From NCBI RefSeq assembly GCF_006716235.1, contig NZ_VFOR01000002.1, positions 930,001 through 994,000 on the forward strand: 64,000 nucleotides of DNA, in the 5' to 3' direction. How positions within the stretch are numbered: the first letter of the stretch is position 1; each line of letters starts with the position of its first letter. The translations under genes were made by a program, and so were the position numbers. The notes under the pieces were generated by a model that searched no databases, was not told the origin of the DNA, and saw nothing but the letters and a program-made list of their open reading frames with translations. Source of the DNA: Propioniferax innocua (GTDB lineage: Bacteria; Actinomycetota; Actinomycetes; Propionibacteriales; Propionibacteriaceae). Of the stretch, positions 1-64,000 are shown piece after piece.

Positions 1-586
1 GCACATGCTGCGGAGCGGTCGGCATCGACGTGGTGGACGAACTCGCCTGACCGGGGCTTGGGAGTCGGCCACGCGGGTGCGATGGCTTGCGGTGGCTGTC
101 GAGAACCTGGGCGGTGTCGGAATGGAAGCCGACCGGTTCGCTGGTGTCCATGGCCCGCGATGCCTCACGGGTCACCTCGGCGGCCTCGGGGTCAGCCGGA
201 CGCTTGCGTGCGCGACGGCGCGTCCGTCCCGCCGAAGCGCCGTAGCCCACGAGCACCGGAACGCGCTTCTCGCCCGCGTCCGCACTCTCGTCATCACCCG
301 CCTGCTGGCCGGATTCATCGGCGTCACCCTTCGACGGTGCCGCCTCACCCGAACCGTCATCGATCTCGATGATCGGGGTGCCCACCTCGACGGTCTCTCC
401 CTCGGGAACGAGCAGTTCGGTGACCCGTCCAGCCCACGGGCTGGGAAGTTCGACGAGTGACTTGGAGGTCTCGATCTCCACCAACACATCGTTGACCTTG
501 ACCTCATCGCCCGGCTTCACATGCCACGTGATGATCTCGGCCTCGACCAGGCCTTCACCTGGATCGGGCAGGTTGAACCTCTTCAT
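1..586 (-). CDS. bkdC: Lipoyl E2 subunit of a 2-oxoacid dehydrogenase (N-terminal part, runs off the left edge)
   Basis: This is the acyltransferase core subunit (E2) that takes the acyl group from E1 onto a swinging lipoyl arm and passes it to CoA. Only the first 195 codons are in the window. Residues 1-80 form a biotinyl-lipoyl domain; the lipoylated lysine is in ETSKS near residue 45. An acidic, Ala/Pro-rich linker follows, then VLVGYG and an Arg-rich stretch, the usual run-in to the E1/E3-binding domain. The start follows AGAAAGGAC. It lies 35 bp downstream of the E1 beta gene and is clearly its operon partner. Branched-chain (Bkd) rather than pyruvate specificity is inferred from the heterodimeric E1 and from the acyl-CoA genes elsewhere in the window. 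Confidence 0.9.
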   Translation of the reverse strand, partial: MKRFNLPDPGEGLVEAEIITWHVKPGDEVKVNDVLVEIETSKSLVELPSPWAGRVTELLVPEGETVEVGTPIIEIDDGSGEAAPSKGDADESGQQAGDDESADAGEKRVPVLVGYGASAGRTRRRARKRPADPEAAEVTREASRAMDTSEPVGFHSDTAQVLDSHRKPSHPRGRLPSPGQASSSTTSMPTAPQHV

Positions 587-621
587 GTGCGTCCTTTCTG
601 CGAAGGTGCTGGCGAGCAGCC

Positions 622-1602
622 TCAGTGGGCGAGTGAGCGGTCGACGGCGTCCAGCACTCGGTCGAGATCGGGCAGGTACTCATCTTCCGCGCGGCTCGGC
701 GGGTAGGGCAGGTCGTAACCGCCGACGCGAAGCACCGGCGCCTCCATGTCGTAGAAAAGCGTCTCGTGCAGACGCGCGGCGATCTCGCCACCGAGGCCAC
801 CGCTGAGGGGCGCCTCGTGGACGACGACGGCCCGGGTCGTGCGACGCACCGACTCGATGATCGTCGGCATGTCCAGCGGCGCGAGCGTCCGCAGGTCGAC
901 CACCTCGATGTCCACACCCTCCTCGGCGGCCGCGTCCGCAGCCTGCAGGCACGTCTTCATCATGGGGCCGTAGGCCAGCAGCGTCAGATCCTTGCCCGGA
1001 CGCGCCACCACGGCCTCGTGCAACGGGCGCGGAGACGCCTCGACATCCACCTCGGCCTTCTCGTGGTAGCGACGCTTGGGCTCCAAGAAGACCACCGGGT
1101 CCTCCGACGCGATGGCCTGCTGGATCATCCAGTACGCATCCACCGGATTGCTCGGCGAGACAACCTTGAGGCCCGGCGTGTGCGCGAAGTAGGCCTCCGG
1201 CGACTCGGAGTGATGCTCCACCGCACCGATGCCACCGCCAAACGGCAGACGCAGCACGATCGGCATCTTGACCGCCCCGAGGGTGCGGTTGTGCATCTTG
1301 GCCCACTGGGTGACGATCTGGTCGAACGCCGGGAAGACGAATCCGTCGAACTGCACCTCGCACACCGGACGGTAGCCGCGCATCGCCATGCCCACGGCCG
1401 TGCCGAGGATGCCGGACTCCGCGAGCGGCGAATCGATCACGCGCGACTCACCGAAATCCTTCTGCAGGCCCTCGGTGATGCGGAACACGCCGCCCAGCGC
1501 ACCGATGTCCTCACCGGCCAGCACGACCTTGGGATCGGCCTCCATGGCCCGCCGCAACCCGGCGTTGAGCGCCTTGCCCAGCGTCAGCTTCTCCACAGCC
1601 AT
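622..1602 (-). CDS. bkdB: 2-oxoisovalerate-type dehydrogenase E1 beta subunit
   Basis: E1 beta pairs with E1 alpha to decarboxylate a 2-oxoacid with thiamine diphosphate. The 326-residue protein has the full family length. It opens with KLTLGKALNAGLRRAME, then VVLAGEDIGALGGVFRITEG with the conserved Glu that activates ThDP, and further on has a PFGGGIGAVEHHSESPEA segment and the C-terminal transketolase domain. The start ATG overlaps the E1 alpha stop by one base (TGATG) and is preceded by GGAGGAG, so the two are translationally coupled. Products expected from a branched-chain enzyme are isobutyryl-, isovaleryl- and 2-methylbutyryl-CoA; isobutyryl-CoA would be substrate for the IcmF encoded at 28.8 kb. 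Exact substrate preference is inference. Confidence 0.93.
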   Translation of the reverse strand: MAVEKLTLGKALNAGLRRAMEADPKVVLAGEDIGALGGVFRITEGLQKDFGESRVIDSPLAESGILGTAVGMAMRGYRPVCEVQFDGFVFPAFDQIVTQWAKMHNRTLGAVKMPIVLRLPFGGGIGAVEHHSESPEAYFAHTPGLKVVSPSNPVDAYWMIQQAIASEDPVVFLEPKRRYHEKAEVDVEASPRPLHEAVVARPGKDLTLLAYGPMMKTCLQAADAAAEEGVDIEVVDLRTLAPLDMPTIIESVRRTTRAVVVHEAPLSGGLGGEIAARLHETLFYDMEAPVLRVGGYDLPYPPSRAEDEYLPDLDRVLDAVDRSLAH

Positions 1603-2702
1603 CAGTTCTCCTCCTCGAAGGACGCCGCGTAGGCGCGGTACTCGGCCTGCTGTTCGCGCAGATGCTCGGTCTGTTCGGCGTACACCAGGTCGAACAGATC
1701 ACCCATGTCGGGGTCGGGCAGGGCGAGGCATCCGGCGCGCATCTCGGCGGCCATGTCGTCGGCCTCGGCCTGGAGGTCGTCGAGCCAGGCCTGATCGATG
1801 ACTCCGCGCCGCGCCAGATATGCCTTGACGCGCTCGATCGGGTCCTTGAGCTTCCACGTCTCGAGCTCTTCGGCCAACCGGTACTTGGTGGGGTCATCGC
1901 TGGTGGTGTGCGCACCCATCCGGTAGGTGAATGCCTCGATCAGCGCCGGGCCCTCACCGTTGCGTGCCCGGTTCAGCGCCCATGTGGTGACCGCGTGCAC
2001 CGCGAGGACGTCGTTGCCGTCCACCTGGATACCGGGGAACCCGAACCCGTCGGCACGCCGGTAGAGGGGGATCTTCGACTGCCGTGTGATCGGCTCGGAG
2101 ATCGCCCATTGGTTGTTCTGGCAGAAGAACACCACCGGGGCGGTGTACGAGTTGGCGAAGACGAACGCCTCGTTCACGTCACCCTGGGAGGTCGCTCCGT
2201 CACCGAAGTAGGTCACCACCGCGGTATCGCGGTCGGGGTCCCCGGTGCCGACGGCGCCATCGTTGAGGACGCCCATGGCGTAACCGGTCCCGTGGAGGGC
2301 CTGGGTGCCGATGACGATGGCGTACGGCGCGAAGTAGTTGGCGTGGGGGTCCCAGCCACCGAGGCTGACGCCACGGAAGAGCCCGAGCAATGTGACGGGC
2401 TTGACGCCACGCGTCCATGCGACCCCGTGCTCACGGTAGGAGGGAAACACCACGTCCTGTGCCCGGGTGGCTCGCCCCGAACCGACCTGGGCGGCCTCCT
2501 GCCCCAGGCACGGCGCCCAGAGGCCCAGCTCACCTTGACGCTGCAGCGCCGTGGCCTCGTTGTCGAGCCGACGCGTCATCACCATGTCCCGCAGGTATCC
2601 GGCGACGTCCTCATCAGATCCGTCGAATGTGAAATCCGGGTGCTCGACTCGCTCGCCTTCGGGGGTGAGAAGCTGCACCATCTCGTGTGCGGGATCGGCC
2701 AC
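1602..2702 (-). CDS. bkdA: 2-oxoisovalerate-type dehydrogenase E1 alpha subunit
   Basis: This is the ThDP-binding E1 alpha subunit. The ThDP/Mg motif is visible as GDGATSQGDVNEAFVFANS followed by the QNNQWAIS segment. I place the start at the GTG at 2702 (V-A-D-P-A-H-E-M), because GGAGAAAGGACC sits just upstream, almost the same ribosome site as that of the E2 gene. The open frame continues to 2960, but the added residues look like untranslated leader. This gives 366 residues, normal for the family. It is the first gene of the alpha-beta-E2 operon. No regulator gene is adjacent; the promoter must lie in the 320 bp upstream. Confidence 0.92.
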   Translation of the reverse strand: MADPAHEMVQLLTPEGERVEHPDFTFDGSDEDVAGYLRDMVMTRRLDNEATALQRQGELGLWAPCLGQEAAQVGSGRATRAQDVVFPSYREHGVAWTRGVKPVTLLGLFRGVSLGGWDPHANYFAPYAIVIGTQALHGTGYAMGVLNDGAVGTGDPDRDTAVVTYFGDGATSQGDVNEAFVFANSYTAPVVFFCQNNQWAISEPITRQSKIPLYRRADGFGFPGIQVDGNDVLAVHAVTTWALNRARNGEGPALIEAFTYRMGAHTTSDDPTKYRLAEELETWKLKDPIERVKAYLARRGVIDQAWLDDLQAEADDMAAEMRAGCLALPDPDMGDLFDLVYAEQTEHLREQQAEYRAYAASFEEEN

Positions 2703-3024
2703 GCTCGGTCCTTTCTCCAACATGTTGCGCGGCCAGGCCCCATCGGTGGAGCCGGACCATCGCGTTGTCACCCGTGGAGCCCATTCTCCACAGGCAATGC
2801 ACGGACACGGTAACCCCCAGCGTCCACCATGCGGAATCTCGTGATGCAATCGTGTCCAAAAATCGAAAGCGCGCCCCCATGTTTCGGGGGGCCACTCGCC
2901 CGGCGCCACTCCGAGACCGACATCTGAGCACGATCCGCCCACATCGCGGACTTCCATCAAGCCTGCCCCACATCATCCTCCGACGATCATCCGGTTGCGG
3001 TCGCGACCGGTAGGGTCGGCGTCG
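2703..3024. other. Divergent intergenic region upstream of the bkd operon
   Basis: About 320 bp separate the E1 alpha GTG start from the divergent membrane-protein gene. It holds the E1 alpha ribosome site at about 2708-2720, a short hairpin with a GCCCCC/GGGGGC stem (2873-2892), and the extended -10 box of the rightward gene at 3011-3016. I see no convincing ORF or operator palindrome. Confidence 0.6.
3011..3016 (+). promoter_or_regulatory. Leaderless -10 box TAGGGT
   Basis: TAGGGT lies 8 nt before the ATG at 3025 and there is no ribosome site, so transcription probably begins at or next to the start codon. Confidence 0.55.
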
Positions 3025-3501
3025 ATGGAGACCTCCGACCATGCCGTGGATGCCCACCCAGATGCCCTGGTGGCGCATCTTCACCCCGGCGCGCACCCCC
3101 TGTTGAGCGGACGCTGGGGAACACCGATCCTGCTGGCTCCCGGCATCGTGATGATCATGCTGGGCATCACCATGACCTTGCTGTATGCAGATGATCCGGC
3201 GAGCTACTTCTTCGGCGCGATCGTGATCGGCAGTGGCGTGTTCGCGGCATCGTCGGGGATGGGGATCCGACGCCTCGCGCTCGCCCGTCTGGCGAATCCG
3301 CCCGTCGCGTTCGCCCTGGACCCCGATGGCGTGTGGGTCAATGGCAGGATCGTGGCGTGGGAGGACGCGAAATTCTGGGTCGACGACAGCGTGGACCCGC
3401 CGATGGTGATCTGTGGCGGCGGCAAGGCCGCTTGGCGCGTGGACAGACTTGATACATCCGTTATCGCCATCGAGCAGGCGATCGAACGGTTCACACAGTA
3501 A
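3025..3501 (+). CDS. Small two-helix membrane protein of unknown function
   Basis: This 158-residue protein is not one I recognise. After a polar N terminus it has two hydrophobic segments at about residues 27-48 and 54-74, then a soluble C-terminal domain (ALDPDGVWVNGRIVAWEDAKFW) resembling the PH-like or YcxB-type soluble halves of small bacterial membrane proteins. The start at 3025 is chosen from the leaderless -10 box; an in-frame upstream ATG at 2995 would place that box inside the gene. It ends 10 bp before the PrsW-like gene, so the two may be co-transcribed. Function unknown. Confidence 0.65.
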   Translation: METSDHAVDAHPDALVAHLHPGAHPLLSGRWGTPILLAPGIVMIMLGITMTLLYADDPASYFFGAIVIGSGVFAASSGMGIRRLALARLANPPVAFALDPDGVWVNGRIVAWEDAKFWVDDSVDPPMVICGGGKAAWRVDRLDTSVIAIEQAIERFTQ

Positions 3502-3511
3502 CGTCGGGCCC

Positions 3512-4897
3512 ATGTCGTATCCGCCGCAGGGCCAATACCCCGATCCCCAGCAGCCCCATCACGCCGGTGGCCAACCCATGCAGGGCGGCCAGCAGTTCCC
3601 CGGTGGACAACACCCCGGTCAGCAGATGGGTGGCCAGCCCACGCCCGGTGGCGGTCAGTTCCCCGGCCAGCAGATGCCCAATCAGCAATTTCCCGGGCAG
3701 CAACCGATGCCGCATCAGCAGTTCGGGGCATCAGGGGCACGGGTGAAGAAGAACCCCATCGTCGGGCCGGTCATCGGCGCTCTCCTCGGCGTGGTCGGTC
3801 TCATCCTGATGCTGATCCTCATCTTCCTCACCGACAGTCCCACCTACAGCAAACTCGTCGCCTTCGTGGTGACCGGGATCGTCGCCGCGATCGGCCTCAT
3901 CTTCTATCGCTGGCTCGACCGATGGGAACCCGAACCACCATTCCTGTTGATCATCGCGTTCCTGTGGGGAGCCGGCGTCGCGACATTCTTCGGCAGCCTG
4001 GTCAACGACTTCAACGCGGCGCTGTTCGGCGACGGGTTCGCTGCCGTGGTCTCGGCGCCCTTCGGCGAGGAGTTCTTCAAGAGCCTGTTCCTGGTCCTTG
4101 TGCTGTTCACCAGCACGCGGGGCCGTCGTGAGCTCAACAGCCTCACCGACACCCTCATCTACGCCGGTATCGTCGGCTTGGGTTTCACCTTCCTCGAGGA
4201 CATCATCTACATCATCCGCGTCGGCCAGACGCCCGAGGAACTCGCGTTCATCGTCTTCGTCCGGATCGGCCTCGGCGCCTTCGGGCATTCGCTCTACCAG
4301 TCGATCTTCGCCGTGGGTCTGTGGGCCGGTATCCGCCGCGGTGGGGCGTCGGCGTGGATCTTCGGCATCCTCGGCTACTTGGGCGCGGTGGCCCTGCACA
4401 TGATCCACAATGGTGTCTCCCAGTTCGGGATCGGCGCCCTGGTCATCGTGCTCCTGCTGGAATTCGTCATCTTCGTCGTCGGCATCGTGATCGCGATCCG
4501 TTCGAGCATCGGCGAGCGGAAGAACCTGGAGATGCAGCTTCCGTCCATGGTGCACTTCGGCTGGGTGACGCCCCGCGAAGCCGGCTGGTTGGCGAACATG
4601 CAGGCACGCAAGCAGATCCTCAAGCAGGCAGGACCCCACGAACAGGTGCTGAAGGACTTCATCCAGAACGCGACCGAGCTCGCCCACCTGCGCACACGTC
4701 TGGACCAGATGAAGATCCCCCCGAGCCAGGGGCTGTTGGAGAATCACGCCGATCTCGCCGCCCTGCTCCACGAACAGCGCTCGGTGGTCGATCAGGTCCT
4801 CGGCCAAGCGCAGCCGCACGCCGTTCCCGGTGGCTGGCCGCCCATCCAGGGTCACCCCGGGCCGCAGTATCCGGCGCCACAGATCCCTCAATACTGA
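3512..4897 (+). CDS. PrsW-family intramembrane metalloprotease
   Basis: The 461-residue protein begins with about 75 residues rich in Gln, Pro and Gly (repeated FPGQQ-type units), predicted disordered and cytoplasmic. A multi-pass membrane domain of about eight helices follows. PrsW-type signatures are APFGEEFFKSLF (the EExxK motif, about residue 180), GFTFLEDIIY and conserved histidines in the later helices (GHSLYQS and HMIHNG). PrsW of Bacillus cleaves the anti-sigma factor RsiW at site 1; actinobacterial members are mostly uncharacterised. A cytoplasmic tail of about 130 residues follows the last helix. The only anti-sigma-like product in this window (38694) lacks a membrane segment, so no substrate can be named. 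A strong terminator lies 130 bp downstream. Confidence 0.8.
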   Translation: MSYPPQGQYPDPQQPHHAGGQPMQGGQQFPGGQHPGQQMGGQPTPGGGQFPGQQMPNQQFPGQQPMPHQQFGASGARVKKNPIVGPVIGALLGVVGLILMLILIFLTDSPTYSKLVAFVVTGIVAAIGLIFYRWLDRWEPEPPFLLIIAFLWGAGVATFFGSLVNDFNAALFGDGFAAVVSAPFGEEFFKSLFLVLVLFTSTRGRRELNSLTDTLIYAGIVGLGFTFLEDIIYIIRVGQTPEELAFIVFVRIGLGAFGHSLYQSIFAVGLWAGIRRGGASAWIFGILGYLGAVALHMIHNGVSQFGIGALVIVLLLEFVIFVVGIVIAIRSSIGERKNLEMQLPSMVHFGWVTPREAGWLANMQARKQILKQAGPHEQVLKDFIQNATELAHLRTRLDQMKIPPSQGLLENHADLAALLHEQRSVVDQVLGQAQPHAVPGGWPPIQGHPGPQYPAPQIPQY

Positions 4898-5027
4898 TCC
4901 AGCCAGTACTGATCCGCCGTACAGCGGACCGGCATCCCTGCACCAGCTCGGTGTCGCTCGAACCGGTGCAGGCCCAGCCCACTTTGGATCGTGGAGCACG
5001 ACCGGGAACCGAATGAGAAGTCCCATG

Positions 5028-5062
5028 CCCCGCGGTCGATCCCCCTCGGATCGACCGCGGGG
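5028..5062 (+). terminator. Intrinsic terminator after the PrsW-like gene
   Basis: A perfect 15-bp stem (5028-5042 with 5048-5062) with a 5-nt loop is followed by TGTTTC. It also shows that the next gene must start downstream, at the GTG at 5102. Confidence 0.85.
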
Positions 5063-5088
5063 TGTTTCATCCCGGCGGCACGGCCGGG

Positions 5089-5094
5089 TAGGTT
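5089..5094 (+). promoter_or_regulatory. Leaderless -10 box TAGGTT
   Basis: TAGGTT lies 7 nt before the GTG at 5102, supporting that start for the FemX-like gene. Confidence 0.6.
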
Positions 5095-5101
5095 CGGCGC
5101 C

Positions 5102-6361
5102 GTGAGCACCTCTGACATCAGCGTTCGTCCGATCAGCGCCGAGGAGCACCGCGCGTTCATCGAGGCCCAACCAAGCGCAAGCTTCCTGCAGACTCCCGCC
5201 TGGGCCCGGGTGAAGGCCGAGTGGGATTCCGAGAGCGTGGGCTGGTTCGTCGACGGTGAACTCATCGGCGCTGCCCTGGTCCTGTATCGGCGGCTCCCGA
5301 AGTTGAAAAACTGCCTCGCCTACCTGCCCGAGGGCCCGGTCCTGGACTGGGGCCGCGCGGTCGGTGTGGGTTCGGACGACCTCGAACCCTGGCTCACGCC
5401 GCTGGTGGCCCATGCCAAGAGCCGCCGTGCGTTCGGCATCCGCATCGGCCCGACGATCGTGCTGCGCCGTTGGGACACCGACACGATCAAAGACGCCATC
5501 GCCGACGACACGGTACGGAGCCTGCTCGAGGTCGAGCCGGACTTCCTCGACACCGATGCGGTCCGCCTGCAGAACCAGCTCGACCGCCTCGGCTGGCTTC
5601 CACCCAAGCCCGAGGGTGAAGGGTTCGCGGCCGGACAGCCCGCCTTCAACTTCTGGCTGCCGCTGGCCCATCCCGATGGCACCGCCAAGACGCCCGACGA
5701 GATCCTCAAGGGCATGAACCAGCAGTGGCGTCGCAACATCAAGAAGGCCGCGAAGTCCGGCGTGGAGGTGACACTCGGCGGACGGGACGATCTCGCCGAG
5801 TTCCACCGCATCTACGTCGAGACCGCCGAACGCGACGACTTCACACCGCGTCCGCTCACATACTTCGAGTCGATGTTCGACGCCATGACCGCCGAGGACC
5901 CCGACCGACTGCGCCTCTACCTCGCGCACCATGAGGGTGACCTCGTGGCCGCGACCACGTGGGTGCGCGTCGGCGAACACGCCTGGTACTCGTACGGCGC
6001 ATCGACCAACGCCAAACGTGATGTGCGCGGCTCCAACGCCATCCAGTGGCAGATGATGCAGGATGCCCTGGAGGCGGGCGCGAAGGTCTACGACCTGCGT
6101 GGCATCACCGATTCGGTGGCCAGCGACGATCCGCACCTGGGCCTGATCCGGTTCAAGGTCGGAACCGGCGGCGGCGCCGTCCAGTACCCCGGTGAATGGG
6201 ACAAGCCCCTCAACCCCGTGCTCTACCGGGCCTTCGATCTCTACATGAACCGCGCGGTCTGGAAGGCGCGGGCCGCCAGTTTGGTCAGCCGCGTCACGAA
6301 GCGTCGTCCACGCACCCGGGAAACCGCGCACAACCATCACGAAAGGCCTGATCCCGCATGA
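5102..6361 (+). CDS. FemABX-family peptidoglycan bridge aminoacyltransferase
   Basis: FemABX enzymes use aminoacyl-tRNA to add bridge residues to lipid II on the cytoplasmic face of the membrane. The 419-residue protein shows the two-GNAT-fold layout: an early FLQTPAWARVKAEW block, a central basic MNQQWRRNIKKAAKSGVEV block, and the C-terminal YDLRGITDSVASDDPHLGL and GGGAVQYPGEWDKPLNP segments typical of FemX/FemA. The GTG start is set by the leaderless box and by the terminator just upstream. The stop overlaps the next ATG (ATGA), so it is coupled to a small hydrolase gene. Which amino acid is added cannot be told. Confidence 0.83.
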   Translation: MSTSDISVRPISAEEHRAFIEAQPSASFLQTPAWARVKAEWDSESVGWFVDGELIGAALVLYRRLPKLKNCLAYLPEGPVLDWGRAVGVGSDDLEPWLTPLVAHAKSRRAFGIRIGPTIVLRRWDTDTIKDAIADDTVRSLLEVEPDFLDTDAVRLQNQLDRLGWLPPKPEGEGFAAGQPAFNFWLPLAHPDGTAKTPDEILKGMNQQWRRNIKKAAKSGVEVTLGGRDDLAEFHRIYVETAERDDFTPRPLTYFESMFDAMTAEDPDRLRLYLAHHEGDLVAATTWVRVGEHAWYSYGASTNAKRDVRGSNAIQWQMMQDALEAGAKVYDLRGITDSVASDDPHLGLIRFKVGTGGGAVQYPGEWDKPLNPVLYRAFDLYMNRAVWKARAASLVSRVTKRRPRTRETAHNHHERPDPA

Positions 6362-6903
6362 ACGTGACGCTCCTGCACACCGCCTACGGACTGACGCCGG
6401 GAACCCGCGCATTCGCCGAACAGATCGCCGCCGCCTCGGGCGGCGAGCTCACGATGCCCGACTTCTACCGCGGCGAGATCTTCACCGATCAGGATTCCGC
6501 CATGGGTCATCTGGAGAAGGTCGGCTACATGGAGCTCTACAGCCGCCTCGACGGACTCGACGTCACCGACCAGATTCTGGTGGGCACTTCCCTTGGCGCG
6601 TCATTCGCCCAGCGCATGGTGACTCAGGGGGCCAAGCCAGCACGCCTGGTGCTCATCGGCAACGTGAACCCACACAAGCCCGAACGTCCTTGGCCCGGCG
6701 TTGATACGCAGGTGCATCACTTCACGCAGGACACCTTCGTCGACCCCGCCCTCGTGGCTACGCTGGGCCAGGCCGTGACCGCAAGCGGTGCTCGGTTCGA
6801 ACACGTACCCACCGAGGGCCCGGGGCACCTGTTTTTCGAGCCCCGCCTCCCCGAGTACGATCCCGACCTGACAGCCCGAACCATCCAGCAGATCGTCAGC
6901 TGA
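6358..6903 (+). CDS. Alpha/beta hydrolase, dienelactone-hydrolase family
   Basis: This is a compact 181-residue alpha/beta hydrolase. The nucleophile elbow is GTSLG with Ser78; the catalytic histidine is His157 in EGPGHLFF. Family members include dienelactone hydrolases, where Cys replaces Ser, and small esterases; the serine here points to an esterase-like role. It overlaps the FemX-like gene by 4 bp and is translated from the same message. No other catechol-cleavage genes are nearby, so the dienelactone name reflects the fold only. Confidence 0.75.
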   Translation: MNVTLLHTAYGLTPGTRAFAEQIAAASGGELTMPDFYRGEIFTDQDSAMGHLEKVGYMELYSRLDGLDVTDQILVGTSLGASFAQRMVTQGAKPARLVLIGNVNPHKPERPWPGVDTQVHHFTQDTFVDPALVATLGQAVTASGARFEHVPTEGPGHLFFEPRLPEYDPDLTARTIQQIVS

Positions 6904-6936
6904 GCCCCACGCGTCACGCAGATGCTCCCGAATCGG

Positions 6937-6942
6937 TACGCT
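6937..6942 (+). promoter_or_regulatory. Leaderless -10 box TACGCT
   Basis: TACGCT lies 6 nt before the ATG at 6949. It argues against the in-frame ATG at 6922. Confidence 0.55.
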
Positions 6943-6948
6943 CGGAAC

Positions 6949-7167
6949 ATGCTCACACACCGGTTCGCTCGTGTCTCCGCAGTCTTTGCCGTCCTCTCCC
7001 TCACCCTGACCGCACTGCTGTTCGGCGGCGCTCTCGCGCCCGAATCCGAAGGGCCACATCTGGCCCGGGCCGGCGCCCAGCTGGCTCCGTGGCTCATCGG
7101 ACTGGTGGTGGTCCTCCTGCTGGCCGGCGGCATATTCCTCATTCTCGGCCGCCGCAAGAAGAACTGA
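6949..7167 (+). CDS. Small membrane protein upstream of the HemY-like oxidase
   Basis: This 72-residue protein has two hydrophobic segments, about residues 8-28 (possibly a signal anchor) and 44-68, and ends in the basic tail GRRKKN. I do not recognise a family. Its stop is one base before the GTG of the HemY-like gene, so the two probably share an operon. The start is chosen from the -10 box. Confidence 0.55.
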   Translation: MLTHRFARVSAVFAVLSLTLTALLFGGALAPESEGPHLARAGAQLAPWLIGLVVVLLLAGGIFLILGRRKKN

Positions 7168-7168
7168 C

Positions 7169-8515
7169 GTGACCAGCACCATCGTCATCGGCGGCGGCCT
7201 CGGCGGTCTCGTCGCGGCCCGTGGCCTGAATGCGATCGGCCATGACGTCACCGTGGTGGAGGCAGCCGAGCGGTTCGGCGGCCAGATCCAGACCGTCGAG
7301 TTCTGCGGCCTACCTGTGGATATCGGCGCCGAGGCCATGTTCCTCGGCGCGCCACCGCTGAAGGAATTGGTGACCGAACTCGGGCTTCTCGACGCCGTCG
7401 TCGGGCCCCGGGCCGGCACATCATGGCTGCATCGCGGTCGCCGCATGACCAAACTTCCCGAGGGAGTCGGACCAACCGGTCCGACGAAGATCATGCCGGT
7501 GCTGAAATCCGGACTGCTCGGCCCGTTCGCCCTGGCACGTGCCGGGCTCGAACCGCTCATGGCCCGAAAGATCTCCCAGGACATCTCCGTCGGTGACTTC
7601 GTCGCGCGACGCTTCGGCCGTGCGGTGGCCGACACCTTCGTCGATCCCCTGCTCGGCAACCTGCACGCCGGTGACATCCACCGCCTCAGCCTGCACGCCA
7701 CCGCGCCCCAGTTGCGTCCGGCAGCAGCCGAGGGACGTTCCATCCTCCGCGCGGCACGACCTTCGGGTGGCGCAGGTGGCCTGCCGATGTTCGCGACATT
7801 TCCCCAAGGCCTCCAGCTGCTGATCGATTCCCTCGTGTCCGATCTCGAGCGCCGGGGCGTCGGCGTCCATGCCAACAGCCGCGTCACGCACCTCACCCGC
7901 GAGAACGACCGATGGTGCGTCCACGCAACCTCGGGCTACCAGTACACCGACCGCATCGTGCTCACCGCCGGGTCCCCGGCCATCGAGGAACTGGTGCGCC
8001 CCCACGTCCCCGAGGCAGCTGACCTGCTCGCCTCCACCGAGCGGGCCACGGTCGCCACGATCCTGCTCGCCTACCCCCGGGAAACCATCGGCCGCCTCGT
8101 GCGAGACGCCAATGGCCTGCTGTTGAACTCCACGAGCGGACGGCTGGTGAAGGCCGCAACGTTCTCCAGCCAGAAGTGGGAGCACCTCGACGGTGATGAC
8201 GTGTTCGTGATCCGCGCTTCAGTGGGCCGCGCCGGCTCCGATGTACTCGACATCACCGACGACGACCACCTCGCCAAGCGTGTGCATCGTGAACTGGCCG
8301 AACTCACCGATCTCACCTCGAGACCGGTCGCCACCCGAGTGACCCGCTGGCCCGATGCCTACCCGCAGTTACAGGTGGGACACCTCGACCGCATGGCTCG
8401 CGCGCGTTCAGCGCTCCAGGGCACCGGACTCTTCGTGGGCGCCGGTTCGGTGGATGGGCTCGGCCTGCCCAGCGTCATCCGTTCGGCCAAGGCCCTCGTC
8501 GACGCCGTCAGGTGA
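7169..8515 (+). CDS. hemY: FAD-dependent protoporphyrinogen/coproporphyrinogen oxidase-like protein
   Basis: The 448-residue protein is a FAD-dependent amine oxidase-fold enzyme. It has the N-terminal dinucleotide motif VIGGGLGGLVAARGL, the acidic end of the second strand (VVEAAERFGG), and in the middle VADTFVDPLLGNLHAGD followed by RLSLHATAPQL, a hallmark of HemY oxidases. In actinobacteria HemY usually converts coproporphyrinogen III to coproporphyrin III for haem. No other haem gene is adjacent, so a related desaturase remains possible. The GTG start directly follows the upstream stop. The 3' end overlaps the convergent DedA-like gene by 108 bp. Confidence 0.75.
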   Translation: MTSTIVIGGGLGGLVAARGLNAIGHDVTVVEAAERFGGQIQTVEFCGLPVDIGAEAMFLGAPPLKELVTELGLLDAVVGPRAGTSWLHRGRRMTKLPEGVGPTGPTKIMPVLKSGLLGPFALARAGLEPLMARKISQDISVGDFVARRFGRAVADTFVDPLLGNLHAGDIHRLSLHATAPQLRPAAAEGRSILRAARPSGGAGGLPMFATFPQGLQLLIDSLVSDLERRGVGVHANSRVTHLTRENDRWCVHATSGYQYTDRIVLTAGSPAIEELVRPHVPEAADLLASTERATVATILLAYPRETIGRLVRDANGLLLNSTSGRLVKAATFSSQKWEHLDGDDVFVIRASVGRAGSDVLDITDDDHLAKRVHRELAELTDLTSRPVATRVTRWPDAYPQLQVGHLDRMARARSALQGTGLFVGAGSVDGLGLPSVIRSAKALVDAVR

Positions 8516-8986
8516 TGTCATCGGGCGCAGTCGGCGTCGGCCGCCCCACCATGCACCGGCGATCACTGCCACGATCCCCAGGGGCACGAACACGTACGGG
8601 GAGCCGAGCATGCCCAGGACGATGGCTTGGAACACCGCCAGACCAATGGTTCCGTAGAGGATCGCCCACGCCAGGCATCCCACACACAGACCCGGAAGGT
8701 ACCGCCGGTACGGCATTCGCAGGGCCCCGGCCGACATGTTCACGGCGGTCTGGATCCCGATGGTCAGGAATGACAGCGCAATCGCATACACACCGAACCG
8801 CGCGCTGAACCGTTCGGCGGTACACATCGCTCCCGATTCGAGGTATCGCCTGGCCCACTGCATCCGACCACCTTGGTGCCGAATGGCCCGCCCGATCCAG
8901 TACGTGGCATTGGCGCGCAGGAAGACGATCACGTAGAGCACCGCGATGGTCCAGCCGATCGGCAACGCACGGATGGCGTCAAGCAT
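8408..8986 (-). CDS. DedA/VTT-like integral membrane protein
   Basis: The protein has 192 residues with about four hydrophobic segments (residues 5-24, 63-90, 100-128 and 132-152) and a polar tail. The pattern of the later helices and the Arg/Tyr-rich loop MPYRRYLPG resemble the DedA/VTT family, whose members act as lipid flippases or affect envelope homeostasis. The start at 8986 is fixed by an unusually strong site, GAGGGAGGTGACC, just before the ATG. A DtxR/IdeR-like palindrome lies 33 bp upstream, so iron-dependent repression is likely. The last 36 codons run antisense to the 3' end of the HemY-like gene. Confidence 0.65.
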   Translation of the reverse strand: MLDAIRALPIGWTIAVLYVIVFLRANATYWIGRAIRHQGGRMQWARRYLESGAMCTAERFSARFGVYAIALSFLTIGIQTAVNMSAGALRMPYRRYLPGLCVGCLAWAILYGTIGLAVFQAIVLGMLGSPYVFVPLGIVAVIAGAWWGGRRRLRPMTSPDGVDEGLGRTDDAGQAEPIHRTGAHEESGALER

Positions 8987-9018
8987 GGTCACCTCCCTCG
9001 GCCACACCTCAATCCTAA

Positions 9019-9034
9019 CTTAGGTCAGCCTAAG
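9019..9034. promoter_or_regulatory. DtxR/IdeR-type iron box
   Basis: CTTAGG-TCAG-CCTAAG is a perfect 6-bp inverted repeat with a 4-nt spacer. It matches the core TTAGG-N4-CCTAA of the known DtxR/IdeR operator. It sits 33 bp before the DedA-like start and about 110 bp before cobQ. Confidence 0.7.
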
Positions 9035-9054
9035 CCGCTAATGCGCCAACCGAA

Positions 9055-9076
9055 TGCAGCGTTTCATCCATGATCG
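9055..9076 (+). repeat. 22-bp dispersed repeat, copy 1
   Basis: This 22-bp stretch, beginning TGCAGCGTTTCA, recurs exactly in inverse orientation at 28118-28139. It lies in the intergenic region between the DedA-like gene and cobQ. Confidence 0.7.
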
Positions 9077-9147
9077 TTTCGCTCACGTGCTCGAAGGGCT
9101 GTGAGAATCTGCACATGGCGGCGCACCCCACCACTCAGGGAGGAATC

Positions 9148-10587
9148 ATGCGCGGAATCCTCATGGCCGGCACCTGTTCGGATGCAGGAAAATCCCTTCT
9201 GAGCGCGGGCCTGTGCCGGGCGTTGGCCCGGCGAGGTGTACGGGTGGCGCCATTCAAGGCCCAGAACATGTCGAACAACTCGATGGTCTGCGCCGATGGC
9301 TCGGAGATCGGTCGGGCACAGTTCCTACAGGCCCAGGCCGCCGGTGTCGAGGCCGAGTCGGCCATGAACCCCGTGCTGCTGAAGCCCGGGAGCGACCGTT
9401 CCTCCCACGTGGTCCTGCGCGGTCGCCCGGCCGGGGTGCTGCGTGCGGGCGAGTACACCACCGGACGCGCCCATCTCGCCGAGGTGGCGTTCGCCGCCCA
9501 CGCCGAGCTGGCGGCCCGGTTCGATGTGGTCGTCTGCGAAGGTGCCGGCTCCCCGGCCGAGATCAATCTGCGCAACGGCGACTACACGAACATGGGGCTG
9601 GCCCGCGCCGTCGACATCCCCGTCGCCCTCGTGGCCGACATCGATCGTGGGGGCGCCCTGGCATCCCTGTACGGCACCTGGGGCCTGCTCGATGCCGCAG
9701 ATCGGGCGCTTCTGGATTCCTATGTGATAAATAAGTTCCGCGGCGATGCGAACATCTTGGAGCCGGGGCTGCAGGAGATCACACGCAGAACGGGCATGCG
9801 CCATGCAGGCACGGTCGGCTGGCTCCAAGACGTCTGGTTCGACGGCGAGGACGCCCTGGAGGTGGGACGCTGGCGCACCGGCCACACCCGGGAGGACTCT
9901 CTCACCGTGGCCGTGGTCCGGTTTCCCCGCATCTCGAACACCACCGATGTCGACGCCCTGGCCGCCGAACCGGGGGTGCACGTCGTGGTGACCACCGACC
10001 CGGACACCTGTGCCGCTGCCGACCTGCTGGTGCTACCCGGAACACGCGCCACCCTGCATGATCTGGCGTGGCTGCACGAACGCGGCATCTCCCAGGTGGT
10101 GGCCCGGCGCGCCGTTGAAAAACGTCCGGTACTGGGCATCTGCGGCGGACACCAGATGCTCGGGGAGCAGATCACCGATGGAGTCGAATTGACCGGCTCC
10201 CCTCCCACCGCCGGGCTGGGGCTCCTCCCGCACCGGGTCACGTTCGAGGAGGAGAAGACGCTCGCCAGGCCGCAGGGATCCTGGGAGGGTGTTGAAGTCT
10301 CCGGTTACGAGATCCATCACGGGCGTGTCGATGTCACCGGAGGTGAGCCGTTCCCCGGCGGGGTTCGTGTCGGAGAGGTCTTCGGCACCCTGTGGCACGG
10401 TGCACTGGAGGGCGATGTGTTCCGCCGTCGGTTCCTGACGCATGTGGCCACAGCGACCGGAAGCCGATGGCTGCCCGATCTCGATGCCCCCGGTTACGGG
10501 GCCCGCCGTGAGGACATGCTCGAGCGCCTGGCCGATGCCATGGAGAGCACCGATCTGGTCACTGCCCTCACCGGACACTCGGGCTAG
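9148..10587 (+). CDS. cobQ: Cobyric acid synthase
   Basis: CobQ amidates four carboxyl groups of adenosyl-cobyrinic acid diamide using glutamine and ATP. The 479-residue protein has the N-terminal dethiobiotin-synthetase-like ATP domain (GTCSDAGKSLLSAGLCRAL, CEGAGSPAEINL, MGLARAVDIPVALVADIDRGG) and a C-terminal glutamine amidotransferase domain with the nucleophile Cys in GICGGHQMLGE. I start at the ATG preceded by GGGAGGA; in-frame ATGs at 9070 and 9115 are alternatives. It is an orphan, with no other cob gene nearby, but the window also encodes B12-dependent IcmF and MeaB. The stop codon lies within the -10 box of the next gene. Confidence 0.9.
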   Translation: MRGILMAGTCSDAGKSLLSAGLCRALARRGVRVAPFKAQNMSNNSMVCADGSEIGRAQFLQAQAAGVEAESAMNPVLLKPGSDRSSHVVLRGRPAGVLRAGEYTTGRAHLAEVAFAAHAELAARFDVVVCEGAGSPAEINLRNGDYTNMGLARAVDIPVALVADIDRGGALASLYGTWGLLDAADRALLDSYVINKFRGDANILEPGLQEITRRTGMRHAGTVGWLQDVWFDGEDALEVGRWRTGHTREDSLTVAVVRFPRISNTTDVDALAAEPGVHVVVTTDPDTCAAADLLVLPGTRATLHDLAWLHERGISQVVARRAVEKRPVLGICGGHQMLGEQITDGVELTGSPPTAGLGLLPHRVTFEEEKTLARPQGSWEGVEVSGYEIHHGRVDVTGGEPFPGGVRVGEVFGTLWHGALEGDVFRRRFLTHVATATGSRWLPDLDAPGYGARREDMLERLADAMESTDLVTALTGHSG

Positions 10588-10590
10588 GCT
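10585..10590 (+). promoter_or_regulatory. Leaderless -10 box TAGGCT overlapping the cobQ stop
   Basis: TAGGCT, whose first three bases are the cobQ stop codon, lies 6 nt before the ATG of the endonuclease IV gene. Confidence 0.65.
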
Positions 10591-10596
10591 CGGTCC

Positions 10597-11379
10597 ATGC
10601 GAATCGGAGCCCACGTCGACCAGACCGACCCCATCGGAAGCGCCCGCACCTCCGGGTTGGAGGCGGTCCAGATCATGATCGGCGACCCCCGGAGCTGGAA
10701 GGGCCCGGTGTTCGAGCCGGGTGTCGCAGAGGAACTGCGTGCCGAGGCCGAGGAGGCCGACGTGCACATCTACGTGCATTCGCCGTACATCATCAACGTG
10801 GCCACCACGAACAACCGCGTGCGGATCCCCAGTCGCAAGCTCCTGCAGAAGAACGTGGATGCCGCCGCCCGGATCGACGCGAAGGGGGTCATCGTGCACG
10901 GTGGCCATGTCACCAAGGACGACGACCCGGAAGCAGGCTTCGAGAACTGGTTCAAGTGCATCGACGGCCTCGACCTCAAGGTCCCGGTGCTGATCGAGAA
11001 CACTGCCGGAGGCGCCAATGCGATGGCACGCCATCTGGACCGGATCGAACGGGTGTGGCAGGCCGTACAGGCCGCGTCGGGAGCCGAGAACGTCGGCTTC
11101 TGCCTCGATACCTGCCACGCGCATGCGGCGGGCGAGGAGCTCGACGGAGTCGTGGGGCGGATCCGGGAGATCACCGGGCGGATCGACCTCATCCACTGCA
11201 ATGACTCACGTGACGCCTTCGGATCGGGTGCCGACCGTCATGCGACGCTCGGCACCGGCCAGGCCGACCCCAACGGCATCCGTGCCGTTCTGCGTGAGGC
11301 CGGGGCTCCCATCATCCTCGAAACGCCCCCGGCGACGCTGGCAGAAGACCTCGCCTGGGTGCGCGAGGCTGTCGCCTGA
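10597..11379 (+). CDS. nfo: Deoxyribonuclease IV (AP endonuclease)
   Basis: Endonuclease IV cuts the backbone 5' of abasic sites in base excision repair. The 260-residue protein is a TIM barrel with the trinuclear-zinc residues in recognisable places: IGAHVD near the N terminus, HSPYIINVAT, VIVHGGH, PVLIENTAGG, GFCLDTCHAHAAG, IHCNDSRDAFGSGADRHATLGTG and a final LETP. Length is slightly below the usual 280-300, as is common in actinobacteria. A leaderless -10 box sets the start. Confidence 0.92.
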   Translation: MRIGAHVDQTDPIGSARTSGLEAVQIMIGDPRSWKGPVFEPGVAEELRAEAEEADVHIYVHSPYIINVATTNNRVRIPSRKLLQKNVDAAARIDAKGVIVHGGHVTKDDDPEAGFENWFKCIDGLDLKVPVLIENTAGGANAMARHLDRIERVWQAVQAASGAENVGFCLDTCHAHAAGEELDGVVGRIREITGRIDLIHCNDSRDAFGSGADRHATLGTGQADPNGIRAVLREAGAPIILETPPATLAEDLAWVREAVA

Positions 11380-11450
11380 CGGCTGCCTCACACGTTCCTG
11401 GGACGCAGCTCCCGGGCATCGACGCTTCCCGTCCGCAGCGGGGTCCCCCG

Positions 11451-11495
11451 AATCAGAACCACACGAATCAGAACCACATGGATCAGAACCACATG
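11451..11495. repeat. Three tandem 15-bp copies across the TauE stop codon
   Basis: Units (A/G)ATCAGAACCACA(C/T)G occupy 11451-11465, 11466-11480 and 11481-11495. On the minus strand the last codons and stop of the TauE-like gene lie in the first unit, and two more copies follow the stop. Confidence 0.85.
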
Positions 11496-12337
11496 GACGC
11501 GGTGTCCCACGCGAGTTTGACCACCAGGATGCCGAGCACCACCAGGAAGATACGGCGGATGAACGCGCTGCCCCGCTGCAGGGCCATGCGGGCCCCGAGC
11601 GCTCCGCCGGTCAGGTTCGCCATGGCCATCACCAAGCCCACGGCCACCAGCAGTTCCCCGTGGGCTCCGAAGACGAGGATCGAGGCCACGTTGGTGGTCA
11701 GGTTCGCGATCTTCGCATTGACGGTGGCTTCGAGGAACCCGTAGCCCAGAACCGCGACCATCCCGATGACGAAGAACGAACCCGTCCCGGGCCCAAGGAT
11801 CCCGTCGTAGAACCCGACGAGCAGGCCGATGCCCACAACCCGTCCCAGCGCATGGATGCCCCGATGCGATGGTCGATGCTCCAGACCCATCTGCGGCTTG
11901 AGGAAGGTGTAGGCCCCCACGGCGATGAGTGCCACAAGGACGATCGGCGTCAACCATGATTTGGGGATGAACCGCGCCAGCAAAGAGCCGAACGCCGACC
12001 CGGCGAACGCGGCGAGTACGAGGGGAATGACGGTCCAGGCCTCCACGCGGACCTTGCGTACATAGGTGACCGACGCCACCAGCGTGCCGGCCACCGACGA
12101 GAGCTTGTTGGTCCCCAGAACGGTGGGGGTGGGGGTGTCGTCCGGCAGTCCGATCACCAGAGAGGGGAGCTGGATCAACCCACCACCGCCGACCACCGAA
12201 TCGACCCAGCCGGCCACGAAGGCCGCCAGCACCAGGCCCAACAGCGTCAGCACCGGCAGGCCCAGCACCGACGCCTCGGTCATCAGAGGGGCGAGGGGCA
12301 ACATGAGCACCATCATGCCCCGCCACGCCCGGAACAT
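11483..12337 (-). CDS. TauE/SafE-family anion exporter
   Basis: This is a membrane protein of about 284 residues with eight or so helices and the family repeat: an N-terminal FVAGWVDSVVGGGGLIQLP block and a second-half GFYDGILGPGTGSFFVIG block. TauE/SafE proteins move sulfite, sulfoacetate or related organic anions across the membrane. The start is uncertain: ATG at 12337 is my choice, and in-frame ATGs at 12316, 12313 and 12304 would also keep the first helix. It is transcribed divergently from the SDR gene, leaving about 70 bp for both promoters. The substrate cannot be read from the context. Confidence 0.82.
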   Translation of the reverse strand: MFRAWRGMMVLMLPLAPLMTEASVLGLPVLTLLGLVLAAFVAGWVDSVVGGGGLIQLPSLVIGLPDDTPTPTVLGTNKLSSVAGTLVASVTYVRKVRVEAWTVIPLVLAAFAGSAFGSLLARFIPKSWLTPIVLVALIAVGAYTFLKPQMGLEHRPSHRGIHALGRVVGIGLLVGFYDGILGPGTGSFFVIGMVAVLGYGFLEATVNAKIANLTTNVASILVFGAHGELLVAVGLVMAMANLTGGALGARMALQRGSAFIRRIFLVVLGILVVKLAWDTASMWF

Positions 12338-12394
12338 GACACCGTGGCCACGCCGATGTCCAGACCATGTCTCGCCTGACCGCGAGCATCTCGA

Positions 12395-12400
12395 TACGGT
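12395..12400 (+). promoter_or_regulatory. Leaderless -10 box TACGGT
   Basis: TACGGT lies 7 nt before the ATG at 12408 of the SDR gene. Confidence 0.6.
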
Positions 12401-12407
12401 TCTTCCC

Positions 12408-13172
12408 ATGACGGCTTTGATCACCGGTGGAACTTCCGGCATCGGCGCGGCCTTCGCGCGTCACCTCGCAGCGAGCGGAACCGACCTCGTCCTCGTGGCC
12501 CGCAACCCCGAGCGCCTCACGACCTTCGCCGACGAGTTGAGCACCCAGTACGGCGTCGAGGTGGAGACATTCCCCGCCGACCTCGCCGATCGTGACGAGG
12601 TGGTCCGGGTTCAGCAGCGTCTCGAGAGCCCTGATCAGCCGATCGAGATGTTCATCAACAACGCCGGGTTCGGCCTCCACAAGGACCTCCTCGTCGAGGA
12701 CACCTCGACCGATGAGCGCGCGTTCGACGTCATGATCCGCGCGGTCTACCTGCTCGGCGGGACCGCGGCACGCGTCATGAAGAACCGGGGCCGCGGCACG
12801 ATCATCACCACCTCATCGTCTTCGGGTTACGTCACGATGGGCAATTATTCGGCCATCAAGGCGTGGGTCACCGTCTGGGCCGAGTCACTGGCCACCCAGC
12901 TCAAGGGCACCGGGGTCAGCGTCGTGGCGATCTGCCCGGGATGGGTGCACACCGAGTTCCATGACCGCGCCGGGATCAACCAGGGCTCCATCCCCGACTG
13001 GGCGTGGATCGACGTGGACGAGGTGGTCCGCGATGGCCTCCGTGCCGCAGCCACCGGTCGCGTCATCTCAGTGGCGTCGGTGCCGTGGAAGATCGCGGTG
13101 ACGCTCGCCCGCATCGCGCCCCGCGGCGCCATCCGCGCGGTCTCCCGCAAACTCACCTCCAAGCGTCAGTGA
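12408..13172 (+). CDS. Short-chain dehydrogenase/reductase
   Basis: The 254-residue protein is a classical-type SDR. It has the cofactor motif TGGTSGIG at residues 6-13, NNAGFG, a serine-rich TTSSSSGYVTMG strand and the catalytic YSAIK (YxxxK). The C-terminal 40 residues are basic and partly hydrophobic (VPWKIAVTLARIAPRG), suggesting membrane association as in DHRS7/DltE-like lipid SDRs. The next two genes encode a glycerolipid acyltransferase and alkylglycerone-phosphate synthase, so reduction of an acyl- or alkyl-dihydroxyacetone phosphate is an attractive inference. The substrate is not proven by sequence. Confidence 0.85.
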   Translation: MTALITGGTSGIGAAFARHLAASGTDLVLVARNPERLTTFADELSTQYGVEVETFPADLADRDEVVRVQQRLESPDQPIEMFINNAGFGLHKDLLVEDTSTDERAFDVMIRAVYLLGGTAARVMKNRGRGTIITTSSSSGYVTMGNYSAIKAWVTVWAESLATQLKGTGVSVVAICPGWVHTEFHDRAGINQGSIPDWAWIDVDEVVRDGLRAAATGRVISVASVPWKIAVTLARIAPRGAIRAVSRKLTSKRQ

Positions 13173-13250
13173 CATCATGATCCCCCCGGAAACCGACACC
13201 TCAGAACCCGACAGGGTACGGCTGACTAGGACTCGGTCGGCCCCGAGCGA

Positions 13251-13256
13251 TAGCCT
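13251..13256 (+). promoter_or_regulatory. Leaderless -10 box TAGCCT
   Basis: TAGCCT lies 6 nt before the GTG at 13263 of the acyltransferase gene. Confidence 0.6.
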
Positions 13257-13262
13257 CACCCC

Positions 13263-14021
13263 GTGAACGAAACGAGCCGCTACACATCGCGCACCCTCGC
13301 CGCGGCCCGCTTCGTGGCCCAGCAGGGGCTGATGAAGCGTCTCGTGTGGTCGGTGACCGATGTCACCGTGCACCACGCTGATCGGCTCGATGGTGCCCGT
13401 CCACCGATGGTCGTGGTGGCCAACCACACCAGTCATCTCGACACCCCGGTGATCATGGGTGCGCTGCCACGTCGTCTCTCGCGTTACCTCGCCGCCGGTG
13501 CCGCGCAGGACTACTTCTTCAAGAACAAGGCCAAGGCCGTCGGAACGTCCCTGTTCTTCAATGCCTTCCCCGTGGATCGCAAGCGCACCGGGAAGCGTCG
13601 TGGCATGTCCGGGCATCTGCTCGAAGCCGGTGTCCCGCTCTTGATCTTCCCCGAGGGGACGCGCTCCAAGACCAAGGCGATGCGACGTTTCAAGCCAGGC
13701 GTCGCGCGGTTGTCGATGTCTCGCAAGGTGCCGGTGCTGCCGATCGCGCTCATCGGCTGCGGTGCCGCGATGCCGAAGGACAGCTCATGGCCGGTCAAGG
13801 GACGCCCACCGATCCACGTCGATTTCGGGACCCCGATGCTTCCATTGCCGGATGAGACCGCAGGTGCCTTCACCCAGCGGCTCGAGGACACCGTGCGTCA
13901 GATGCATGAGGAGACCGCCAAGGCCGTGGGCATGCCCACCTTCGCTGAGCTCGAGGCCGCTGCCGCTCTCGAGGAAACCACCCCCGACACCGGGGAAACA
14001 TCCAGAACCAAGGAGGACTGA
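13263..14021 (+). CDS. PlsC-like glycerolipid acyltransferase
   Basis: This 252-residue acyltransferase carries the family's four blocks: NHTSHLD (the HxxxxD catalytic motif), FFNAFPVDRKR, IFPEGTRSK and VPVLPIALIG. Family members acylate the sn-2 hydroxyl of lysophosphatidate, and some acylate dihydroxyacetone phosphate. The gene has its own leaderless GTG start and overlaps the alkylglycerone-phosphate synthase gene by one base (TGATG, with AGGAGG upstream of the second gene). That tight coupling makes a role in ether-lipid synthesis more likely than general PlsC duty. The last 30 residues are acidic and look disordered. Confidence 0.85.
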   Translation: MNETSRYTSRTLAAARFVAQQGLMKRLVWSVTDVTVHHADRLDGARPPMVVVANHTSHLDTPVIMGALPRRLSRYLAAGAAQDYFFKNKAKAVGTSLFFNAFPVDRKRTGKRRGMSGHLLEAGVPLLIFPEGTRSKTKAMRRFKPGVARLSMSRKVPVLPIALIGCGAAMPKDSSWPVKGRPPIHVDFGTPMLPLPDETAGAFTQRLEDTVRQMHEETAKAVGMPTFAELEAAAALEETTPDTGETSRTKED

Positions 14022-15745
14022 TGTTCGGAGTCAAGCACATGAAGTGGTGGGGATGGGGCGTCGAAGGCGTCGGTTTCCATCACGAGGACAAGCCGCGCTT
14101 CGCTCCGTTCGTCAAGGAGAAGGTTGGTCTCGACCTCTCCGAACCCGGCACTGCGGCACCCGGTTTCGACGAGATCGACGTACCCGAATCACTGCTGCCC
14201 GATGAACTCGCCGCAGCCCTCGCTCGCGCTGTCGGTGACAAACACGTGATAACCGAAGATCTCGATCGTGTCGTCCACACCTTCGGCAAGTCCGTCCGCG
14301 ATCTGGTGCGGTTGCGTCGCAATCAGCTCAAGCGCGTCCCCGACGCCGTGGTCTACCCCGGCGACGAATCCCAGGTCAGCGCCGTCATGCAGGCCGTTCT
14401 CGACGCCGACGCCGTCCTCATTCCCTTCGGCGGCGGTTCGAACATCGCCGGGTCACTCGAGCCGCTGACCGGTGAGACACGACCGGTGGTCTCCATGGAC
14501 ATGGGCCGGATGAACCGGGTCCTCGACCTCGACACCGAAGCCGGACTCGCCCGTATCCAGGCTGGCGCCCTCGGACCCGCGCTGGAGGAACAACTCAACC
14601 GCCGTGGCTGGACGCTCGGCCACTTCCCCGATTCCTTCACCCACTCGACGCTCGGTGGCTGGGTGGCCACGCGCTCGTCGGGCATGCAGTCCGACAAATA
14701 CGGCGACATCGCCGACATCACCCGCGGCCTGCGCATGGTGACGCGCACCGAGTCCGAGAACGGCCCCGGCGTGGACACCGTGGTTCTGCGTCCGCTGCCG
14801 TCGACATCCACCGGCCCGAGCGTGCGCGAGATGATCCTCGGGTCGGAGGGGCGTCTGGGGGTCATCACCGAGGTGACGGTCAATGTGCATCAGCTGCCGG
14901 AGGAGCGCGTCGTGCTGGCGTGGTTCTTCCCCGACTTCGAGCGTGGGCTGAAGGCGATGCAGGACATCTCGCAGTCCGAGGTGAACGTGCTCGTGGCCCG
15001 TTGCTCCGACCACCGAGAGACCGCTTTCTCCTTCGCGACGCAGAAGAAGCAGAAGGGCGTCAAGAAGCTGGTCACAGACGGCCTGTTCAAGATGTTGGAG
15101 CGACGCGGCTGGGACCTCGACAAGATGTGTATGGCATTCATCGGCTTCGAGGGGTCGAAATCACACGTGACCCACCAGAAATCCTTGGTCAAGGACATCG
15201 TGGGCAAATACGACGGTGTGTTCGTCGGCAAGGGTCCCGGCCAGATGTACGACCAGAAGAAGTTCGACACCCCGTACCTCCGGGACTTCCTGCTGGACCG
15301 CGGAGCCACCGCCGATGTCTCCGAGACCGCGGTGCCGTATTCACAGATCAAGGAGCTTTACGACAACACGATCACCGCGGCCGAGGAGGCCATGACCGAG
15401 GCCGGGGTTCCGGGCTACATCATGTGTCACCTGTCGCACAACTATCACTCCGGTGCCTGCCTGTACTTCACGTTCGCCGTGGTCGAGAAGCCCGAGGAAC
15501 AGCTCCAGGCCTACGACATGGTCAAACGCGCGGTGCAGCAGAGCTTCATCGACAACGGCGGCACCCTGTCGCACCACCACGGTGTGGGTATGGAGCACAG
15601 TCCGTGGATGGAACAGGACGTCTCACCGGCTGGTTCGGGCATGATCGATTCACTGTTCGACGCCGTGGATCCGGGCAAGAACCTCAACCCCGGCAAGGTG
15701 ACGCACACCGGGGAGCCGGGCGTCTCGGATCTCTCCGACTGGTGA
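14021..15745 (+). CDS. Alkylglycerone-phosphate synthase-like FAD enzyme
   Basis: Alkylglycerone-phosphate synthase swaps the acyl chain of acyl-dihydroxyacetone phosphate for a fatty alcohol and so creates the ether bond. The 574-residue protein matches this family rather than lactate or glycolate oxidases: the MKWWGWG opening, the FAD pyrophosphate loop IPFGGGSNIAGSLE, the PDSFTHSTLGGWVATRSSGM segment, the GSEGRLGVITEVTV block, an RDFLLDRGATADVSETAVP region, and near the C terminus LSHHHGVG, the histidine cluster required for catalysis in the eukaryotic enzyme. It is translationally coupled to the upstream acyltransferase. An FAD-linked oxidase of unknown substrate is the main alternative. 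Confidence 0.85.
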   Translation: MFGVKHMKWWGWGVEGVGFHHEDKPRFAPFVKEKVGLDLSEPGTAAPGFDEIDVPESLLPDELAAALARAVGDKHVITEDLDRVVHTFGKSVRDLVRLRRNQLKRVPDAVVYPGDESQVSAVMQAVLDADAVLIPFGGGSNIAGSLEPLTGETRPVVSMDMGRMNRVLDLDTEAGLARIQAGALGPALEEQLNRRGWTLGHFPDSFTHSTLGGWVATRSSGMQSDKYGDIADITRGLRMVTRTESENGPGVDTVVLRPLPSTSTGPSVREMILGSEGRLGVITEVTVNVHQLPEERVVLAWFFPDFERGLKAMQDISQSEVNVLVARCSDHRETAFSFATQKKQKGVKKLVTDGLFKMLERRGWDLDKMCMAFIGFEGSKSHVTHQKSLVKDIVGKYDGVFVGKGPGQMYDQKKFDTPYLRDFLLDRGATADVSETAVPYSQIKELYDNTITAAEEAMTEAGVPGYIMCHLSHNYHSGACLYFTFAVVEKPEEQLQAYDMVKRAVQQSFIDNGGTLSHHHGVGMEHSPWMEQDVSPAGSGMIDSLFDAVDPGKNLNPGKVTHTGEPGVSDLSDW

Positions 15746-15808
15746 CCGGGCCACTTGTCGACCCCGACATTCAGACCTCGCACGAAGCGACCTGCGAAGA
15801 GTCGCGCA

Positions 15809-15814
15809 TAGGCT
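15809..15814 (+). promoter_or_regulatory. Leaderless -10 box TAGGCT
   Basis: TAGGCT lies 6 nt before the ATG at 15821 of the histidine kinase gene. Confidence 0.6.
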
Positions 15815-15820
15815 GAACGC

Positions 15821-17020
15821 ATGAGCAGCGATGGCCGCACCGAAGTGGATGAGCCACATGGCTGGACCGCCGACATCGCATTGACGGCGTTCTTCCTGCT
15901 CACCACCGTCTTCCCGTACTTCCTGATCCTCACCTACGGGTATTACGGCTCCGGGAGTTGGCTCTCGGTGGTGGTGGGCACGATGATCGTGACGCCTCTG
16001 GCGCTGCGCTCGCACCATCCTCTGACGATGGTGGCGCTGGCCACGGTCGGCGGGTTGGCCCACCTGCTGTTTTTGAGCTCGCCGCTGCCCTGCCTGATCG
16101 TCGTGCCGGTGATGGTCTATTCGGTGGCGCGCTGGGTGGACAACCAGCGGTCGCGTCTGGTGGTGGCCATCGGCGGTGTCGGATCGTTTTTGGGTCCATT
16201 GACCTGGGCCACGAGCGGCCGCACCTGGGATTTCAACTCGATGGTGCTGGCCATGCTGGTGTGTATGGGCATGGTCCTGACGCCCTACGTGGTGGGACGC
16301 CGCGTGCGGGAGACCGCACGTGCGAAGCTCTGGGAGCACACCGCGCAGGCCGAACGTTATGAGGCACAGCTCGAGGAGCAGGCACGTGAGACCCGCATGG
16401 CCGAGATCAACAGCCGGAACCAGATCGCCCGCGAGCTGCACGACATCGTGGCCCACTCGCTCTCGGTGATGGTGGTGCAGGCCGAGGGTGGCCGTGCCCT
16501 GGCGACGAAGAAGCCCGAGAAGGCCGCCGAGGTTCTGGAGACGATCGCCGATACCGGTCGTGAGGCACTCACCGACATCCGCCGGATCGTCGGCGTCCTG
16601 CGGAGCGTCGACGATGATGAGTTCACCCCGATGCCGAGCCTGGGCGACATCGCCGACATGATCGAACGCACCGGCGGCCGCGTCACCCTGACCACCGAGG
16701 GGGAGGAGCCCCACGCCTCCCAGGGTCTCCAACTCACGGTGTTCCGAGTGGTTCAGGAGGCGCTGACGAACTTCCTCAAGCACGCCGGCCCCGACGCCAC
16801 GTGCGAGGTGCAATTGTTGTTCCACCGCGACGAGATCGAGGTGCGGGTCACCGATGACGGATTGGGCGCACCGGGTGGCACCTCGACCGGTGGGCACGGT
16901 CTGCAGGGCATGTCCGAGCGAGTGACGGCCATGGGCGGCAGTCTCTCAGCGGGGCCCCGTGCCAATGGTGGTTTCCAGGTGCGGGCTAGATTGCCTCTCA
17001 CAGCGAGGAGAACAGCATGA
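15821..17020 (+). CDS. NarL/DesK-type sensor histidine kinase
   Basis: The 399-residue kinase has five or six N-terminal membrane segments (to about residue 155), a short coiled linker, and a HisKA_3 dimerisation domain with the phosphorylated histidine His207 in RELHDIVAHSLSVM. The ATPase domain follows, with RVVQEALTNFLKHAG (N box) and VTDDGLG then GHGLQGMSERV (G boxes). There is no extracellular sensor domain, so sensing is probably within the membrane, as in DesK-like kinases. It overlaps the response regulator gene by 4 bp. The signal and targets are unknown. Confidence 0.92.
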   Translation: MSSDGRTEVDEPHGWTADIALTAFFLLTTVFPYFLILTYGYYGSGSWLSVVVGTMIVTPLALRSHHPLTMVALATVGGLAHLLFLSSPLPCLIVVPVMVYSVARWVDNQRSRLVVAIGGVGSFLGPLTWATSGRTWDFNSMVLAMLVCMGMVLTPYVVGRRVRETARAKLWEHTAQAERYEAQLEEQARETRMAEINSRNQIARELHDIVAHSLSVMVVQAEGGRALATKKPEKAAEVLETIADTGREALTDIRRIVGVLRSVDDDEFTPMPSLGDIADMIERTGGRVTLTTEGEEPHASQGLQLTVFRVVQEALTNFLKHAGPDATCEVQLLFHRDEIEVRVTDDGLGAPGGTSTGGHGLQGMSERVTAMGGSLSAGPRANGGFQVRARLPLTARRTA

Positions 17021-17697
17021 TTCGAGTCTTTCTGGTTGACGATCAGGCTTTGGTGCGCAGCGGGTTCCGCATGCTCATCGAGGCAGAGGACGACATGAGC
17101 GTGGTCGGCGAGGCCACCGACGGCGAGAAGGCACTCGCCGCACTGACACACATCGAGGCCGATGTGGTTCTGATGGACATCCGTATGCCGCAGGTCGATG
17201 GCGTCGAGGCGACACGTCAGCTACTCGCCCACGACGACCCCCCGCGTGTGTTGGTTCTCACCACGTTCGATCTGGACGAGTACGTGTTCGCCGCGCTCAA
17301 GGCCGGCGCAAGTGGCTTCATGTTGAAGGATTCGCGGCCCGAGGATCTCCTGGTGGCCATCCGCGATGTGGCCGCCGGTGACGCGGTTGTCGCCCCCAGC
17401 GCCACCCGGCGTCTTCTCGACCACATCGTGCCGACGCTGCCCGCGAGCCCCGCCACAGCAGGGCCGGATCCGCGTCTGGATGTGCTGACCGACCGCGAGC
17501 GCGAGGTGCTGATCGAGATCGCCCGTGGAGCCACGAACGCCGAGATCTGCACGAGCCTCTACATGGCCGAGGGAACGGTCAAGACGCACATCGGTCGGTT
17601 GCTCTCCAAGCTCAACTGCCGCGATCGCGTCGGACTGGTCCTGTTCGCCTACGAGACCGGTCTCACCGGCCCGGAGGATCTCACCGGACGCGGTTGA
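17017..17697 (+). CDS. NarL/LuxR-family response regulator
   Basis: The 226-residue regulator has a receiver domain with the acidic pair DD at residues 8-9, phosphorylated Asp54 in VVLMDIRMP, and the switch lysine in FMLKDSRPEDLL. After a linker of about 25 residues comes a LuxR-type helix-turn-helix, LTDREREVLIEIARGATN followed by AEGTVKTHIGRLLSKL. It is the partner of the overlapping kinase. No target operator was recognised. Confidence 0.94.
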   Translation: MIRVFLVDDQALVRSGFRMLIEAEDDMSVVGEATDGEKALAALTHIEADVVLMDIRMPQVDGVEATRQLLAHDDPPRVLVLTTFDLDEYVFAALKAGASGFMLKDSRPEDLLVAIRDVAAGDAVVAPSATRRLLDHIVPTLPASPATAGPDPRLDVLTDREREVLIEIARGATNAEICTSLYMAEGTVKTHIGRLLSKLNCRDRVGLVLFAYETGLTGPEDLTGRG

Positions 17698-17839
17698 CGC
17701 TCCCCCGGTGAACGGGGCCCGTGGCATCACCGACTGCCCGAACACCACCAACGGGGCTCCACATCCGCACAATCGACGGACAACACCTCGGCGTCGTGGA
17801 CAACGCTCGGTGCACCGGGCCACGGTGAGACTCGTGGCC

Positions 17840-18499
17840 ATGACCTCCGCCGCATCCCTCACCGCCGATTGGCATGACGTGCTCTCGTCCACCACCTTGG
17901 ACATCCGGCGCTGGCGTCGCGCCCGCCCCGATCTGTTCGGCGGCTGCCGCAGCGCCGACGACGTGCTGTCTGCCATCCGGGCCGCACCCGACCCGATCCT
18001 GGGTTTCCTCATCGCCGAGCATCTCTCGGAGCACCCCCATGCCGGACGCATCGTGTGGCACTCGATGCTCCCCAAGATGCGAGCCATGACACGACGCGAC
18101 CCCCAGGCGTCCTTCGAGGACTACACCGGGCACCTGTGGCTGCGTCTGTGTACCTATCCGTTGGCAGCACGACCGCACCGGATCGCGGCGAACCTTGCCC
18201 TCGACACGTTGAAGGCCGTCAAGACCGAGCAGGTGCGTGGCCCCGGCGCCTTCGAGCTGCGAGACACCGACCAGCCCATCGGCGACGAGGTGACCGCGCG
18301 GCGGATCCTGGTCACCGCACGTGAGCTCGGGTTGATCGATGCGGCCACCGACCAGTTGTTGAGCACCGTGTATCACCACGGGATCGGTGGCCAGGATGCC
18401 GCCGACCGGCTCGGGATCTCGCGTGCGTTGGTCCGCAAACGGTGCTCGCAGGCGATCCGGCGCCTGCGTGAACATGCCCCCGAGCTCCTCGAGGCCTGA
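17840..18499 (+). CDS. Orphan sigma-region-4-like helix-turn-helix protein
   Basis: About 219 residues with a C-terminal helix-turn-helix resembling sigma factor region 4 (QDAADRLGISRALVRKRCSQAIRRLREH). The N-terminal two thirds contain SFEDYTGHLWLRLCTYPLAARPHRIAAN-type sequence that I cannot assign, and there is no clear region 2. A family of such sigma-like DNA-binding proteins occurs in actinobacteria without known function. The start is uncertain: GTGs at 17825 and 17834 are in frame and no ribosome site is evident. The 142 bp before it, after the response regulator, hold no other feature. Confidence 0.55.
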   Translation: MTSAASLTADWHDVLSSTTLDIRRWRRARPDLFGGCRSADDVLSAIRAAPDPILGFLIAEHLSEHPHAGRIVWHSMLPKMRAMTRRDPQASFEDYTGHLWLRLCTYPLAARPHRIAANLALDTLKAVKTEQVRGPGAFELRDTDQPIGDEVTARRILVTARELGLIDAATDQLLSTVYHHGIGGQDAADRLGISRALVRKRCSQAIRRLREHAPELLEA

Positions 18500-18563
18500 C
18501 CGGTGTGATGCGCCCACCGCCGCAACACCGCCCGCGGAATCCGCTTTACGTGGCGTCACGGCC

Positions 18564-18569
18564 TACACT
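18564..18569 (+). promoter_or_regulatory. Leaderless -10 box TACACT
   Basis: TACACT lies 8 nt before the ATG at 18578 of the methyltransferase gene. Confidence 0.5.
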
Positions 18570-18577
18570 GACGCGCG

Positions 18578-19186
18578 ATGAACATGCGTAGCCAGTGGCA
18601 GGACAAGATCGACGCCGACCCGGAGCATTCGTACCGGTATGCGCGTCGCTTCAAGGATCTCGCGGCCTCGGGTGCCGACATCGACGGTGAGGCCCGCCTG
18701 ATCGACGCGATGGCTCCACGCGGCGCCAACATCCTCGACGCCGGCTGTGGCGCGGGGCGCATCGCCGGATATCTCGCCGCCCGCGGACACCATGCCTACG
18801 GCGTGGACATCGACAAGGTCCTCATCGAACAGGCCCGCGCTGACTTTCCCGACGCCGAGTTCACCGTCGGCGATCTGGCTGATCCACGCTTCGGTGCCTA
18901 CGACGTGATCGTCTGTGCAGGCAACGTCATGACGTTCCTGCACCCTGGGACGCGTCGCACCGTCCTGGCGAACTTCTACGATCAGCTCGCCACCGGAAAC
19001 GAGCATGCGTCCCGCGTCGTGATCGGTTTCGGCGCCAACCGCGGGTACGACTTCCAGGAGTTTCTCGACGACGCCGCTCACACGGGCCTGCAGCTCCAGG
19101 CCGGTTACAGCACGTGGGAGCTGCACCCCTTCACCCCTGAGTCGGATTTCCTGGTCTCGGTGCTGGTCCGCGCGGAGGATGCGTGA
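18578..19186 (+). CDS. Class I SAM-dependent methyltransferase
   Basis: The 202-residue Rossmann-fold methyltransferase has motif I ILDAGCGAGRIAGYLAARG at about residues 51-69, the acidic ribose-binding residue in YGVDIDKVL, and a VTVGDLADPRFGAYDVIVCAGN-like region for motifs II-III. The substrate is unknown. It overlaps the ABC permease gene (GTGA), so it probably works with the polysaccharide exporter, for example on an exported glycan or lipid-linked precursor, or is simply co-expressed. Confidence 0.83.
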   Translation: MNMRSQWQDKIDADPEHSYRYARRFKDLAASGADIDGEARLIDAMAPRGANILDAGCGAGRIAGYLAARGHHAYGVDIDKVLIEQARADFPDAEFTVGDLADPRFGAYDVIVCAGNVMTFLHPGTRRTVLANFYDQLATGNEHASRVVIGFGANRGYDFQEFLDDAAHTGLQLQAGYSTWELHPFTPESDFLVSVLVRAEDA

Positions 19187-20040
19187 CCACACGGCAGGGT
19201 TCGCCCGTCTACCACCACTTCGGCCCGCATCACAACGGGCTTCCTCCGCTGCGCAAGTACTTCACCGAGTTGTGGCAGCGCCGCGAGTTCGCGTTCGAGC
19301 TCTCGCGCTCCAACATGCGTTCGTCGGATTCGGACACCTTCTTCGGCCAGCTCTGGCTGGTGCTCAACCCGATCCTCATGGCCGGGGTGTACTTCCTGCT
19401 CGTCAACATCCTCACCAACCGGGGTCGCAACGATCCGCAGTACTTCCTGCACCTGACCACGAACCTGTTCGTGTTCACGTTCATCACCACGTGCGCGAAC
19501 CTTGGTGCCACCTCAGTGACGACGGCCGGCAAGCTCATCCTCAACACTGCCTTCCCGAGGCTCCTGATCCCCTTGGGCGCGGTGCACACGGCGTTCTTCC
19601 GGTTCCTTCCGACGCTGATCGTCACCGTCATCCTGTTGATCGTGACGCCGGGCATCGGGTGGTCGGTGTCCATGCTCGTGGCGGTCGTGTTCCTGTTGTT
19701 CATGCTGGCCTTCGGCGCGGGCCTGGCCGCGTTCTTCGCCACGGCGCAGGTGTACTTCCGTGACACCAACAACTTCCTGCCGTTCCTCACCCGCATCTGG
19801 ATGTATCTCTCGCCGGTGCTGTGGACGGTGCAGGACGTCTCCGACCACGCCCTGTCCGAGTGGGCCGTCCTGAACCCGGCCTACGCGATGCTCGGCGGAT
19901 ACTCCGAAGCACTTCTGGAGGGACGGATCCCCGAGCCGACGCTGTGGTGGGTCGCGGGTGCTTGGAGCATCGGCACCCTGCTCATCGGGAGTCTGTTCTT
20001 CATGTCGAGGGAGCGTGAGTTCGCTGTCCGCATCTTCTGA
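19183..20040 (+). CDS. ABC-2 type permease of a polysaccharide or teichoic-acid exporter
   Basis: This 285-residue membrane protein has six predicted helices and the ABC-2 layout of TagG/RfbA/Wzm permeases: an N-terminal amphipathic region (RREFAFELSRSNMRSSDSDTFFGQLWLVLNPI), periplasmic loops and the NNFLPFLTRIWMYLSPVLW segment before the last two helices. With the ATPase encoded next it would export a lipid-linked glycan or wall polymer. The GTG start overlaps the methyltransferase stop. No glycosyltransferases are adjacent, so the cargo is unknown. Confidence 0.87.
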   Translation: MTTRQGSPVYHHFGPHHNGLPPLRKYFTELWQRREFAFELSRSNMRSSDSDTFFGQLWLVLNPILMAGVYFLLVNILTNRGRNDPQYFLHLTTNLFVFTFITTCANLGATSVTTAGKLILNTAFPRLLIPLGAVHTAFFRFLPTLIVTVILLIVTPGIGWSVSMLVAVVFLLFMLAFGAGLAAFFATAQVYFRDTNNFLPFLTRIWMYLSPVLWTVQDVSDHALSEWAVLNPAYAMLGGYSEALLEGRIPEPTLWWVAGAWSIGTLLIGSLFFMSREREFAVRIF

Positions 20041-20908
20041 GCCCCAGCCGACCGAACATCAGTCGACCGAACATCAGCCGACCGAACGTCGGCCCGCGCG
20101 ACGCCGACGGGACGGCTTCGTTCCCGAGCCCGACCGCACCGATCTCGCCGTGCGGGTCACCAACCTGTCGGTGACCTACAAGACGACATTCGAGAAGCGC
20201 CCGACCCTCAAACAGGCCGTGATCCGACTCGGCCGCGGCACCCGCTCGGTGCGCCGCGTCGAGGCCATCAAGAACCTCTCCTTCGAGGTGAGGAAAGGCA
20301 CGACGCTCGGCGTCATCGGGGCCAACGGTGCCGGGAAGTCGACGCTGCTGCGCACCCTCGCGGGGATCCTCCCGCCCACCGAGGGGCACGTGGAGACGTG
20401 GGGGCACGCATCGACGATGTTGGCGCTCGGCGTCGGGTTCAACAACGCTCTCACCGGACGCGAGAACATCGTGTTGGGCGGTCTGGCGTCGGGCCTGTCG
20501 AAGCACGAGGTGCAGGAGCGCGCCGACGAGATCGGACGCTGGGCCGAGGAGGGCAGCAATTCCTTCATCGACCGCCCGATGCGCACCTACTCCTCCGGGC
20601 AGGCGGTCCGCGTCGGTTTCTCGGTGGGCATCCACATGCAGCCCGACATCCTGATGGTCGACGAGGCCCTCTCCACCGGTGATGCCGGTTTCCGCACCCG
20701 TGCGGCCAAGGCCCTGGAGGAGCTGCGTCAGCAGTCGCAGGCCATGTTCTTCGTCAGCCACGGCATGGACAGCGTCCGTGAGCTCTGCGACGACTGCATC
20801 TGGCTGCACCAGGGCGAACTCATGATGCGGGGCGAACCCGACGAGGTCATCTCCGAGTACATGCAGTTCTGCGGGCTCGACGAGGGGTCGAACTCCGAGG
20901 AGATGTGA
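20015..20908 (+). CDS. ABC exporter ATP-binding protein (TagH/Wzt type)
   Basis: The ATPase has Walker A GANGAGKST, a degenerate signature YSSGQAVRVGFS, Walker B ILMVDEAL and the switch histidine in FVSHGM. The spacing matches TagH/Wzt exporters without the extra C-terminal carbohydrate-binding domain. I choose the GTG at 20015 (VSSLSASSEPQ), overlapping the permease by 26 bp after AGGGAG; the frame is open further upstream but only in the shadow of the permease. The first 45 residues are a disordered tail containing a (P/S)TEHQ repeat encoded by a 15-bp tandem array. Confidence 0.88.
   Translation: MSSLSASSEPQPTEHQSTEHQPTERRPARRRRDGFVPEPDRTDLAVRVTNLSVTYKTTFEKRPTLKQAVIRLGRGTRSVRRVEAIKNLSFEVRKGTTLGVIGANGAGKSTLLRTLAGILPPTEGHVETWGHASTMLALGVGFNNALTGRENIVLGGLASGLSKHEVQERADEIGRWAEEGSNSFIDRPMRTYSSGQAVRVGFSVGIHMQPDILMVDEALSTGDAGFRTRAAKALEELRQQSQAMFFVSHGMDSVRELCDDCIWLHQGELMMRGEPDEVISEYMQFCGLDEGSNSEEM
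20045..20089 (+). repeat. Three tandem 15-bp copies in the ATPase N terminus
   Basis: Units CAG(C/T)CGACCGAAC(A/G)T at 20045-20059, 20060-20074 and 20075-20089 encode a QPTEH-type repeat. The array begins 4 bp after the stop codon of the overlapping permease gene. Confidence 0.85.
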
Positions 20909-21034
20909 TCGCCGCCCGTGGGGTTTCCCATGCTCCTGTCAGGAGCGCGTGGTTGAGTGGCTGGTCGTTGTTGAGTCAGGTGACCGCAGCCCTGCTGTGG
21001 TGGAGGCCGCCGCAGGGTTTTGGGCACCATGCAT

Positions 21035-21128
21035 GGAAAAACATTGAGGTCAGATTCTGGCCACAATTGTGCCCATGCTGCCTTCATCGCGTGCAGCTGC
21101 GGACAGCTTCTGACCGCAACGTTTTTCC
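21035..21128. repeat. Imperfect 25-bp inverted repeat
   Basis: Arms 21035-21059 and 21104-21128 match at 21 of 25 positions (GGAAAAAC...GGTCAGA pattern) with a 44-nt spacer that itself carries the palindrome CACAATTGTG. No transposase is linked. Confidence 0.65.
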
Positions 21129-21132
21129 AAGT

Positions 21133-21204
21133 GTCTGGGGTGTCCGCAATGTCCGAGGCGTCCGGAATGTCCGGGGCGTCCGGAATGTCTGGGGTATCCG
21201 GGAT
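21133..21204. repeat. Four tandem 18-bp units
   Basis: Units of the form GTC(C/T)GGGGYRTCCGSRAT begin at 21133, 21151, 21169 and 21187 and are themselves 9-bp doublets. They are non-coding as far as I can see. Confidence 0.75.
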
Positions 21205-21433
21205 GCCCCGGATTGTCTGGGGTGCCCGGAGGTACGCAGCCGTCTGGTCGAGGCCACCGTGCCCCACGCTCCACCGTTCGCTCGCAGGGTGCAATACCCC
21301 TGCCCAGAACAGGCACAGGGTGACGCCAGTCACATCGTGCTCTAAAGTGCTGGATACCTATTGAGAGTAGGCGACCACCACCGAAGCGGAGACGCCATCG
21401 ACGTCGCACTCCGTGGAAAGGGATCCCCCACCC

Positions 21434-23494
21434 ATGACTTCAGCCACAACGATCACCACGGCCATCTGTGCACTGACGCTGCCCTTCATCACCGCGCTCC
21501 CAGCCTCCGCAGCTCCCGTGGCCCAGGCGCCCCAGACGGAAGCCACCCCCGTCACGGCATCCGACGCGGGCTCCACCGCCTCCGGCGATCATCTCGTCGG
21601 ACGTGGCGTCGCCGACATCACCGGTGAGGTGGCTGAGGTCGGGATGATGGGTTACGGCTCCGGATCCCAGAAGACGTCCGGGTTGCACATGCGTCAATAT
21701 GCCCGCTCGTACATCATCGAATCCGGTGGCGAACGTGTTCTGCTGGTGACGCTGGATGCGCTCACCGGAACCAACGCGGTGCGTGACGAGGCCCTGCGCC
21801 GTCTGGCCGCCGAGTACGGCGAACGTTGGAATGAGCGCAATGTGATGGTCGCCGGGACGCACACCCACGCGACGCCGGGTGGCGTCACCGAATATCCGCT
21901 GTACAACGTCACCACGATGGGATTCCATCCTGAGACGTTCGAAGCGCAGGTCTCCGGAATCGTCGAGTCCGTCCGTCGTGCCGAAGCGGACCTCTCCCCC
22001 ACCGAGGTCGCGCTCGGCACGAGCACCCGTGATGATGCCGGGGTCCAGCGATCCGCGGCGGCGTTCGAGAAGAATCCGGCCGAGATCCGCGACCAGCTTC
22101 CCGACGGTCACGACCCCACCTCCGTCACGCTCACCTTCGGACGCGGAGGCGAAACGGTGGGGGCCGTGAACTGGTTCGCCACCCACCCCACGAGCCTCAC
22201 CGCCGACAACACGCTCATCTCCGGCGACAACAAGGGTTACGCCCAGTACCTGTGGGAGACGGAGGCCGGCGTCGATCATCGCAGTGACGCCGATCCCGCC
22301 ATGGTGGCGTCGTTCATGATGTCGAACGGGGCCGATGTCTCCCCGAACCTCAACCTGCGTCCCGGATCGGGACCCACCGAGGACGAATTCGAGAACATGC
22401 GGATTCTGGGCGAGCGCCAGTTCGACGCCGCCCGTGCAGGTGAAGCGGCCTCCGCGCCTCTGCCCGGTGGAGTCGATTCCCGCATCGTCTACATCGACAT
22501 GGAGAACGCCACCGCTCCCGCACGATTCACCGGCAGCGGCCACGACGAGCACACCTGTGAGGCAGCACTGGGCGCCAGTTTCGGGGCCGGCTCGGTCGAG
22601 GACGGCGGGGGCGGACCGGCCTTCCTGCACGAGGGCGTCGACAACAACCCCTTCTTCGAGAAGATCAGCGAGACGCAGTACCGGAACGATCCGGAGTTGG
22701 AGCGCTGTCAGTCGCCCAAGGGCACGCTGTTCCACGTGGGGGCTCTGGACGCCGTCCAGACGAAGCTGCCGGTCCAGCTGTTGCGGATCGGCGACCACTA
22801 CATCGCAGCGCTGCCCGGTGAGGTGACCGGAGCAGCGGGCGTCCGGTTCCGTTCAGCCGTCGCCGAAGCGGTGGGCGTCGATCCGGCCAATGTGATCATC
22901 CAGCAGACCGCGAACGCCTACGGCCACTACTTCACCACCCCCGAGGAATACGGCGAGCAGCAGTACGAGGGCGGGGCGACATTGTTCGGACGCTGGACGG
23001 TGCCGACGCTCGAGGGAACGCTGGCCTCCCTCGGCTCCGACATGGCGTCCGGCCAGGAGACCCCGTTGGGAGACAAGCCCACCAGACGAGACCCCGTCGA
23101 TTCTGCTGTGGGCAAAGTGCTCTACGACCTCCCTGGCCCCGAGGGTTATGGGACGGTGCTGCGTCAGCCCACCGACACAGCCGTGGGTGAGACGGCCAGT
23201 GCCGAGTTCAAGGGCGCCCACCCGAACAATGACCTGCACCACGAAGACACCTATCTCGAGGTGCAGCGCAAGGAGGGCGATGGATGGGTGACCGTCGCCG
23301 ATGACGCGGACTTCTCGACCTCGTTCAGATGGACACGCCACCTCGCCGCGCAGTCGAAGGTGACCCTCTCGTGGACGCCCCCGGCAGGCAGCACGGGGGA
23401 ATACCGGTTCATCTACCACGGCGACGCCAAGGACGGCAGTGGCCGGATCACCGCGTTCACCGGGGAGAGCGGCTCGTTCCATGTGACCGGGTAG
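21434..23494 (+). CDS. Secreted neutral ceramidase
   Basis: Neutral ceramidases hydrolyse ceramide to sphingosine and fatty acid. The 686-residue protein begins with a signal peptide (hydrophobic to about residue 20, ALPASA cleavage region). The zinc/catalytic signature MVAGTHTHATPGG has its histidines at 143 and 145, and the nucleophile serine is Ser303 in NGADVSPN, as in the Pseudomonas enzyme (GDVSPN). The C-terminal 130 residues form the family's beta-sandwich. Length matches bacterial members of 650-690 residues. The start is at MTSATT; an ATG 7 codons upstream is possible. Bacteria rarely make sphingolipids, so the substrate is probably host- or environment-derived ceramide. It stands alone apart from the downstream MFS gene. 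Confidence 0.9.
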   Translation: MTSATTITTAICALTLPFITALPASAAPVAQAPQTEATPVTASDAGSTASGDHLVGRGVADITGEVAEVGMMGYGSGSQKTSGLHMRQYARSYIIESGGERVLLVTLDALTGTNAVRDEALRRLAAEYGERWNERNVMVAGTHTHATPGGVTEYPLYNVTTMGFHPETFEAQVSGIVESVRRAEADLSPTEVALGTSTRDDAGVQRSAAAFEKNPAEIRDQLPDGHDPTSVTLTFGRGGETVGAVNWFATHPTSLTADNTLISGDNKGYAQYLWETEAGVDHRSDADPAMVASFMMSNGADVSPNLNLRPGSGPTEDEFENMRILGERQFDAARAGEAASAPLPGGVDSRIVYIDMENATAPARFTGSGHDEHTCEAALGASFGAGSVEDGGGGPAFLHEGVDNNPFFEKISETQYRNDPELERCQSPKGTLFHVGALDAVQTKLPVQLLRIGDHYIAALPGEVTGAAGVRFRSAVAEAVGVDPANVIIQQTANAYGHYFTTPEEYGEQQYEGGATLFGRWTVPTLEGTLASLGSDMASGQETPLGDKPTRRDPVDSAVGKVLYDLPGPEGYGTVLRQPTDTAVGETASAEFKGAHPNNDLHHEDTYLEVQRKEGDGWVTVADDADFSTSFRWTRHLAAQSKVTLSWTPPAGSTGEYRFIYHGDAKDGSGRITAFTGESGSFHVTG

Positions 23495-23561
23495 CCTGAC
23501 CCGCGGCGCACACCCGGTTGCATCGGTGGTGCGCCACAGGCCGCTCGATCGAAAGGAACGC

Positions 23562-24905
23562 ATGGGGTTCTTCGCGCGTCTGCGGCGACTGTGGCGACAC
23601 AGGTTGTTCCGTCAACTGGTGTTCGTCCGCATCGGGACCCAGGCAGCCGATGGGCTGCTCCAGGTGGGCACGGCGGCGTATGTGCTGTTCTCCCCCCAGG
23701 ACCAACCCGACGCCGGCTCGATCGCAGCGGTGCTGGCGATCACGCTCCTGCCGTTCTCGATCATCGGACCCTTCGTCTCCACCACGCTTGACCGTTGGGA
23801 CAGACGCCAGGTGTCCGTGGTCACCAATGTGCTCCGCGCAGTACTGGCATTCCTGCTGGTGGTGCTGGTGCTGAATCCCGACCTGCGTCACCACTGGTCG
23901 ATGTTCCTGTTCTACGCCTCGGTGCTGGTGGCGATGAGCCTCAACCGCTATCTGATGGCGGGGCTCTCCGCCGCGCTGCAGCACACCGTCGACGAGGACG
24001 AGTACCTGATGGCGTCCTCGGTGATGCCCACGATCGGCCCAGCGGGCGTCATCGTCGGTGCCGGGGTCGCCTTCGGCATCCGTCTCACGTTCGGCCAATT
24101 CCTCCCCATCAATCAGGCCGACGCCATCATCTTCGGGGTGGCCGGTGCCGGATTCATCCTCACCGCGTTCCTGGCGATGGCGATCCCCCGACGCGCCCTG
24201 GGGCCCATGCTGATCACCGACGAGGCCCGCAGCACCAAAGCCAGCGATGTGGCCCGCGGCCTGTGGCATGCCTTCGGGCATCTCCGCGAGCGCCGTCCGG
24301 CGGGTCTGGGCCTCATCGTCATCGGTTTCCAGCGCATCTTCTACGGCATGACGCAGGTGGCCACCATCCTGCTGTTCCGCAACTGGTTCCACGAGGTCGA
24401 CCAGATCGAGCCCGCGATGCGGGACCTCGGCCTGTGGGCCGGCGCCACGGGCGTCGGATTCATCGTCTCGGCGATCGTGGTGCCACCACTCGCCCGCCGG
24501 ATCGGCGTCCGCTACGCGATCGTCGCCCTCGTGGTGGGAGCCGGCGTCCTCCAGATCGTCCCGGGATCGATCTTCACGCTGCCGACGCTCGTGGTGGCCG
24601 GCTTCCTGCTGGGCATCGGCTCGCAGTCGCTCAAGATCTGCGTCGACACCCTCGTGCAGGCCCACGTGGATGACGACTTCAAGGGCCGCGTGTTCACGCT
24701 CTACGACATGATCTTCAACGCATGCTTCGTCGGCGCGGCACTGCTCACCTGGGCGTTACTGCCCGCCGACGGTCACACGCTGGTGGGATTCATCACGCTC
24801 GGTGCATGTCTCATCGTCACCGGGCTGGCCTTCTGGCGTGCTTCAGCACCGTTGGGCTCGGCGATCTTCGACCGCGGTTCGGAGTTCGAGACCGCGCGCG
24901 GGTGA
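23562..24905 (+). CDS. MFS transporter
   Basis: The 447-residue protein has about twelve hydrophobic segments and the general MFS pattern. The loop between helices 2 and 3 reads TTLDRWDRRQVSVVTN, a degenerate form of motif A. Start ATG is preceded by GAAAGGAA. It resembles drug-efflux or enterobactin-exporter (EntS)-type MFS proteins. It follows the ceramidase gene by 67 bp in the same direction and may be co-transcribed, but nothing in the sequence links it to sphingolipid products. The substrate is unknown. Confidence 0.82.
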   Translation: MGFFARLRRLWRHRLFRQLVFVRIGTQAADGLLQVGTAAYVLFSPQDQPDAGSIAAVLAITLLPFSIIGPFVSTTLDRWDRRQVSVVTNVLRAVLAFLLVVLVLNPDLRHHWSMFLFYASVLVAMSLNRYLMAGLSAALQHTVDEDEYLMASSVMPTIGPAGVIVGAGVAFGIRLTFGQFLPINQADAIIFGVAGAGFILTAFLAMAIPRRALGPMLITDEARSTKASDVARGLWHAFGHLRERRPAGLGLIVIGFQRIFYGMTQVATILLFRNWFHEVDQIEPAMRDLGLWAGATGVGFIVSAIVVPPLARRIGVRYAIVALVVGAGVLQIVPGSIFTLPTLVVAGFLLGIGSQSLKICVDTLVQAHVDDDFKGRVFTLYDMIFNACFVGAALLTWALLPADGHTLVGFITLGACLIVTGLAFWRASAPLGSAIFDRGSEFETARG

Positions 24906-24976
24906 CCTCACTATCCGCCGACTGCGGCCCGTGCGCGCGATCACCGGACAGAGCGCAACTCCCCTGCCTCAAACGA

Positions 24977-25642
24977 TCAGAGGTCCAGCCACGACCCATC
25001 TTGATTGGGACGCTGCTGTTCCGGGCTGCGCGGTCGTTGATCGTCGTGCTGCTCCCCGCCCTGCGACACCTGCTGTCGGGGTTCTGGCTGCACCGATTCC
25101 GGAGCCTCGTTCCGATGCGGCGGCTGCGGGGCCGGGCGCGGTTCGGCCGAGGGAGTCCGGGGAGCCGATGGTGCCTCGGCTCGCGATGTCGCACCGGGAC
25201 GCTCCCCCGTCTCGTACGGCGTGTTCCCCATGCCGCCCATCGTCGGCCACGTCTGCTGCGGAGTCGCCGGGCCACCTTGACCGTTGGCGTCGGCGATCGA
25301 CTGGGTGGTCGCACCGGGCTCACCCTCACCCAAGGGCACGATCCGCACCGCGGTTCCGTAGGCGCAGACCTCGCTGCCGTTGCCGAGCGCACACGAATCG
25401 AAGCGCAGACCGATCACGGCATTGCCACCGGCACGCTGCATCGCCTCGTGGAGTTCGTTGAGCACATGCTGGCGTGATTCATGCGCCAGACGCAGTTGCC
25501 CCGCTTCATCACCGCCACTGATCCCGCGAAGAAGGCCACTTCCAGCGCCTGGTCGGATCGTCGATGCGAACACCTCGCCGACCACCGCGTCGATCCGATA
25601 CCCGGGCAGGCCATTGCTGGTCACCATCATGGGATCGATCAT
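24977..25642 (-). CDS. YbjQ/UPF0145-domain protein with a disordered Pro/Gln-rich tail
   Basis: Residues 5-105 form a YbjQ-type domain: MMVTSNGLPGYRIDAVVGEV, a glycine-rich turn, and GGNAVIGLRFDSC followed by EVCAYGTAVRI. This fold makes pentamers and is labelled putative heavy-metal-binding, though function is unproven. The remaining 115 residues are rich in Pro, Gln and Glu and probably disordered, an addition not present in the minimal family. It starts 50 bp after pcnA on the same strand. The start at 25642 or 25627 is not settled by a clear ribosome site. Confidence 0.7.
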   Translation of the reverse strand: MIDPMMVTSNGLPGYRIDAVVGEVFASTIRPGAGSGLLRGISGGDEAGQLRLAHESRQHVLNELHEAMQRAGGNAVIGLRFDSCALGNGSEVCAYGTAVRIVPLGEGEPGATTQSIADANGQGGPATPQQTWPTMGGMGNTPYETGERPGATSRAEAPSAPRTPSAEPRPAPQPPHRNEAPESVQPEPRQQVSQGGEQHDDQRPRSPEQQRPNQDGSWLDL

Positions 25643-25691
25643 TGCACCATCGGGGCCATCCCGCCGCCCCGGGGCATTCACCCCAACGGCG

Positions 25692-27182
25692 TCAGGGCTG
25701 CTCGGCCCACCAACGCCGCAGCTCCTCCTCGGCACGCTCACGCCCCAACGGGCCGTGCTCCATGCGCAGGTCGAGCAGGTGCCGGTACGCCTCCCCCACG
25801 GTCTTGGAGGGCTTGATGTCGAGGATCTCCATGATCTCCTCACCATTCAGATCCGGACGCATGGCATCCAGTTCCTCTTGGGCGGCGAGCTCGTCGATCC
25901 GGGCCTCCAGATCGTCATAGGCCCGACGCAGGCGCGCGGCCTTGCGATTGTTTCGTGTGGTGCAGTCGGCCCGGGTGAGGATGTGCAGACGCTCGAGCTG
26001 GTCGCCGGCGTCACGCACATACCGACGCACCGCCGAATCGGTCCACTTGGCCTCCCCGTACCCGTGGAAACGGAGATGGAGCTCGACCAGTTTGGAGACC
26101 TGCGCGATCTCCTCGGACGAGAACCGCAGCGCCTTCATCCGTTTGCGGGTCATCTTGGCCCCCACCACATCGTGATGGTGGAACGACACCTTGCCGCCCG
26201 GCTCGAACTTCCGCGTCGCCGGTTTGCCGATGTCGTGCAGCAGCGCAGCCAGTCGGCTCACCAGATCGGGCTCGTGCCCACGGGCCCGCTCGATGTCGAT
26301 GGCCTGATCGAGCACGGTCAACGAATGCTCGTAGACATCCTTGTGTCGGTGGTGTTCGTCGCGTTCCAGACGCATCGCAGGTAGCTCCGGCAAAACGCGT
26401 TCGGCGATGCCGGTCTCGACCAACAGGTTGATGCCCGGACGCGGGGAATCGGTGAGAAGAAGTTTGCACAGCTCGTCACGGACGCGTTCGGCCGAAATGA
26501 TCTCGATGCGTTCGGCCATGTTCACCATCGCAGCGACGGCGGCGGCGTCGGGCGCGAAACGCTGCTCACCCGAGCTGAGCTGAGAAGTGAACCGCGCGGC
26601 CCGCATCATGCGCAGCGGATCATCGCTGAAGGAGACCTCGGGCGCCGAGGGTGTGCGCAGCACACCGGCCGCGAGATCGCCCAGCCCATGATGGGGGTCG
26701 ACGAAGGTGCGGCTGCCCAAAGTGATCGCCATGGCGTTGACGGTGAAGTCACGACGGATCAGATCGCCCTCAAGCGTGTCGCCGAACGCAACCTCGGGCT
26801 TGCGCGAGTCATCCCGATAGGTGTCGGCCCGGTACGTGGTGATCTCGATGATCCAGTCCGGGCCGTCGTCACGGGACACGCGGGCACCGATCGTCCCGAA
26901 GGCCTTGCCCACGTCCCACACCGCCGGGGTCAGACGCCGCAGCAGGCGCTCGATCTCGTCAGGGCGGGCCGAGGTGGTGAAATCGAGGTCCTCCCCCAAG
27001 CGCCCCATCAAGGCGTCACGTACCGACCCGCCCACCAGATGAAGCTGGTGCCCGGCCTCGTCGAAGAGTTCCGCCAGACGGTCGGCCACCGGTGCTATGC
27101 GCAGCAGTTCGGCCACCGCGTTGCGTTGCACCGCGGAGAGCGTCGTGGGGTCGGCGGAAGCAGCCGGGTTTCGATCAGACAC
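25692..27182 (-). CDS. pcnA: CCA tRNA nucleotidyltransferase
   Basis: This class II nucleotidyltransferase (496 residues) adds or repairs the CCA end of tRNAs. The head domain has HLVGGSVRDALMGR and the metal-binding DLDFTTSA, the EGDLIRRDFTVNAMA strand, and the DPLRMMRAARF neck. An HD phosphohydrolase domain is inserted in the tail (ALLHDIGKP with downstream histidines), as in mycobacterial PcnA. The GTG start at 27182 is chosen because TACACT lies 7 nt upstream; the open frame continues beyond it. In mycobacteria the same gene lies next to the DUF6049-murJ-sigM block. Confidence 0.93.
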   Translation of the reverse strand: MSDRNPAASADPTTLSAVQRNAVAELLRIAPVADRLAELFDEAGHQLHLVGGSVRDALMGRLGEDLDFTTSARPDEIERLLRRLTPAVWDVGKAFGTIGARVSRDDGPDWIIEITTYRADTYRDDSRKPEVAFGDTLEGDLIRRDFTVNAMAITLGSRTFVDPHHGLGDLAAGVLRTPSAPEVSFSDDPLRMMRAARFTSQLSSGEQRFAPDAAAVAAMVNMAERIEIISAERVRDELCKLLLTDSPRPGINLLVETGIAERVLPELPAMRLERDEHHRHKDVYEHSLTVLDQAIDIERARGHEPDLVSRLAALLHDIGKPATRKFEPGGKVSFHHHDVVGAKMTRKRMKALRFSSEEIAQVSKLVELHLRFHGYGEAKWTDSAVRRYVRDAGDQLERLHILTRADCTTRNNRKAARLRRAYDDLEARIDELAAQEELDAMRPDLNGEEIMEILDIKPSKTVGEAYRHLLDLRMEHGPLGRERAEEELRRWWAEQP

Positions 27183-27189
27183 GGGCGGA

Positions 27190-27195
27190 AGTGTA
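27190..27195 (-). promoter_or_regulatory. Leaderless -10 box TACACT for pcnA
   Basis: TACACT (read on the minus strand) lies 7 nt before the GTG at 27182 and decides this start over longer alternatives. Confidence 0.65.
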
Positions 27196-27298
27196 GACGC
27201 TCGCGCCCAGCGACCAGTGCACCCTGTCTGCAGTTCCCCGAGACTGCCCACACCCGCAGCGGCCGAGGGGGTACCAACACACATGCCACGATGGGGTC

Positions 27299-28069
27299 AT
27301 GCGAGACGATGCCCACATGGGAATCAAAGATGACCTGGGAACCCCCATGGAGGTGGGCTCCATCGAACGCGTGGTGTCGTTGGTGCCCTCATTGACCGAG
27401 TCAGTCGCCGCCACTCGCCCCGATGTCCTCGTCGGCGCCACCGAATGGTGCACACATCCGGCCAGCCTCGATGTACCGCGCGTCCGAGGCACCAAGAACC
27501 CCGACCTCGCCGCGATCCGAGACCTGCGCCCGGACGTGGTGCTGGCCAACAAGGAGGAGAACCGGGAGATCGACGTCCGTCGCCTGCGCGATTCGGGAGT
27601 CGCCGTCTGGGTGACGGTGACCGAATCGGTACCCGAGGCCCTCGAGTCCCTCACCCGCATGTTCGCCGAATGCCTGCGGTGGGACATCCCTGACTGGCTC
27701 ACCGAAGCCCATGAGCTCTGGGGCGGACCCATGCCACCGGCACGGGCCCGAACGGTGATCCCGATCTGGCGCGACCCGTGGATGGTCGTCGGATCATCCA
27801 CCTTCACCGGTGATCTTGTGCGCAGACTCGGCGTCGTCAACGCCTTCGACGACCACACAGGCCGCTATCCCCACATGGAGCTCACCGAGATCCACGCCGC
27901 CGACCCCGATGTGGTGCTACTGCCGGACGAGCCGTACACCTTCACCGCCGATGACGGCCCCGAGGCATTCCCCGACCACCGCACCGTGCTGGTCGAGGGG
28001 CGGCTCCTCACCTGGTACGGCCCCTCGCTCGTCGAAGCCGCCCGGGCATTGCCACAGGCGCTCTTCTGA
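27299..28069 (+). CDS. Helical-backbone metal/cobalamin receptor-like protein without signal peptide
   Basis: About 256 residues with the fold of class III solute-binding proteins such as BtuF: RVVSLVPSLTESVAA at the start, GATEWCTHPA, LRPDVVLANKEEN, a long central helix and PDVVLLPDEPY in the second lobe. It has no signal peptide or lipobox, so it is presumably cytoplasmic, unlike transporter-linked BtuF. Such cytosolic versions occur in actinobacteria and have no established role; a B12 or metal chaperone role is possible given the nearby IcmF gene. The start is uncertain (ATGs at 27299, 27317 and 27347). Confidence 0.72.
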   Translation: MRDDAHMGIKDDLGTPMEVGSIERVVSLVPSLTESVAATRPDVLVGATEWCTHPASLDVPRVRGTKNPDLAAIRDLRPDVVLANKEENREIDVRRLRDSGVAVWVTVTESVPEALESLTRMFAECLRWDIPDWLTEAHELWGGPMPPARARTVIPIWRDPWMVVGSSTFTGDLVRRLGVVNAFDDHTGRYPHMELTEIHAADPDVVLLPDEPYTFTADDGPEAFPDHRTVLVEGRLLTWYGPSLVEAARALPQALF

Positions 28070-28072
28070 GGC

Positions 28073-28147
28073 CTGCGGTGTGCAGCGTTTCACGGCCCCA
28101 CGCGCACACAGGCGAATCGATCATGGATGAAACGCTGCACACCGCAG
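28073..28147. repeat. 20-bp perfect stem-loop containing copy 2 of the dispersed repeat
   Basis: Arms 28073-28092 and 28128-28147 are perfect inverse complements with a 35-nt loop. The right arm and part of the loop (28118-28139) contain the exact inverse of 9055-9076. It lies between convergent genes and could act as a terminator, but has no U tract. Confidence 0.75.
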
Positions 28148-28168
28148 CGCTCGAGAGGTCCGGTGACC

Positions 28169-28669
28169 TCAGGTCGTCACCACATCCCCGGCCTCGGCGC
28201 GCAGGCGCCCCAGCAGGCCGGTCAGCTCCGTGACCTCGGCAGCAGGCAACCCGGGCCGGGAGAACACCGCAGCATTGAGCCGTTCGGTGGCCTCTTCCAC
28301 CACGACACGTCCAGCGGGAGTGATGGCAGCCAGGACCACTCGGCGGTCGCCCTCCCGACGTGCACGCTCGACGAATCCCTGCCGCACGAGACGGTCCACC
28401 GCGCTGGTGACGCTCGTGGGATGCACCTGCAACAGGGAGCCCAGCCGGGTCATGCGCATACAGCCCTGTTTGGTGAACGCCAGCAACCGCAGTACCTCGT
28501 AACGGGCGAAGGTGAGGTTCAGCGGGCGCAGTTCGGCATCGATCCGCTCGGCCAGCAGTTGCTGTGCACGCATGAGCGAGGTGACCAACGCCATTCCGTC
28601 GGCGGAGTCCTCCCATCCATGGGCGACCCACTGGCGCCGGGCTTCGCGGATCGGATCTGGCTCGGGCAT
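28169..28669 (-). CDS. MarR-family transcriptional regulator
   Basis: The 166-residue winged-helix regulator has the MarR recognition region LLQVHPTSVTSAVDRLVRQGF followed by the wing RREGDRRVVLAAITPAG, flanked by helical dimerisation segments. The start is set by a leaderless box. It is divergent from icmF with about 100 bp between them, so it most likely controls icmF, perhaps in response to an acyl-CoA as some MarR proteins do. The ligand is unknown. Confidence 0.88.
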   Translation of the reverse strand: MPEPDPIREARRQWVAHGWEDSADGMALVTSLMRAQQLLAERIDAELRPLNLTFARYEVLRLLAFTKQGCMRMTRLGSLLQVHPTSVTSAVDRLVRQGFVERARREGDRRVVLAAITPAGRVVVEEATERLNAAVFSRPGLPAAEVTELTGLLGRLRAEAGDVVTT

Positions 28670-28676
28670 GCACAGC

Positions 28677-28682
28677 ATGCTA
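28677..28682 (-). promoter_or_regulatory. Leaderless -10 box TAGCAT for the MarR gene
   Basis: TAGCAT on the minus strand lies 7 nt before the ATG at 28669. On the other strand TACTAT at 28714-28719 is a candidate icmF -10 box. Confidence 0.55.
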
Positions 28683-28770
28683 GAACATGTGGACGACCGA
28701 TGCTTGGATGTCCTACTATCCGTGCAGGACCTGACCGCGTTCCACCGGACCACATTCCAATGAGGGAGCC

Positions 28771-31700
28771 ATGGCCGACCTGCACAAGCCCGAGCACAAC
28801 GTCCGCATCGTCACCGCCGCCAGTCTGTTCGATGGCCATGACGCCTCGATCAACATCATGCGGCGCATCTTCCAAGCCCAAGGTTGTGAGGTCATCCACC
28901 TCGGCCACAACCGTTCGGTGCAGGAAGTCGTCGATGCGGTACTCGACGAGGACGCCCAGGGCGTCGCAGTCTCGTCCTACCAAGGCGGTCACGTCGAGTA
29001 CTTCGAGTACCTCGCCGAGTCATTGACCGAGGCGGGGGCCGGCCACGTCAAGATTGTCGGCGGTGGCGGCGGCGTCATCGTCCACGACGAGATCCAGCGG
29101 CTCCGCAAGGCCGGCGTCACGATCTTCTCTCCCGAAGACGGGCAGCGCCTGGGCCTGCCGGGCATGATCAATGAGGTCGTGACCTCCTGTGACTTCGACG
29201 TCTGGGCGCAGCGTCCGGCAAGCGCCGAGGGTGTCCTGGCCGGCGACCGCACCCAGGTGGCCCGCGCCATCACCGGAGCCGAGCAGGGTCAGCTCGGCGA
29301 CCTGATCGCCACATTCCGCGAGGCCGCCGCCACACGCCAGGTCCCCGTTCTCGGCATCACCGGCACCGGTGGTTCGGGCAAGTCATCCCTCACCGACGAA
29401 CTCGTGCGACGCCTCCGCGTCGACCAGCAGGACAAGCTCCGCGTCGGCATCATCGCCATCGACCCCACCCGTCGCAAGGGTGGCGGCGCGCTGCTCGGTG
29501 ACCGCATCCGCGCCAACGCCCTCGGCGACCAGATCTACTTCCGCTCCATCGCAACACGCGGCGAGCAGGAGGTGCCGCCGTACCTGCCCGAGATCATCGA
29601 CGTGCTCAAGGCCTCCGGCTGCGACCTGGTGATCGTCGAGACCCCCGGCATCGGTCAGGGAAGCGCCGGCATCGTGCCATTCGTCGACACCTCCCTCTAC
29701 GTGATGACCCCGGAGTTCGGCGCGGCCAGTCAGCTCGAGAAGATCGACATGCTCGATTTCGCCGATGTCGTGGCAATCAACAAGTTCGAACGCCGAGGCG
29801 CCGAGGACGCCCTCCGCGACGTCAGCCGTCAGCTCATCCGCAACCGTGAGGCCTTCGGCGCCAAACCCGAGGACATGCCGGTGTACGGCACATCGGCGGC
29901 CACGTTCAATGACGACGGCGTCACCGCGCTCTACCAGCATCTGCGCAGCCTGCTCGACGAGCAGGGACTCCCGGTGGATGAGGGAACGCTCCCCAAGGTG
30001 GATGTGCGTCATTCCAGCCGCATCGCGCAGGTGCTACCGGCCGATCGCGTCCGCTATCTCAGCGAAATCAGTGAGACCGTCCGCGGCTACCACGCCGAGA
30101 CCAGACGCTTCGCCGAGCACGCCCGCGATCTCCAGCGGGCCGAATGGGTCGCCTCCCAACTCGAAGACGGCACCAGCGTCCTCGAACTCGCCGAGAAACA
30201 CCGCAAACAGCTTCCGGCCGAGATCCAGGAGCAGATCGCCGAATGGCCGAACGTCGTCGAGGCCTACTCCGGCACCGAGCAGGTGGTGAAGGTCCGCGAC
30301 AAGGAGATCGTCACCCGGCTCACCCGTGAATCGTTGAGCGGCAGCCGCGTCCCGCGCGTCGCGCTCCCCCGCTTCGAGGACAACGGCGAGCTCGTCTCAT
30401 TCTGGCGACGCGAGAACCTCCCGGGGTACTTCCCATTCACCGCTGGCGTGTTCAAATTCAAGCGAGACGGGGAGGACCCGGCCCGCATGTTCGCCGGTGA
30501 GGGCGATCCGTTCCGCACCAACCGTCGGTTCAAGTACCTGTCGAAGGACAGCGAGGCCACCCGCCTGTCCACGGCCTTCGACTCGGTGACGCTCTACGGC
30601 CGCGACCCGGATCGACGCCCCGACATCTACGGCAAGGTCGGCACCTCGGGCGTCTCGGTGGCGACCTTGGACGACATGAAGGCGTTGTACGACGGGTTCG
30701 ATCTGGTCTCGCCCACGACGTCGGTGTCGATGACGATCAACGGCCCGGCACCGACGGTGCTGGCGTTCTTCCTGAACACCGCCATCGACCAACAGATCGA
30801 CAAGTTCCGCGCCGAGCACGACCGCGAACCCGACGAGGCCGAGCGTGAGGAACTCACCGCGTTCGCGCTCTCACAGGTTCGTGGCACCGTGCAGGCCGAC
30901 ATCCTCAAGGAGGATCAGGGCCAGAACACCTGCCTGTTCTCCACCGAGTTCTCGCTGCGGATGATGGCCGACATCCAGGAATGGTTCATCGAGAAGGGCG
31001 TGCGGAACTTCTACTCGGTGTCCATCTCGGGCTACCACATCGCCGAGGCCGGGGCGAATCCCATCAGCCAGCTCGCGTTCACCCTCGCCAACGGTTTCAC
31101 CTACGTGGAGGCCTATCTGGCCCGTGGCATGAACATCGACGACTTCGCCCCGAACCTGTCGTTCTTCTTCTCCAACGGCATGGATCCGGAGTACTCGGTG
31201 ATCGGCCGCGTCGCACGGCGCATCTGGGCGGTCACGATGAAGGAGAAGTACGGAGCGAACGAGCGTTCGCAGAAGCTCAAGTACCACGTGCAGACCTCGG
31301 GTCGCTCCCTGCACGCGCAGGAGATGGATTTCAACGACATCCGCACCACGCTGCAGGCACTCATCGCCATCTACGACAACGCGAACTCGCTGCACACCAA
31401 CGCCTACGACGAGGCCGTCACCACGCCCACGGAGGAGTCGGTGCGACGCGCGCTGGCCATCCAGCTCATCATCAACCGCGAGTGGGGCCTGGCGATGAAC
31501 GAGAACCCGCTGCAGGGCGCGTTCATCATCGACGAACTCACCGACCTGGTGGAAGAGGCGGTCCTGCAGGAGTTCGATGCCATCACCCAGCGCGGTGGCG
31601 TCCTGGGCGCCATGGAGACCGGCTACCAGCGTGGCCGGATCCAGGACCAGTCGATGCTCTACGAGCACCGCAAGCACGACGGCAGTCTGCCGATCATCGG

Positions 31701-31983
31701 CGTCAACACATTCCTCAAGGAAGAAGCACCCGACGCCACCCCACAGACCATCGAACTTGCACGTGCCACCGAGGAGGAGAAGGAGTCACAGCTCAACCGT
31801 GTGCAGGAGTACCGCACCGAGCACCGCTCCGAGGCCGAGGCCGCCCTCGCCAGGCTCAAGGACGCCGCGATGGCCGGCGACAACGTCTTCGCCGTCCTGA
31901 TGGAGGCCGCACGGGTCTGCTCACTGCAACAGGTGACCGAAGCATTCTTCGAAGTCGGCGGCCAATACCGACGCAACGTCTGA
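28771..31983 (+). CDS. icmF: Fused isobutyryl-CoA mutase with G-protein chaperone domain
   Basis: IcmF interconverts isobutyryl-CoA and butyryl-CoA with adenosylcobalamin and carries its own GTPase chaperone. The 1070-residue protein shows all parts in order: a B12-binding domain with Asp21-x-His23 (DGHDAS, lower axial ligand), a MeaI/MeaB-type GTPase with P-loop GTGGSGKSS at about 198-206 and a NKFE specificity motif, a linker, and the TIM-barrel mutase domain (PFTAGVFKFKRDGEDPARMF, SVSISGYHIAEAGANP, KYHVQTSGRSLHAQE). Start ATG follows GAGGGAG. The substrate may derive from valine via the Bkd complex; pivalyl-CoA/isovaleryl-CoA is a known side activity. The stop codon lies in a tandem repeat. 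Confidence 0.95.
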   Translation: MADLHKPEHNVRIVTAASLFDGHDASINIMRRIFQAQGCEVIHLGHNRSVQEVVDAVLDEDAQGVAVSSYQGGHVEYFEYLAESLTEAGAGHVKIVGGGGGVIVHDEIQRLRKAGVTIFSPEDGQRLGLPGMINEVVTSCDFDVWAQRPASAEGVLAGDRTQVARAITGAEQGQLGDLIATFREAAATRQVPVLGITGTGGSGKSSLTDELVRRLRVDQQDKLRVGIIAIDPTRRKGGGALLGDRIRANALGDQIYFRSIATRGEQEVPPYLPEIIDVLKASGCDLVIVETPGIGQGSAGIVPFVDTSLYVMTPEFGAASQLEKIDMLDFADVVAINKFERRGAEDALRDVSRQLIRNREAFGAKPEDMPVYGTSAATFNDDGVTALYQHLRSLLDEQGLPVDEGTLPKVDVRHSSRIAQVLPADRVRYLSEISETVRGYHAETRRFAEHARDLQRAEWVASQLEDGTSVLELAEKHRKQLPAEIQEQIAEWPNVVEAYSGTEQVVKVRDKEIVTRLTRESLSGSRVPRVALPRFEDNGELVSFWRRENLPGYFPFTAGVFKFKRDGEDPARMFAGEGDPFRTNRRFKYLSKDSEATRLSTAFDSVTLYGRDPDRRPDIYGKVGTSGVSVATLDDMKALYDGFDLVSPTTSVSMTINGPAPTVLAFFLNTAIDQQIDKFRAEHDREPDEAEREELTAFALSQVRGTVQADILKEDQGQNTCLFSTEFSLRMMADIQEWFIEKGVRNFYSVSISGYHIAEAGANPISQLAFTLANGFTYVEAYLARGMNIDDFAPNLSFFFSNGMDPEYSVIGRVARRIWAVTMKEKYGANERSQKLKYHVQTSGRSLHAQEMDFNDIRTTLQALIAIYDNANSLHTNAYDEAVTTPTEESVRRALAIQLIINREWGLAMNENPLQGAFIIDELTDLVEEAVLQEFDAITQRGGVLGAMETGYQRGRIQDQSMLYEHRKHDGSLPIIGVNTFLKEEAPDATPQTIELARATEEEKESQLNRVQEYRTEHRSEAEAALARLKDAAMAGDNVFAVLMEAARVCSLQQVTEAFFEVGGQYRRNV

Positions 31984-32060
31984 CCCAGTGCATCTCCGAC
32001 GCAACGTCTGAGCAGTGCATCTCCGACGCAACGTCTGACCCAGTGCATCTCCGACGCAAC
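31969..32060. repeat. Tandem 27-28-bp repeat spanning the icmF stop codon
   Basis: Units starting CGACGCAACGTCTGA at 31969, 31997 and 32024 plus a partial copy at 32052 duplicate the last four icmF codons, its stop and 13 bp downstream. Confidence 0.9.
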
Positions 32061-32096
32061 TGACCCGAGTCCCCTGCTCGTCGTCACCCGAGCCCG

Positions 32097-32102
32097 TACC
32101 AT
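32097..32102 (+). promoter_or_regulatory. Leaderless -10 box TACCAT
   Basis: TACCAT lies 6 nt before the GTG at 32109 (immediately followed by ATG at 32112) of the DUF6049 gene. Confidence 0.55.
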
Positions 32103-32108
32103 GAACGG

Positions 32109-34250
32109 GTGATGACGAGCAGCAGGCGACAGGTGAGGTGGACGCATGGCGTCCACGTTCTCCTCGCGCTCCTGCTGGTGTTCCCGATGCTGTTGTCGGC
32201 GTCGCTCTCCACGCCATCGGCACCAGCCCATGCGGTGAAGCCGGACACCGAACAGCAACGCGCCGAGATCGTGTTCGACACCATGACGCCGTCGATGCCG
32301 ACGCGGGAGGGGCGGATCACGCTGACCGGGCACGTGCGCAACACGACATCGGAACCGATCAGCAATCTTCAGGTGCTCATGTGGCGAGACCAGTCACCGA
32401 TCACTGCCGAGGAAGGATTCACCGCTGCCGTCGAAAGCCCGGCCACCACGCCGTACGGCTCCCGCATGGTCACCGAAGGGGCTTTCCAGACCCTCACCGA
32501 TGACCGCATGCCCTCGCTGGCCCCCGGCGAGGCAGCCCCCTTCGAAGTGACTGCGGACGTGTCCGAACTCGAACTGCCGAGCACCGGAGGTGTCTACCTG
32601 ATCGGCGCCCACGCCCTGGGCCAGATCGGTGGCGGCGGGGTCGAGACGCTTGGCCGGAACCGTATGTTCATGCCGCTCCCGGCCGAAGGAGAACCCGCGT
32701 CATCACCCACGACGCCCAGCGTTGACCTCGTCGTCCTCTCCACCCAGCCGAAGCGGACCGGAAGCGGCACCTTCATCGACGATTCACTGACCGAGGAGTT
32801 GGCCGACGGTGGCCGCCTGCACACACTGCTGCAGACCGCCAGCGCGCCACAGTCCTCATGGATCATCGACCCCGCGCTGTATTCGGCCGTGAAACAGATG
32901 GCCGAGGGCTATGAACTCCACGGCGGCGGTGACCCACAGGGACAACGCGTCGCCGCAGCCTGGCTCGAGGATTTCCAAAGACTCGACCCCGCCAACGGAT
33001 TCCGTGCCACCTATGGACTGCCCGATGCCGCTGCGGTCGCCCACGGCGGCCATGTCGACCTGTGGGACCGCATCGACGCAGCCGACCAGGCCGTGCCCGA
33101 TCTGGAACACCTGCCCCGACTCGACCTCTCCGGAGGTGGCCGGGTGGACGATGCAGCGGTGGGGCTCTTGGAGCAGGGCGAGCCGATAGCGGTGCTGTCG
33201 AGCACCGCTGAATCGGAACACACACTCCTGGAACCCGTCGGCAAACAGCCGATCGTGCGTTTCGACCCCGACCTGTTCACCGGTGGCCCCGGCCCAGCGC
33301 CGGCGGCATCGGAGCTCCACCGACGCCAACGTCTGCTCGCCGAGAGCTGGGTACAGGCCACGAACGGCGAGACCGAACCGACCGTCCGGGTCATCACCAC
33401 CGGCGTCGACGCACGCGCGGTGCTGGCCGCCGATGCACCATGGCAGGAACACATCACCTTCCGTGATCTGCTCAGCGGTCAACGTTTCGAATGGTCGCAG
33501 ACCTTCGACTACTCCAAGACCGACGCCGAGCGTGAAGCCCTCAACACCACCGACAACGGACTGGGCGAGCTCCAGGCCGACTATGCCGCGGTGGCGTCAC
33601 TGATGTCCGCCGATGAATCGGTGGACGGGCAGGGTGATCGCGCCATGGCGAACATGTCGAGCAGTTGGTGGCGCGGACGCCCCGACGCGCTCGGTTCCTA
33701 CAGCGGCACCCTGCGCGATGGCGTGGCGCACATCCTCGGCCCGCAATCGGTGTCCTTGGCCGTCTCCCCCTCGGTGACCATGCTGGCCCGTGACGGGAGT
33801 TCGTTCCCCGCATCGGTCCAGAACCACCTGGACGTGCCCATCGTGGTGGCCCTCCACTTCGAATCCGCCCAACCGCAGCGTCTGGATGTGCCGTCGATGA
33901 CCAACATCGAGATCCCCCCACAGGGCACCACCACCGTCACGGTCCGCCCCGAGGCCAACGCCAATGGGCCGGTGCAGGTCAAGGCCCAATTGGCCACGCA
34001 GAACGGAACGCCCTTGGGAAACACCACGCCGATCCTTGTGAATGCCACCAATCTGGGGGCCATCGGGTGGATCATCGTGGTTGCCTCGGGAATCGTGCTG
34101 GTGCTCACCACCGCTCTGCGAATCCGTCAGGTCCGGCGCGAACGAGCACGAGCCGAGGACGCCCCCGCTGCCCTTCCCCCGCACGCTTCCGGGGCCGTGC
34201 TGAATGATGAACTGGAGGTACTCGGTGGCCGAGGCCAAGAGGACCGGTGA
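32109..34250 (+). CDS. DUF6049-family secreted membrane-anchored protein
   Basis: The 713-residue protein matches the actinobacterial family encoded upstream of murJ (mycobacterial Rv3909 position). It has an N-terminal signal segment (residues 12-37, then STPSAPAHA), a beta-rich extracellular body beginning with a sandwich domain (GRITLTGHVRNTTSEPISNLQV), a middle region of unknown fold, and one C-terminal helix (AIGWIIVVASGIVLVLTTAL) followed by a short basic cytoplasmic tail. Its function is unknown; the conserved neighbourhood suggests a cell-envelope role. The gene overlaps murJ by 26 bp. Confidence 0.82.
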   Translation: MMTSSRRQVRWTHGVHVLLALLLVFPMLLSASLSTPSAPAHAVKPDTEQQRAEIVFDTMTPSMPTREGRITLTGHVRNTTSEPISNLQVLMWRDQSPITAEEGFTAAVESPATTPYGSRMVTEGAFQTLTDDRMPSLAPGEAAPFEVTADVSELELPSTGGVYLIGAHALGQIGGGGVETLGRNRMFMPLPAEGEPASSPTTPSVDLVVLSTQPKRTGSGTFIDDSLTEELADGGRLHTLLQTASAPQSSWIIDPALYSAVKQMAEGYELHGGGDPQGQRVAAAWLEDFQRLDPANGFRATYGLPDAAAVAHGGHVDLWDRIDAADQAVPDLEHLPRLDLSGGGRVDDAAVGLLEQGEPIAVLSSTAESEHTLLEPVGKQPIVRFDPDLFTGGPGPAPAASELHRRQRLLAESWVQATNGETEPTVRVITTGVDARAVLAADAPWQEHITFRDLLSGQRFEWSQTFDYSKTDAEREALNTTDNGLGELQADYAAVASLMSADESVDGQGDRAMANMSSSWWRGRPDALGSYSGTLRDGVAHILGPQSVSLAVSPSVTMLARDGSSFPASVQNHLDVPIVVALHFESAQPQRLDVPSMTNIEIPPQGTTTVTVRPEANANGPVQVKAQLATQNGTPLGNTTPILVNATNLGAIGWIIVVASGIVLVLTTALRIRQVRRERARAEDAPAALPPHASGAVLNDELEVLGGRGQEDR

Positions 34251-37200
34251 TCAGACCGATGACGAAACGATCGTCCACGACATCGGCGACGCCGATGACG
34301 ACACTCGCATCCAGCACACCAGCATCCAGCCCGCAGCAGACGACGCATCTCAGGACGAACTGACAGAACGCCCCGAAGCCGGCGAGTCGGGAAGCACACG
34401 TCGACTCGTCTCGGCCGGTGCGTTGATGGCCGCCGGGACCATGACATCCCGCGTCCTCGGCTTCGTCCGCGTCGCGCTGCTGGCATTTCTCATCGGAAAC
34501 GGCACGCGCCAGGCCGATATATATGACATCGCGTCGATGGTGCCCACGAGTCTTTACATCCTGTTCGCCGGTGGTGCTCTCAACACCGTGCTGGTGCCAC
34601 AACTTGTGCGGGCGGTGAAGAACGACGATGACAACGGTGAGGCCTACACCAACCGCATCATGACAGCCTTCGGGCTGATCGTCGCCGCGATCGCGCTCAT
34701 CTCCACGCTGGGCACCCCGATCATCGTGGGCCGGATCTATGCATCCGACCAATGGTTGCGTCCGGAGATGGCCGCTCACCTGGAATCGATGCTCTTCCTG
34801 GGTTATCTGTTCCTGCCACAGATCTTCCTGTACGGCGTGTTCTTCCTGATCGGGCAGATCCTGAACGCTCGCGACCACTTCGGTCCCATGATGTGGGCGC
34901 CGGTGGTGAACAACATCGTGCAGATCGGTGTTCTGGGCATCTACCTGTGGATCTACGGGACCTCCGATGGTGCCGCGCCGTTCACTCCCGCACAGGGCCT
35001 CCTTCTCGGTGGCGGCGCCACATTCGGCATCGCCTGCCAGACGCTGGTGATGCTCATCTGTCTTCGCCGCGCGGGGTACCGCTACAAGCCTCGCTTCGAT
35101 CTGAAGGGCACCGGGCTGGGTCACACCTTCTCGTTGGCGAAGTGGACGCTGGGCTTCGTCCTGGTGAACCAACTCGCCTTGGTGGTGGTGACGCGTCTGG
35201 CCACGGCCGCCACCGTGGACGGCGCGGGCGCCGGTATCGCCGCCTACAACAAGGCCTACCTGATCTTCGTGCTCCCGCACTCGCTGGTGACGGTCTCCCT
35301 TGCAACAGCCATGCTGCCCTCTGCATCGCGGTTGGCGGCCTCCGGGGACATGCGTGGTGTGGCCCGCGAGACCATGCGGACGCTGCGTCTGGTGACCGCC
35401 GTCCTGCTACCCGCAGCGGTGGCCCTGCTGGCCCTCGGCGACCCCATCACCCGCCTCATGTTCGGCAACGGTCTCGGCGCGGCCGATGCTCAATTCGTCG
35501 GTTGGACGCTCCGCGCCTTCGCGCTCGGATTGTTGCCCTTCACGTTGCAGTACGTGTGTCTGCGTGCGTTCTATGCTCTCGAGAACACCAAGATCACCTT
35601 CTACATCCAGGTGCTCATCGCCAGCGTCCAGGTTTCACTCGCTCTCGCGCTCGTGGTGCCGTTCCACAACCCGAGCTGGGTGGCACCGGCCCTGGCCGTG
35701 GCCTTCGCATCCGCCTACACGGTCGGTTTCTTCGTGTCATTCCATCACCTGCACCGGCACCTGCCGCATCTTCGCTTCCTCGAGCTGGCTCGACAGGTGG
35801 TGCGTGTCACCGCCGCGATCCTGCCCGCAGGTCTGCTGGCGTGGGGCGCGAGCGTCCTCATCGGCCGTTGGGACGCGTCCAAGGTCATGACGCTCGGCAT
35901 CCTCGGTGTGACGGGCTTGGTGGCGGTCGCGCTGTATCTGCTCTGTGCGCATGTACTGCGCATCGGCGAGGTCACCGAGGTGCTTCGCACCATCCTGCGT
36001 CGAGGCGGCAGGACCCCTGCCACGGCCGAGCCCGACGAAAGCCTCGAATCGGAGACGCCCGGCACGCGCACAGCCGTGGCTGACGCCGAAGTTGGGACGC
36101 GGCCGGTAACCTCACAGGTGGACGACGAAGAATCACTGCCGGACGCCCTGCTCGACCCTGCCGGGGGCGCGTGGCACGGCGCGGACGAGGACTTCGATGA
36201 GGACGACGCTGAACTGTACGGCACCGACCACTTCGACGACGCCGACGACGAGTCGGTGGTGTCCACGGTGATCCGACCCGCGTTCGACCCGAACGTCTTC
36301 GACCAACCCTCCGGGCGATCCATTCACGCATCGCCCGGCCAGAGCCTGGCCGGGCGTTACATGCTGGAGGAGATCCTTTCCGAACAGCCCGAGACGCAGA
36401 GCTGGGTGGCGACCGATCAGGTGCTCTCGCGTCCGGTCATGCTGTATCTCCTGCCGCGTGGCGATGGACGCAATGACGAACTCCTCGAGGCCGCCCGCCG
36501 CTCGGCCATCGCCACCGATGCGCGATTCCTGCGTGTCCTCGACGCCAGCGGCGAACCGGCCCAGCCCGATGACGACGCCCCCGACGGGCCGTTCGTCGTC
36601 TGCGAATACGCCGCCGGTGAGACCCTGGCCAGCATATTGGCCCACGGCCCCATGAGTGCGCTGGAGGCCGGCTGGCTGACCCGTGAGGTCGCCGACGCCC
36701 TTGCCGGCATGCATGCACAGGGCATGTATCACGAGCGCATCTCCCCCGAGAGCATCGTGATCACACCCACCGGAAATGTGAAGATCGTCGGTTTCGGGAT
36801 CCAGTCGGTACTGGAGCCCCCGACCAATGGCTCCCCCGACCCGGCGCAGGCCGATGTCCACGACGTCGGACGCGTCCTCTACGCCACGCTGGCTGCGCAC
36901 TACCCCGGTGGCCCCGCCCACGGGCTGCCCGCCGTGCCGGTCGGTGCCGATGGTGCATGGCTCACCCCACGCGACGTGCGTCCGGGCGTCTCCCCGGCGC
37001 TGGACCGGATCTGTGAGCAGATCCTGAGCGAGCGTCCACGTAGTGGGGCTCCGTTGCAGACCATGCCCGAGATCGGGCGCGCGCTCACCCGGGTGCTCGG
37101 AACCGCGGATGCGTCGACCGATCTGGAGCGACGTCTCCGCAACCCCGCCACGACCGGGCCGACCTCGTGGGGCGAGGACGACACCGACTGGGACACCGAA

Positions 37201-37935
37201 CACACCCAGCCGGTTGCGATCGATCACGCCCCCATCCCGGCTTCCCTGTTCGCCGATGCCTCCGACGACGATTCCGAACCCACCAGCATGTTCGCCGTCA
37301 GTGACGCTGGCAATGAGCTCACCGACGACGACCCCACTCCCGACGCCGGGCTCCCGGTGCGGGAGGAGGAGCCGTCCAGACGCTGGTTGGGTGTCCTGTT
37401 GGCCATCGTGGCGGTGATCGCGCTCATCAGCCTGTTCGCGGTCTTCGGACGCGGCCAGGAAGAGACAGAACCACAGGTGGACTCACCATCGGCGCCGACC
37501 GAGCCGATTCCTGCCGGAATCACCGGTGCCACCGACTTCGATCCACAAGGGAGTGACCAGCAGGAGAACCCCGATCTGGTGCCCCAGGCCCATGATGGAG
37601 ACCCCGAGACGGCGTGGGAAACGGTCGTCTACCGCAATCCGGACATGGCTCCCAAGGACGGCGTGGGCGTCAATATCCAGTTGGACGGGGAGATCGAGGT
37701 CACGAAGGTGGAGCTGATGTTGGTCGGCGATGGCACCGATCTGGACATACGCGTTCCTGACGGCGACCAGTGGCGCACCATCGGCAGTGCCGACGATGCC
37801 GGCCGTGACGTGACCATCGACGTACCCCCCACCCGTACCGGCGAAGTACAGGTCTGGCTCAAGGAGCTGCCGTCGAGCGATCAGGGTGGCTATCTCGGGG
37901 GTATCGCGGAGATCTCGGTTCTCGGGCACCGCTGA
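34225..37935 (+). CDS. murJ: Lipid II flippase MurJ fused to a pseudokinase and C-terminal extracellular domain
   Basis: MurJ moves lipid II across the membrane. After an acidic N-terminal tail of about 60 residues comes a 14-helix MviN/MurJ domain (GTMTSRVLGFVRVALLAFLIG to about residue 590). A cytoplasmic protein-kinase-like domain follows (about 710-960) in which the HRD motif is HER and DFG is GFG, with no clear VAIK lysine, so it is a pseudokinase as in mycobacterial MviN, where it binds FhaA. One helix (LGVLLAIVAVIALISLFAVF) and an extracellular discoidin-like domain end the 1236-residue protein. The GTG start has GGAGG 6 nt upstream. Confidence 0.93.
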   Translation: MAEAKRTGDQTDDETIVHDIGDADDDTRIQHTSIQPAADDASQDELTERPEAGESGSTRRLVSAGALMAAGTMTSRVLGFVRVALLAFLIGNGTRQADIYDIASMVPTSLYILFAGGALNTVLVPQLVRAVKNDDDNGEAYTNRIMTAFGLIVAAIALISTLGTPIIVGRIYASDQWLRPEMAAHLESMLFLGYLFLPQIFLYGVFFLIGQILNARDHFGPMMWAPVVNNIVQIGVLGIYLWIYGTSDGAAPFTPAQGLLLGGGATFGIACQTLVMLICLRRAGYRYKPRFDLKGTGLGHTFSLAKWTLGFVLVNQLALVVVTRLATAATVDGAGAGIAAYNKAYLIFVLPHSLVTVSLATAMLPSASRLAASGDMRGVARETMRTLRLVTAVLLPAAVALLALGDPITRLMFGNGLGAADAQFVGWTLRAFALGLLPFTLQYVCLRAFYALENTKITFYIQVLIASVQVSLALALVVPFHNPSWVAPALAVAFASAYTVGFFVSFHHLHRHLPHLRFLELARQVVRVTAAILPAGLLAWGASVLIGRWDASKVMTLGILGVTGLVAVALYLLCAHVLRIGEVTEVLRTILRRGGRTPATAEPDESLESETPGTRTAVADAEVGTRPVTSQVDDEESLPDALLDPAGGAWHGADEDFDEDDAELYGTDHFDDADDESVVSTVIRPAFDPNVFDQPSGRSIHASPGQSLAGRYMLEEILSEQPETQSWVATDQVLSRPVMLYLLPRGDGRNDELLEAARRSAIATDARFLRVLDASGEPAQPDDDAPDGPFVVCEYAAGETLASILAHGPMSALEAGWLTREVADALAGMHAQGMYHERISPESIVITPTGNVKIVGFGIQSVLEPPTNGSPDPAQADVHDVGRVLYATLAAHYPGGPAHGLPAVPVGADGAWLTPRDVRPGVSPALDRICEQILSERPRSGAPLQTMPEIGRALTRVLGTADASTDLERRLRNPATTGPTSWGEDDTDWDTEHTQPVAIDHAPIPASLFADASDDDSEPTSMFAVSDAGNELTDDDPTPDAGLPVREEEPSRRWLGVLLAIVAVIALISLFAVFGRGQEETEPQVDSPSAPTEPIPAGITGATDFDPQGSDQQENPDLVPQAHDGDPETAWETVVYRNPDMAPKDGVGVNIQLDGEIEVTKVELMLVGDGTDLDIRVPDGDQWRTIGSADDAGRDVTIDVPPTRTGEVQVWLKELPSSDQGGYLGGIAEISVLGHR

Positions 37936-37942
37936 ACAGCCG

Positions 37943-37948
37943 TATACT
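37943..37948 (+). promoter_or_regulatory. -10 box TATACT before the sigma factor gene
   Basis: TATACT lies 9 nt before the ATG at 37958, leaving at most a two- or three-base leader. Confidence 0.5.
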
Positions 37949-37957
37949 CGATATCCG

Positions 37958-38563
37958 ATGTCCGCACCTGATACCCACCAGGCCCCCGGTATGGACGATG
38001 TCCGTTCGGATGAGGCACTGCTCGCCGCTCATGTGGACGGTGACGCAGAAGCTTTCGCCGTGCTCGTGGCACGCCACCGAGACCGTCTCTGGGCCGTTGC
38101 CCTGCGCACGATGCGGAACCGTGAAGATGCCGCCGACGCCCTGCAGGATGCTTACATCTCGGCCTTTCGTCGGGCAGGAAGCTTCCGTGGTGGGGCCCAG
38201 GTGACCACGTGGCTACATCGAATCGTGGTCAACGCATGTCTTGACCGGATCCGACGCAACAAGGTCCGCCGAGCGGAACCACTGCCGGAGAATCCTGATC
38301 GGGCTCCGGAGATGGGCGTGGTGAGCCACACCGATCACGTGGAGATCGAAGAACAGCGGTCCGAGGTACTCGCTGCCCTGCGCCAGCTGAACAGCGATCA
38401 ACGCGCCGCGATCGTCCTGGTCGACATGGAGGATTATTCGGTGCAGGAGGCAGCCGAGATCCTGGGCTGCGCCCCGGGTACGGTCAAGAGCAGGTGCCAT
38501 CGGGGGCGAACGAAACTCGCGCCACTTCTGAAGCACTTGCGCATGGACCCCTCCCCGACGTGA
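37958..38563 (+). CDS. sigM: ECF sigma factor, SigM-like
   Basis: The 201-residue sigma factor has region 2 (DAEAFAVLVARHRDRLWAVA through DALQDAYISAFRRAGSFRG and WLHRIVVNACLDRIRRNK) and region 4 (LNSDQRAAIVLVDMEDYSVQ, EILGCAPGTVKSRCHRGRTKL). Its place directly after murJ is that of mycobacterial SigM. Start ATG at 37958 follows TATACT. The next gene looks like a shortened anti-sigma factor, the usual partner at this position. Confidence 0.88.
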   Translation: MSAPDTHQAPGMDDVRSDEALLAAHVDGDAEAFAVLVARHRDRLWAVALRTMRNREDAADALQDAYISAFRRAGSFRGGAQVTTWLHRIVVNACLDRIRRNKVRRAEPLPENPDRAPEMGVVSHTDHVEIEEQRSEVLAALRQLNSDQRAAIVLVDMEDYSVQEAAEILGCAPGTVKSRCHRGRTKLAPLLKHLRMDPSPT

Positions 38564-38693
38564 TCCTTTTCACGGCACGTGCCAGCGAGGGAACCATCCA
38601 GGACCTTGCGACGTCACAAGCGCTTGACCCGCACTCAAGCCACATGACCATACTCAAGTCACATCTCGACCCGCAGCACTGCGAAGGAGCGCC

Positions 38694-38978
38694 ATGAACG
38701 AAGAGACAGAAGCCGATCGTTTCGTGCGCCAGCTCTTGGCCGACGAACCACACGAGAAGATGCCCGAGAACGTGTTCCAACGTCTCGATGCCGTGGTGCG
38801 GGCCGAAGCCGAAGGGCGCGCCCAGGGCGAATGCGCTGAGCGTGAAGAGCGACGCCGTATCGATGCAGCCAAGCGGACTTCTCTGGGAACGTTCGGCGTC
38901 AACCCGGTTGACGGCAACGACAGCCTCGCCCACAAGAAATCTCTCGCCGAGGTACGCAGAGTCCTGCGTCGCCACTGA
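38694..38978 (+). CDS. Short anti-sigma-like protein lacking the membrane segment
   Basis: This 94-residue soluble protein occupies the place of the SigM anti-sigma gene (RsmA in mycobacteria). Its first half, DRFVRQLLADEPHEKMPENVFQRLDAVVRAE, resembles the cytoplasmic start of such membrane-anchored anti-sigma factors, where a P-x-(D/E)V-x-x-RLDAAL segment is common. The rest is charged and there is no transmembrane helix or wall-side domain. It has a good ribosome site (GAAGGAG). It may be a truncated but functional cytosolic partner or a decaying gene. Confidence 0.6.
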   Translation: MNEETEADRFVRQLLADEPHEKMPENVFQRLDAVVRAEAEGRAQGECAEREERRRIDAAKRTSLGTFGVNPVDGNDSLAHKKSLAEVRRVLRRH

Positions 38979-39061
38979 CACCTGACCCACCAAAACCTCT
39001 GGCCCACCAGACGGCCACGCACGGGCGCAGCACAGAAGACAGCACAGAAACAAGAGATACA

Positions 39062-39103
39062 CAACGAGGAGGGCCACCCCGCACGGGGTGGCCCTCCTCG
39101 TTG
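39062..39103. terminator. Bidirectional terminator
   Basis: A perfect 19-bp stem (39062-39080 with 39085-39103) and a 4-nt loop lie between the convergent anti-sigma-like gene and the LPKTGN-protein gene. Confidence 0.85.
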
Positions 39104-39125
39104 TTCAGCCGATCTGTTGCTCAGT

Positions 39126-39172
39126 CAGCCCCAGGTCATGCGGCCCAGGGGTCATTCGGCTCAGGGGTCATC
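39126..39172. repeat. Three imperfect 15-16-bp tandem copies after a stop codon
   Basis: Units CAGCCCCAGGTCATG, CGGCCCAGGGGTCATT and CGGCTCAGGGGTCATC lie at 39126, 39141 and 39157, 15 bp beyond the stop codon of the leftward LPKTGN-protein gene. Confidence 0.7.
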
Positions 39173-39186
39173 CTGTGACCGAGCGA

Positions 39187-40290
39187 TCAGTTACCGGTCT
39201 TGGGCAGGCCCTTCTTGCCAGCGCTGCCATTGCTCTTACCGGTCTGGCCCTTCGAGCCGCCGTCCTTCGAGCCACCGTCGCCGGGCTTGCCACCCTGATG
39301 CGGATCGGGGCCGATGAGCAGGGCGGTTCCGCTGTCGGCGATCGCACCGATGTAGCCCGAATCCTGAACGGTCATCTGGAAGGTACCGCCGGTCTCGGCG
39401 AGGTTGACGGTCTCGACCAGCGAACCGTTCTCCAGCTTGGCGATGTCACCATCGGCGGTGGTGTAGATCTTGATCTCGCCCTCTGTGACGGGCTCACCGG
39501 CCTCGTTGCACGCGGTGAAGGTGTAGGTCTTGCCGGTCTCGTAGGAGCCGGGACGTGCACCGCACTCACCGTTCACGCCGAAATCGACCACAACCGTGGC
39601 CGGATCGACGGTCGGGGTCTGCGACGGAGCAGGAGTCTGCGACGGGGCCGGGGTATCCGACGGAGCAGGAGTATCCGACGGAGCAGGAGTCTCCGACGGG
39701 GCCGGGGTCGGAGTACCACCGGAGTCCGGGTTGTCACCGACGATGAAGCGCGGCATGTTGCCCTCGGCTCCGGTCGGAACGCCGACGATGTAGCCGTTGT
39801 CGGGGATGTTGAACGAGAAGGTTCCGTCAGCGGCCACCGGAGCGGTGCCAACGACGTTGCCCTCGGCAATGACATCTTCGGCATTGCTCGAAGCGCCACC
39901 GTAGAAGGTGATCTCGTCGAACTGGGTCGACGGGGCCCACTGGTAGTTCTCATCGGTCTGCTCGCACAGCGTGAGCGTCGCCGAGGATCCCTCGAAGGTG
40001 ACCGGCATGGGCTCGGCGCACGACGCGCCACGGAAGCCCGTCGAAATGATGGCCTGCGGCTCAGCGGTCGGGGTTTCCTCGACCGAAGGCGTGGCCTCCG
40101 GGGTGGGCGTGGCCTCCGGGGTGGGTGTGGCCGAAGCGGTCGGGGTTGCCTCAGCCGAAGGCGTGGGCGTGGCCGTCACCGAAGGAGTCGGCGTGGGCGT
40201 TGCGGTGGGCTCTGCATGGGCCAGCGCAGGCACCATGGAGACGCCAAGAGCCGCCGCACCAAAAGCGGCCAGCAGACGACGTGCTGTCAT
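39187..40290 (-). CDS. Secreted two-domain Thr/Pro-stalk protein ending in LPKTGN
   Basis: The 367-residue protein has a signal peptide (cleavage after PALAHA, residue 26), a (T/A)P-rich stalk to about residue 78, a beta-rich domain to about 180, a second PS(D/E/Q)TPAP stalk, a second beta-rich domain to about 330 and a Gly/Ser/Lys tail. Both domains carry two cysteines and end alike (GTFSFNIPDNGYIVGVP and GTFQMTVQDSGYIGAIA), so they look like a diverged duplication. The extreme C terminus is KKGLPKTGN followed by the stop: a sortase-type LPXTG motif with no hydrophobic helix or charged tail. The start follows GGAAGGAAG. Function unknown. Confidence 0.82.
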   Translation of the reverse strand: MTARRLLAAFGAAALGVSMVPALAHAEPTATPTPTPSVTATPTPSAEATPTASATPTPEATPTPEATPSVEETPTAEPQAIISTGFRGASCAEPMPVTFEGSSATLTLCEQTDENYQWAPSTQFDEITFYGGASSNAEDVIAEGNVVGTAPVAADGTFSFNIPDNGYIVGVPTGAEGNMPRFIVGDNPDSGGTPTPAPSETPAPSDTPAPSDTPAPSQTPAPSQTPTVDPATVVVDFGVNGECGARPGSYETGKTYTFTACNEAGEPVTEGEIKIYTTADGDIAKLENGSLVETVNLAETGGTFQMTVQDSGYIGAIADSGTALLIGPDPHQGGKPGDGGSKDGGSKGQTGKSNGSAGKKGLPKTGN

Positions 40291-40612
40291 GTTTCTCGCT
40301 TCCTTCCGTCGAGCATTCTGAGCTCGAAATTCTCGTTGTGAGCTGACGGCTCCGGTGAGGTCCCCCCGCACGACACCGTCATCTGTGGCACATCAAAGCA
40401 TGTTCACGCCCTCTGCCCAACTCGGAAAATGCCACCAGAGGGCGCGCTCGTGATTTTTCTCATCCAGCCCCCCCAAAACGCGCACAAAATCACACCATGT
40501 TATGAAACCGTTACCTTCTACTTGAAAATACCCCTAGGGGGTATAAGTATGGAGAGTGGTTCGTGTCAGCAACCATCCCCACCGGGGAAAGCAACCACAG
40601 GAGGGAACTGCC
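40291..40612. other. Divergent intergenic region between the LPKTGN-protein gene and copA
   Basis: Beyond the CsoR operator it contains an inverted repeat CGCCCTCTG/CAGAGGGCG (40407-40415 and 40436-40444) followed at a distance by a T-run, and an AT-richer stretch at 40445-40550. The copA ribosome site GGAGGG lies at 40600-40605. No ORF is convincing. Confidence 0.6.
40528..40544. promoter_or_regulatory. CsoR operator
   Basis: ATACCCC-TAG-GGGGTAT is a perfect inverted repeat of the type bound by CsoR (TACCC-type half-sites with a G/C-rich centre). It lies 69 bp before copA and would block transcription until Cu(I) binds CsoR. Confidence 0.85.
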
Positions 40613-42871
40613 ATGACGGTCACCACCGAACCCACCAGGATCGAACTGGAGATCACCGGCATGACCTGTGCCTCCTGCGCGGCTCGTGTCGAGAAGAAAC
40701 TCAACCGCATGGAGGGCGTGGAAGCCAGCGTCAACTACGCGACGGAGAAGGCCACCGCGCACACCTACAACGGCACCGATGCCGCCGACCTCATCGCCGT
40801 GGTCGAGAAGATCGGCTACGGCGCACGGGTCCCCGAACCCAGAAAGAACCCTGAGGGGGACTCGACGCCGGTCGAGTCTGAGAAGGAGCGTGAGCTCACA
40901 GCACTGCGGCAGCGGCTCCTGATCTCTGCTGCACTCTCGATCCCGGTGATCCTCGTGGCGATGATCCCGGCGTTGCAGTTCGACCACTGGGGGTTCGCCT
41001 CACTCGTCCTCGCCGCACCCGTCGTCGTCTGGGGCGGTTGGCCGTTCCACCGGGCGACGTGGAAGAACCTGAGGCAGGGCCAGGCCACCATGGACACCCT
41101 GATCACGCTGGGAACTACCGCGGCCCTGCTCTGGTCGATCATCGCCCTGTTCTTCGGCGGTGCCGGGGAACCGGGAATGAAGCACGCCTTCGAGCTGAGC
41201 ATCTCGCGAGACTCTGCGGACGGGCTCAACAACATCTACCTCGAGGTCTCTGCAGGAGTCGTCATGTTCCTGCTGCTCGGCCGATACCTCGAGGCACGCG
41301 CCAAACTTCGAGCAGGCGACGCCCTGCGGGCCCTCATGGAGCTGAGCCCCGATGAGGTCTCGGTGCTGCGAGACGGTCGGGAGTCGCGCATTCTTGCCGC
41401 GGAGCTGCGGGTCGGCGATCACTTCGTGGCCCGGCCCGGCGAGAAGATCGCCACCGATGGCCGCATCGTCGAAGGTCGCAGCTCCGTCGACGCATCCATG
41501 CTCACCGGGGAGTCGCTCCCGGTGGAGGTCGGTGTCGGAGATGACGTCATCGGCGCCACGGTCAACACCGGCGGCCGTCTGATCGTAGAGGCCACGCGCG
41601 TCGGATCGGACACGAGCCTTGCGCAGATGGCGCGCCTGGTGGAGGAGGCTCAATCGGGCAAGGCCGAGGTGCAGCGTCTGGCCGATCGGGTGTCGGCAAT
41701 CTTCGTGCCTGCGGTGATCCTGATCGCCATGGGAACCCTCGCAGTCTGGCTGCTGCTCGGGCACCCCGTTGCATCGGCATTCACCGCTGCGGTGGCGGTC
41801 CTCATCATCGCGTGCCCATGCGCGCTCGGACTCGCGACACCCACCGCACTCCTGGTGGGAACCGGCCGCGGTGCGCGGCTGGGGATCCTGATAAAGGGCC
41901 CGGAGATGTTGGAGTCGACGCGCCGCATCGACACCATCGTGCTCGACAAGACCGGAACCATCACCACCGGCGAGATGGTCCTCCAGGACGTTGTGACCAC
42001 CGATGAGGACCGGCACGAGGTGCTTCGCCGTGCCGGTGCCGTGGAGCACGCATCTGAACACCCGATCGCGCGTGCGATCGCCGATGGTGCACGAGCAGCG
42101 CTCGGTTCGCTGCCACCGGTCACGGGGTTCGAGAACGTCGAGGGACGCGGGGTACGCGGCAGCGTCGATGATGTCGTGGTTCTGGTGGGCCGTCGCAGCC
42201 TGTTGGTCGACGCCGACCTGCTGATTCCCGAACATCTGGCCACTGCCATGGATGACGCCGAGACGCGTGGCCACACTGCCGTCCTCGTGGGCTGGGATGG
42301 TACTGCTCGCGGCGTCATCACGGTGGCCGATCAGATCAAGGAGAGCAGCGTCGATGCGGTCGACGAATTCCGAAGGTTGGGTCTGGAACCGGTCCTGCTG
42401 ACCGGTGACAACCGCATCGTCGCCGAGCATGTGGCCAGGACCGTGGGCATCACACGCGTCCGGGCCGAGGTGATGCCCGAGGACAAGGTCCAGACGGTCC
42501 AGGAGTTGCAGCGTGAGGGCCGCGTCGTGGCCATGGTCGGTGATGGTGTGAACGACGCGGCCGCATTGGCCCAGGCCGACCTGGGGCTGGCCATGGGCAC
42601 CGGAACCGACGTGGCCATCGAGGCGGCAGACATCACCTTGGTGCGTGGCGATCCGAAGGCGGCAGCCGACGCCGTACGCCTATCGCGCGCCACCCTTCGC
42701 ACCATCAAGGGCAACCTGTTCTGGGCCTTCTTCTACAACTGCCTGGCCATCCCGCTGGCGGCTCTGGGCCTGTTGAATCCGATGCTCGCTGGGGCCGCCA
42801 TGGCATTCTCGAGTGTGTTCGTCGTGAGTAACAGTCTTCGCCTGAAGAGCTTCACGCCGCGGTCGGTGTGA
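40613..42871 (+). CDS. copA: Copper-exporting P1B-type ATPase
   Basis: This 752-residue ATPase pumps Cu(I) out of the cytoplasm. It has one N-terminal metal-binding domain with Cys19 and Cys22 (GMTCASC), eight helices, the actuator TGES loop ([10 protein letters not shown]), the intramembrane CPC motif ([17 protein letters not shown]), the phosphorylated Asp in [10 protein letters not shown], the HP motif in [11 protein letters not shown] and the hinge [10 protein letters not shown]. Start ATG follows GGAGGG. A CsoR operator precedes it and csoR follows, forming a self-contained copper-resistance unit. Confidence 0.95.
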
Positions 42872-42952
42872 TGGAGTTTCCGTGCGAAGATCATCTGAGT
42901 ACGAGAAAGCTCCGGCCACATGCCGGGAGCGCCTGCAGAAATGGAGAACGTC

Positions 42953-43240
42953 GTGGCCCACGGGTATGTGAGTGACAAGGAGCGTTATCTGGCGCGCCTG
43001 AAGCGCATCGAGGGGCAGACGCGAGGCATCCACCGGATGATCGACGAGGACGTCTACTGCATCGATGTGCTCACCCAGATCAGTGCGATCACCAGCGCCC
43101 TGGAGAACGTCGCTCTCGCTCTGCTCGACGACCACATCAATCACTGTGTGCGCCACGCCGCCGAACACGGGGGCAAGGACGAGATCGACGAGAAGCTCAA
43201 CGAGGTCAACGCTGCGATCACTCGACTGGTCAAGAGCTGA
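42953..43240 (+). CDS. csoR: Copper-sensing repressor CsoR
   Basis: CsoR is an all-helical tetramer that releases DNA on binding Cu(I). From the GTG at 42953, chosen for GGAG 6 nt upstream, the 95-residue protein places the Cu(I) ligands at exactly Cys36, His61 and Cys65, the numbering of the mycobacterial prototype, which supports this start over the in-frame ATG at 42941. The family helix RLKRIEGQTRGIHRMI is present. It lies 81 bp after copA and should repress both through the operator at 40528. Confidence 0.93.
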   Translation: MAHGYVSDKERYLARLKRIEGQTRGIHRMIDEDVYCIDVLTQISAITSALENVALALLDDHINHCVRHAAEHGGKDEIDEKLNEVNAAITRLVKS

Positions 43241-43287
43241 CTTGCCTGCGCATGGCCTCGGCCACGCGCATCACAGGGCCCGACCGT

Positions 43288-43312
43288 GGGGCCGGTCATG
43301 TCGACCGGCCCC
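43288..43312 (+). terminator. Stem-loop after csoR
   Basis: GGGGCCGGTC and its complement form a 10-bp stem with a 5-nt loop 47 bp after csoR. The following bases are only weakly T-rich. Confidence 0.6.
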
Positions 43313-43419
43313 ATACTCATTCCCGCACACGGCGGAGACGTCCCACTGCCCCGACATGGTCATACGGATCTGGTAGCCCTGCGCTCTGTTCGCAACCGGA
43401 TAATGACATCGATGTGATT

Positions 43420-43449
43420 CATCCACAGGTGTGGACAACCCTGTGGATT
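43420..43449. promoter_or_regulatory. Cluster of DnaA-box-like sequences
   Basis: TGTGGACAA at 43430-43438 (TTGTCCACA on the minus strand) is a consensus actinobacterial DnaA box. It is flanked by ATCCACAGG and CTGTGGAT, giving three 9-mers within 30 bp between csoR and tRNA-Ile. It may be a DnaA-titration or residual origin-proximal site. Confidence 0.5.
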
Positions 43450-43500
43450 CTTGATGATCTGACGACCGCCGGAACGAAGCAGGGTCTGCCCGGAAACACG

Positions 43501-43530
43501 AAACGCCGCAGCCCATGGGCTGCGGCGTTT
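43501..43530 (-). terminator. Terminator of tRNA-Ile
   Basis: AAACGCCGCAGCC pairs with GGCTGCGGCGTTT around CATG. The stem begins 7 bp beyond the tRNA 3' end on the minus strand and ends in T residues. Confidence 0.8.
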
Positions 43531-43536
43531 CATCAG

Positions 43537-43610
43537 TGCGCCTACCTGGACTTGAACCAGGGACCTCAGTCTTATCAGGACTGCGCTCTAACCGTCTGAG
43601 CTATAGGCGC
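43537..43610 (-). tRNA. tRNA-Ile (anticodon GAT)
   Basis: Read on the minus strand this 74-nt gene folds as a cloverleaf: acceptor GCGCCTA/TAGGCGC with discriminator A, anticodon stem CAGTC/GACTG around CTGATAA (anticodon GAT), and T arm with GGTTCAAGTCC. CCA is not encoded. It follows the DUF3566 gene, as ileT does after gyrA in mycobacteria. Confidence 0.95.
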
Positions 43611-43667
43611 ATGGCGTGAACCGAAGACTTAGATTACGACACATCACCAGTTCACGCAAAATCGAGG

Positions 43668-44963
43668 TCAGTCCTCCGCGAGAGTCACCTCGAGGCCACC
43701 GATGAGCGAGGACGCGAGGTTGTACAGAAACGCGCCGAGGGTGGCGAGAGCGGTGATGATCGCGATGTTGATCGCGGCCAACACCACAGACCCACCCAGA
43801 ACCCGCTGGAATCCGATGTATCGCTTGATGTCGAATTTCTCGGTGTCACCGGGAGTCTCGAGGAAGGGTGCCACGATCGTGTTGATGTGGTTGAACAGGC
43901 CCGAAGCCTCGAGGACGCCGTAGACCACCAGCGTCGCCACGATCAGGATGACCGCCCCGGCGATGGAGAACAGGAACGATGTCTTCATGACCGACCAGGG
44001 GTCGATCTGCGACAGCCGCAGCCGTGCCTTGCGCGTGCGTCGGGTGCGTCCGACCTGGCGAGCCTTGTCAGCGTCGTCCTTGGAGCCGTCCGCAGCAGCG
44101 CGCCCGGTCGCCACACCTGCGGCGGCAGCGAGGCCGGCCTTGGCAGCTGCTCCCCGTCCTTCCTGTGGCTTGCCGCCCTGTGAGGCATTCTGCTGTGCAG
44201 CAGCCTCCTTGGCGGGCTGCTGAGTCTGCTGGCCACCCTTGGACGGCGCCGGAACCCCCTGAGCAGCCTCACCGGTGCGCACCTGACCGGCCTGACCCTG
44301 CTGACCGGCCTGAGCCTGCTGACCGGAGTGGGTCTGCTGCCTGCCCGAACCACCTGCAGCAGCCGCGCCCGCAGCACCAGCCCCGGCCGCGCCCGCAGCA
44401 CCAGCGGTCGCGGCCTTACCGCCCTGACCACCGGACTGCTGGGGCCCCTGCTTGGTGGCGTCGCCGGGCTTGGTGGCGTCACCGGGCTTGCCACCCGGAC
44501 CGCCGGGGTTCGCCTGTCCACCAGCGTTCGCCTGAGCGCCCTGCTTCTGAGCGTCCTTCTTCTGGGCGCCGGACTCCTGAGCTCCCGCCTTCTGACCACC
44601 GGCCGAAGTATCACCCTGCACAGCACCCGGCTTCTGGGCTCCCGGTTTCTGTGCACCCGGTTTCTGGGACCCGGGCTTACCGCCCTGGCCACCAACCTGC
44701 GCAGCACCGGACTTGTCCTGTCCGCCCGGCGTCTGTGGGCCCGGGTTCTGCGGCTTCTGCCCGCCACCCTGTGGCGCTCCGGCTCCCTGTGTGGAGCCAG
44801 GCTTGTCCTTGTTCGATGAGCCCTTGCTCCCATCGTCCTTGCCGCCGCGCACACGGCCCATGACCCGGTCGGCGAGCGTGCTCTCGGAAGGATCACCCTT
44901 CTTGTCGAGCTTGCGGATCACCGTCTGCTCGGCGTCCGAAGCATCGTTGTTGGAGTCACTCAC
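43668..44963 (-). CDS. DUF3566 membrane protein with a long low-complexity N-terminal region
   Basis: The C-terminal 120 residues are the DUF3566 domain found after gyrA across actinobacteria, with two helices ([19 protein letters not shown] and [17 protein letters not shown]) around a soluble loop. The preceding 270 or so residues are unusual: almost entirely Gly, Gln, Ala, Lys and Pro, with repeats such as QKPGA. Mycobacterial homologues have a much shorter variable tail. I choose the GTG at 44963, which overlaps the gyrA stop by 8 bp and follows GGAGGAGGA, giving 431 residues. Function is unknown; the basic disordered tail could bind nucleic acid or polymer. Confidence 0.82.
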
Positions 44964-47577
44964 GCTCGTCCTCCTCCGCATTAGCGGTGTCGTTGACAGG
45001 TTGCGGCTCGGCACCCGTGTTTTCTGCCGAACCATCATTCACCATGGAATCAACTTCCGTCGATTCATCCTCGTCCACGAGACTTGCTTCAGGGTTCAAC
45101 GCGATCAGCGAGACCGCATCATCCTCGTTGACGCCGACGAATCGCACGCCCATGGTGTCACGACCATGCACATCCACCTCATCGACACCACTGCGAGTGA
45201 TCTGACCGCTGTGCTTGATCGCGATGATCTCATCCGATTCACGGCAGATCAGCCCGCCCACGAGCTCGCCGCGTTTGGCGTTGAGCTTCATGGCCTTGAT
45301 GCCCAGGCCACCGCGTCCCTGCACCCGGTAATCCGACACCGGGGTGCGTTTGCCATACCCCTCGTCGGTCACCGTGAACACATACCATGCGTCCTCGGGA
45401 AGATCATTGTCGATCATCGCCATCGACAGCAGCTCATCGTCACCACGGAACTTCATGCCGGTCACACCCGAGGTGGCACGCCCCATGGGACGCAGCTGCT
45501 CATCACTGGCATTGAACCGGATCGCCTGCCCATGCTTGCTGATCAACAGCACGTCATCCTCCGGACCGGCCAGACCGGCACCGATGAGCTCATCGTCCTC
45601 GGTTCGGAACGTCAGGGCGATGACGCCTGCCTGACGCGGGGTGTCGTAAGCGCTGAGCTCGGTCTTCTTGACCATGCCCTTCTTCGTGGCCAGCAGAAGA
45701 TACGGCTCGTCCTCGTAGGAACCGATGGCCAGAACCTGCGCGATCTGCTCATCGGGAAGGAAGGACAGCAGTCCCGCGACGTGCGAGCCACGCGCATCAC
45801 GGCCGGCTTCGGGAAGCTGCCACACCTTGGTTCGGTAGACCCGACCCATGTTCGTGAAGAACAGCACCCACTGATGGTTCGATGTGGCGAACAGGTGCGC
45901 CACCTCATCATCGGCCCGCAGCGCAGCACCGCGCACACCCTTGCCGCCACGCTTCTGGACGCGGTACTGGTCCATGCGCGTGCGCTTGGCATAGCCGCCC
46001 TGGGTGATGGTCACCACCATCTCCTCGTTGGGGATGAAGTCCTCCTCGGACATGTCCCCGTCCGCGGCCACGATGCGCGTGCGTCGATCATCGCCGTACT
46101 TCTCGACGATCTCCGCCAGCTCGGTGGAGATGATCTCACGCTGACGCTCATCGCTGGCGAGGATGTCCTTGAGGTCTGCGATGCGACGCTCGAGCTCGGC
46201 CAGCGTGTCCACGATCTTCTGACGCTCGAGCGCCGCCAGACGCCGGAGCTGCATGTCCAGGATCGCGGTGGCCTGCACATCATCGATGTCCAGGAGCTCC
46301 TTGAGGCCATCACGTGCGGCCTCGGTGGTCGGCGAGCGTCGGATCAAAGCGATGACCTCGTCCAGCGCGTCGAGTGCCTTGACCAGACCCCGGTAGATGT
46401 GGGCCTGTTCCTCGGCCTTGCGCAGGCGGAAGGCCGTGCGTCGTTGGATGACCTCGATCTGGTGCTTGACCCAGTTGGAGATGAACTGGTCAAGACGCAG
46501 CGTCCGCGGCACATCGTCCACCAGTGCAAGCATGTTGCAGCCGAACGTGTCCTGCAGCGGCGTGTGCTTGTACAGGTTGTTCATCACCACACGCGGGCGG
46601 GCGTCACGCTTGAGGACGATCACCAGACGCTGACCGGTACGGCCCGAGGACTCGTCACGGATGTCGGCAATCCCCTGGATACGTCCGGTATTGACCAGAT
46701 CGGCGATCTTGATCGCAAGGTTGTCCGGATTGCACATGTACGGAAGCTCGGTGACCACCAGCATCTGGCGGCCCTTGGCGTCCTCCTCCATGTCGATGAC
46801 CGCGCGCATCGTGACCGAGCCACGACCGGTGCGGTAGGCCTCCTCGATACCTGACCGCCCCACGATGAGAGCGCCACTGGGGAAGTCTGGGCCCTTGACC
46901 CGAGCCATCGCCGCCTCGAGAAGCTCCTCGTCGGTGGCGTCAGGATTCTCCAGCGACCACTGGACGGCGTCGGCCACCTCTCGCATGTTGTGCGGCGGGA
47001 TATTGGTGGCCATACCCACCGCGATACCGGTGGAACCGTTGACCAGGAGATTCGGGAAACGTGCCGGAAGCACAACCGGTTCGGTGTCACGGTTGTCGTA
47101 GTTGGGCTTGAAATCGACGGTGTCCTCGTCGATGTCTCGCACCATCTCCATCGCGAGATTCGCCATGCGGCACTCGGTGTACCGCATCGCTGCGGCCTTG
47201 TCATTGCCCGGAGAACCGAAGTTCCCCTGCCCTTGAACCAACCGGTGCCGCATCGCCCAAGGCTGGGCCAGGCGCACGAGAGTGTCATAGATCGCCGAGT
47301 CACCGTGAGGGTGGTACAGACCCATGACCTCACCGACCACGCGGGAGCACTTGTTCCAACCACGATCGGGGCGGTATCCACCGTCGTACATGGCGTAGAT
47401 GACGCGCCGATGCACCGGCTTAAGACCATCCCGCACGTCGGGCAGCGCGCGCCCGACGATGACGCTCATCGCATAGTCGAGGTACGAGCTCTGGATCTCC
47501 GCCTGCAGATCGATCTGCTGCGTCGTGCCCTTGGCCGGGGATTTGAGCTTCTCGCTCTCGGGAGGTTGCTCACTCAT
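44956..47577 (-). CDS. gyrA: DNA gyrase subunit A
   Basis: GyrA cuts and reseals DNA during supercoiling. The 873-residue protein has the catalytic Tyr133 in MRYTE, the quinolone region [12 protein letters not shown] with Ser94 and Asp98 (the residues usually found in susceptible enzymes), the NIPPHN segment and a C-terminal beta-pinwheel with the GyrA box QKRGGKG. The last 40 residues are acidic. It lies 54 bp after gyrB and overlaps the DUF3566 gene. Confidence 0.97.
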
Positions 47578-47631
47578 GCGTCATGGCTCCTTGCTACGGA
47601 TGATGGGCGGCGCGAAGGCGTCCGGCCCGGG

Positions 47632-49728
<2,097 letters not shown>

Positions 49729-49977
49729 TCGTCTCCCATCGAAGATCAACGTGTCGATCTTAGTCGACCAAGCCGCCCGATGCCGCTCACACGCCCGCGA
49801 GCCCGTCAGCAGTGGTGTCCCACCCGAAACGCCCTCGGCCCCGTCACAGCGTCTCTCGCGGCCGGGTTGATCACCACTCCATAACAGACTCCGACAGCAC
49901 TCCCCCACGGTGATGACAAAAATCGGAGGCTCTGGTGATATTGGCTAGACATTTTTGCAACGACGCTCGGAGGACCC

Positions 49978-51675
49978 ATGAACTCGGTGATGTTGACCCT
50001 CATCGGCATCGCGATGGTCGCGCTCGGATACCTGCTGTATTCGCACTACATCGCGAACCGGGTCTTCCGACTGGACCCGGACTTCGAAACCCCCGCACAC
50101 GAATTCGAGGACGGCGTCGACTACGTACCGACCAACAAGTACGTGCTGTGGGGGCACCATTTCACCTCCGTGGCCGGTGCCGCACCCATCGTCGGCCCCG
50201 CGATCGCGGTGATCTGGGGCTGGCTCCCGGCCTTCCTGTGGGTCACGCTCGGCACCATCTTCTTCGCCGGCGCACACGACGTCGGTGCGCTCTGGGCCTC
50301 GGCCCGTAACAAGGGCCAGTCCATCGGCACCCTGTCGGGCCGCTACATCGGCGGACGCGGACGTAACCTGTTCCTCGTCGTCATCTTCCTGCTGCTGCTC
50401 ATGGTGAACTCGGCGTTCGCCGTGGTCATCTCAGGCCTGCTTGTGAGCACACCCACCGCCGTGATCCCCACGTGGGGCGCAATCGTGGTGGCTCTGTGCA
50501 TCGGGCAGGCGATCTACCGCCTCAAGTGGAATCTGCCAGTGGTGTCACTGGTGGGTGTCATCGCGCTGTACGCTCTGATGATCTTGGGCGACCGGTTCCC
50601 CATCGTTCTGCCCGATACGATCCTCGGCCTGACGGCGAATGCCTTCTGGATCGTGGTCCTGTTCATCTACGCGGGCATCGCGTCCCTGCTCCCGGTGTGG
50701 ATGCTCCTGCAGCCCCGCGATTACATCAACGGCCTGCAGCTGTTCATCGGTCTGGGCATCCTCTACGTCAGCATCTTGGTTTCACGGCCCGAGATCGTGG
50801 CTCCGGCGGTGAACTCCAACCTTCCCGAGGGCACTCCGGGAATCGCTCCGCTGCTGTTCGTGACGATCGCCTGTGGTGCTGTCTCCGGCTTCCACGGGGT
50901 CGTCGCCTCGGGCACGTCCTCCAAGCAGATCGACAAGGAGACCGACGAACGATTCGTCGGCTACTTCGGCGCCGTGGGCGAAGGGCTCCTCGCACTGGGC
51001 ACCATCATCGCCACCACCTCGGGCTTCGCCGCCCTGGCCGACTGGGAAGAGGTCTACAAGGAGTTCGGTGAAGGTGGCGTCACCGCGTTCGTCGAGGCCG
51101 GTGGGCAGATCCTCAACGCAGGACTGGCCATTCCCACCAGTCTGTCCTCCACGATCCTGGCCACCATGGCCGTCCTCTTCGCCGCCACCACCATGGACAC
51201 CGGCGTCCGCCTGCAGCGCTACGTCGTCAGTGAGATCGGTGAACTGTTCGGCCGCAAACCGAACGCCGCGGTCTCGACGCTCATCGTCATCGTCGTCACG
51301 CTCGCCCTGTCGTTCAGCACCGGAGCCGATGGCGAAGGCGGCATGGTGATCTGGCCACTGTTCGGTACCACCAACCAGCTCATGGCCGCGCTCACGCTCA
51401 GCATCCTCGCGGTCATGTTGACCCGCAAACGTCGCCCGATCACCGCGATCGTCCTCCCGCTGTTGTTCATCCTCGTGATGACGCTGCTGGCGCTGGTCAC
51501 CCAACTCGGCCAGTACTGGTCCCAGCAGGAGTGGCTGCTGCTGGCCCTCGACGCGATCATCCTCGTGTGCGCGGTGTGGGTGGTGCTGGAATCGGCACTG
51601 GCACTGGCCCGGGCACGCAATGAGCCCGAGGACGACGAGACACCAGCCGAATCGACCATGAAATCCACAAAGTGA
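49978..51675 (+). CDS. cstA: CstA-family carbon-starvation/pyruvate transporter
   Basis: The 565-residue protein has about 16 hydrophobic segments and the family signatures YVLWGHHFTSVAGAAPIVGPAIAVIWGW, GAHDVGALWASARNKGQSIG, FHGVVASGTSSKQ and LFGTTNQLMAALTL. CstA/BtsT proteins take up pyruvate or peptides in starved cells. It is shorter than the 700-residue E. coli type, as in Gram-positive CstA. Start ATG follows GGAGG. Two bases separate its stop from the cory-CC-star gene, so they form one operon with the ArsA ATPase gene. Confidence 0.92.
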   Translation: MNSVMLTLIGIAMVALGYLLYSHYIANRVFRLDPDFETPAHEFEDGVDYVPTNKYVLWGHHFTSVAGAAPIVGPAIAVIWGWLPAFLWVTLGTIFFAGAHDVGALWASARNKGQSIGTLSGRYIGGRGRNLFLVVIFLLLLMVNSAFAVVISGLLVSTPTAVIPTWGAIVVALCIGQAIYRLKWNLPVVSLVGVIALYALMILGDRFPIVLPDTILGLTANAFWIVVLFIYAGIASLLPVWMLLQPRDYINGLQLFIGLGILYVSILVSRPEIVAPAVNSNLPEGTPGIAPLLFVTIACGAVSGFHGVVASGTSSKQIDKETDERFVGYFGAVGEGLLALGTIIATTSGFAALADWEEVYKEFGEGGVTAFVEAGGQILNAGLAIPTSLSSTILATMAVLFAATTMDTGVRLQRYVVSEIGELFGRKPNAAVSTLIVIVVTLALSFSTGADGEGGMVIWPLFGTTNQLMAALTLSILAVMLTRKRRPITAIVLPLLFILVMTLLALVTQLGQYWSQQEWLLLALDAIILVCAVWVVLESALALARARNEPEDDETPAESTMKSTK

Positions 51676-51676
51676 C

Positions 51677-51940
51677 ATGAACGTACGCGAACGCCTTCGC
51701 GTCTTCGCCCGCGGGCTGTCGCAGTTCTATTCCGGGAACTACCGTGCGACGTTCGCCCGTGCCCGCCGCGACGAGGATGATCTGTTCAGCATGATGGTGT
51801 TCGCCGAGGCCCTCGGCGTCCCCAACCCGGCGTCCTACCACACTCTCGAACTGACCCCGGTGATGTTCGAACGCTTCCACGAATGGCATCGCCGCATGGG
51901 CATGGAACGATCCCCCCTCGACACCCTCGCGTGCTGTTGA
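51677..51940 (+). CDS. Cory-CC-star protein
   Basis: This 87-residue protein ends in Cys-Cys immediately before the stop, the defining feature of the cory-CC-star family described from coryneform genomes. The body is helical and charged with no membrane segment (RLRVFARGLSQFYSGNYRATFARARRDEDDLFSMM). It sits between cstA and an ArsA-type ATPase gene, the arrangement I recall for the family. A C-terminal di-cysteine beside a Get3/ArsA-like ATPase suggests metal binding or handover, or that the tail is recognised by the ATPase; neither is established. Confidence 0.85.
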   Translation: MNVRERLRVFARGLSQFYSGNYRATFARARRDEDDLFSMMVFAEALGVPNPASYHTLELTPVMFERFHEWHRRMGMERSPLDTLACC

Positions 51941-51966
51941 TGCCACATGTGTACAGGTGAGTTCAC

Positions 51967-52932
51967 ATGAGCACTGCTCCATGGCATGACCGCCGAATCC
52001 TGTTCTTCGGAGGCAAGGGGGGCGTTGGGAAGACCACTCTGGCGTCGGCCATGGCCATGGCGAAAGCCCGTCAGGGTGAGCGTGTGCTGGTGGTCTCCAC
52101 CGACCCGGCCCACAACCTGGGACATCTGTGGGACGAGACGGTCGGAGCGGGACAGGTGCCGCTGACGAACGGCGTCTGGGGAACCGAACTCGATCCCACA
52201 CAGATCGCCCGCGAACATGTGCGGGCGGTGTCACGGACCGTGCGCGGGCTCATGCCCGAACACCTCCACAAACGCGTCGACGACTACTTCGCACTCACCC
52301 TCGAAGCCCCCGGAACACATGAATCGGCGCTCGTGGACGCCATGGGCCGACTCGTGCTGGAGGGCTTCGAGGAGTACGACACGCTCGTGTTCGACACCGC
52401 GCCCACCGGCCACACCACGCGTCTGCTGGAGATGCCGCGGCTGATGCAGATGTGGACCGACGGGCTTCTCGCCAGCCGTGACCGCGCCGACCGGTTCAGC
52501 GACGCCATCCGTGGCCTCGACGGGGACCGCCGTGCTCCCGATGCCGTCGATGTCCGCAACAGTCGGATTCGTCATCTGCTCGAGGAACGGCGCACCCGAT
52601 TCATCCAGGTGCAGGAGATCCTCGGTGATCCGGTGCTGACCGGGTTCATGGTGGTGACCCTGCCCGAACGACTCCCGACCCTCGAATCACTCGCGCTGCA
52701 CGAACAACTGTGCGCACTGGGCATGGGCGTCCCCGCGGTTCTGATCAACCGCTGTTCCGCCCCCGACGCGCCCCAATGGCGAATCGACGAGGAGGCGCGG
52801 AACATCGAAGAGATCACCGCCCGGGTCGACGCTCCGGTGCTCCAGATCCCTGTGTTGGAACGCCCCATGACCGGCCTCGACGCGGTCACGGCCATGGCCG
52901 ACGCGTTGCAGACCGCCATGGGTGGACGCTGA
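51967..52932 (+). CDS. ArsA/Get3-family ATPase
   Basis: The 321-residue ATPase has the deviant Walker A GGKGGVGKTTLA (Lys22), the A-loop signature STDPAHNLGHLWD and switch II DTAPTGHTTRLLEMP. It has one ATPase domain, as in Get3, rather than the two of plasmid ArsA. The CxxC zinc motif of eukaryotic Get3 is not evident, and no arsenic genes are near. It is the third gene of the cstA operon, 26 bp after cory-CC-star. Possible roles are membrane-protein targeting or metal handling for the small partner. Confidence 0.88.
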   Translation: MSTAPWHDRRILFFGGKGGVGKTTLASAMAMAKARQGERVLVVSTDPAHNLGHLWDETVGAGQVPLTNGVWGTELDPTQIAREHVRAVSRTVRGLMPEHLHKRVDDYFALTLEAPGTHESALVDAMGRLVLEGFEEYDTLVFDTAPTGHTTRLLEMPRLMQMWTDGLLASRDRADRFSDAIRGLDGDRRAPDAVDVRNSRIRHLLEERRTRFIQVQEILGDPVLTGFMVVTLPERLPTLESLALHEQLCALGMGVPAVLINRCSAPDAPQWRIDEEARNIEEITARVDAPVLQIPVLERPMTGLDAVTAMADALQTAMGGR

Positions 52933-52972
52933 ACCCGCCGGTGTCTGGCTGCTCCCAACCCAGGGAAAGGCT

Positions 52973-53227
52973 TCACTCGAACACGGGCGGTCGTTTCTCG
53001 ACGAACGCGCTCACCGCTGTCTCCACCTGGTCGGGTTCCGACACATCGGCGCCCACGGCGATGGCCCGCCCACCGGCAGCGCTGATCTCATCGGCCACGG
53101 CCTCGCAGGCCTCCTGTTTCAGATCGAGGACAGCAACCGCCATGCCGTCGGCAGCGAAGCGACGACTGACCTCCGCTCCGATCCCTCGTTCTGCTCCGGT
53201 GACGATTGCGACGCGCTGATCCACCAT
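52973..53227 (-). pseudogene. Chimeric remnant: SDR N terminus joined to a crotonase C-terminal tail
   Basis: The first 70 residues are a normal FabG-like start (VAIVTGAERGIGAEVSRRFAADG to VGADVSEPDQVETAV), but the SDR then stops where the NNAG strand should begin. The last residues, SAFVEKRPPVFE, read like the C terminus of an enoyl-CoA hydratase. An in-frame deletion between two neighbouring genes would produce this. The ORF keeps a good ribosome site (GGGGAG) but lacks the SDR active site and could not be an enzyme. Confidence 0.7.
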
Positions 53228-53241
53228 GTCGAGACTCCCCA

Positions 53242-53303
53242 TTCAACGTTGAACGTGTGGCGTGGGTCTCACGCTAGTTGAATCTGGCTTCGAGTTCAAC
53301 TAG
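53242..53303. promoter_or_regulatory. Operator cluster in the divergent remnant/MaoC promoter
   Basis: It contains a perfect palindrome TTCAACGTTGAA (53242-53253), a 9-bp inverted repeat CTAGTTGAA/TTCAACTAG (53274-53282 and 53295-53303), and within it TGAATC-TG-GCTTCG (53279-53292), the motif shared with two other promoters of this island. Confidence 0.65.
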
Positions 53304-53341
53304 CTTGCCAGTGCCCTCTCAAAGACGAACAGGAGCACCCG

Positions 53342-53812
53342 ATGAGCGAGACCACACCGCGCCGCGTCGCCTCGATCGAAGAACTCAAGAACCTCGTGGG
53401 TGTCACCCTCGGCCCCACACGGTGGCATCAGGTCGCCCAGGACGACATCAACGCATTCGCCGACATCACCCAGGATCACCAGTGGATCCACATCGACACA
53501 GAACGTGCCGCCGAGAGTCCGTTCGGCGGCACGATCGCGCACGGCCTCTACGGCCTGTCGCGCACCCCTGCCCTGATGGCCGAGCTCCTGCAGGCCGAAG
53601 GCTTCCGTCACGTACTCAACTACGGATACGACAAGGTCCGGTTCACCAGCCCCGTCCCGGTGGGCAGCCGGATCCGCATGTCGGCGGAGGTCATCAGGGC
53701 CGAGGAACGTTCCCCCGGAGAGCTTGATGTCGTGACGCGGTTGACCCTCGAGACCGAAGAGAGCGACAAACCCTCACTCGTCGCCGAATCGATCGGACGC
53801 TTCGTGAGCTGA
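53342..53812 (+). CDS. MaoC-family (R)-specific enoyl-CoA hydratase
   Basis: The 156-residue hot-dog protein carries the hydratase-2 motif with the catalytic Asp/His pair in FADITQDHQWIHID, followed by SPFGGTIAHGLYGLS and the substrate strand VRFTSPVPVGSRIRM. It would hydrate short or medium enoyl-CoA to the (R)-3-hydroxyacyl-CoA. It is divergent from the SDR/crotonase remnant and shares its operator region, so it may now supply the hydratase step in this island. A terminator follows. Confidence 0.87.
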   Translation: MSETTPRRVASIEELKNLVGVTLGPTRWHQVAQDDINAFADITQDHQWIHIDTERAAESPFGGTIAHGLYGLSRTPALMAELLQAEGFRHVLNYGYDKVRFTSPVPVGSRIRMSAEVIRAEERSPGELDVVTRLTLETEESDKPSLVAESIGRFVS

Positions 53813-53824
53813 GCGCACCATTTC

Positions 53825-53854
53825 GGGCCGGTGACCCTGCGGGGTCACCGGCCC
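53825..53854. terminator. Bidirectional terminator
   Basis: GGGCCGGTGACCC pairs with its complement around TGC between the convergent MaoC and quinone-oxidoreductase-like genes. Confidence 0.8.
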
Positions 53855-53862
53855 GATTCGGC

Positions 53863-54813
53863 TCATGGCTCCAGCACGACCTTGCCCGTGACCGTGCGCG
53901 TCTCCAGTGACTGGAGTGCGGCGGCCGCGTCCTCCAGAGGGTAAGTTCCCCCGACCATGGGCTTGAGTGCCCCTGACCGCAGGTGCGGTTCGATGGCGGC
54001 CCACTCCTTGGCCACATGGCCCTTGCGCTCCATCGCATAGGCCCCCCAACCGACACCGACGGTCGAGATGTTGTTGAGCAGCAACCGATTCACCTTGACC
54101 TCCGGGATCGATCCGGCAGTGAAACCGATGACGAGGAGCCGTCCGTGGGGGCGCAGCGTCCGCAGCGAATCGGTGAAACGGTCTCCGCCGACCGGATCGA
54201 CCACGATGTCGATGCTCCTGCCCACCGTGTCCTTGAATCCTTCGACACCCACGACCTCATCAGCACCGGCTTCACGCGCCACCGCCGCCTTCTCCTCGGT
54301 CGACACCACACCCACCACGCGTCCGGCGCCGAATGCCTTGGCGATCTGGATCGCCGCGGTACCGATCCCTCCGGCGGCCCCATGCACCAGGACGCTTTCC
54401 CCCTCCGCCAGATGGCCCCGCTCCACGAGAGCGAAGTACGCGGTGCAGTAGTTGAACAGGAACGAGGCCCCTTCGGCGAAGGACACCTCGTCCGGGAGCA
54501 CGAAGGTGAGGTCCGGACGGGCCTGCACCTTTTCGGCGAACCCACCCAGCAGGCAGAGCGACGCCACACGGTCACCGACCTTGAGCCCACAACCTTCGGG
54601 GGCGGACTCCACGACACCGGCGACCTCAGCCCCGGGAACGAAGGGAAGTTCGGGCTTGACCTGATAGAGACCACGGGTCTGCAGGAGCTCGGGAAAAGCG
54701 ACACCTGCAGCTTTGACCGCGATCGTCACCAGGCCGGGGTTGGCGGGCTCGGGAATGTCCTGCAGCTCGAGGGCCTCGGGCCCATCGAGCCGGGTGATCT
54801 GGATGGCACGCAT
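53863..54813 (-). CDS. Zinc-independent NADPH:quinone oxidoreductase-like MDR protein
   Basis: The 316-residue medium-chain reductase has the N-terminal catalytic fold (PFVPGAEVAGVVESA) without zinc-binding Cys/His, and the nucleotide motif VLVHGAAGGIGTAAIQIAKAFGA. It is of the QOR/enoyl-reductase type that reduces activated double bonds or quinones with NADPH. Start ATG follows AAGGAA. It lies downstream of a second MDR gene on the same strand, so the pair probably reads from the promoter near 55.93 kb. The substrate may be an enoyl-CoA-related intermediate of the surrounding pathway. Confidence 0.85.
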   Translation of the reverse strand: MRAIQITRLDGPEALELQDIPEPANPGLVTIAVKAAGVAFPELLQTRGLYQVKPELPFVPGAEVAGVVESAPEGCGLKVGDRVASLCLLGGFAEKVQARPDLTFVLPDEVSFAEGASFLFNYCTAYFALVERGHLAEGESVLVHGAAGGIGTAAIQIAKAFGAGRVVGVVSTEEKAAVAREAGADEVVGVEGFKDTVGRSIDIVVDPVGGDRFTDSLRTLRPHGRLLVIGFTAGSIPEVKVNRLLLNNISTVGVGWGAYAMERKGHVAKEWAAIEPHLRSGALKPMVGGTYPLEDAAAALQSLETRTVTGKVVLEP

Positions 54814-54834
54814 GTGAATTTCCTTGTCGTTATT

Positions 54835-54870
54835 GAATGCGTCGTCGTTGTCGGATGCGTCGTCGTTGTC
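54835..54870. repeat. Two tandem 18-bp copies between MDR genes
   Basis: G(A/G)ATGCGTCGTCGTTGTC occurs at 54835-54852 and 54853-54870, with a partial third copy after. It lies between the stop of one gene and the ribosome site of the next. Confidence 0.8.
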
Positions 54871-54885
54871 GAATGCGATGTGGGC

Positions 54886-55887
54886 TCAGACCTTGAGGAC
54901 GAGCTTGCCGGTGTTGGTGCCGCGATAGATGTCCAGCAACGCCTCCGGGAAGGCGGCGACCCCACCGGTGCGGACGGTTTCGCGGGCCTGCAGGGAACCG
55001 TCGGAGATCATGCGCATGATCTCGGTGACAGCTTCGAGATAACGCGCCTCGTAGTCGGTGACCACGAATCCGCTCATCGAGGCACGGAACACGAGCAACG
55101 ACATGTAACGGCGTGGGCCCTCGGGGAGCTGCTCTGCGTTGTAGGCCGATATGGCTCCACAGATGACGATGCGCGCCCCCACCGCGAGGTTGGCCAGGGC
55201 GGCGTCCAACATGTCACCTCCGACATTGTCGAAGTAGACGTTCACACCGTCTGGCGCAGCTGCACGGACCTGCTTGGTGAGGTTCCCCTCACGGTGGTCG
55301 ATGACCTCGTCGCACCCGAGCTCCCGCAACCAGACACACTTTTCCGGCCCACCGGCGACACCGATCACACGGCAGCCACGTGCTTTGGCGAGCTGCACCA
55401 CGACACTTCCCACCGCTCCGGCCGCCGCCGAGACGAGCACGGTGTCGGTCGGCTCGGGGCGTCCGATCTCGAAGAGCCCGAAGTAGGCCGTCATACCCGG
55501 CATACCCAGAGCACCGAGATGAGTGGGAAGGCTCACCGCATCGGCCTCCACCTTCTCGACCCCCTTGCCGCTGGAGAGCGCGAAGTCACGCACGCCGAAC
55601 AAGCCGGTGACCTTGTCCCCCTCGGTGAAGTCGGGGTGCTGTGAGGACACGACCGTCCCAGCCCCGAACGCACGCATGACGGCACCGATCTTCACCGGCG
55701 GCACATAGGAGCGAACATCGTTGAGCCATCCGCGCATGGCGGGATCGATGGAGATGTACTCCACCTGGACGACGATCTGGCCGTCATCGGGATCGGGAAC
55801 CTCGCGCGTTGCGATCTCCCATGTGCTGTCATCGGGATATCCGGTGGGTCGCTGTGCAAGCCGCACCTCAGTGGCGGACCAGGGCAT
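54886..55887 (-). CDS. NADP-dependent alkenal/curcumin-type reductase (MDR)
   Basis: The 333-residue protein is of the leukotriene B4 dehydrogenase/CurA class. It has the early YISIDPAMRGWLND segment, the MPGMTAYFGLFEIG block and the NADP motif SAAAGAVGSVVVQLAKARGC, with conserved YFDNVGGDMLDAAL. These enzymes reduce alpha,beta-double bonds of ketones or aldehydes. Start ATG follows GAGGAGGT; the open frame continues upstream through the promoter without coding character. It is divergent from the SDR gene, sharing a TGAATC operator. Confidence 0.87.
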   Translation of the reverse strand: MPWSATEVRLAQRPTGYPDDSTWEIATREVPDPDDGQIVVQVEYISIDPAMRGWLNDVRSYVPPVKIGAVMRAFGAGTVVSSQHPDFTEGDKVTGLFGVRDFALSSGKGVEKVEADAVSLPTHLGALGMPGMTAYFGLFEIGRPEPTDTVLVSAAAGAVGSVVVQLAKARGCRVIGVAGGPEKCVWLRELGCDEVIDHREGNLTKQVRAAAPDGVNVYFDNVGGDMLDAALANLAVGARIVICGAISAYNAEQLPEGPRRYMSLLVFRASMSGFVVTDYEARYLEAVTEIMRMISDGSLQARETVRTGGVAAFPEALLDIYRGTNTGKLVLKV

Positions 55888-55925
55888 GGAGACCTCCTCG
55901 TCTAGCCGTGTCCGGGTGGCCACAC

Positions 55926-55953
55926 TACTTGTACATGAATCCGCTTTCAAGTA
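55926..55953. promoter_or_regulatory. Putative TetR operator, divergent MDR/SDR promoter
   Basis: TACTTG/CAAGTA arms (55926-55931 and 55948-55953) enclose TGAATC-CG-CTTTCA at 55936-55949, related to the motifs at 53279 and 59923. Confidence 0.55.
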
Positions 55954-55999
55954 TGTTCGCGGCCAACGCAATGACGCGCACATCGACATCGGAGGGCCC

Positions 56000-56776
56000 A
56001 TGGATCTCTCGTCTCTGTTCGACCTCACCGGCCGCACCGCAATCGTCACCGGCGGCTCACGCGGCATCGGCCGCATGATCAGCGAGGGGCTGCTCAGCGC
56101 CGGCGCCACCGTCTACATCACCGCACGCAAAGCCGAGGCCTGTGATGCGACGGCCGAAGAGCTCAGCGAATTCGGCACCTGCATCTCACTGCCCTGCGAT
56201 CTCTCCGACCCCGAGTCGCTCATGACCTTCGTGCGTCAGTTCAGTGACCGCGAAACCTCACTGGACATCCTGGTGAACAACGCCGGGGCGGCATGGGGAG
56301 CGCCCTTCGACGAGTTCCCCGAGCATGGTTGGGACAAGGTCATGGATCTCAACCTCAAGGCACCGTTCTTCCTGACCCAACAGCTCACACCGATGCTGAC
56401 CAAGGCCCATGTCACGAACGGCCACCAGGCCAAGGTGATCAACATCGCGTCCATCGACGGACTCTCCCTGAACCCCATGGAGACGTTCTCCTACCACGCG
56501 AGCAAGGCGGGAATGATCCACCTCACCCGCCGTATGGCGGTGACGCTGGCCCCCCGCGGCATCGTCGTCTCGGCCATCGCACCCGGTGCCTTCGCCACCA
56601 AGATGAACCGCGAAGCCGCCGAGAAGGCCGATGAAGTCGTCCAGGGCATCCCCGCAGGGCGTATCGGCGTCGACGCCGACATGGGAGCTGCTGCGGTCTA
56701 CCTCGCCTCGAACGCCGGCGATTACGTGGTCGGTGAAACGCTCGTCGTCGATGGAGGCGTCACCATCCAGCGGTGA
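56000..56776 (+). CDS. SDR-family oxidoreductase (RhlG/3-oxoacyl reductase-like)
   Basis: The 258-residue SDR has TGGSRGIGRMISEG, LVNNAGAAWG, the catalytic serine in INIASIDGLS and YHASK, and ends with a standard VVGETLVVDGGVTIQR tail. Start ATG follows GGAGGG. The sequence resembles RhlG-type NADPH-dependent beta-ketoacyl reductases. It is divergent from the MDR operon and ends 12 bp from the convergent TetR gene. It probably oxidises or reduces a hydroxyacyl intermediate in the island's acyl-CoA pathway. Confidence 0.88.
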   Translation: MDLSSLFDLTGRTAIVTGGSRGIGRMISEGLLSAGATVYITARKAEACDATAEELSEFGTCISLPCDLSDPESLMTFVRQFSDRETSLDILVNNAGAAWGAPFDEFPEHGWDKVMDLNLKAPFFLTQQLTPMLTKAHVTNGHQAKVINIASIDGLSLNPMETFSYHASKAGMIHLTRRMAVTLAPRGIVVSAIAPGAFATKMNREAAEKADEVVQGIPAGRIGVDADMGAAAVYLASNAGDYVVGETLVVDGGVTIQR

Positions 56777-56788
56777 CCCCGTGGGGCC

Positions 56789-57472
56789 TCACCCCTCTGC
56801 TTCCTCAACCCCCGAACCGCCGAGATCAGGGGCGGTGAGGCCCAAGGCGTTGGTCCACAGTCGCGTCGCGGTCTGCACCAGTAGCTCCATCGACCCTCCG
56901 AGCTCATAGCGCACCTGATCATGGATCAGACGGGAAACCATCCCGGACAGCGCGGCGGAGGCGGCGTCTGGGTCCAACTGTCGATCCGCCAGACCGCGAG
57001 CCTGGAGATCTCGGATGGCACGCGCATTGCGTTCCACGAAGGCCTCAGAACGCTGACGTCGAAGTCGGCGGAAACGTGGATCCACCGCAACCACCTGGTC
57101 CATCAGGAGATTCAGCCTGCCGTTTCGCTTGTAGGCCTCGAAGTAGGCACGGTTGGCCGCCTCGATCGTCGCGATCGGATCATCATCGATACGCCCCGTA
57201 CCCGGATAGAGCATGTCCTTCTTGGTCTGCTCCATGACCGCGGCGAAGACCTCATCCTTACCCTCGAACCACGTGTAGAAGCTTCCGATCGAGCACTTCG
57301 CTTCCTGGGCGATGTCCACAAGACGGGCGTCAACGTAACCGTCCCGCTCGAACACCACCCGTGCGGCCGCGATCAACGCCTCCCGGGTGCGGTGCCCACG
57401 GGCAGTCTGGGGCTGGACACCGGTCGAGAGCTCGCCCATCGGCTCGGATTCTTCATGCTCCATCGAAGTCAC
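56789..57472 (-). CDS. TetR-family regulator of the acyl-CoA island
   Basis: The 227-residue regulator has the TetR DNA-binding helices TREALIAAARVVFERDGYVDARLVDIAQ and CSIGSFYTWFEGKDEVFAAV. The GTG start overlaps the kinase stop (GTGA), so it is the last gene of the dehydrogenase-kinase-TetR operon. Its own operon promoter and two nearby ones share a TGAATC-type inverted motif, making it the obvious candidate to bind all three. An acyl-CoA ligand is likely by analogy with FadR/KstR-type TetR proteins. Confidence 0.88.
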   Translation of the reverse strand: MTSMEHEESEPMGELSTGVQPQTARGHRTREALIAAARVVFERDGYVDARLVDIAQEAKCSIGSFYTWFEGKDEVFAAVMEQTKKDMLYPGTGRIDDDPIATIEAANRAYFEAYKRNGRLNLLMDQVVAVDPRFRRLRRQRSEAFVERNARAIRDLQARGLADRQLDPDAASAALSGMVSRLIHDQVRYELGGSMELLVQTATRLWTNALGLTAPDLGGSGVEEAEG

Positions 57473-58509
57473 GTTACCGGTTCTGCTGCGTCGAGCACGG
57501 CGTTGGCACGCGCCACGAGATCGTCCACAGCTTCAGGCCCGACTTCGCCCAGACTCGTCAGGTTCCGATGGTCATCCATCTGGCGTTTGCGCACGCCTTC
57601 GAGGATGATCGCGACCTTCCAGAGACCGATCGCATGCCAGAAGGTGTGGTCCGACACATCGCGCCCCGTCACGCGGGCATAGTGCTCGATGAGCTCGGCG
57701 CGGGTGGCGAATCCGGCACGGGCCGTTGAGTTCGGCAGCACCGTGGGCGGATCCCCGGGCTCATTCCAGTAGGCCAACAGCGTTCCCAGATCAGCGAGGG
57801 GCTCCCCCAGCGTGCACAACTCCCAATCGATCACCGCCTTCACCTCGGCGTCGGCGGGGTCGATGATGATGTTGCGCACGTGACAGTCCCCATGCACGAG
57901 CGTCAATTCAGAAGGTTCGGGGGCTCCCGCGATCAGGCGTTGCGTCAACCGATCCAACTCGGGAAGATCACGCGTCCGGCTCTTCTCCCACATGCCCGAC
58001 CAACGCCGCAGTTGACGCTCCGCATACGGCTTGTGGGATGTCAGATCGATGAGCCCGGTGGCCTCGAGATCGACCGAGTGAATCTTCGCGATGGCCTCCA
58101 CCAGCGACAGCCCCACACGGTGCCGCTGCTCGGCCGCAAGCTGCTCGGCATCGGCAGCGGTGTTCAGAACCAGACCTTCCACATATTCCACCGCCATCAG
58201 CGGAACATCGGTGACCGGTTCTTCGGTCGCCAGCCCGAACACCTGTACCACCGGCACCTCACTCCCCTGCAGAGCCGTGAGGATCCGGTGTTCCCGAGCC
58301 ACGTCGTGGGCGGAGGCAAGCAATTCACCCAATGGTGGCCGCCGCAGAACCAGCCGTCGCCCCTCGAGATCTGTGGCGGTGTAGGTCAGGTTCGATTGAC
58401 CGGCACCGATCCGCTTGAACGTCAGGGGTGCTGTGAGTCCGGCGTCCAGACCAACCAGCCATGATTCAACCGCTCCGGCATTGATCCCTTCGACCCGTTC
58501 GGTCTCCAT
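57469..58509 (-). CDS. APH-fold phosphotransferase, ACAD10/11 or LvaA-like
   Basis: The 346-residue kinase-like protein has the nucleotide loop GAGQSNLTY, a VLRRPPLGELLASAHDVAREHR segment with the conserved Arg/Glu, the catalytic loop LVHGDCHVRNIII and the metal-binding VIDWELCTLGEP. This subgroup matches the N-terminal kinase domain of mammalian ACAD10/11 and bacterial LvaA, which phosphorylate the 4-hydroxyl of hydroxyacyl-CoAs. Its operon partner upstream is an acyl-CoA dehydrogenase of the matching class. Start ATG follows GAAGGAAGG. Confidence 0.88.
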   Translation of the reverse strand: METERVEGINAGAVESWLVGLDAGLTAPLTFKRIGAGQSNLTYTATDLEGRRLVLRRPPLGELLASAHDVAREHRILTALQGSEVPVVQVFGLATEEPVTDVPLMAVEYVEGLVLNTAADAEQLAAEQRHRVGLSLVEAIAKIHSVDLEATGLIDLTSHKPYAERQLRRWSGMWEKSRTRDLPELDRLTQRLIAGAPEPSELTLVHGDCHVRNIIIDPADAEVKAVIDWELCTLGEPLADLGTLLAYWNEPGDPPTVLPNSTARAGFATRAELIEHYARVTGRDVSDHTFWHAIGLWKVAIILEGVRKRQMDDHRNLTSLGEVGPEAVDDLVARANAVLDAAEPVT

Positions 58510-58609
58510 GAAACGTCCTTCCTTCGATCACCACGCGTCCGGCCGCCATAGTCGGACGGATACGGCTCCTTCGCCGAGGTGGCGCATCGTGGTCCATCCT
58601 CCCGGATGG

Positions 58610-59830
58610 TCAGCGTCGACCCCACTCCGGATCGCGGCGACGCAGTTCCTGCCGAGCGATCGTCATTCTGTGCACCTCATCGGGGCCATCTGCCAGGCGG
58701 AGCGTTCGCACCGCCGCGTACATCCGAGCCAGCGGGAAGTCGTCGCTGACCCCGCCTCCCCCATGAACCTGGATGGCACGATCAAGCACCTTCAAAGCCA
58801 CATTGGGAGCCACGACCTTGATGGCTGCGATCTCCATCCGCGCCTCCTTGTTGCCCACCGTGTCCATCATGTGCGCAGCCTTCAGCGTCAGAAGACGGGC
58901 CATCTCGATCTCCATGCGGGATTCAGCGATCCAGTCCTGGATGTTGGAGCGGTCCGCCACCGGCGAACCGAAGGTCACCCTGGACTGTGCCCGGTCGATC
59001 ATGAGATCCAATGCGCGTTCGGCGATTCCGATCGTTCGCATGCAGTGGTGGATCCGACCCGGCCCCAACCGTGCCTGGGAGATCATGAACCCATCACCCT
59101 CACCGGCGAGCAGGGCCGTGGTGGGCACCCGGACGTCATTGAAAGTGATCTCCGCATGCCCCTCACGGTCGTGATAGCCGAACACCGGGAGCCCGCGCTC
59201 GATCGTGATCCCGGGGGTATCGATGGGAACCACCATCATCGACTGCTGCCGATGCTTCGGGCCGTCGGGGTCGGTCTTGCCCATGACGATCAGCACGCGG
59301 CACTTCGCGTGCAGGGCATTGGAGCACCACCATTTGCGTCCGTTGATCACGTACTCGTCGCCGTCACGGACCATCGAAGTCTCGATGTTCGTCGCATCGG
59401 AACTCGCCACAGCAGGCTCGGTCATCGCGAAGCCCGAGGCGATCTCACCCGCCAACAACGGCTCGAGCCACTTCTTCTTGTGCTCATCGGTACCGAAGAG
59501 CGTCAGGACCTCCATGTTGCCGGTATCGGGAGCGTTGCAGTTCGTGGCCTCGGGGGCCAACTCGATGCTCCGTCCGGTGATCTCGGCCAGGTGCGCATAC
59601 TCGAAATTGGTCAGCCCCGGGCCATATTCCGAGTACGGATGGAACATGTTCCACAGCCCACGGCGTCGAGCTTCGGCCTTGAGGTCCTCGAGGATCTGCG
59701 GGTGGTGGTGAGGGTCCCCCGCAGCCTCCATCTGCTCGCGGTACACCGGTTCTGCCGGGTAGACGTGCTCGTCCATGAACGTCAAGAGCCGTTCCCTGTA
59801 CTCACGGCCGCGCTCGCTGAGCTCCATCAT
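58610..59830 (-). CDS. Acyl-CoA dehydrogenase, ACAD10/11 or LvaC-like
   Basis: The 406-residue flavoenzyme has [20 protein letters not shown], the GRKWWCSNA strand, [11 protein letters not shown] and the C-terminal [19 protein letters not shown] then [13 protein letters not shown]. These features ([10 protein letters not shown] and LADGPDEVH) mark the ACAD10/11-like subgroup rather than classical ACADs with a catalytic Glu near residue 370. Such enzymes can eliminate phosphate from 4-phosphoacyl-CoA made by the partner kinase. Start ATG follows AAGGAG. It is the first gene of the operon, behind a TGAATC operator. Confidence 0.9.
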
Positions 59831-59922
59831 GCTCTGACTCCTTGTTTCGCTGGGATCGTCGGCTCCATCGCCGTGCCTCACATCGGTGCGGGGATCCAAT
59901 CCGTGATGTCCGCCAAGTTATA

Positions 59923-59936
59923 TGAATCCAGATTCA
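59923..59936. promoter_or_regulatory. Putative TetR operator before the dehydrogenase operon
   Basis: TGAATC-CA-GATTCA is a perfect 6-bp inverted repeat about 95 bp upstream of the dehydrogenase start and is the best copy of the island's shared motif. Confidence 0.65.
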
Positions 59937-60060
59937 ATTTCAAGTTTATGTCTTCGCCGTTACCCAGGTCGTTACCAACATTTCACCCGACTGATATTCC
60001 TCCCCGCCAAAAGGTTCGCTAGCGTCCGCAGTGAAACCGCCACTCGCATCAGGAGTCGTC

Positions 60061-61404
60061 GTGCGCAGCCTTCTCGCCCTGGTCATGGGACCATTCATGT
60101 TGTTCGCAGCAGCCTTGGGAACCTCGGCCCCGGCAGCGGCCGAAACACCCGAAGTCACCATCGCCACCTTCAACGCGAGCCTCAACCGGGATGGCGCGGG
60201 AAAACTCATCGACGATCTCTCGACCGGTGATGATGAACAAGCCCAGAACGTGGCGGAGACCATCCAGCGAGCCGAAGCGGACATCGTTCTGGTCAACGAA
60301 TTCGACTTCGACGCCGAGGGCAAGGCCGTCGATCTGTTCCGGGAGAACTACCTGAACGTCTCGCAGAACGGGGCTCCCACCGCCGACTACCCCTACGCAT
60401 GGAGCGGCCCGGTGAACACCGGTGTGCCCAGCGGATTCGACCTGAACAATGACGGACAGATCGGCGGCCCCGACGACGCCCTCGGTTTCGGTGAGTTCCC
60501 CGGGCAGTACGGTTTCGTGGTCTACTCCAAGCATCCGATCGCTGAGGATCAGGTGCGCACCTTCCAGAACTTCCGGTGGGCCGACATGCCTGATGCGTTG
60601 CTCCCTGTCGCAGAAGACGGGACCGCGTGGTACTCCGAGGAAGAACTCGCGATCATGCCACTGTCGTCCAAGACCCACGCCGATGTGCCGGTCGATGTGA
60701 ATGGCACCACCGTGCATGTGCTGGCTGCCCATCCCACGCCCCCATCGTTCGATGGCCCCGAGAAACGCAACCAGCGTCGCAACTCGGACGAGATCCGACT
60801 GTGGCACGACTACGTCTCCGGCCATGCCGATTACCTGTACGACGACAACGGCCAAACCGGCGGTCTGGATGCGGGGGCGAACTTCGTCATCGTCGGTGAC
60901 TACAACTCCGACCCGAACGACGGTGATTCTTGGCCCGGTGCGATCGATCAGCTGTTGACCGCTGAGCAGATCCAGGATCCGAAGCCGACCTCGCCCGGCG
61001 GTGAGGAAGCGGCCCAGCAGGGCGGTGCCAACACCGATCATCAGGGTGATCCGAGGCTCGACACCTCCGACTTCAACGATGATCCCGCCCCGGGCAACCT
61101 GCGCGTGGACTACGTGCTGCCCAACGCGGCGGCCGATGTGAGCGATTCCGGGATCTTCTGGCCCACCAGCGACAACCCGCTGAGCAGGCTCACCGGCGAA
61201 TACCCGTTCCCGACATCAGACCACCGTCTGGTGTGGATCAAGGCCAGCTTCCCGGGCCAGACCAGCGAACCGACACCTTCGGCAGAGCCCACGACCGAAC
61301 CCACTGGAACTCCTGATCCCACCGGTGCTCCGACAAAGTCCCCAGGCAACTCGACTCCACCTCCCGGAGCTCCCAAACGCGGTCTGCCGAACACCGGGAA
61401 CTGA
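60061..61404 (+). CDS. Secreted endonuclease/exonuclease/phosphatase-family protein ending in LPNTGN
   Basis: From the GTG at 60061 (AGGAG 5 nt upstream) the protein has 447 residues: a signal peptide ending around SAPAAA, an EEP domain (VTIATFNASLNRDG, VLVNEFDFD, HPIAEDQVRTFQNFRW, ANFVIVGDYNSDPNDG, TSDHRLVWIK near the end) and a Pro/Thr/Ser-rich stalk. Asp and His of the metal-dependent active site are present. It could be an extracellular nuclease or phosphodiesterase. The C terminus is KRGLPNTGN and stop, again an LPXTG without a membrane anchor. An in-frame GTG at 60031 with TAGCGT 5 nt upstream is an alternative start. Confidence 0.85.
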   Translation: MRSLLALVMGPFMLFAAALGTSAPAAAETPEVTIATFNASLNRDGAGKLIDDLSTGDDEQAQNVAETIQRAEADIVLVNEFDFDAEGKAVDLFRENYLNVSQNGAPTADYPYAWSGPVNTGVPSGFDLNNDGQIGGPDDALGFGEFPGQYGFVVYSKHPIAEDQVRTFQNFRWADMPDALLPVAEDGTAWYSEEELAIMPLSSKTHADVPVDVNGTTVHVLAAHPTPPSFDGPEKRNQRRNSDEIRLWHDYVSGHADYLYDDNGQTGGLDAGANFVIVGDYNSDPNDGDSWPGAIDQLLTAEQIQDPKPTSPGGEEAAQQGGANTDHQGDPRLDTSDFNDDPAPGNLRVDYVLPNAAADVSDSGIFWPTSDNPLSRLTGEYPFPTSDHRLVWIKASFPGQTSEPTPSAEPTTEPTGTPDPTGAPTKSPGNSTPPPGAPKRGLPNTGN

Positions 61405-61747
61405 ACCGCTCGATCAAGCATCTGGCTGGCAGGATCATCCATCTTCTGGTTTTCACCTTCGACTCCCGCCAGCTCGGCTCCCGATTCACTACCCTGCTTG
61501 AACGGTTTTCCCTTGGCCCCGGCCGCTTGGCCTTGACCGCTTGACCGCTTGGCCCTTGGACCCGGCCCACTCAGCGTTTGACCTTTGGCATTTCTGGCAC
61601 AGATGGGGCTGGGCTGTACTTCTCCCTCTCGTGGTTTCCTCCCACGAGACCCCACCGTCTCCCGCTGGATGGGGCTCTGAGCAGTCACCGCAAAATCCTG
61701 TGGGAAGAAACCGCGTGAAATGTTCTCCCGCACGCCGCAAGCAATGC
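61405..61747. other. 343-bp intergenic region between convergent genes
   Basis: No gene is convincing. It contains a short TTGACCGC tandem pair (61533-61548) in a run of CTTGG/CCGC words, and an 8-bp hairpin TCTCGTGG/CCACGAGA (61627-61649) that could terminate either neighbour. The open frames here show no recognisable protein. Confidence 0.5.
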
Positions 61748-62737
61748 TCAGGTGAGCGCGCTGAGAACCTGCCGCACAACCTCGTCGGGGCGCTCTGTCA
61801 GGTCCTCCCAGGTGAAGCGCAGGATTCGCCACCCTTCAAGTACCAGCTGGTTCTGACGAGCCCGATCACGTTGAAAAGAGATTCGATCAGCGTGGAAGGC
61901 ATAACCATCCGCCTCCAGAATCAACCGGGATCTCTTGAAGGTCACATCCGGCACGATCATCTGGCCGTCGATCATCATCTCGGTGTTGGCAGACCACCCT
62001 TTGATCCCCGCCTCATCCAAGAGTTCATGCAGAACCCGCTCCGCAGCCGACCAAGGGAAAGTCGAGGTACGTTCAACGACCACACGCCGTTGCACATTCC
62101 CCGACCGCCATGGCCGACTGCGGAGAACGGCACCAAGATGTGCCAGTAACCTCCGGTTATCTCTCGAGAACCGCATCAGGTCATCGATCAGTTCAGCGCC
62201 TCGCTGGGGTACGACCTCCACAGCTGCTGCGCTGCCAGTCATACGCCGGAGACCGTGGCGCTCGACCCAAAGATCATCTGGCACCCTGCTCCGGATCATC
62301 CGTATTCCGGCGAAAGTTCGGGAACGCCCGACGTGGGCAGCTGTGATGATCTTGGGAACCCGCTTGATCTGTCCGTTCAGCCAAGCTGCGGTCTCGCCCA
62401 CGAAGATCGCATCCGGGTACATCCGGGCAACTGCCCGCACCAGAAGTTCGACACGCGGTTCAGGGGCCACATAGAGGCCACGCATCACACGTTTGAGAAG
62501 GCCCCAGCGGCACCAGCGCAGCAGTCGGCGCTTGTCATCCTCCTCACATTCACGGGTCAGGATCACCCCGTTGCCCTCCTGCAGCAGGGCCGCCAACCGT
62601 TCAGTGTCGCCTGAGATTGAGCGCTGCTTGGTTCGATTGCTTCGGCCCGTAACCGATGTTGAAACAGCTGACTTTGGTGAGGCATCTGGCTCCGGAGGTT
62701 CGGAAGAGGTTGATACCTCCGCTGAGATACGTGTCAT
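61748..62737 (-). CDS. DUF559-domain protein with AbiEi-like N-terminal region
   Basis: The 329-residue protein has a variable first 45 residues, then a winged-helix-like segment (RRLLRWCRWGLLKRVMRGLYV) of the type seen in AbiEi-like antitoxins, and a C-terminal DUF559 nuclease-like fold with VPDVTFKRSRLILEADGYAFHADRISFQRDR...RILRFTWEDL, giving the D-x(n)-E-x-D pattern of Vsr/PD-(D/E)XK enzymes. Such fused proteins are common orphans in actinobacteria, with no proven function; a role in DNA processing or defence is only suggested. No toxin gene is adjacent. Start ATG follows GAGGGGC. Confidence 0.75.
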   Translation of the reverse strand: MTRISAEVSTSSEPPEPDASPKSAVSTSVTGRSNRTKQRSISGDTERLAALLQEGNGVILTRECEEDDKRRLLRWCRWGLLKRVMRGLYVAPEPRVELLVRAVARMYPDAIFVGETAAWLNGQIKRVPKIITAAHVGRSRTFAGIRMIRSRVPDDLWVERHGLRRMTGSAAAVEVVPQRGAELIDDLMRFSRDNRRLLAHLGAVLRSRPWRSGNVQRRVVVERTSTFPWSAAERVLHELLDEAGIKGWSANTEMMIDGQMIVPDVTFKRSRLILEADGYAFHADRISFQRDRARQNQLVLEGWRILRFTWEDLTERPDEVVRQVLSALT

Positions 62738-62773
62738 GCCCCTCGTTATGGAAGGGGCTTCCCGAATTCGAGC

Positions 62774-63052
62774 TCACCGGCAGGCGGCCTGTGGACAGTC
62801 CTTCATGCGGTTTCCGACCTGTGGATGCCCAACCCCCACGAAAGAAGAGGGCTTCAGCGCCACGACGGTCAGACGAGCATCACTGGTGGTGGTTTCAGCG
62901 GCAGCCGCGTCAGAACTCTGGGTGAGCCCCGCAGCCAGACAACTCGCCAGGATCAAGGCCATGGCCAACATCAGGGAGACAGGATTCCGAGGATGACGCC
63001 CAGGTCTCGATGGGAACGAATTTTCTCCCACTTCTCCGCGCCATCTTCTCAT
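62774..63052 (-). CDS. Putative short secreted protein
   Basis: This 92-residue ORF starts at an ATG with GGGAG 4 nt upstream (an in-frame GTG at 63076 is also possible). It has a long charged n-region, a hydrophobic core LMLAMALILASCLAAGL and an Ala-rich cleavage region (SDAAAAE), leaving about 40 mature residues with two cysteines near the end (DCPQAACR). I recognise no family. It may be a genuine small exported peptide or the front end of a truncated secreted protein. It precedes the DUF559 gene by 36 bp. Confidence 0.4.
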   Translation of the reverse strand: MRRWRGEVGENSFPSRPGRHPRNPVSLMLAMALILASCLAAGLTQSSDAAAAETTTSDARLTVVALKPSSFVGVGHPQVGNRMKDCPQAACR

Positions 63053-63089
63053 ACCACCACTCCCGCCAAGAGCCACGAGAGCTCCAACA

Positions 63090-63215
63090 ACACCTCAATA
63101 AAACATCGACTACCTTACGTAGTTATAAATGATTTTGCAAGATTGGACTGTCGATCTCCGAAAAATCGAGACAATCGAGCGGCATCGAAAATAAGAAAAA
63201 ATTATGCTTGATTTT
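63090..63215. other. AT-rich patch
   Basis: This stretch is strikingly poorer in G+C than anything else in the window, with runs such as AATAAAACATCG, TTATAAATGATTTT and AAAATAAGAAAAAATTATG and a TACGTA palindrome. It separates the 3' end of meaB from the small secreted ORF and probably contains the latter's promoter. Confidence 0.7.
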
Positions 63216-63216
63216 T

Positions 63217-64000
63217 CTATTGAGCCCACTCAAAATCGGAAACAGCTGCGGCATAGGCATGCAATATGCTCGCAGATCCCTCGAGAGCACTCGTGGCCTC
63301 ACCGTCCAGCTGGCTTTCGACCTGCTCGACGACCTCTCGCAGCGCAGGCTCCTCCAGGGCTTCGATCAACTGTGTGCGCACCAGCGTGTGCAACCACTCA
63401 CGTTGTTGTTCCACTCGTCGAGCATGCAGGGAACCGGTCTTGGTCAACGAGGCCCGATGGTCGAGAACCGCATCCCACACATCCTCCAGCCCATCCCCGG
63501 TCTGCGCCGAGCATGTCAACACCGGTGGCCGACGCTTGTCAGCCCCACTGATGAGCTTCATGGCCACCGACAGATCCCGAGCGGCCACCCGTGCACGACC
63601 AGCATTGTCACCATCGGCCTTGTTGACCGCGATGACATCGGCCATCTCCAGGATCCCGCGTTTGATGCCCTGCAACTGGTCACCGGTTCCAGCCACCGTG
63701 AGCATGAGGAATGTGTCCACCATGCCGGCCACTGCGACCTCACTCTGCCCGACACCCACGGTCTCGACGATGACGACGTCATAACCGGCGGCCTCCATCA
63801 CGATGATGGCCTCCCGAGTGGCCCGCGCCACACCACCGAGCTCCCTGCCCGCCGGTGAAGGGCGGACGAACGCATTGTCATGGTTCGCGAGCTCCGGCAT
63901 CCGCGTCCGATCACCCAGGATGGAGCCACCGGTGCGAGAACTCGTCGGATCCACTGCGAGCACCGCCACCCGGTGGCCCTTCTCGATCAGCAACATGCCC
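63217..64000 (-). CDS. meaB: Methylmalonyl-CoA mutase-associated GTPase MeaB (C-terminal part, runs off the right edge)
   Basis: MeaB protects and reactivates B12-dependent methylmalonyl-CoA mutase. The visible 261 codons begin after the P-loop, with VAVLAVDPTSSRTGGSILGDRTRM, then IVETVGVGQSEVAVAGMVD and the guanine-specificity motif VNKADGDN, and continue to a C-terminal dimerisation region ending VSDFEWAQ. The mutase genes are expected just beyond the window on the same strand. IcmF at 28.8 kb has its own built-in chaperone, so MeaB points to a separate methylmalonyl-CoA mutase. Confidence 0.92.
   Translation of the reverse strand, partial: GMLLIEKGHRVAVLAVDPTSSRTGGSILGDRTRMPELANHDNAFVRPSPAGRELGGVARATREAIIVMEAAGYDVVIVETVGVGQSEVAVAGMVDTFLMLTVAGTGDQLQGIKRGILEMADVIAVNKADGDNAGRARVAARDLSVAMKLISGADKRRPPVLTCSAQTGDGLEDVWDAVLDHRASLTKTGSLHARRVEQQREWLHTLVRTQLIEALEEPALREVVEQVESQLDGEATSALEGSASILHAYAAAVSDFEWAQ

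Follow-up and report, generated by a model that had tools for sequence, protein, structure and literature searches.

The window analysed here, a 64,000 nt stretch of the Propioniferax innocua genome, encodes two exported proteins that end in GLPxTGN followed directly by a stop codon. The relevant features are:

39187..40290, minus strand: exported two-domain stalk protein of 367 aa, ending GLPKTGN-stop
40213..40290, minus strand: signal peptide MTARRLLAAFGAAALGVSMVPALAHA of the stalk protein, read by eye
39187..39207, minus strand: putative tail-less sorting signal, LPKTGN and stop (CTGCCCAAGACCGGTAACTGA)
60031..61404, plus strand: exported endonuclease/exonuclease/phosphatase-family protein (PF03372) of 457 aa, ending GLPNTGN-stop
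61384..61404, plus strand: putative tail-less sorting signal, LPNTGN and stop (CTGCCGAACACCGGGAACTGA)

The stalk protein, in which Pro/Thr-rich stretches separate two small domains, has the C terminus GSAGKKGLPKTGN and a TGA stop codon; the original prediction of an LPKTGN motif at the extreme C terminus with no membrane anchor was therefore correct. The 457 aa protein contains an Exo_endo_phos domain (PF03372, E 3.5e-28), and its last residues are APKRGLPNTGN, also followed by TGA. No reading frame after either stop codon gives a hydrophobic helix and a basic end, in agreement with the earlier view that a simple frameshift is not responsible. The second domain and tail of the stalk protein (39187-39720) share 44-45% identity with the C termini of L060 and L059, which are a 5'-nucleotidase whose gene lies immediately upstream of the window and a protein of contig 6, and this shared segment would be a shuffled domain-plus-signal module. 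A database scan with the window protein as query found no relatives. The window protein itself is local, and the recurring part is its ending.

A whole-genome pattern search for LPxTGN-stop identified 2 sites in the 2.79 Mb genome, both inside the window, and the reversed control pattern gave 0 matches; the search for further G-L-P-x-T-G-N ends that had been proposed with the original prediction, run here on genome DNA, thus returned just the two window sites. When any last residue was allowed, seven real cases and one chance match were found. In this genome, a minimum of seven exported proteins stop exactly one residue after LPxTG (N, N, L, V, I, R and V), the five outside the window being:

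just upstream of the window: 5'-nucleotidase, ending GLPKTGL-stop
elsewhere in the same genome: four further exported proteins, ending GLPSTGV-stop, GLPKTGV-stop, GLPNTGI-stop and GLPKTGR-stop

Because the last residues vary, the final position is not specifically Asn, and the length of the ending is the feature. The original statement that the protein ending at 61404 finishes in the same way consequently stands for length and for LPxTG, but its emphasis on Asn as the last residue does not. The in-frame tail lengths recorded in this genome were one residue in seven matches (the chance match included), two residues in one and nine residues in two. A 1256 aa protein with the C terminus LPSTGSTPGLAGAGMAAMALLTLGGVCIRRR has a classical signal with helix and basic end, and on contig 1 two class C-type sortase genes adjoin the genes for two proteins with LPxTG plus helix (LPATGA... 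and LPETGV...). As the same genome carries both kinds of ending, the classical and tail-less forms coexist.

The tail-less ending recurs in the Propionibacteriaceae. Our survey covered 117 genomes of the family and retained 98 tail-less proteins, which were concentrated in genera g28 and g14. Genus g28 is Tessaracoccus (records L079 and L083), and g14 includes Acidipropionibacterium timonense (L082); g14 probably also holds the cutaneous Cutibacterium, as judged partly from sortase content. Tail length was recorded in nine genomes by a search that accepted any tail of 0-30 bases before TGA, with the P. innocua genome counted apart. Among the matches listed for the eight relatives, the in-frame tail was a single residue in 58 of 71 and 2-10 residues in 13 (two residues four times, three residues six times, and four, five and ten residues once each), and none of these 71 listed matches had a zero-residue tail, in which LPxTG is followed immediately by the stop. 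In an alignment of 77 tail-less proteins only L, P, T and G were invariant, with the consensus RPGLPxTGx. Position x of the motif was basic (K, R or H) in 63 of the 98 proteins. The last residue was V in 26, N in 20, A in 18 and R in 14, with others making up the remainder; N is over-represented because one search demanded Asn, and Asn was rejected as part of the signal.

The passenger domains of the tail-less set are unrelated to each other, and include DUF5979, 5'-nucleotidase, Exo_endo_phos, F5/8 type C, SpaA, calcineurin-like phosphoesterase, SdrD_B (SdrD-type adhesins), thioester domain, ExeM-type nuclease and choice-of-anchor M. Their domain make-up is that of wall-anchored proteins. By a rough test, a signal-peptide-like N terminus was present in 55 of 70 complete tail-less ORFs versus 126 of 347 control ORFs. 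The presence of the ending on seven exported proteins in one genome and about 100 in the family, attached to unrelated domains, supports the original suggestion that the short ending is meaningful. A hydrophobic helix after the stop was absent, in any frame, from 97 of the 98 tail-less genes; the single match, in the +1 frame of L202, is apparently the 5' end of an adjacent gene. Frameshift, stop read-through and a split anchor gene were accordingly rejected. In 393 genomes from other families of the class, the pattern yielded background only (out-of-frame or globular-protein matches). A scan of 84,980 species for G-LP-x-TGN-stop, restricted to GC-rich codons and, at x, to codons with A in the middle, gave seven sites: five in Tessaracoccus, one in Acidipropionibacterium and one chance match in Nocardia. 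The variant short endings LAKTGTNA-stop (L105, G070) and LPATGEA-stop (L133, G026) point to the existence of LAxTG versions and of tails two or three residues long.

The 5'-nucleotidases offer a view of the ending among homologues that were gathered by protein similarity irrespective of their C termini. Of the 49 proteins in the tree, 16 end in LPxTG or LAxTG plus three residues or fewer, seven carry an LPxTG/LAxTG-type motif with a long tail, and the remainder have other C termini. Most members of one well supported clade that spans several genera (g4, g14 and g28, with g29) are tail-less; in this clade the linkers have diverged and the [RK]PGLPxTGx-type ending is usually kept. This retention in orthologues across genera is a further argument that the short ending is meaningful. 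The homologues are tail-less in several genera and have LPxTG or LAxTG with a helix in others. It had been anticipated that relatives might prove to be anchored and the window proteins decayed: some 5'-nucleotidase relatives do have a classical anchor, but decay of the tail-less form was not seen, and in the multi-genus clade it is kept with an intact LPxTG. It should be noted that the C-terminal anchors of Propionibacteriaceae 5'-nucleotidases have been swapped repeatedly (L104-L133, L278-L297), with LAxTG plus helix, LPxTG plus helix, tail-less LPxTG and other types represented, and that the 5'-nucleotidase of L287 has what looks like an SLH-type ending.

The P. innocua genome encodes four sortases: two class C-type enzymes beside pilus-like genes, one class E enzyme (208.7 bits versus a cut-off of 160) and one divergent protein (C1:791960-792709). 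The last of these meets the sortase family PF04203 (35.5 bits versus a cut-off of 26.6) and has class F (NF033748) as its best family, and we call it 'class F-like' because its 64.2 bits fall below the curated cut-off of 166. Its AlphaFold model, with an N-terminal membrane helix, matches solved sortases and has a mean pLDDT of 83, with values >94 through most of the catalytic domain. Across 40 class F-like homologues His158, Cys229 and Arg242 are invariant, and the catalytic cysteine lies in a C-x-D motif, mostly CWD. Two additional conserved cysteines, C92 and C191, are visible in the same group (alignment A1; P. innocua protein at L248:1501-2250, minus strand) and could form a disulfide.

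Class F-like orthologues were found in 44 of the 117 family genomes, comprising 22 of the 24 genomes with tail-less proteins versus 22 of the 93 others (Fisher 1e-9, uncorrected for ancestry). Counted by genus, the sortase was present in 9 of 10 with tail-less proteins versus 5 of 19 without (p 0.0017, likewise ancestry-uncorrected). The association is thus significant by genome and by genus, and shared ancestry may be its cause; an independent-pairs test had too few pairs. One of the two exceptions, G001, has tail-less proteins without a class F match in a fragmented assembly (540 contigs, 90% complete). In the other, G082 of genus g14, the class F-like sortase gene is split into two frames (L300). 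No other sortase was found in G082, and its 5'-nucleotidase gene is interrupted by a stop (L300, L294), which suggests joint loss. Conversely, a class F-like sortase was present and no tail-less protein was detected in 22 genomes. In G013 and G103, PF04203 detected no sortase, yet both have a class F-like gene and tail-less 5'-nucleotidases. In G052, G110 and G104 the class F-like sortase has tail-less genes a few kb away or less, and in five other g14 genomes the sortase neighbour is a classical LPxTG-plus-helix protein. Classical LPxTG-plus-helix proteins are thus encoded in class F genomes too, and beside the sortase itself, so tail-less proteins are not the only substrates of class F.

Taken with the length rule, these data lead us to propose that LPxTG plus one C-terminal residue is probably a membrane-tether-free sorting signal processed by the class F-like sortase. 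Several other readings were weighed. The tail-less proteins could carry decayed anchors, the helix and basic tail having been lost by nonsense mutation so that the proteins are now secreted and LPxTG is a relic. The existence of 5'-nucleotidase relatives with LPxTG or LAxTG and a helix, and of classical signals in the same genome, is in keeping with such decay, but around 100 proteins with an intact LPxTG and a stop at one fixed distance are not, nor are the lack of a remnant helix after the stop in every frame, the tail-length spectrum and the conservation of the ending over a multi-genus clade despite a diverging linker. We consider decay improbable. Chance or annotation artefact has virtually no probability: the reversed pattern did give about 20 to 25 matches in the 117 genomes, but the forward pattern gave more than 100, most of those in relatives end long exported proteins with P/S/T linkers, and the 393 genomes outside the family lack matches of this kind. 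The match numbers refute this reading.

It is also conceivable that the class E or a pilus class C sortase anchors the tail-less proteins, or that these are joined to pili and not to peptidoglycan. One class E and two class C-type enzymes of P. innocua are candidates for this role, and some tail-less proteins carry SpaA/DUF5979 domains typical of pilin-like proteins. We regard this as unlikely, given that G013 and G103 have tail-less 5'-nucleotidases without any other detectable sortase, and that the class F-like enzyme is the one found in all but two of the 24 genomes that have tail-less proteins. Terminal LPxTG-X might instead mark the protein for a non-sortase process or partner (a protease, glycosylation or a wall-binding partner), or protect the C terminus. 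Such a role would fit the lack of a classical tether and the frequent basic residue at x (63/98), which known LPXTG sortases do not need. However, the conserved residues spell out precisely the sortase motif, at least one residue always follows Gly, and sortase-type linkers and domains accompany the motif, leaving a non-sortase role very improbable.

Under the proposed class F-like route, we infer cleavage, anchoring, the identity of the sortase and a mixed fate of the proteins from the ending, its recurrence, the length rule, conservation and co-occurrence. A tail-less protein would be exported by its signal peptide, known as an N-terminal sequence alone, and fully released outside the membrane. 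The LPxTG that closes a Pro/Ser/Thr/Gly-rich, wall-spanning linker would then be captured by the membrane-bound class F-like sortase (C1:791960-792709 in P. innocua), which would cut between Thr and Gly, with a two-residue Gly-X peptide as the leaving group in place of a transmembrane peptide, and couple the protein to a peptidoglycan precursor. A substrate that has no hold on the membrane would probably escape in part, so that tail-less proteins would be both surface-bound and secreted.

The helix and basic tail are held to be essential to the sorting signal, keeping the substrate at the membrane until the sortase finds it. If our model is correct, tethering would be dispensable in vivo, as a family that has dropped the helix and tail from many surface proteins would show, and class F sortases would gain a physiological substrate class. 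The model would also account for tail-less proteins being seen both on cells and in the medium. By a narrow balance, we favour the broader view that class F sortases of Propionibacteriaceae, including the only C. acnes sortase, routinely anchor exported soluble LPxTG-X proteins without a tether, as a distinct route. LPXTG predictors that demand a helix would then miss the tail-less proteins, and many proteins of skin bacteria such as Cutibacterium, overlooked by these tools, would join the surface proteome.

The tail-less ending probably works as a sortase signal, yet it fails two defining classical features. It resembles the classical LPXTG signal in having the same pentapeptide, placed close to the C terminus and behind a P/S/T-rich linker, the same kinds of passenger protein and sortases in the genome; unlike the classical signal, it has neither a hydrophobic helix nor a positively charged C-terminal tail, and the chain ends one residue past Gly and would therefore not be retained in the membrane. 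The observation that the tail is never of zero length among the listed matches agrees with sortase A, for which a C-terminal LPXTG needs at least one following residue (PMC8229434); a free carboxylate on Gly may inhibit the enzyme (PMC4723074). S. aureus sortase A puts soluble LPETG-amide into the wall, and soluble LPxTG peptides are poor substrates in this species, 0.5-1 mM being needed (PMC4723074). Sortase-mediated ligation tags (LPXTGG and others) establish that a soluble protein ending shortly after LPXTG works in vitro, again with at least one residue following; these tags are engineered, whereas in Propionibacteriaceae the short ending appears to be the natural form.

The one sortase of C. 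acnes is of class F (PMC7913060), has LPXTG specificity and joins LPQTGE peptides to glycine nucleophiles (PMC7451113). This SrtF presumably belongs to the class F-like group found here, all 40 members of which match the NCBIfam class F model, weakly (64 bits for the P. innocua protein versus a cut-off of 166). Among the matches listed, to 25 families, there was no NCBIfam model for the tail-less ending. Our literature search found no description of a family-wide one-residue ending, and DsA1 (PPA2127) of C. acnes was the only case found of an LPXTG protein without a helix. Like the tail-less set, DsA1 has LPXTG without a membrane-spanning domain or charged tail, and may be surface-bound and secreted alike; unlike that set, its LPXTG is at position 411 of 432, with about 17 residues after it (PMC5527093). 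Neither a family-wide one-residue ending nor a link to class F sortase is described for propionibacterial LPXTG proteins in the available portions of PMC5527093 and PMC3848858, and those of PMC3848858 make no mention of tails. The family-wide class thus seems undescribed, one adhesin (DsA1) having already been noted without a tail.

PMC3848858 puts the number of C-terminal LPXTG proteins in cutaneous propionibacteria at 12-18 for each species, nucleotidases and phosphoesterases among them. In the same study, shaving the surface of washed cells released the C. acnes 5'-nucleotidase PPA2097 (73.4 kDa) and a C. granulosum phosphoesterase (H641_06353, 84.5 kDa). Tail-less 5'-nucleotidases of a tight g14 subclade are about 73-74 kDa (four at 73.1-73.8), and the tail-less phosphoesterase of G110 (PF04185) is 84.7 kDa. 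By mass and annotation, the two shaved proteins match tail-less homologues.
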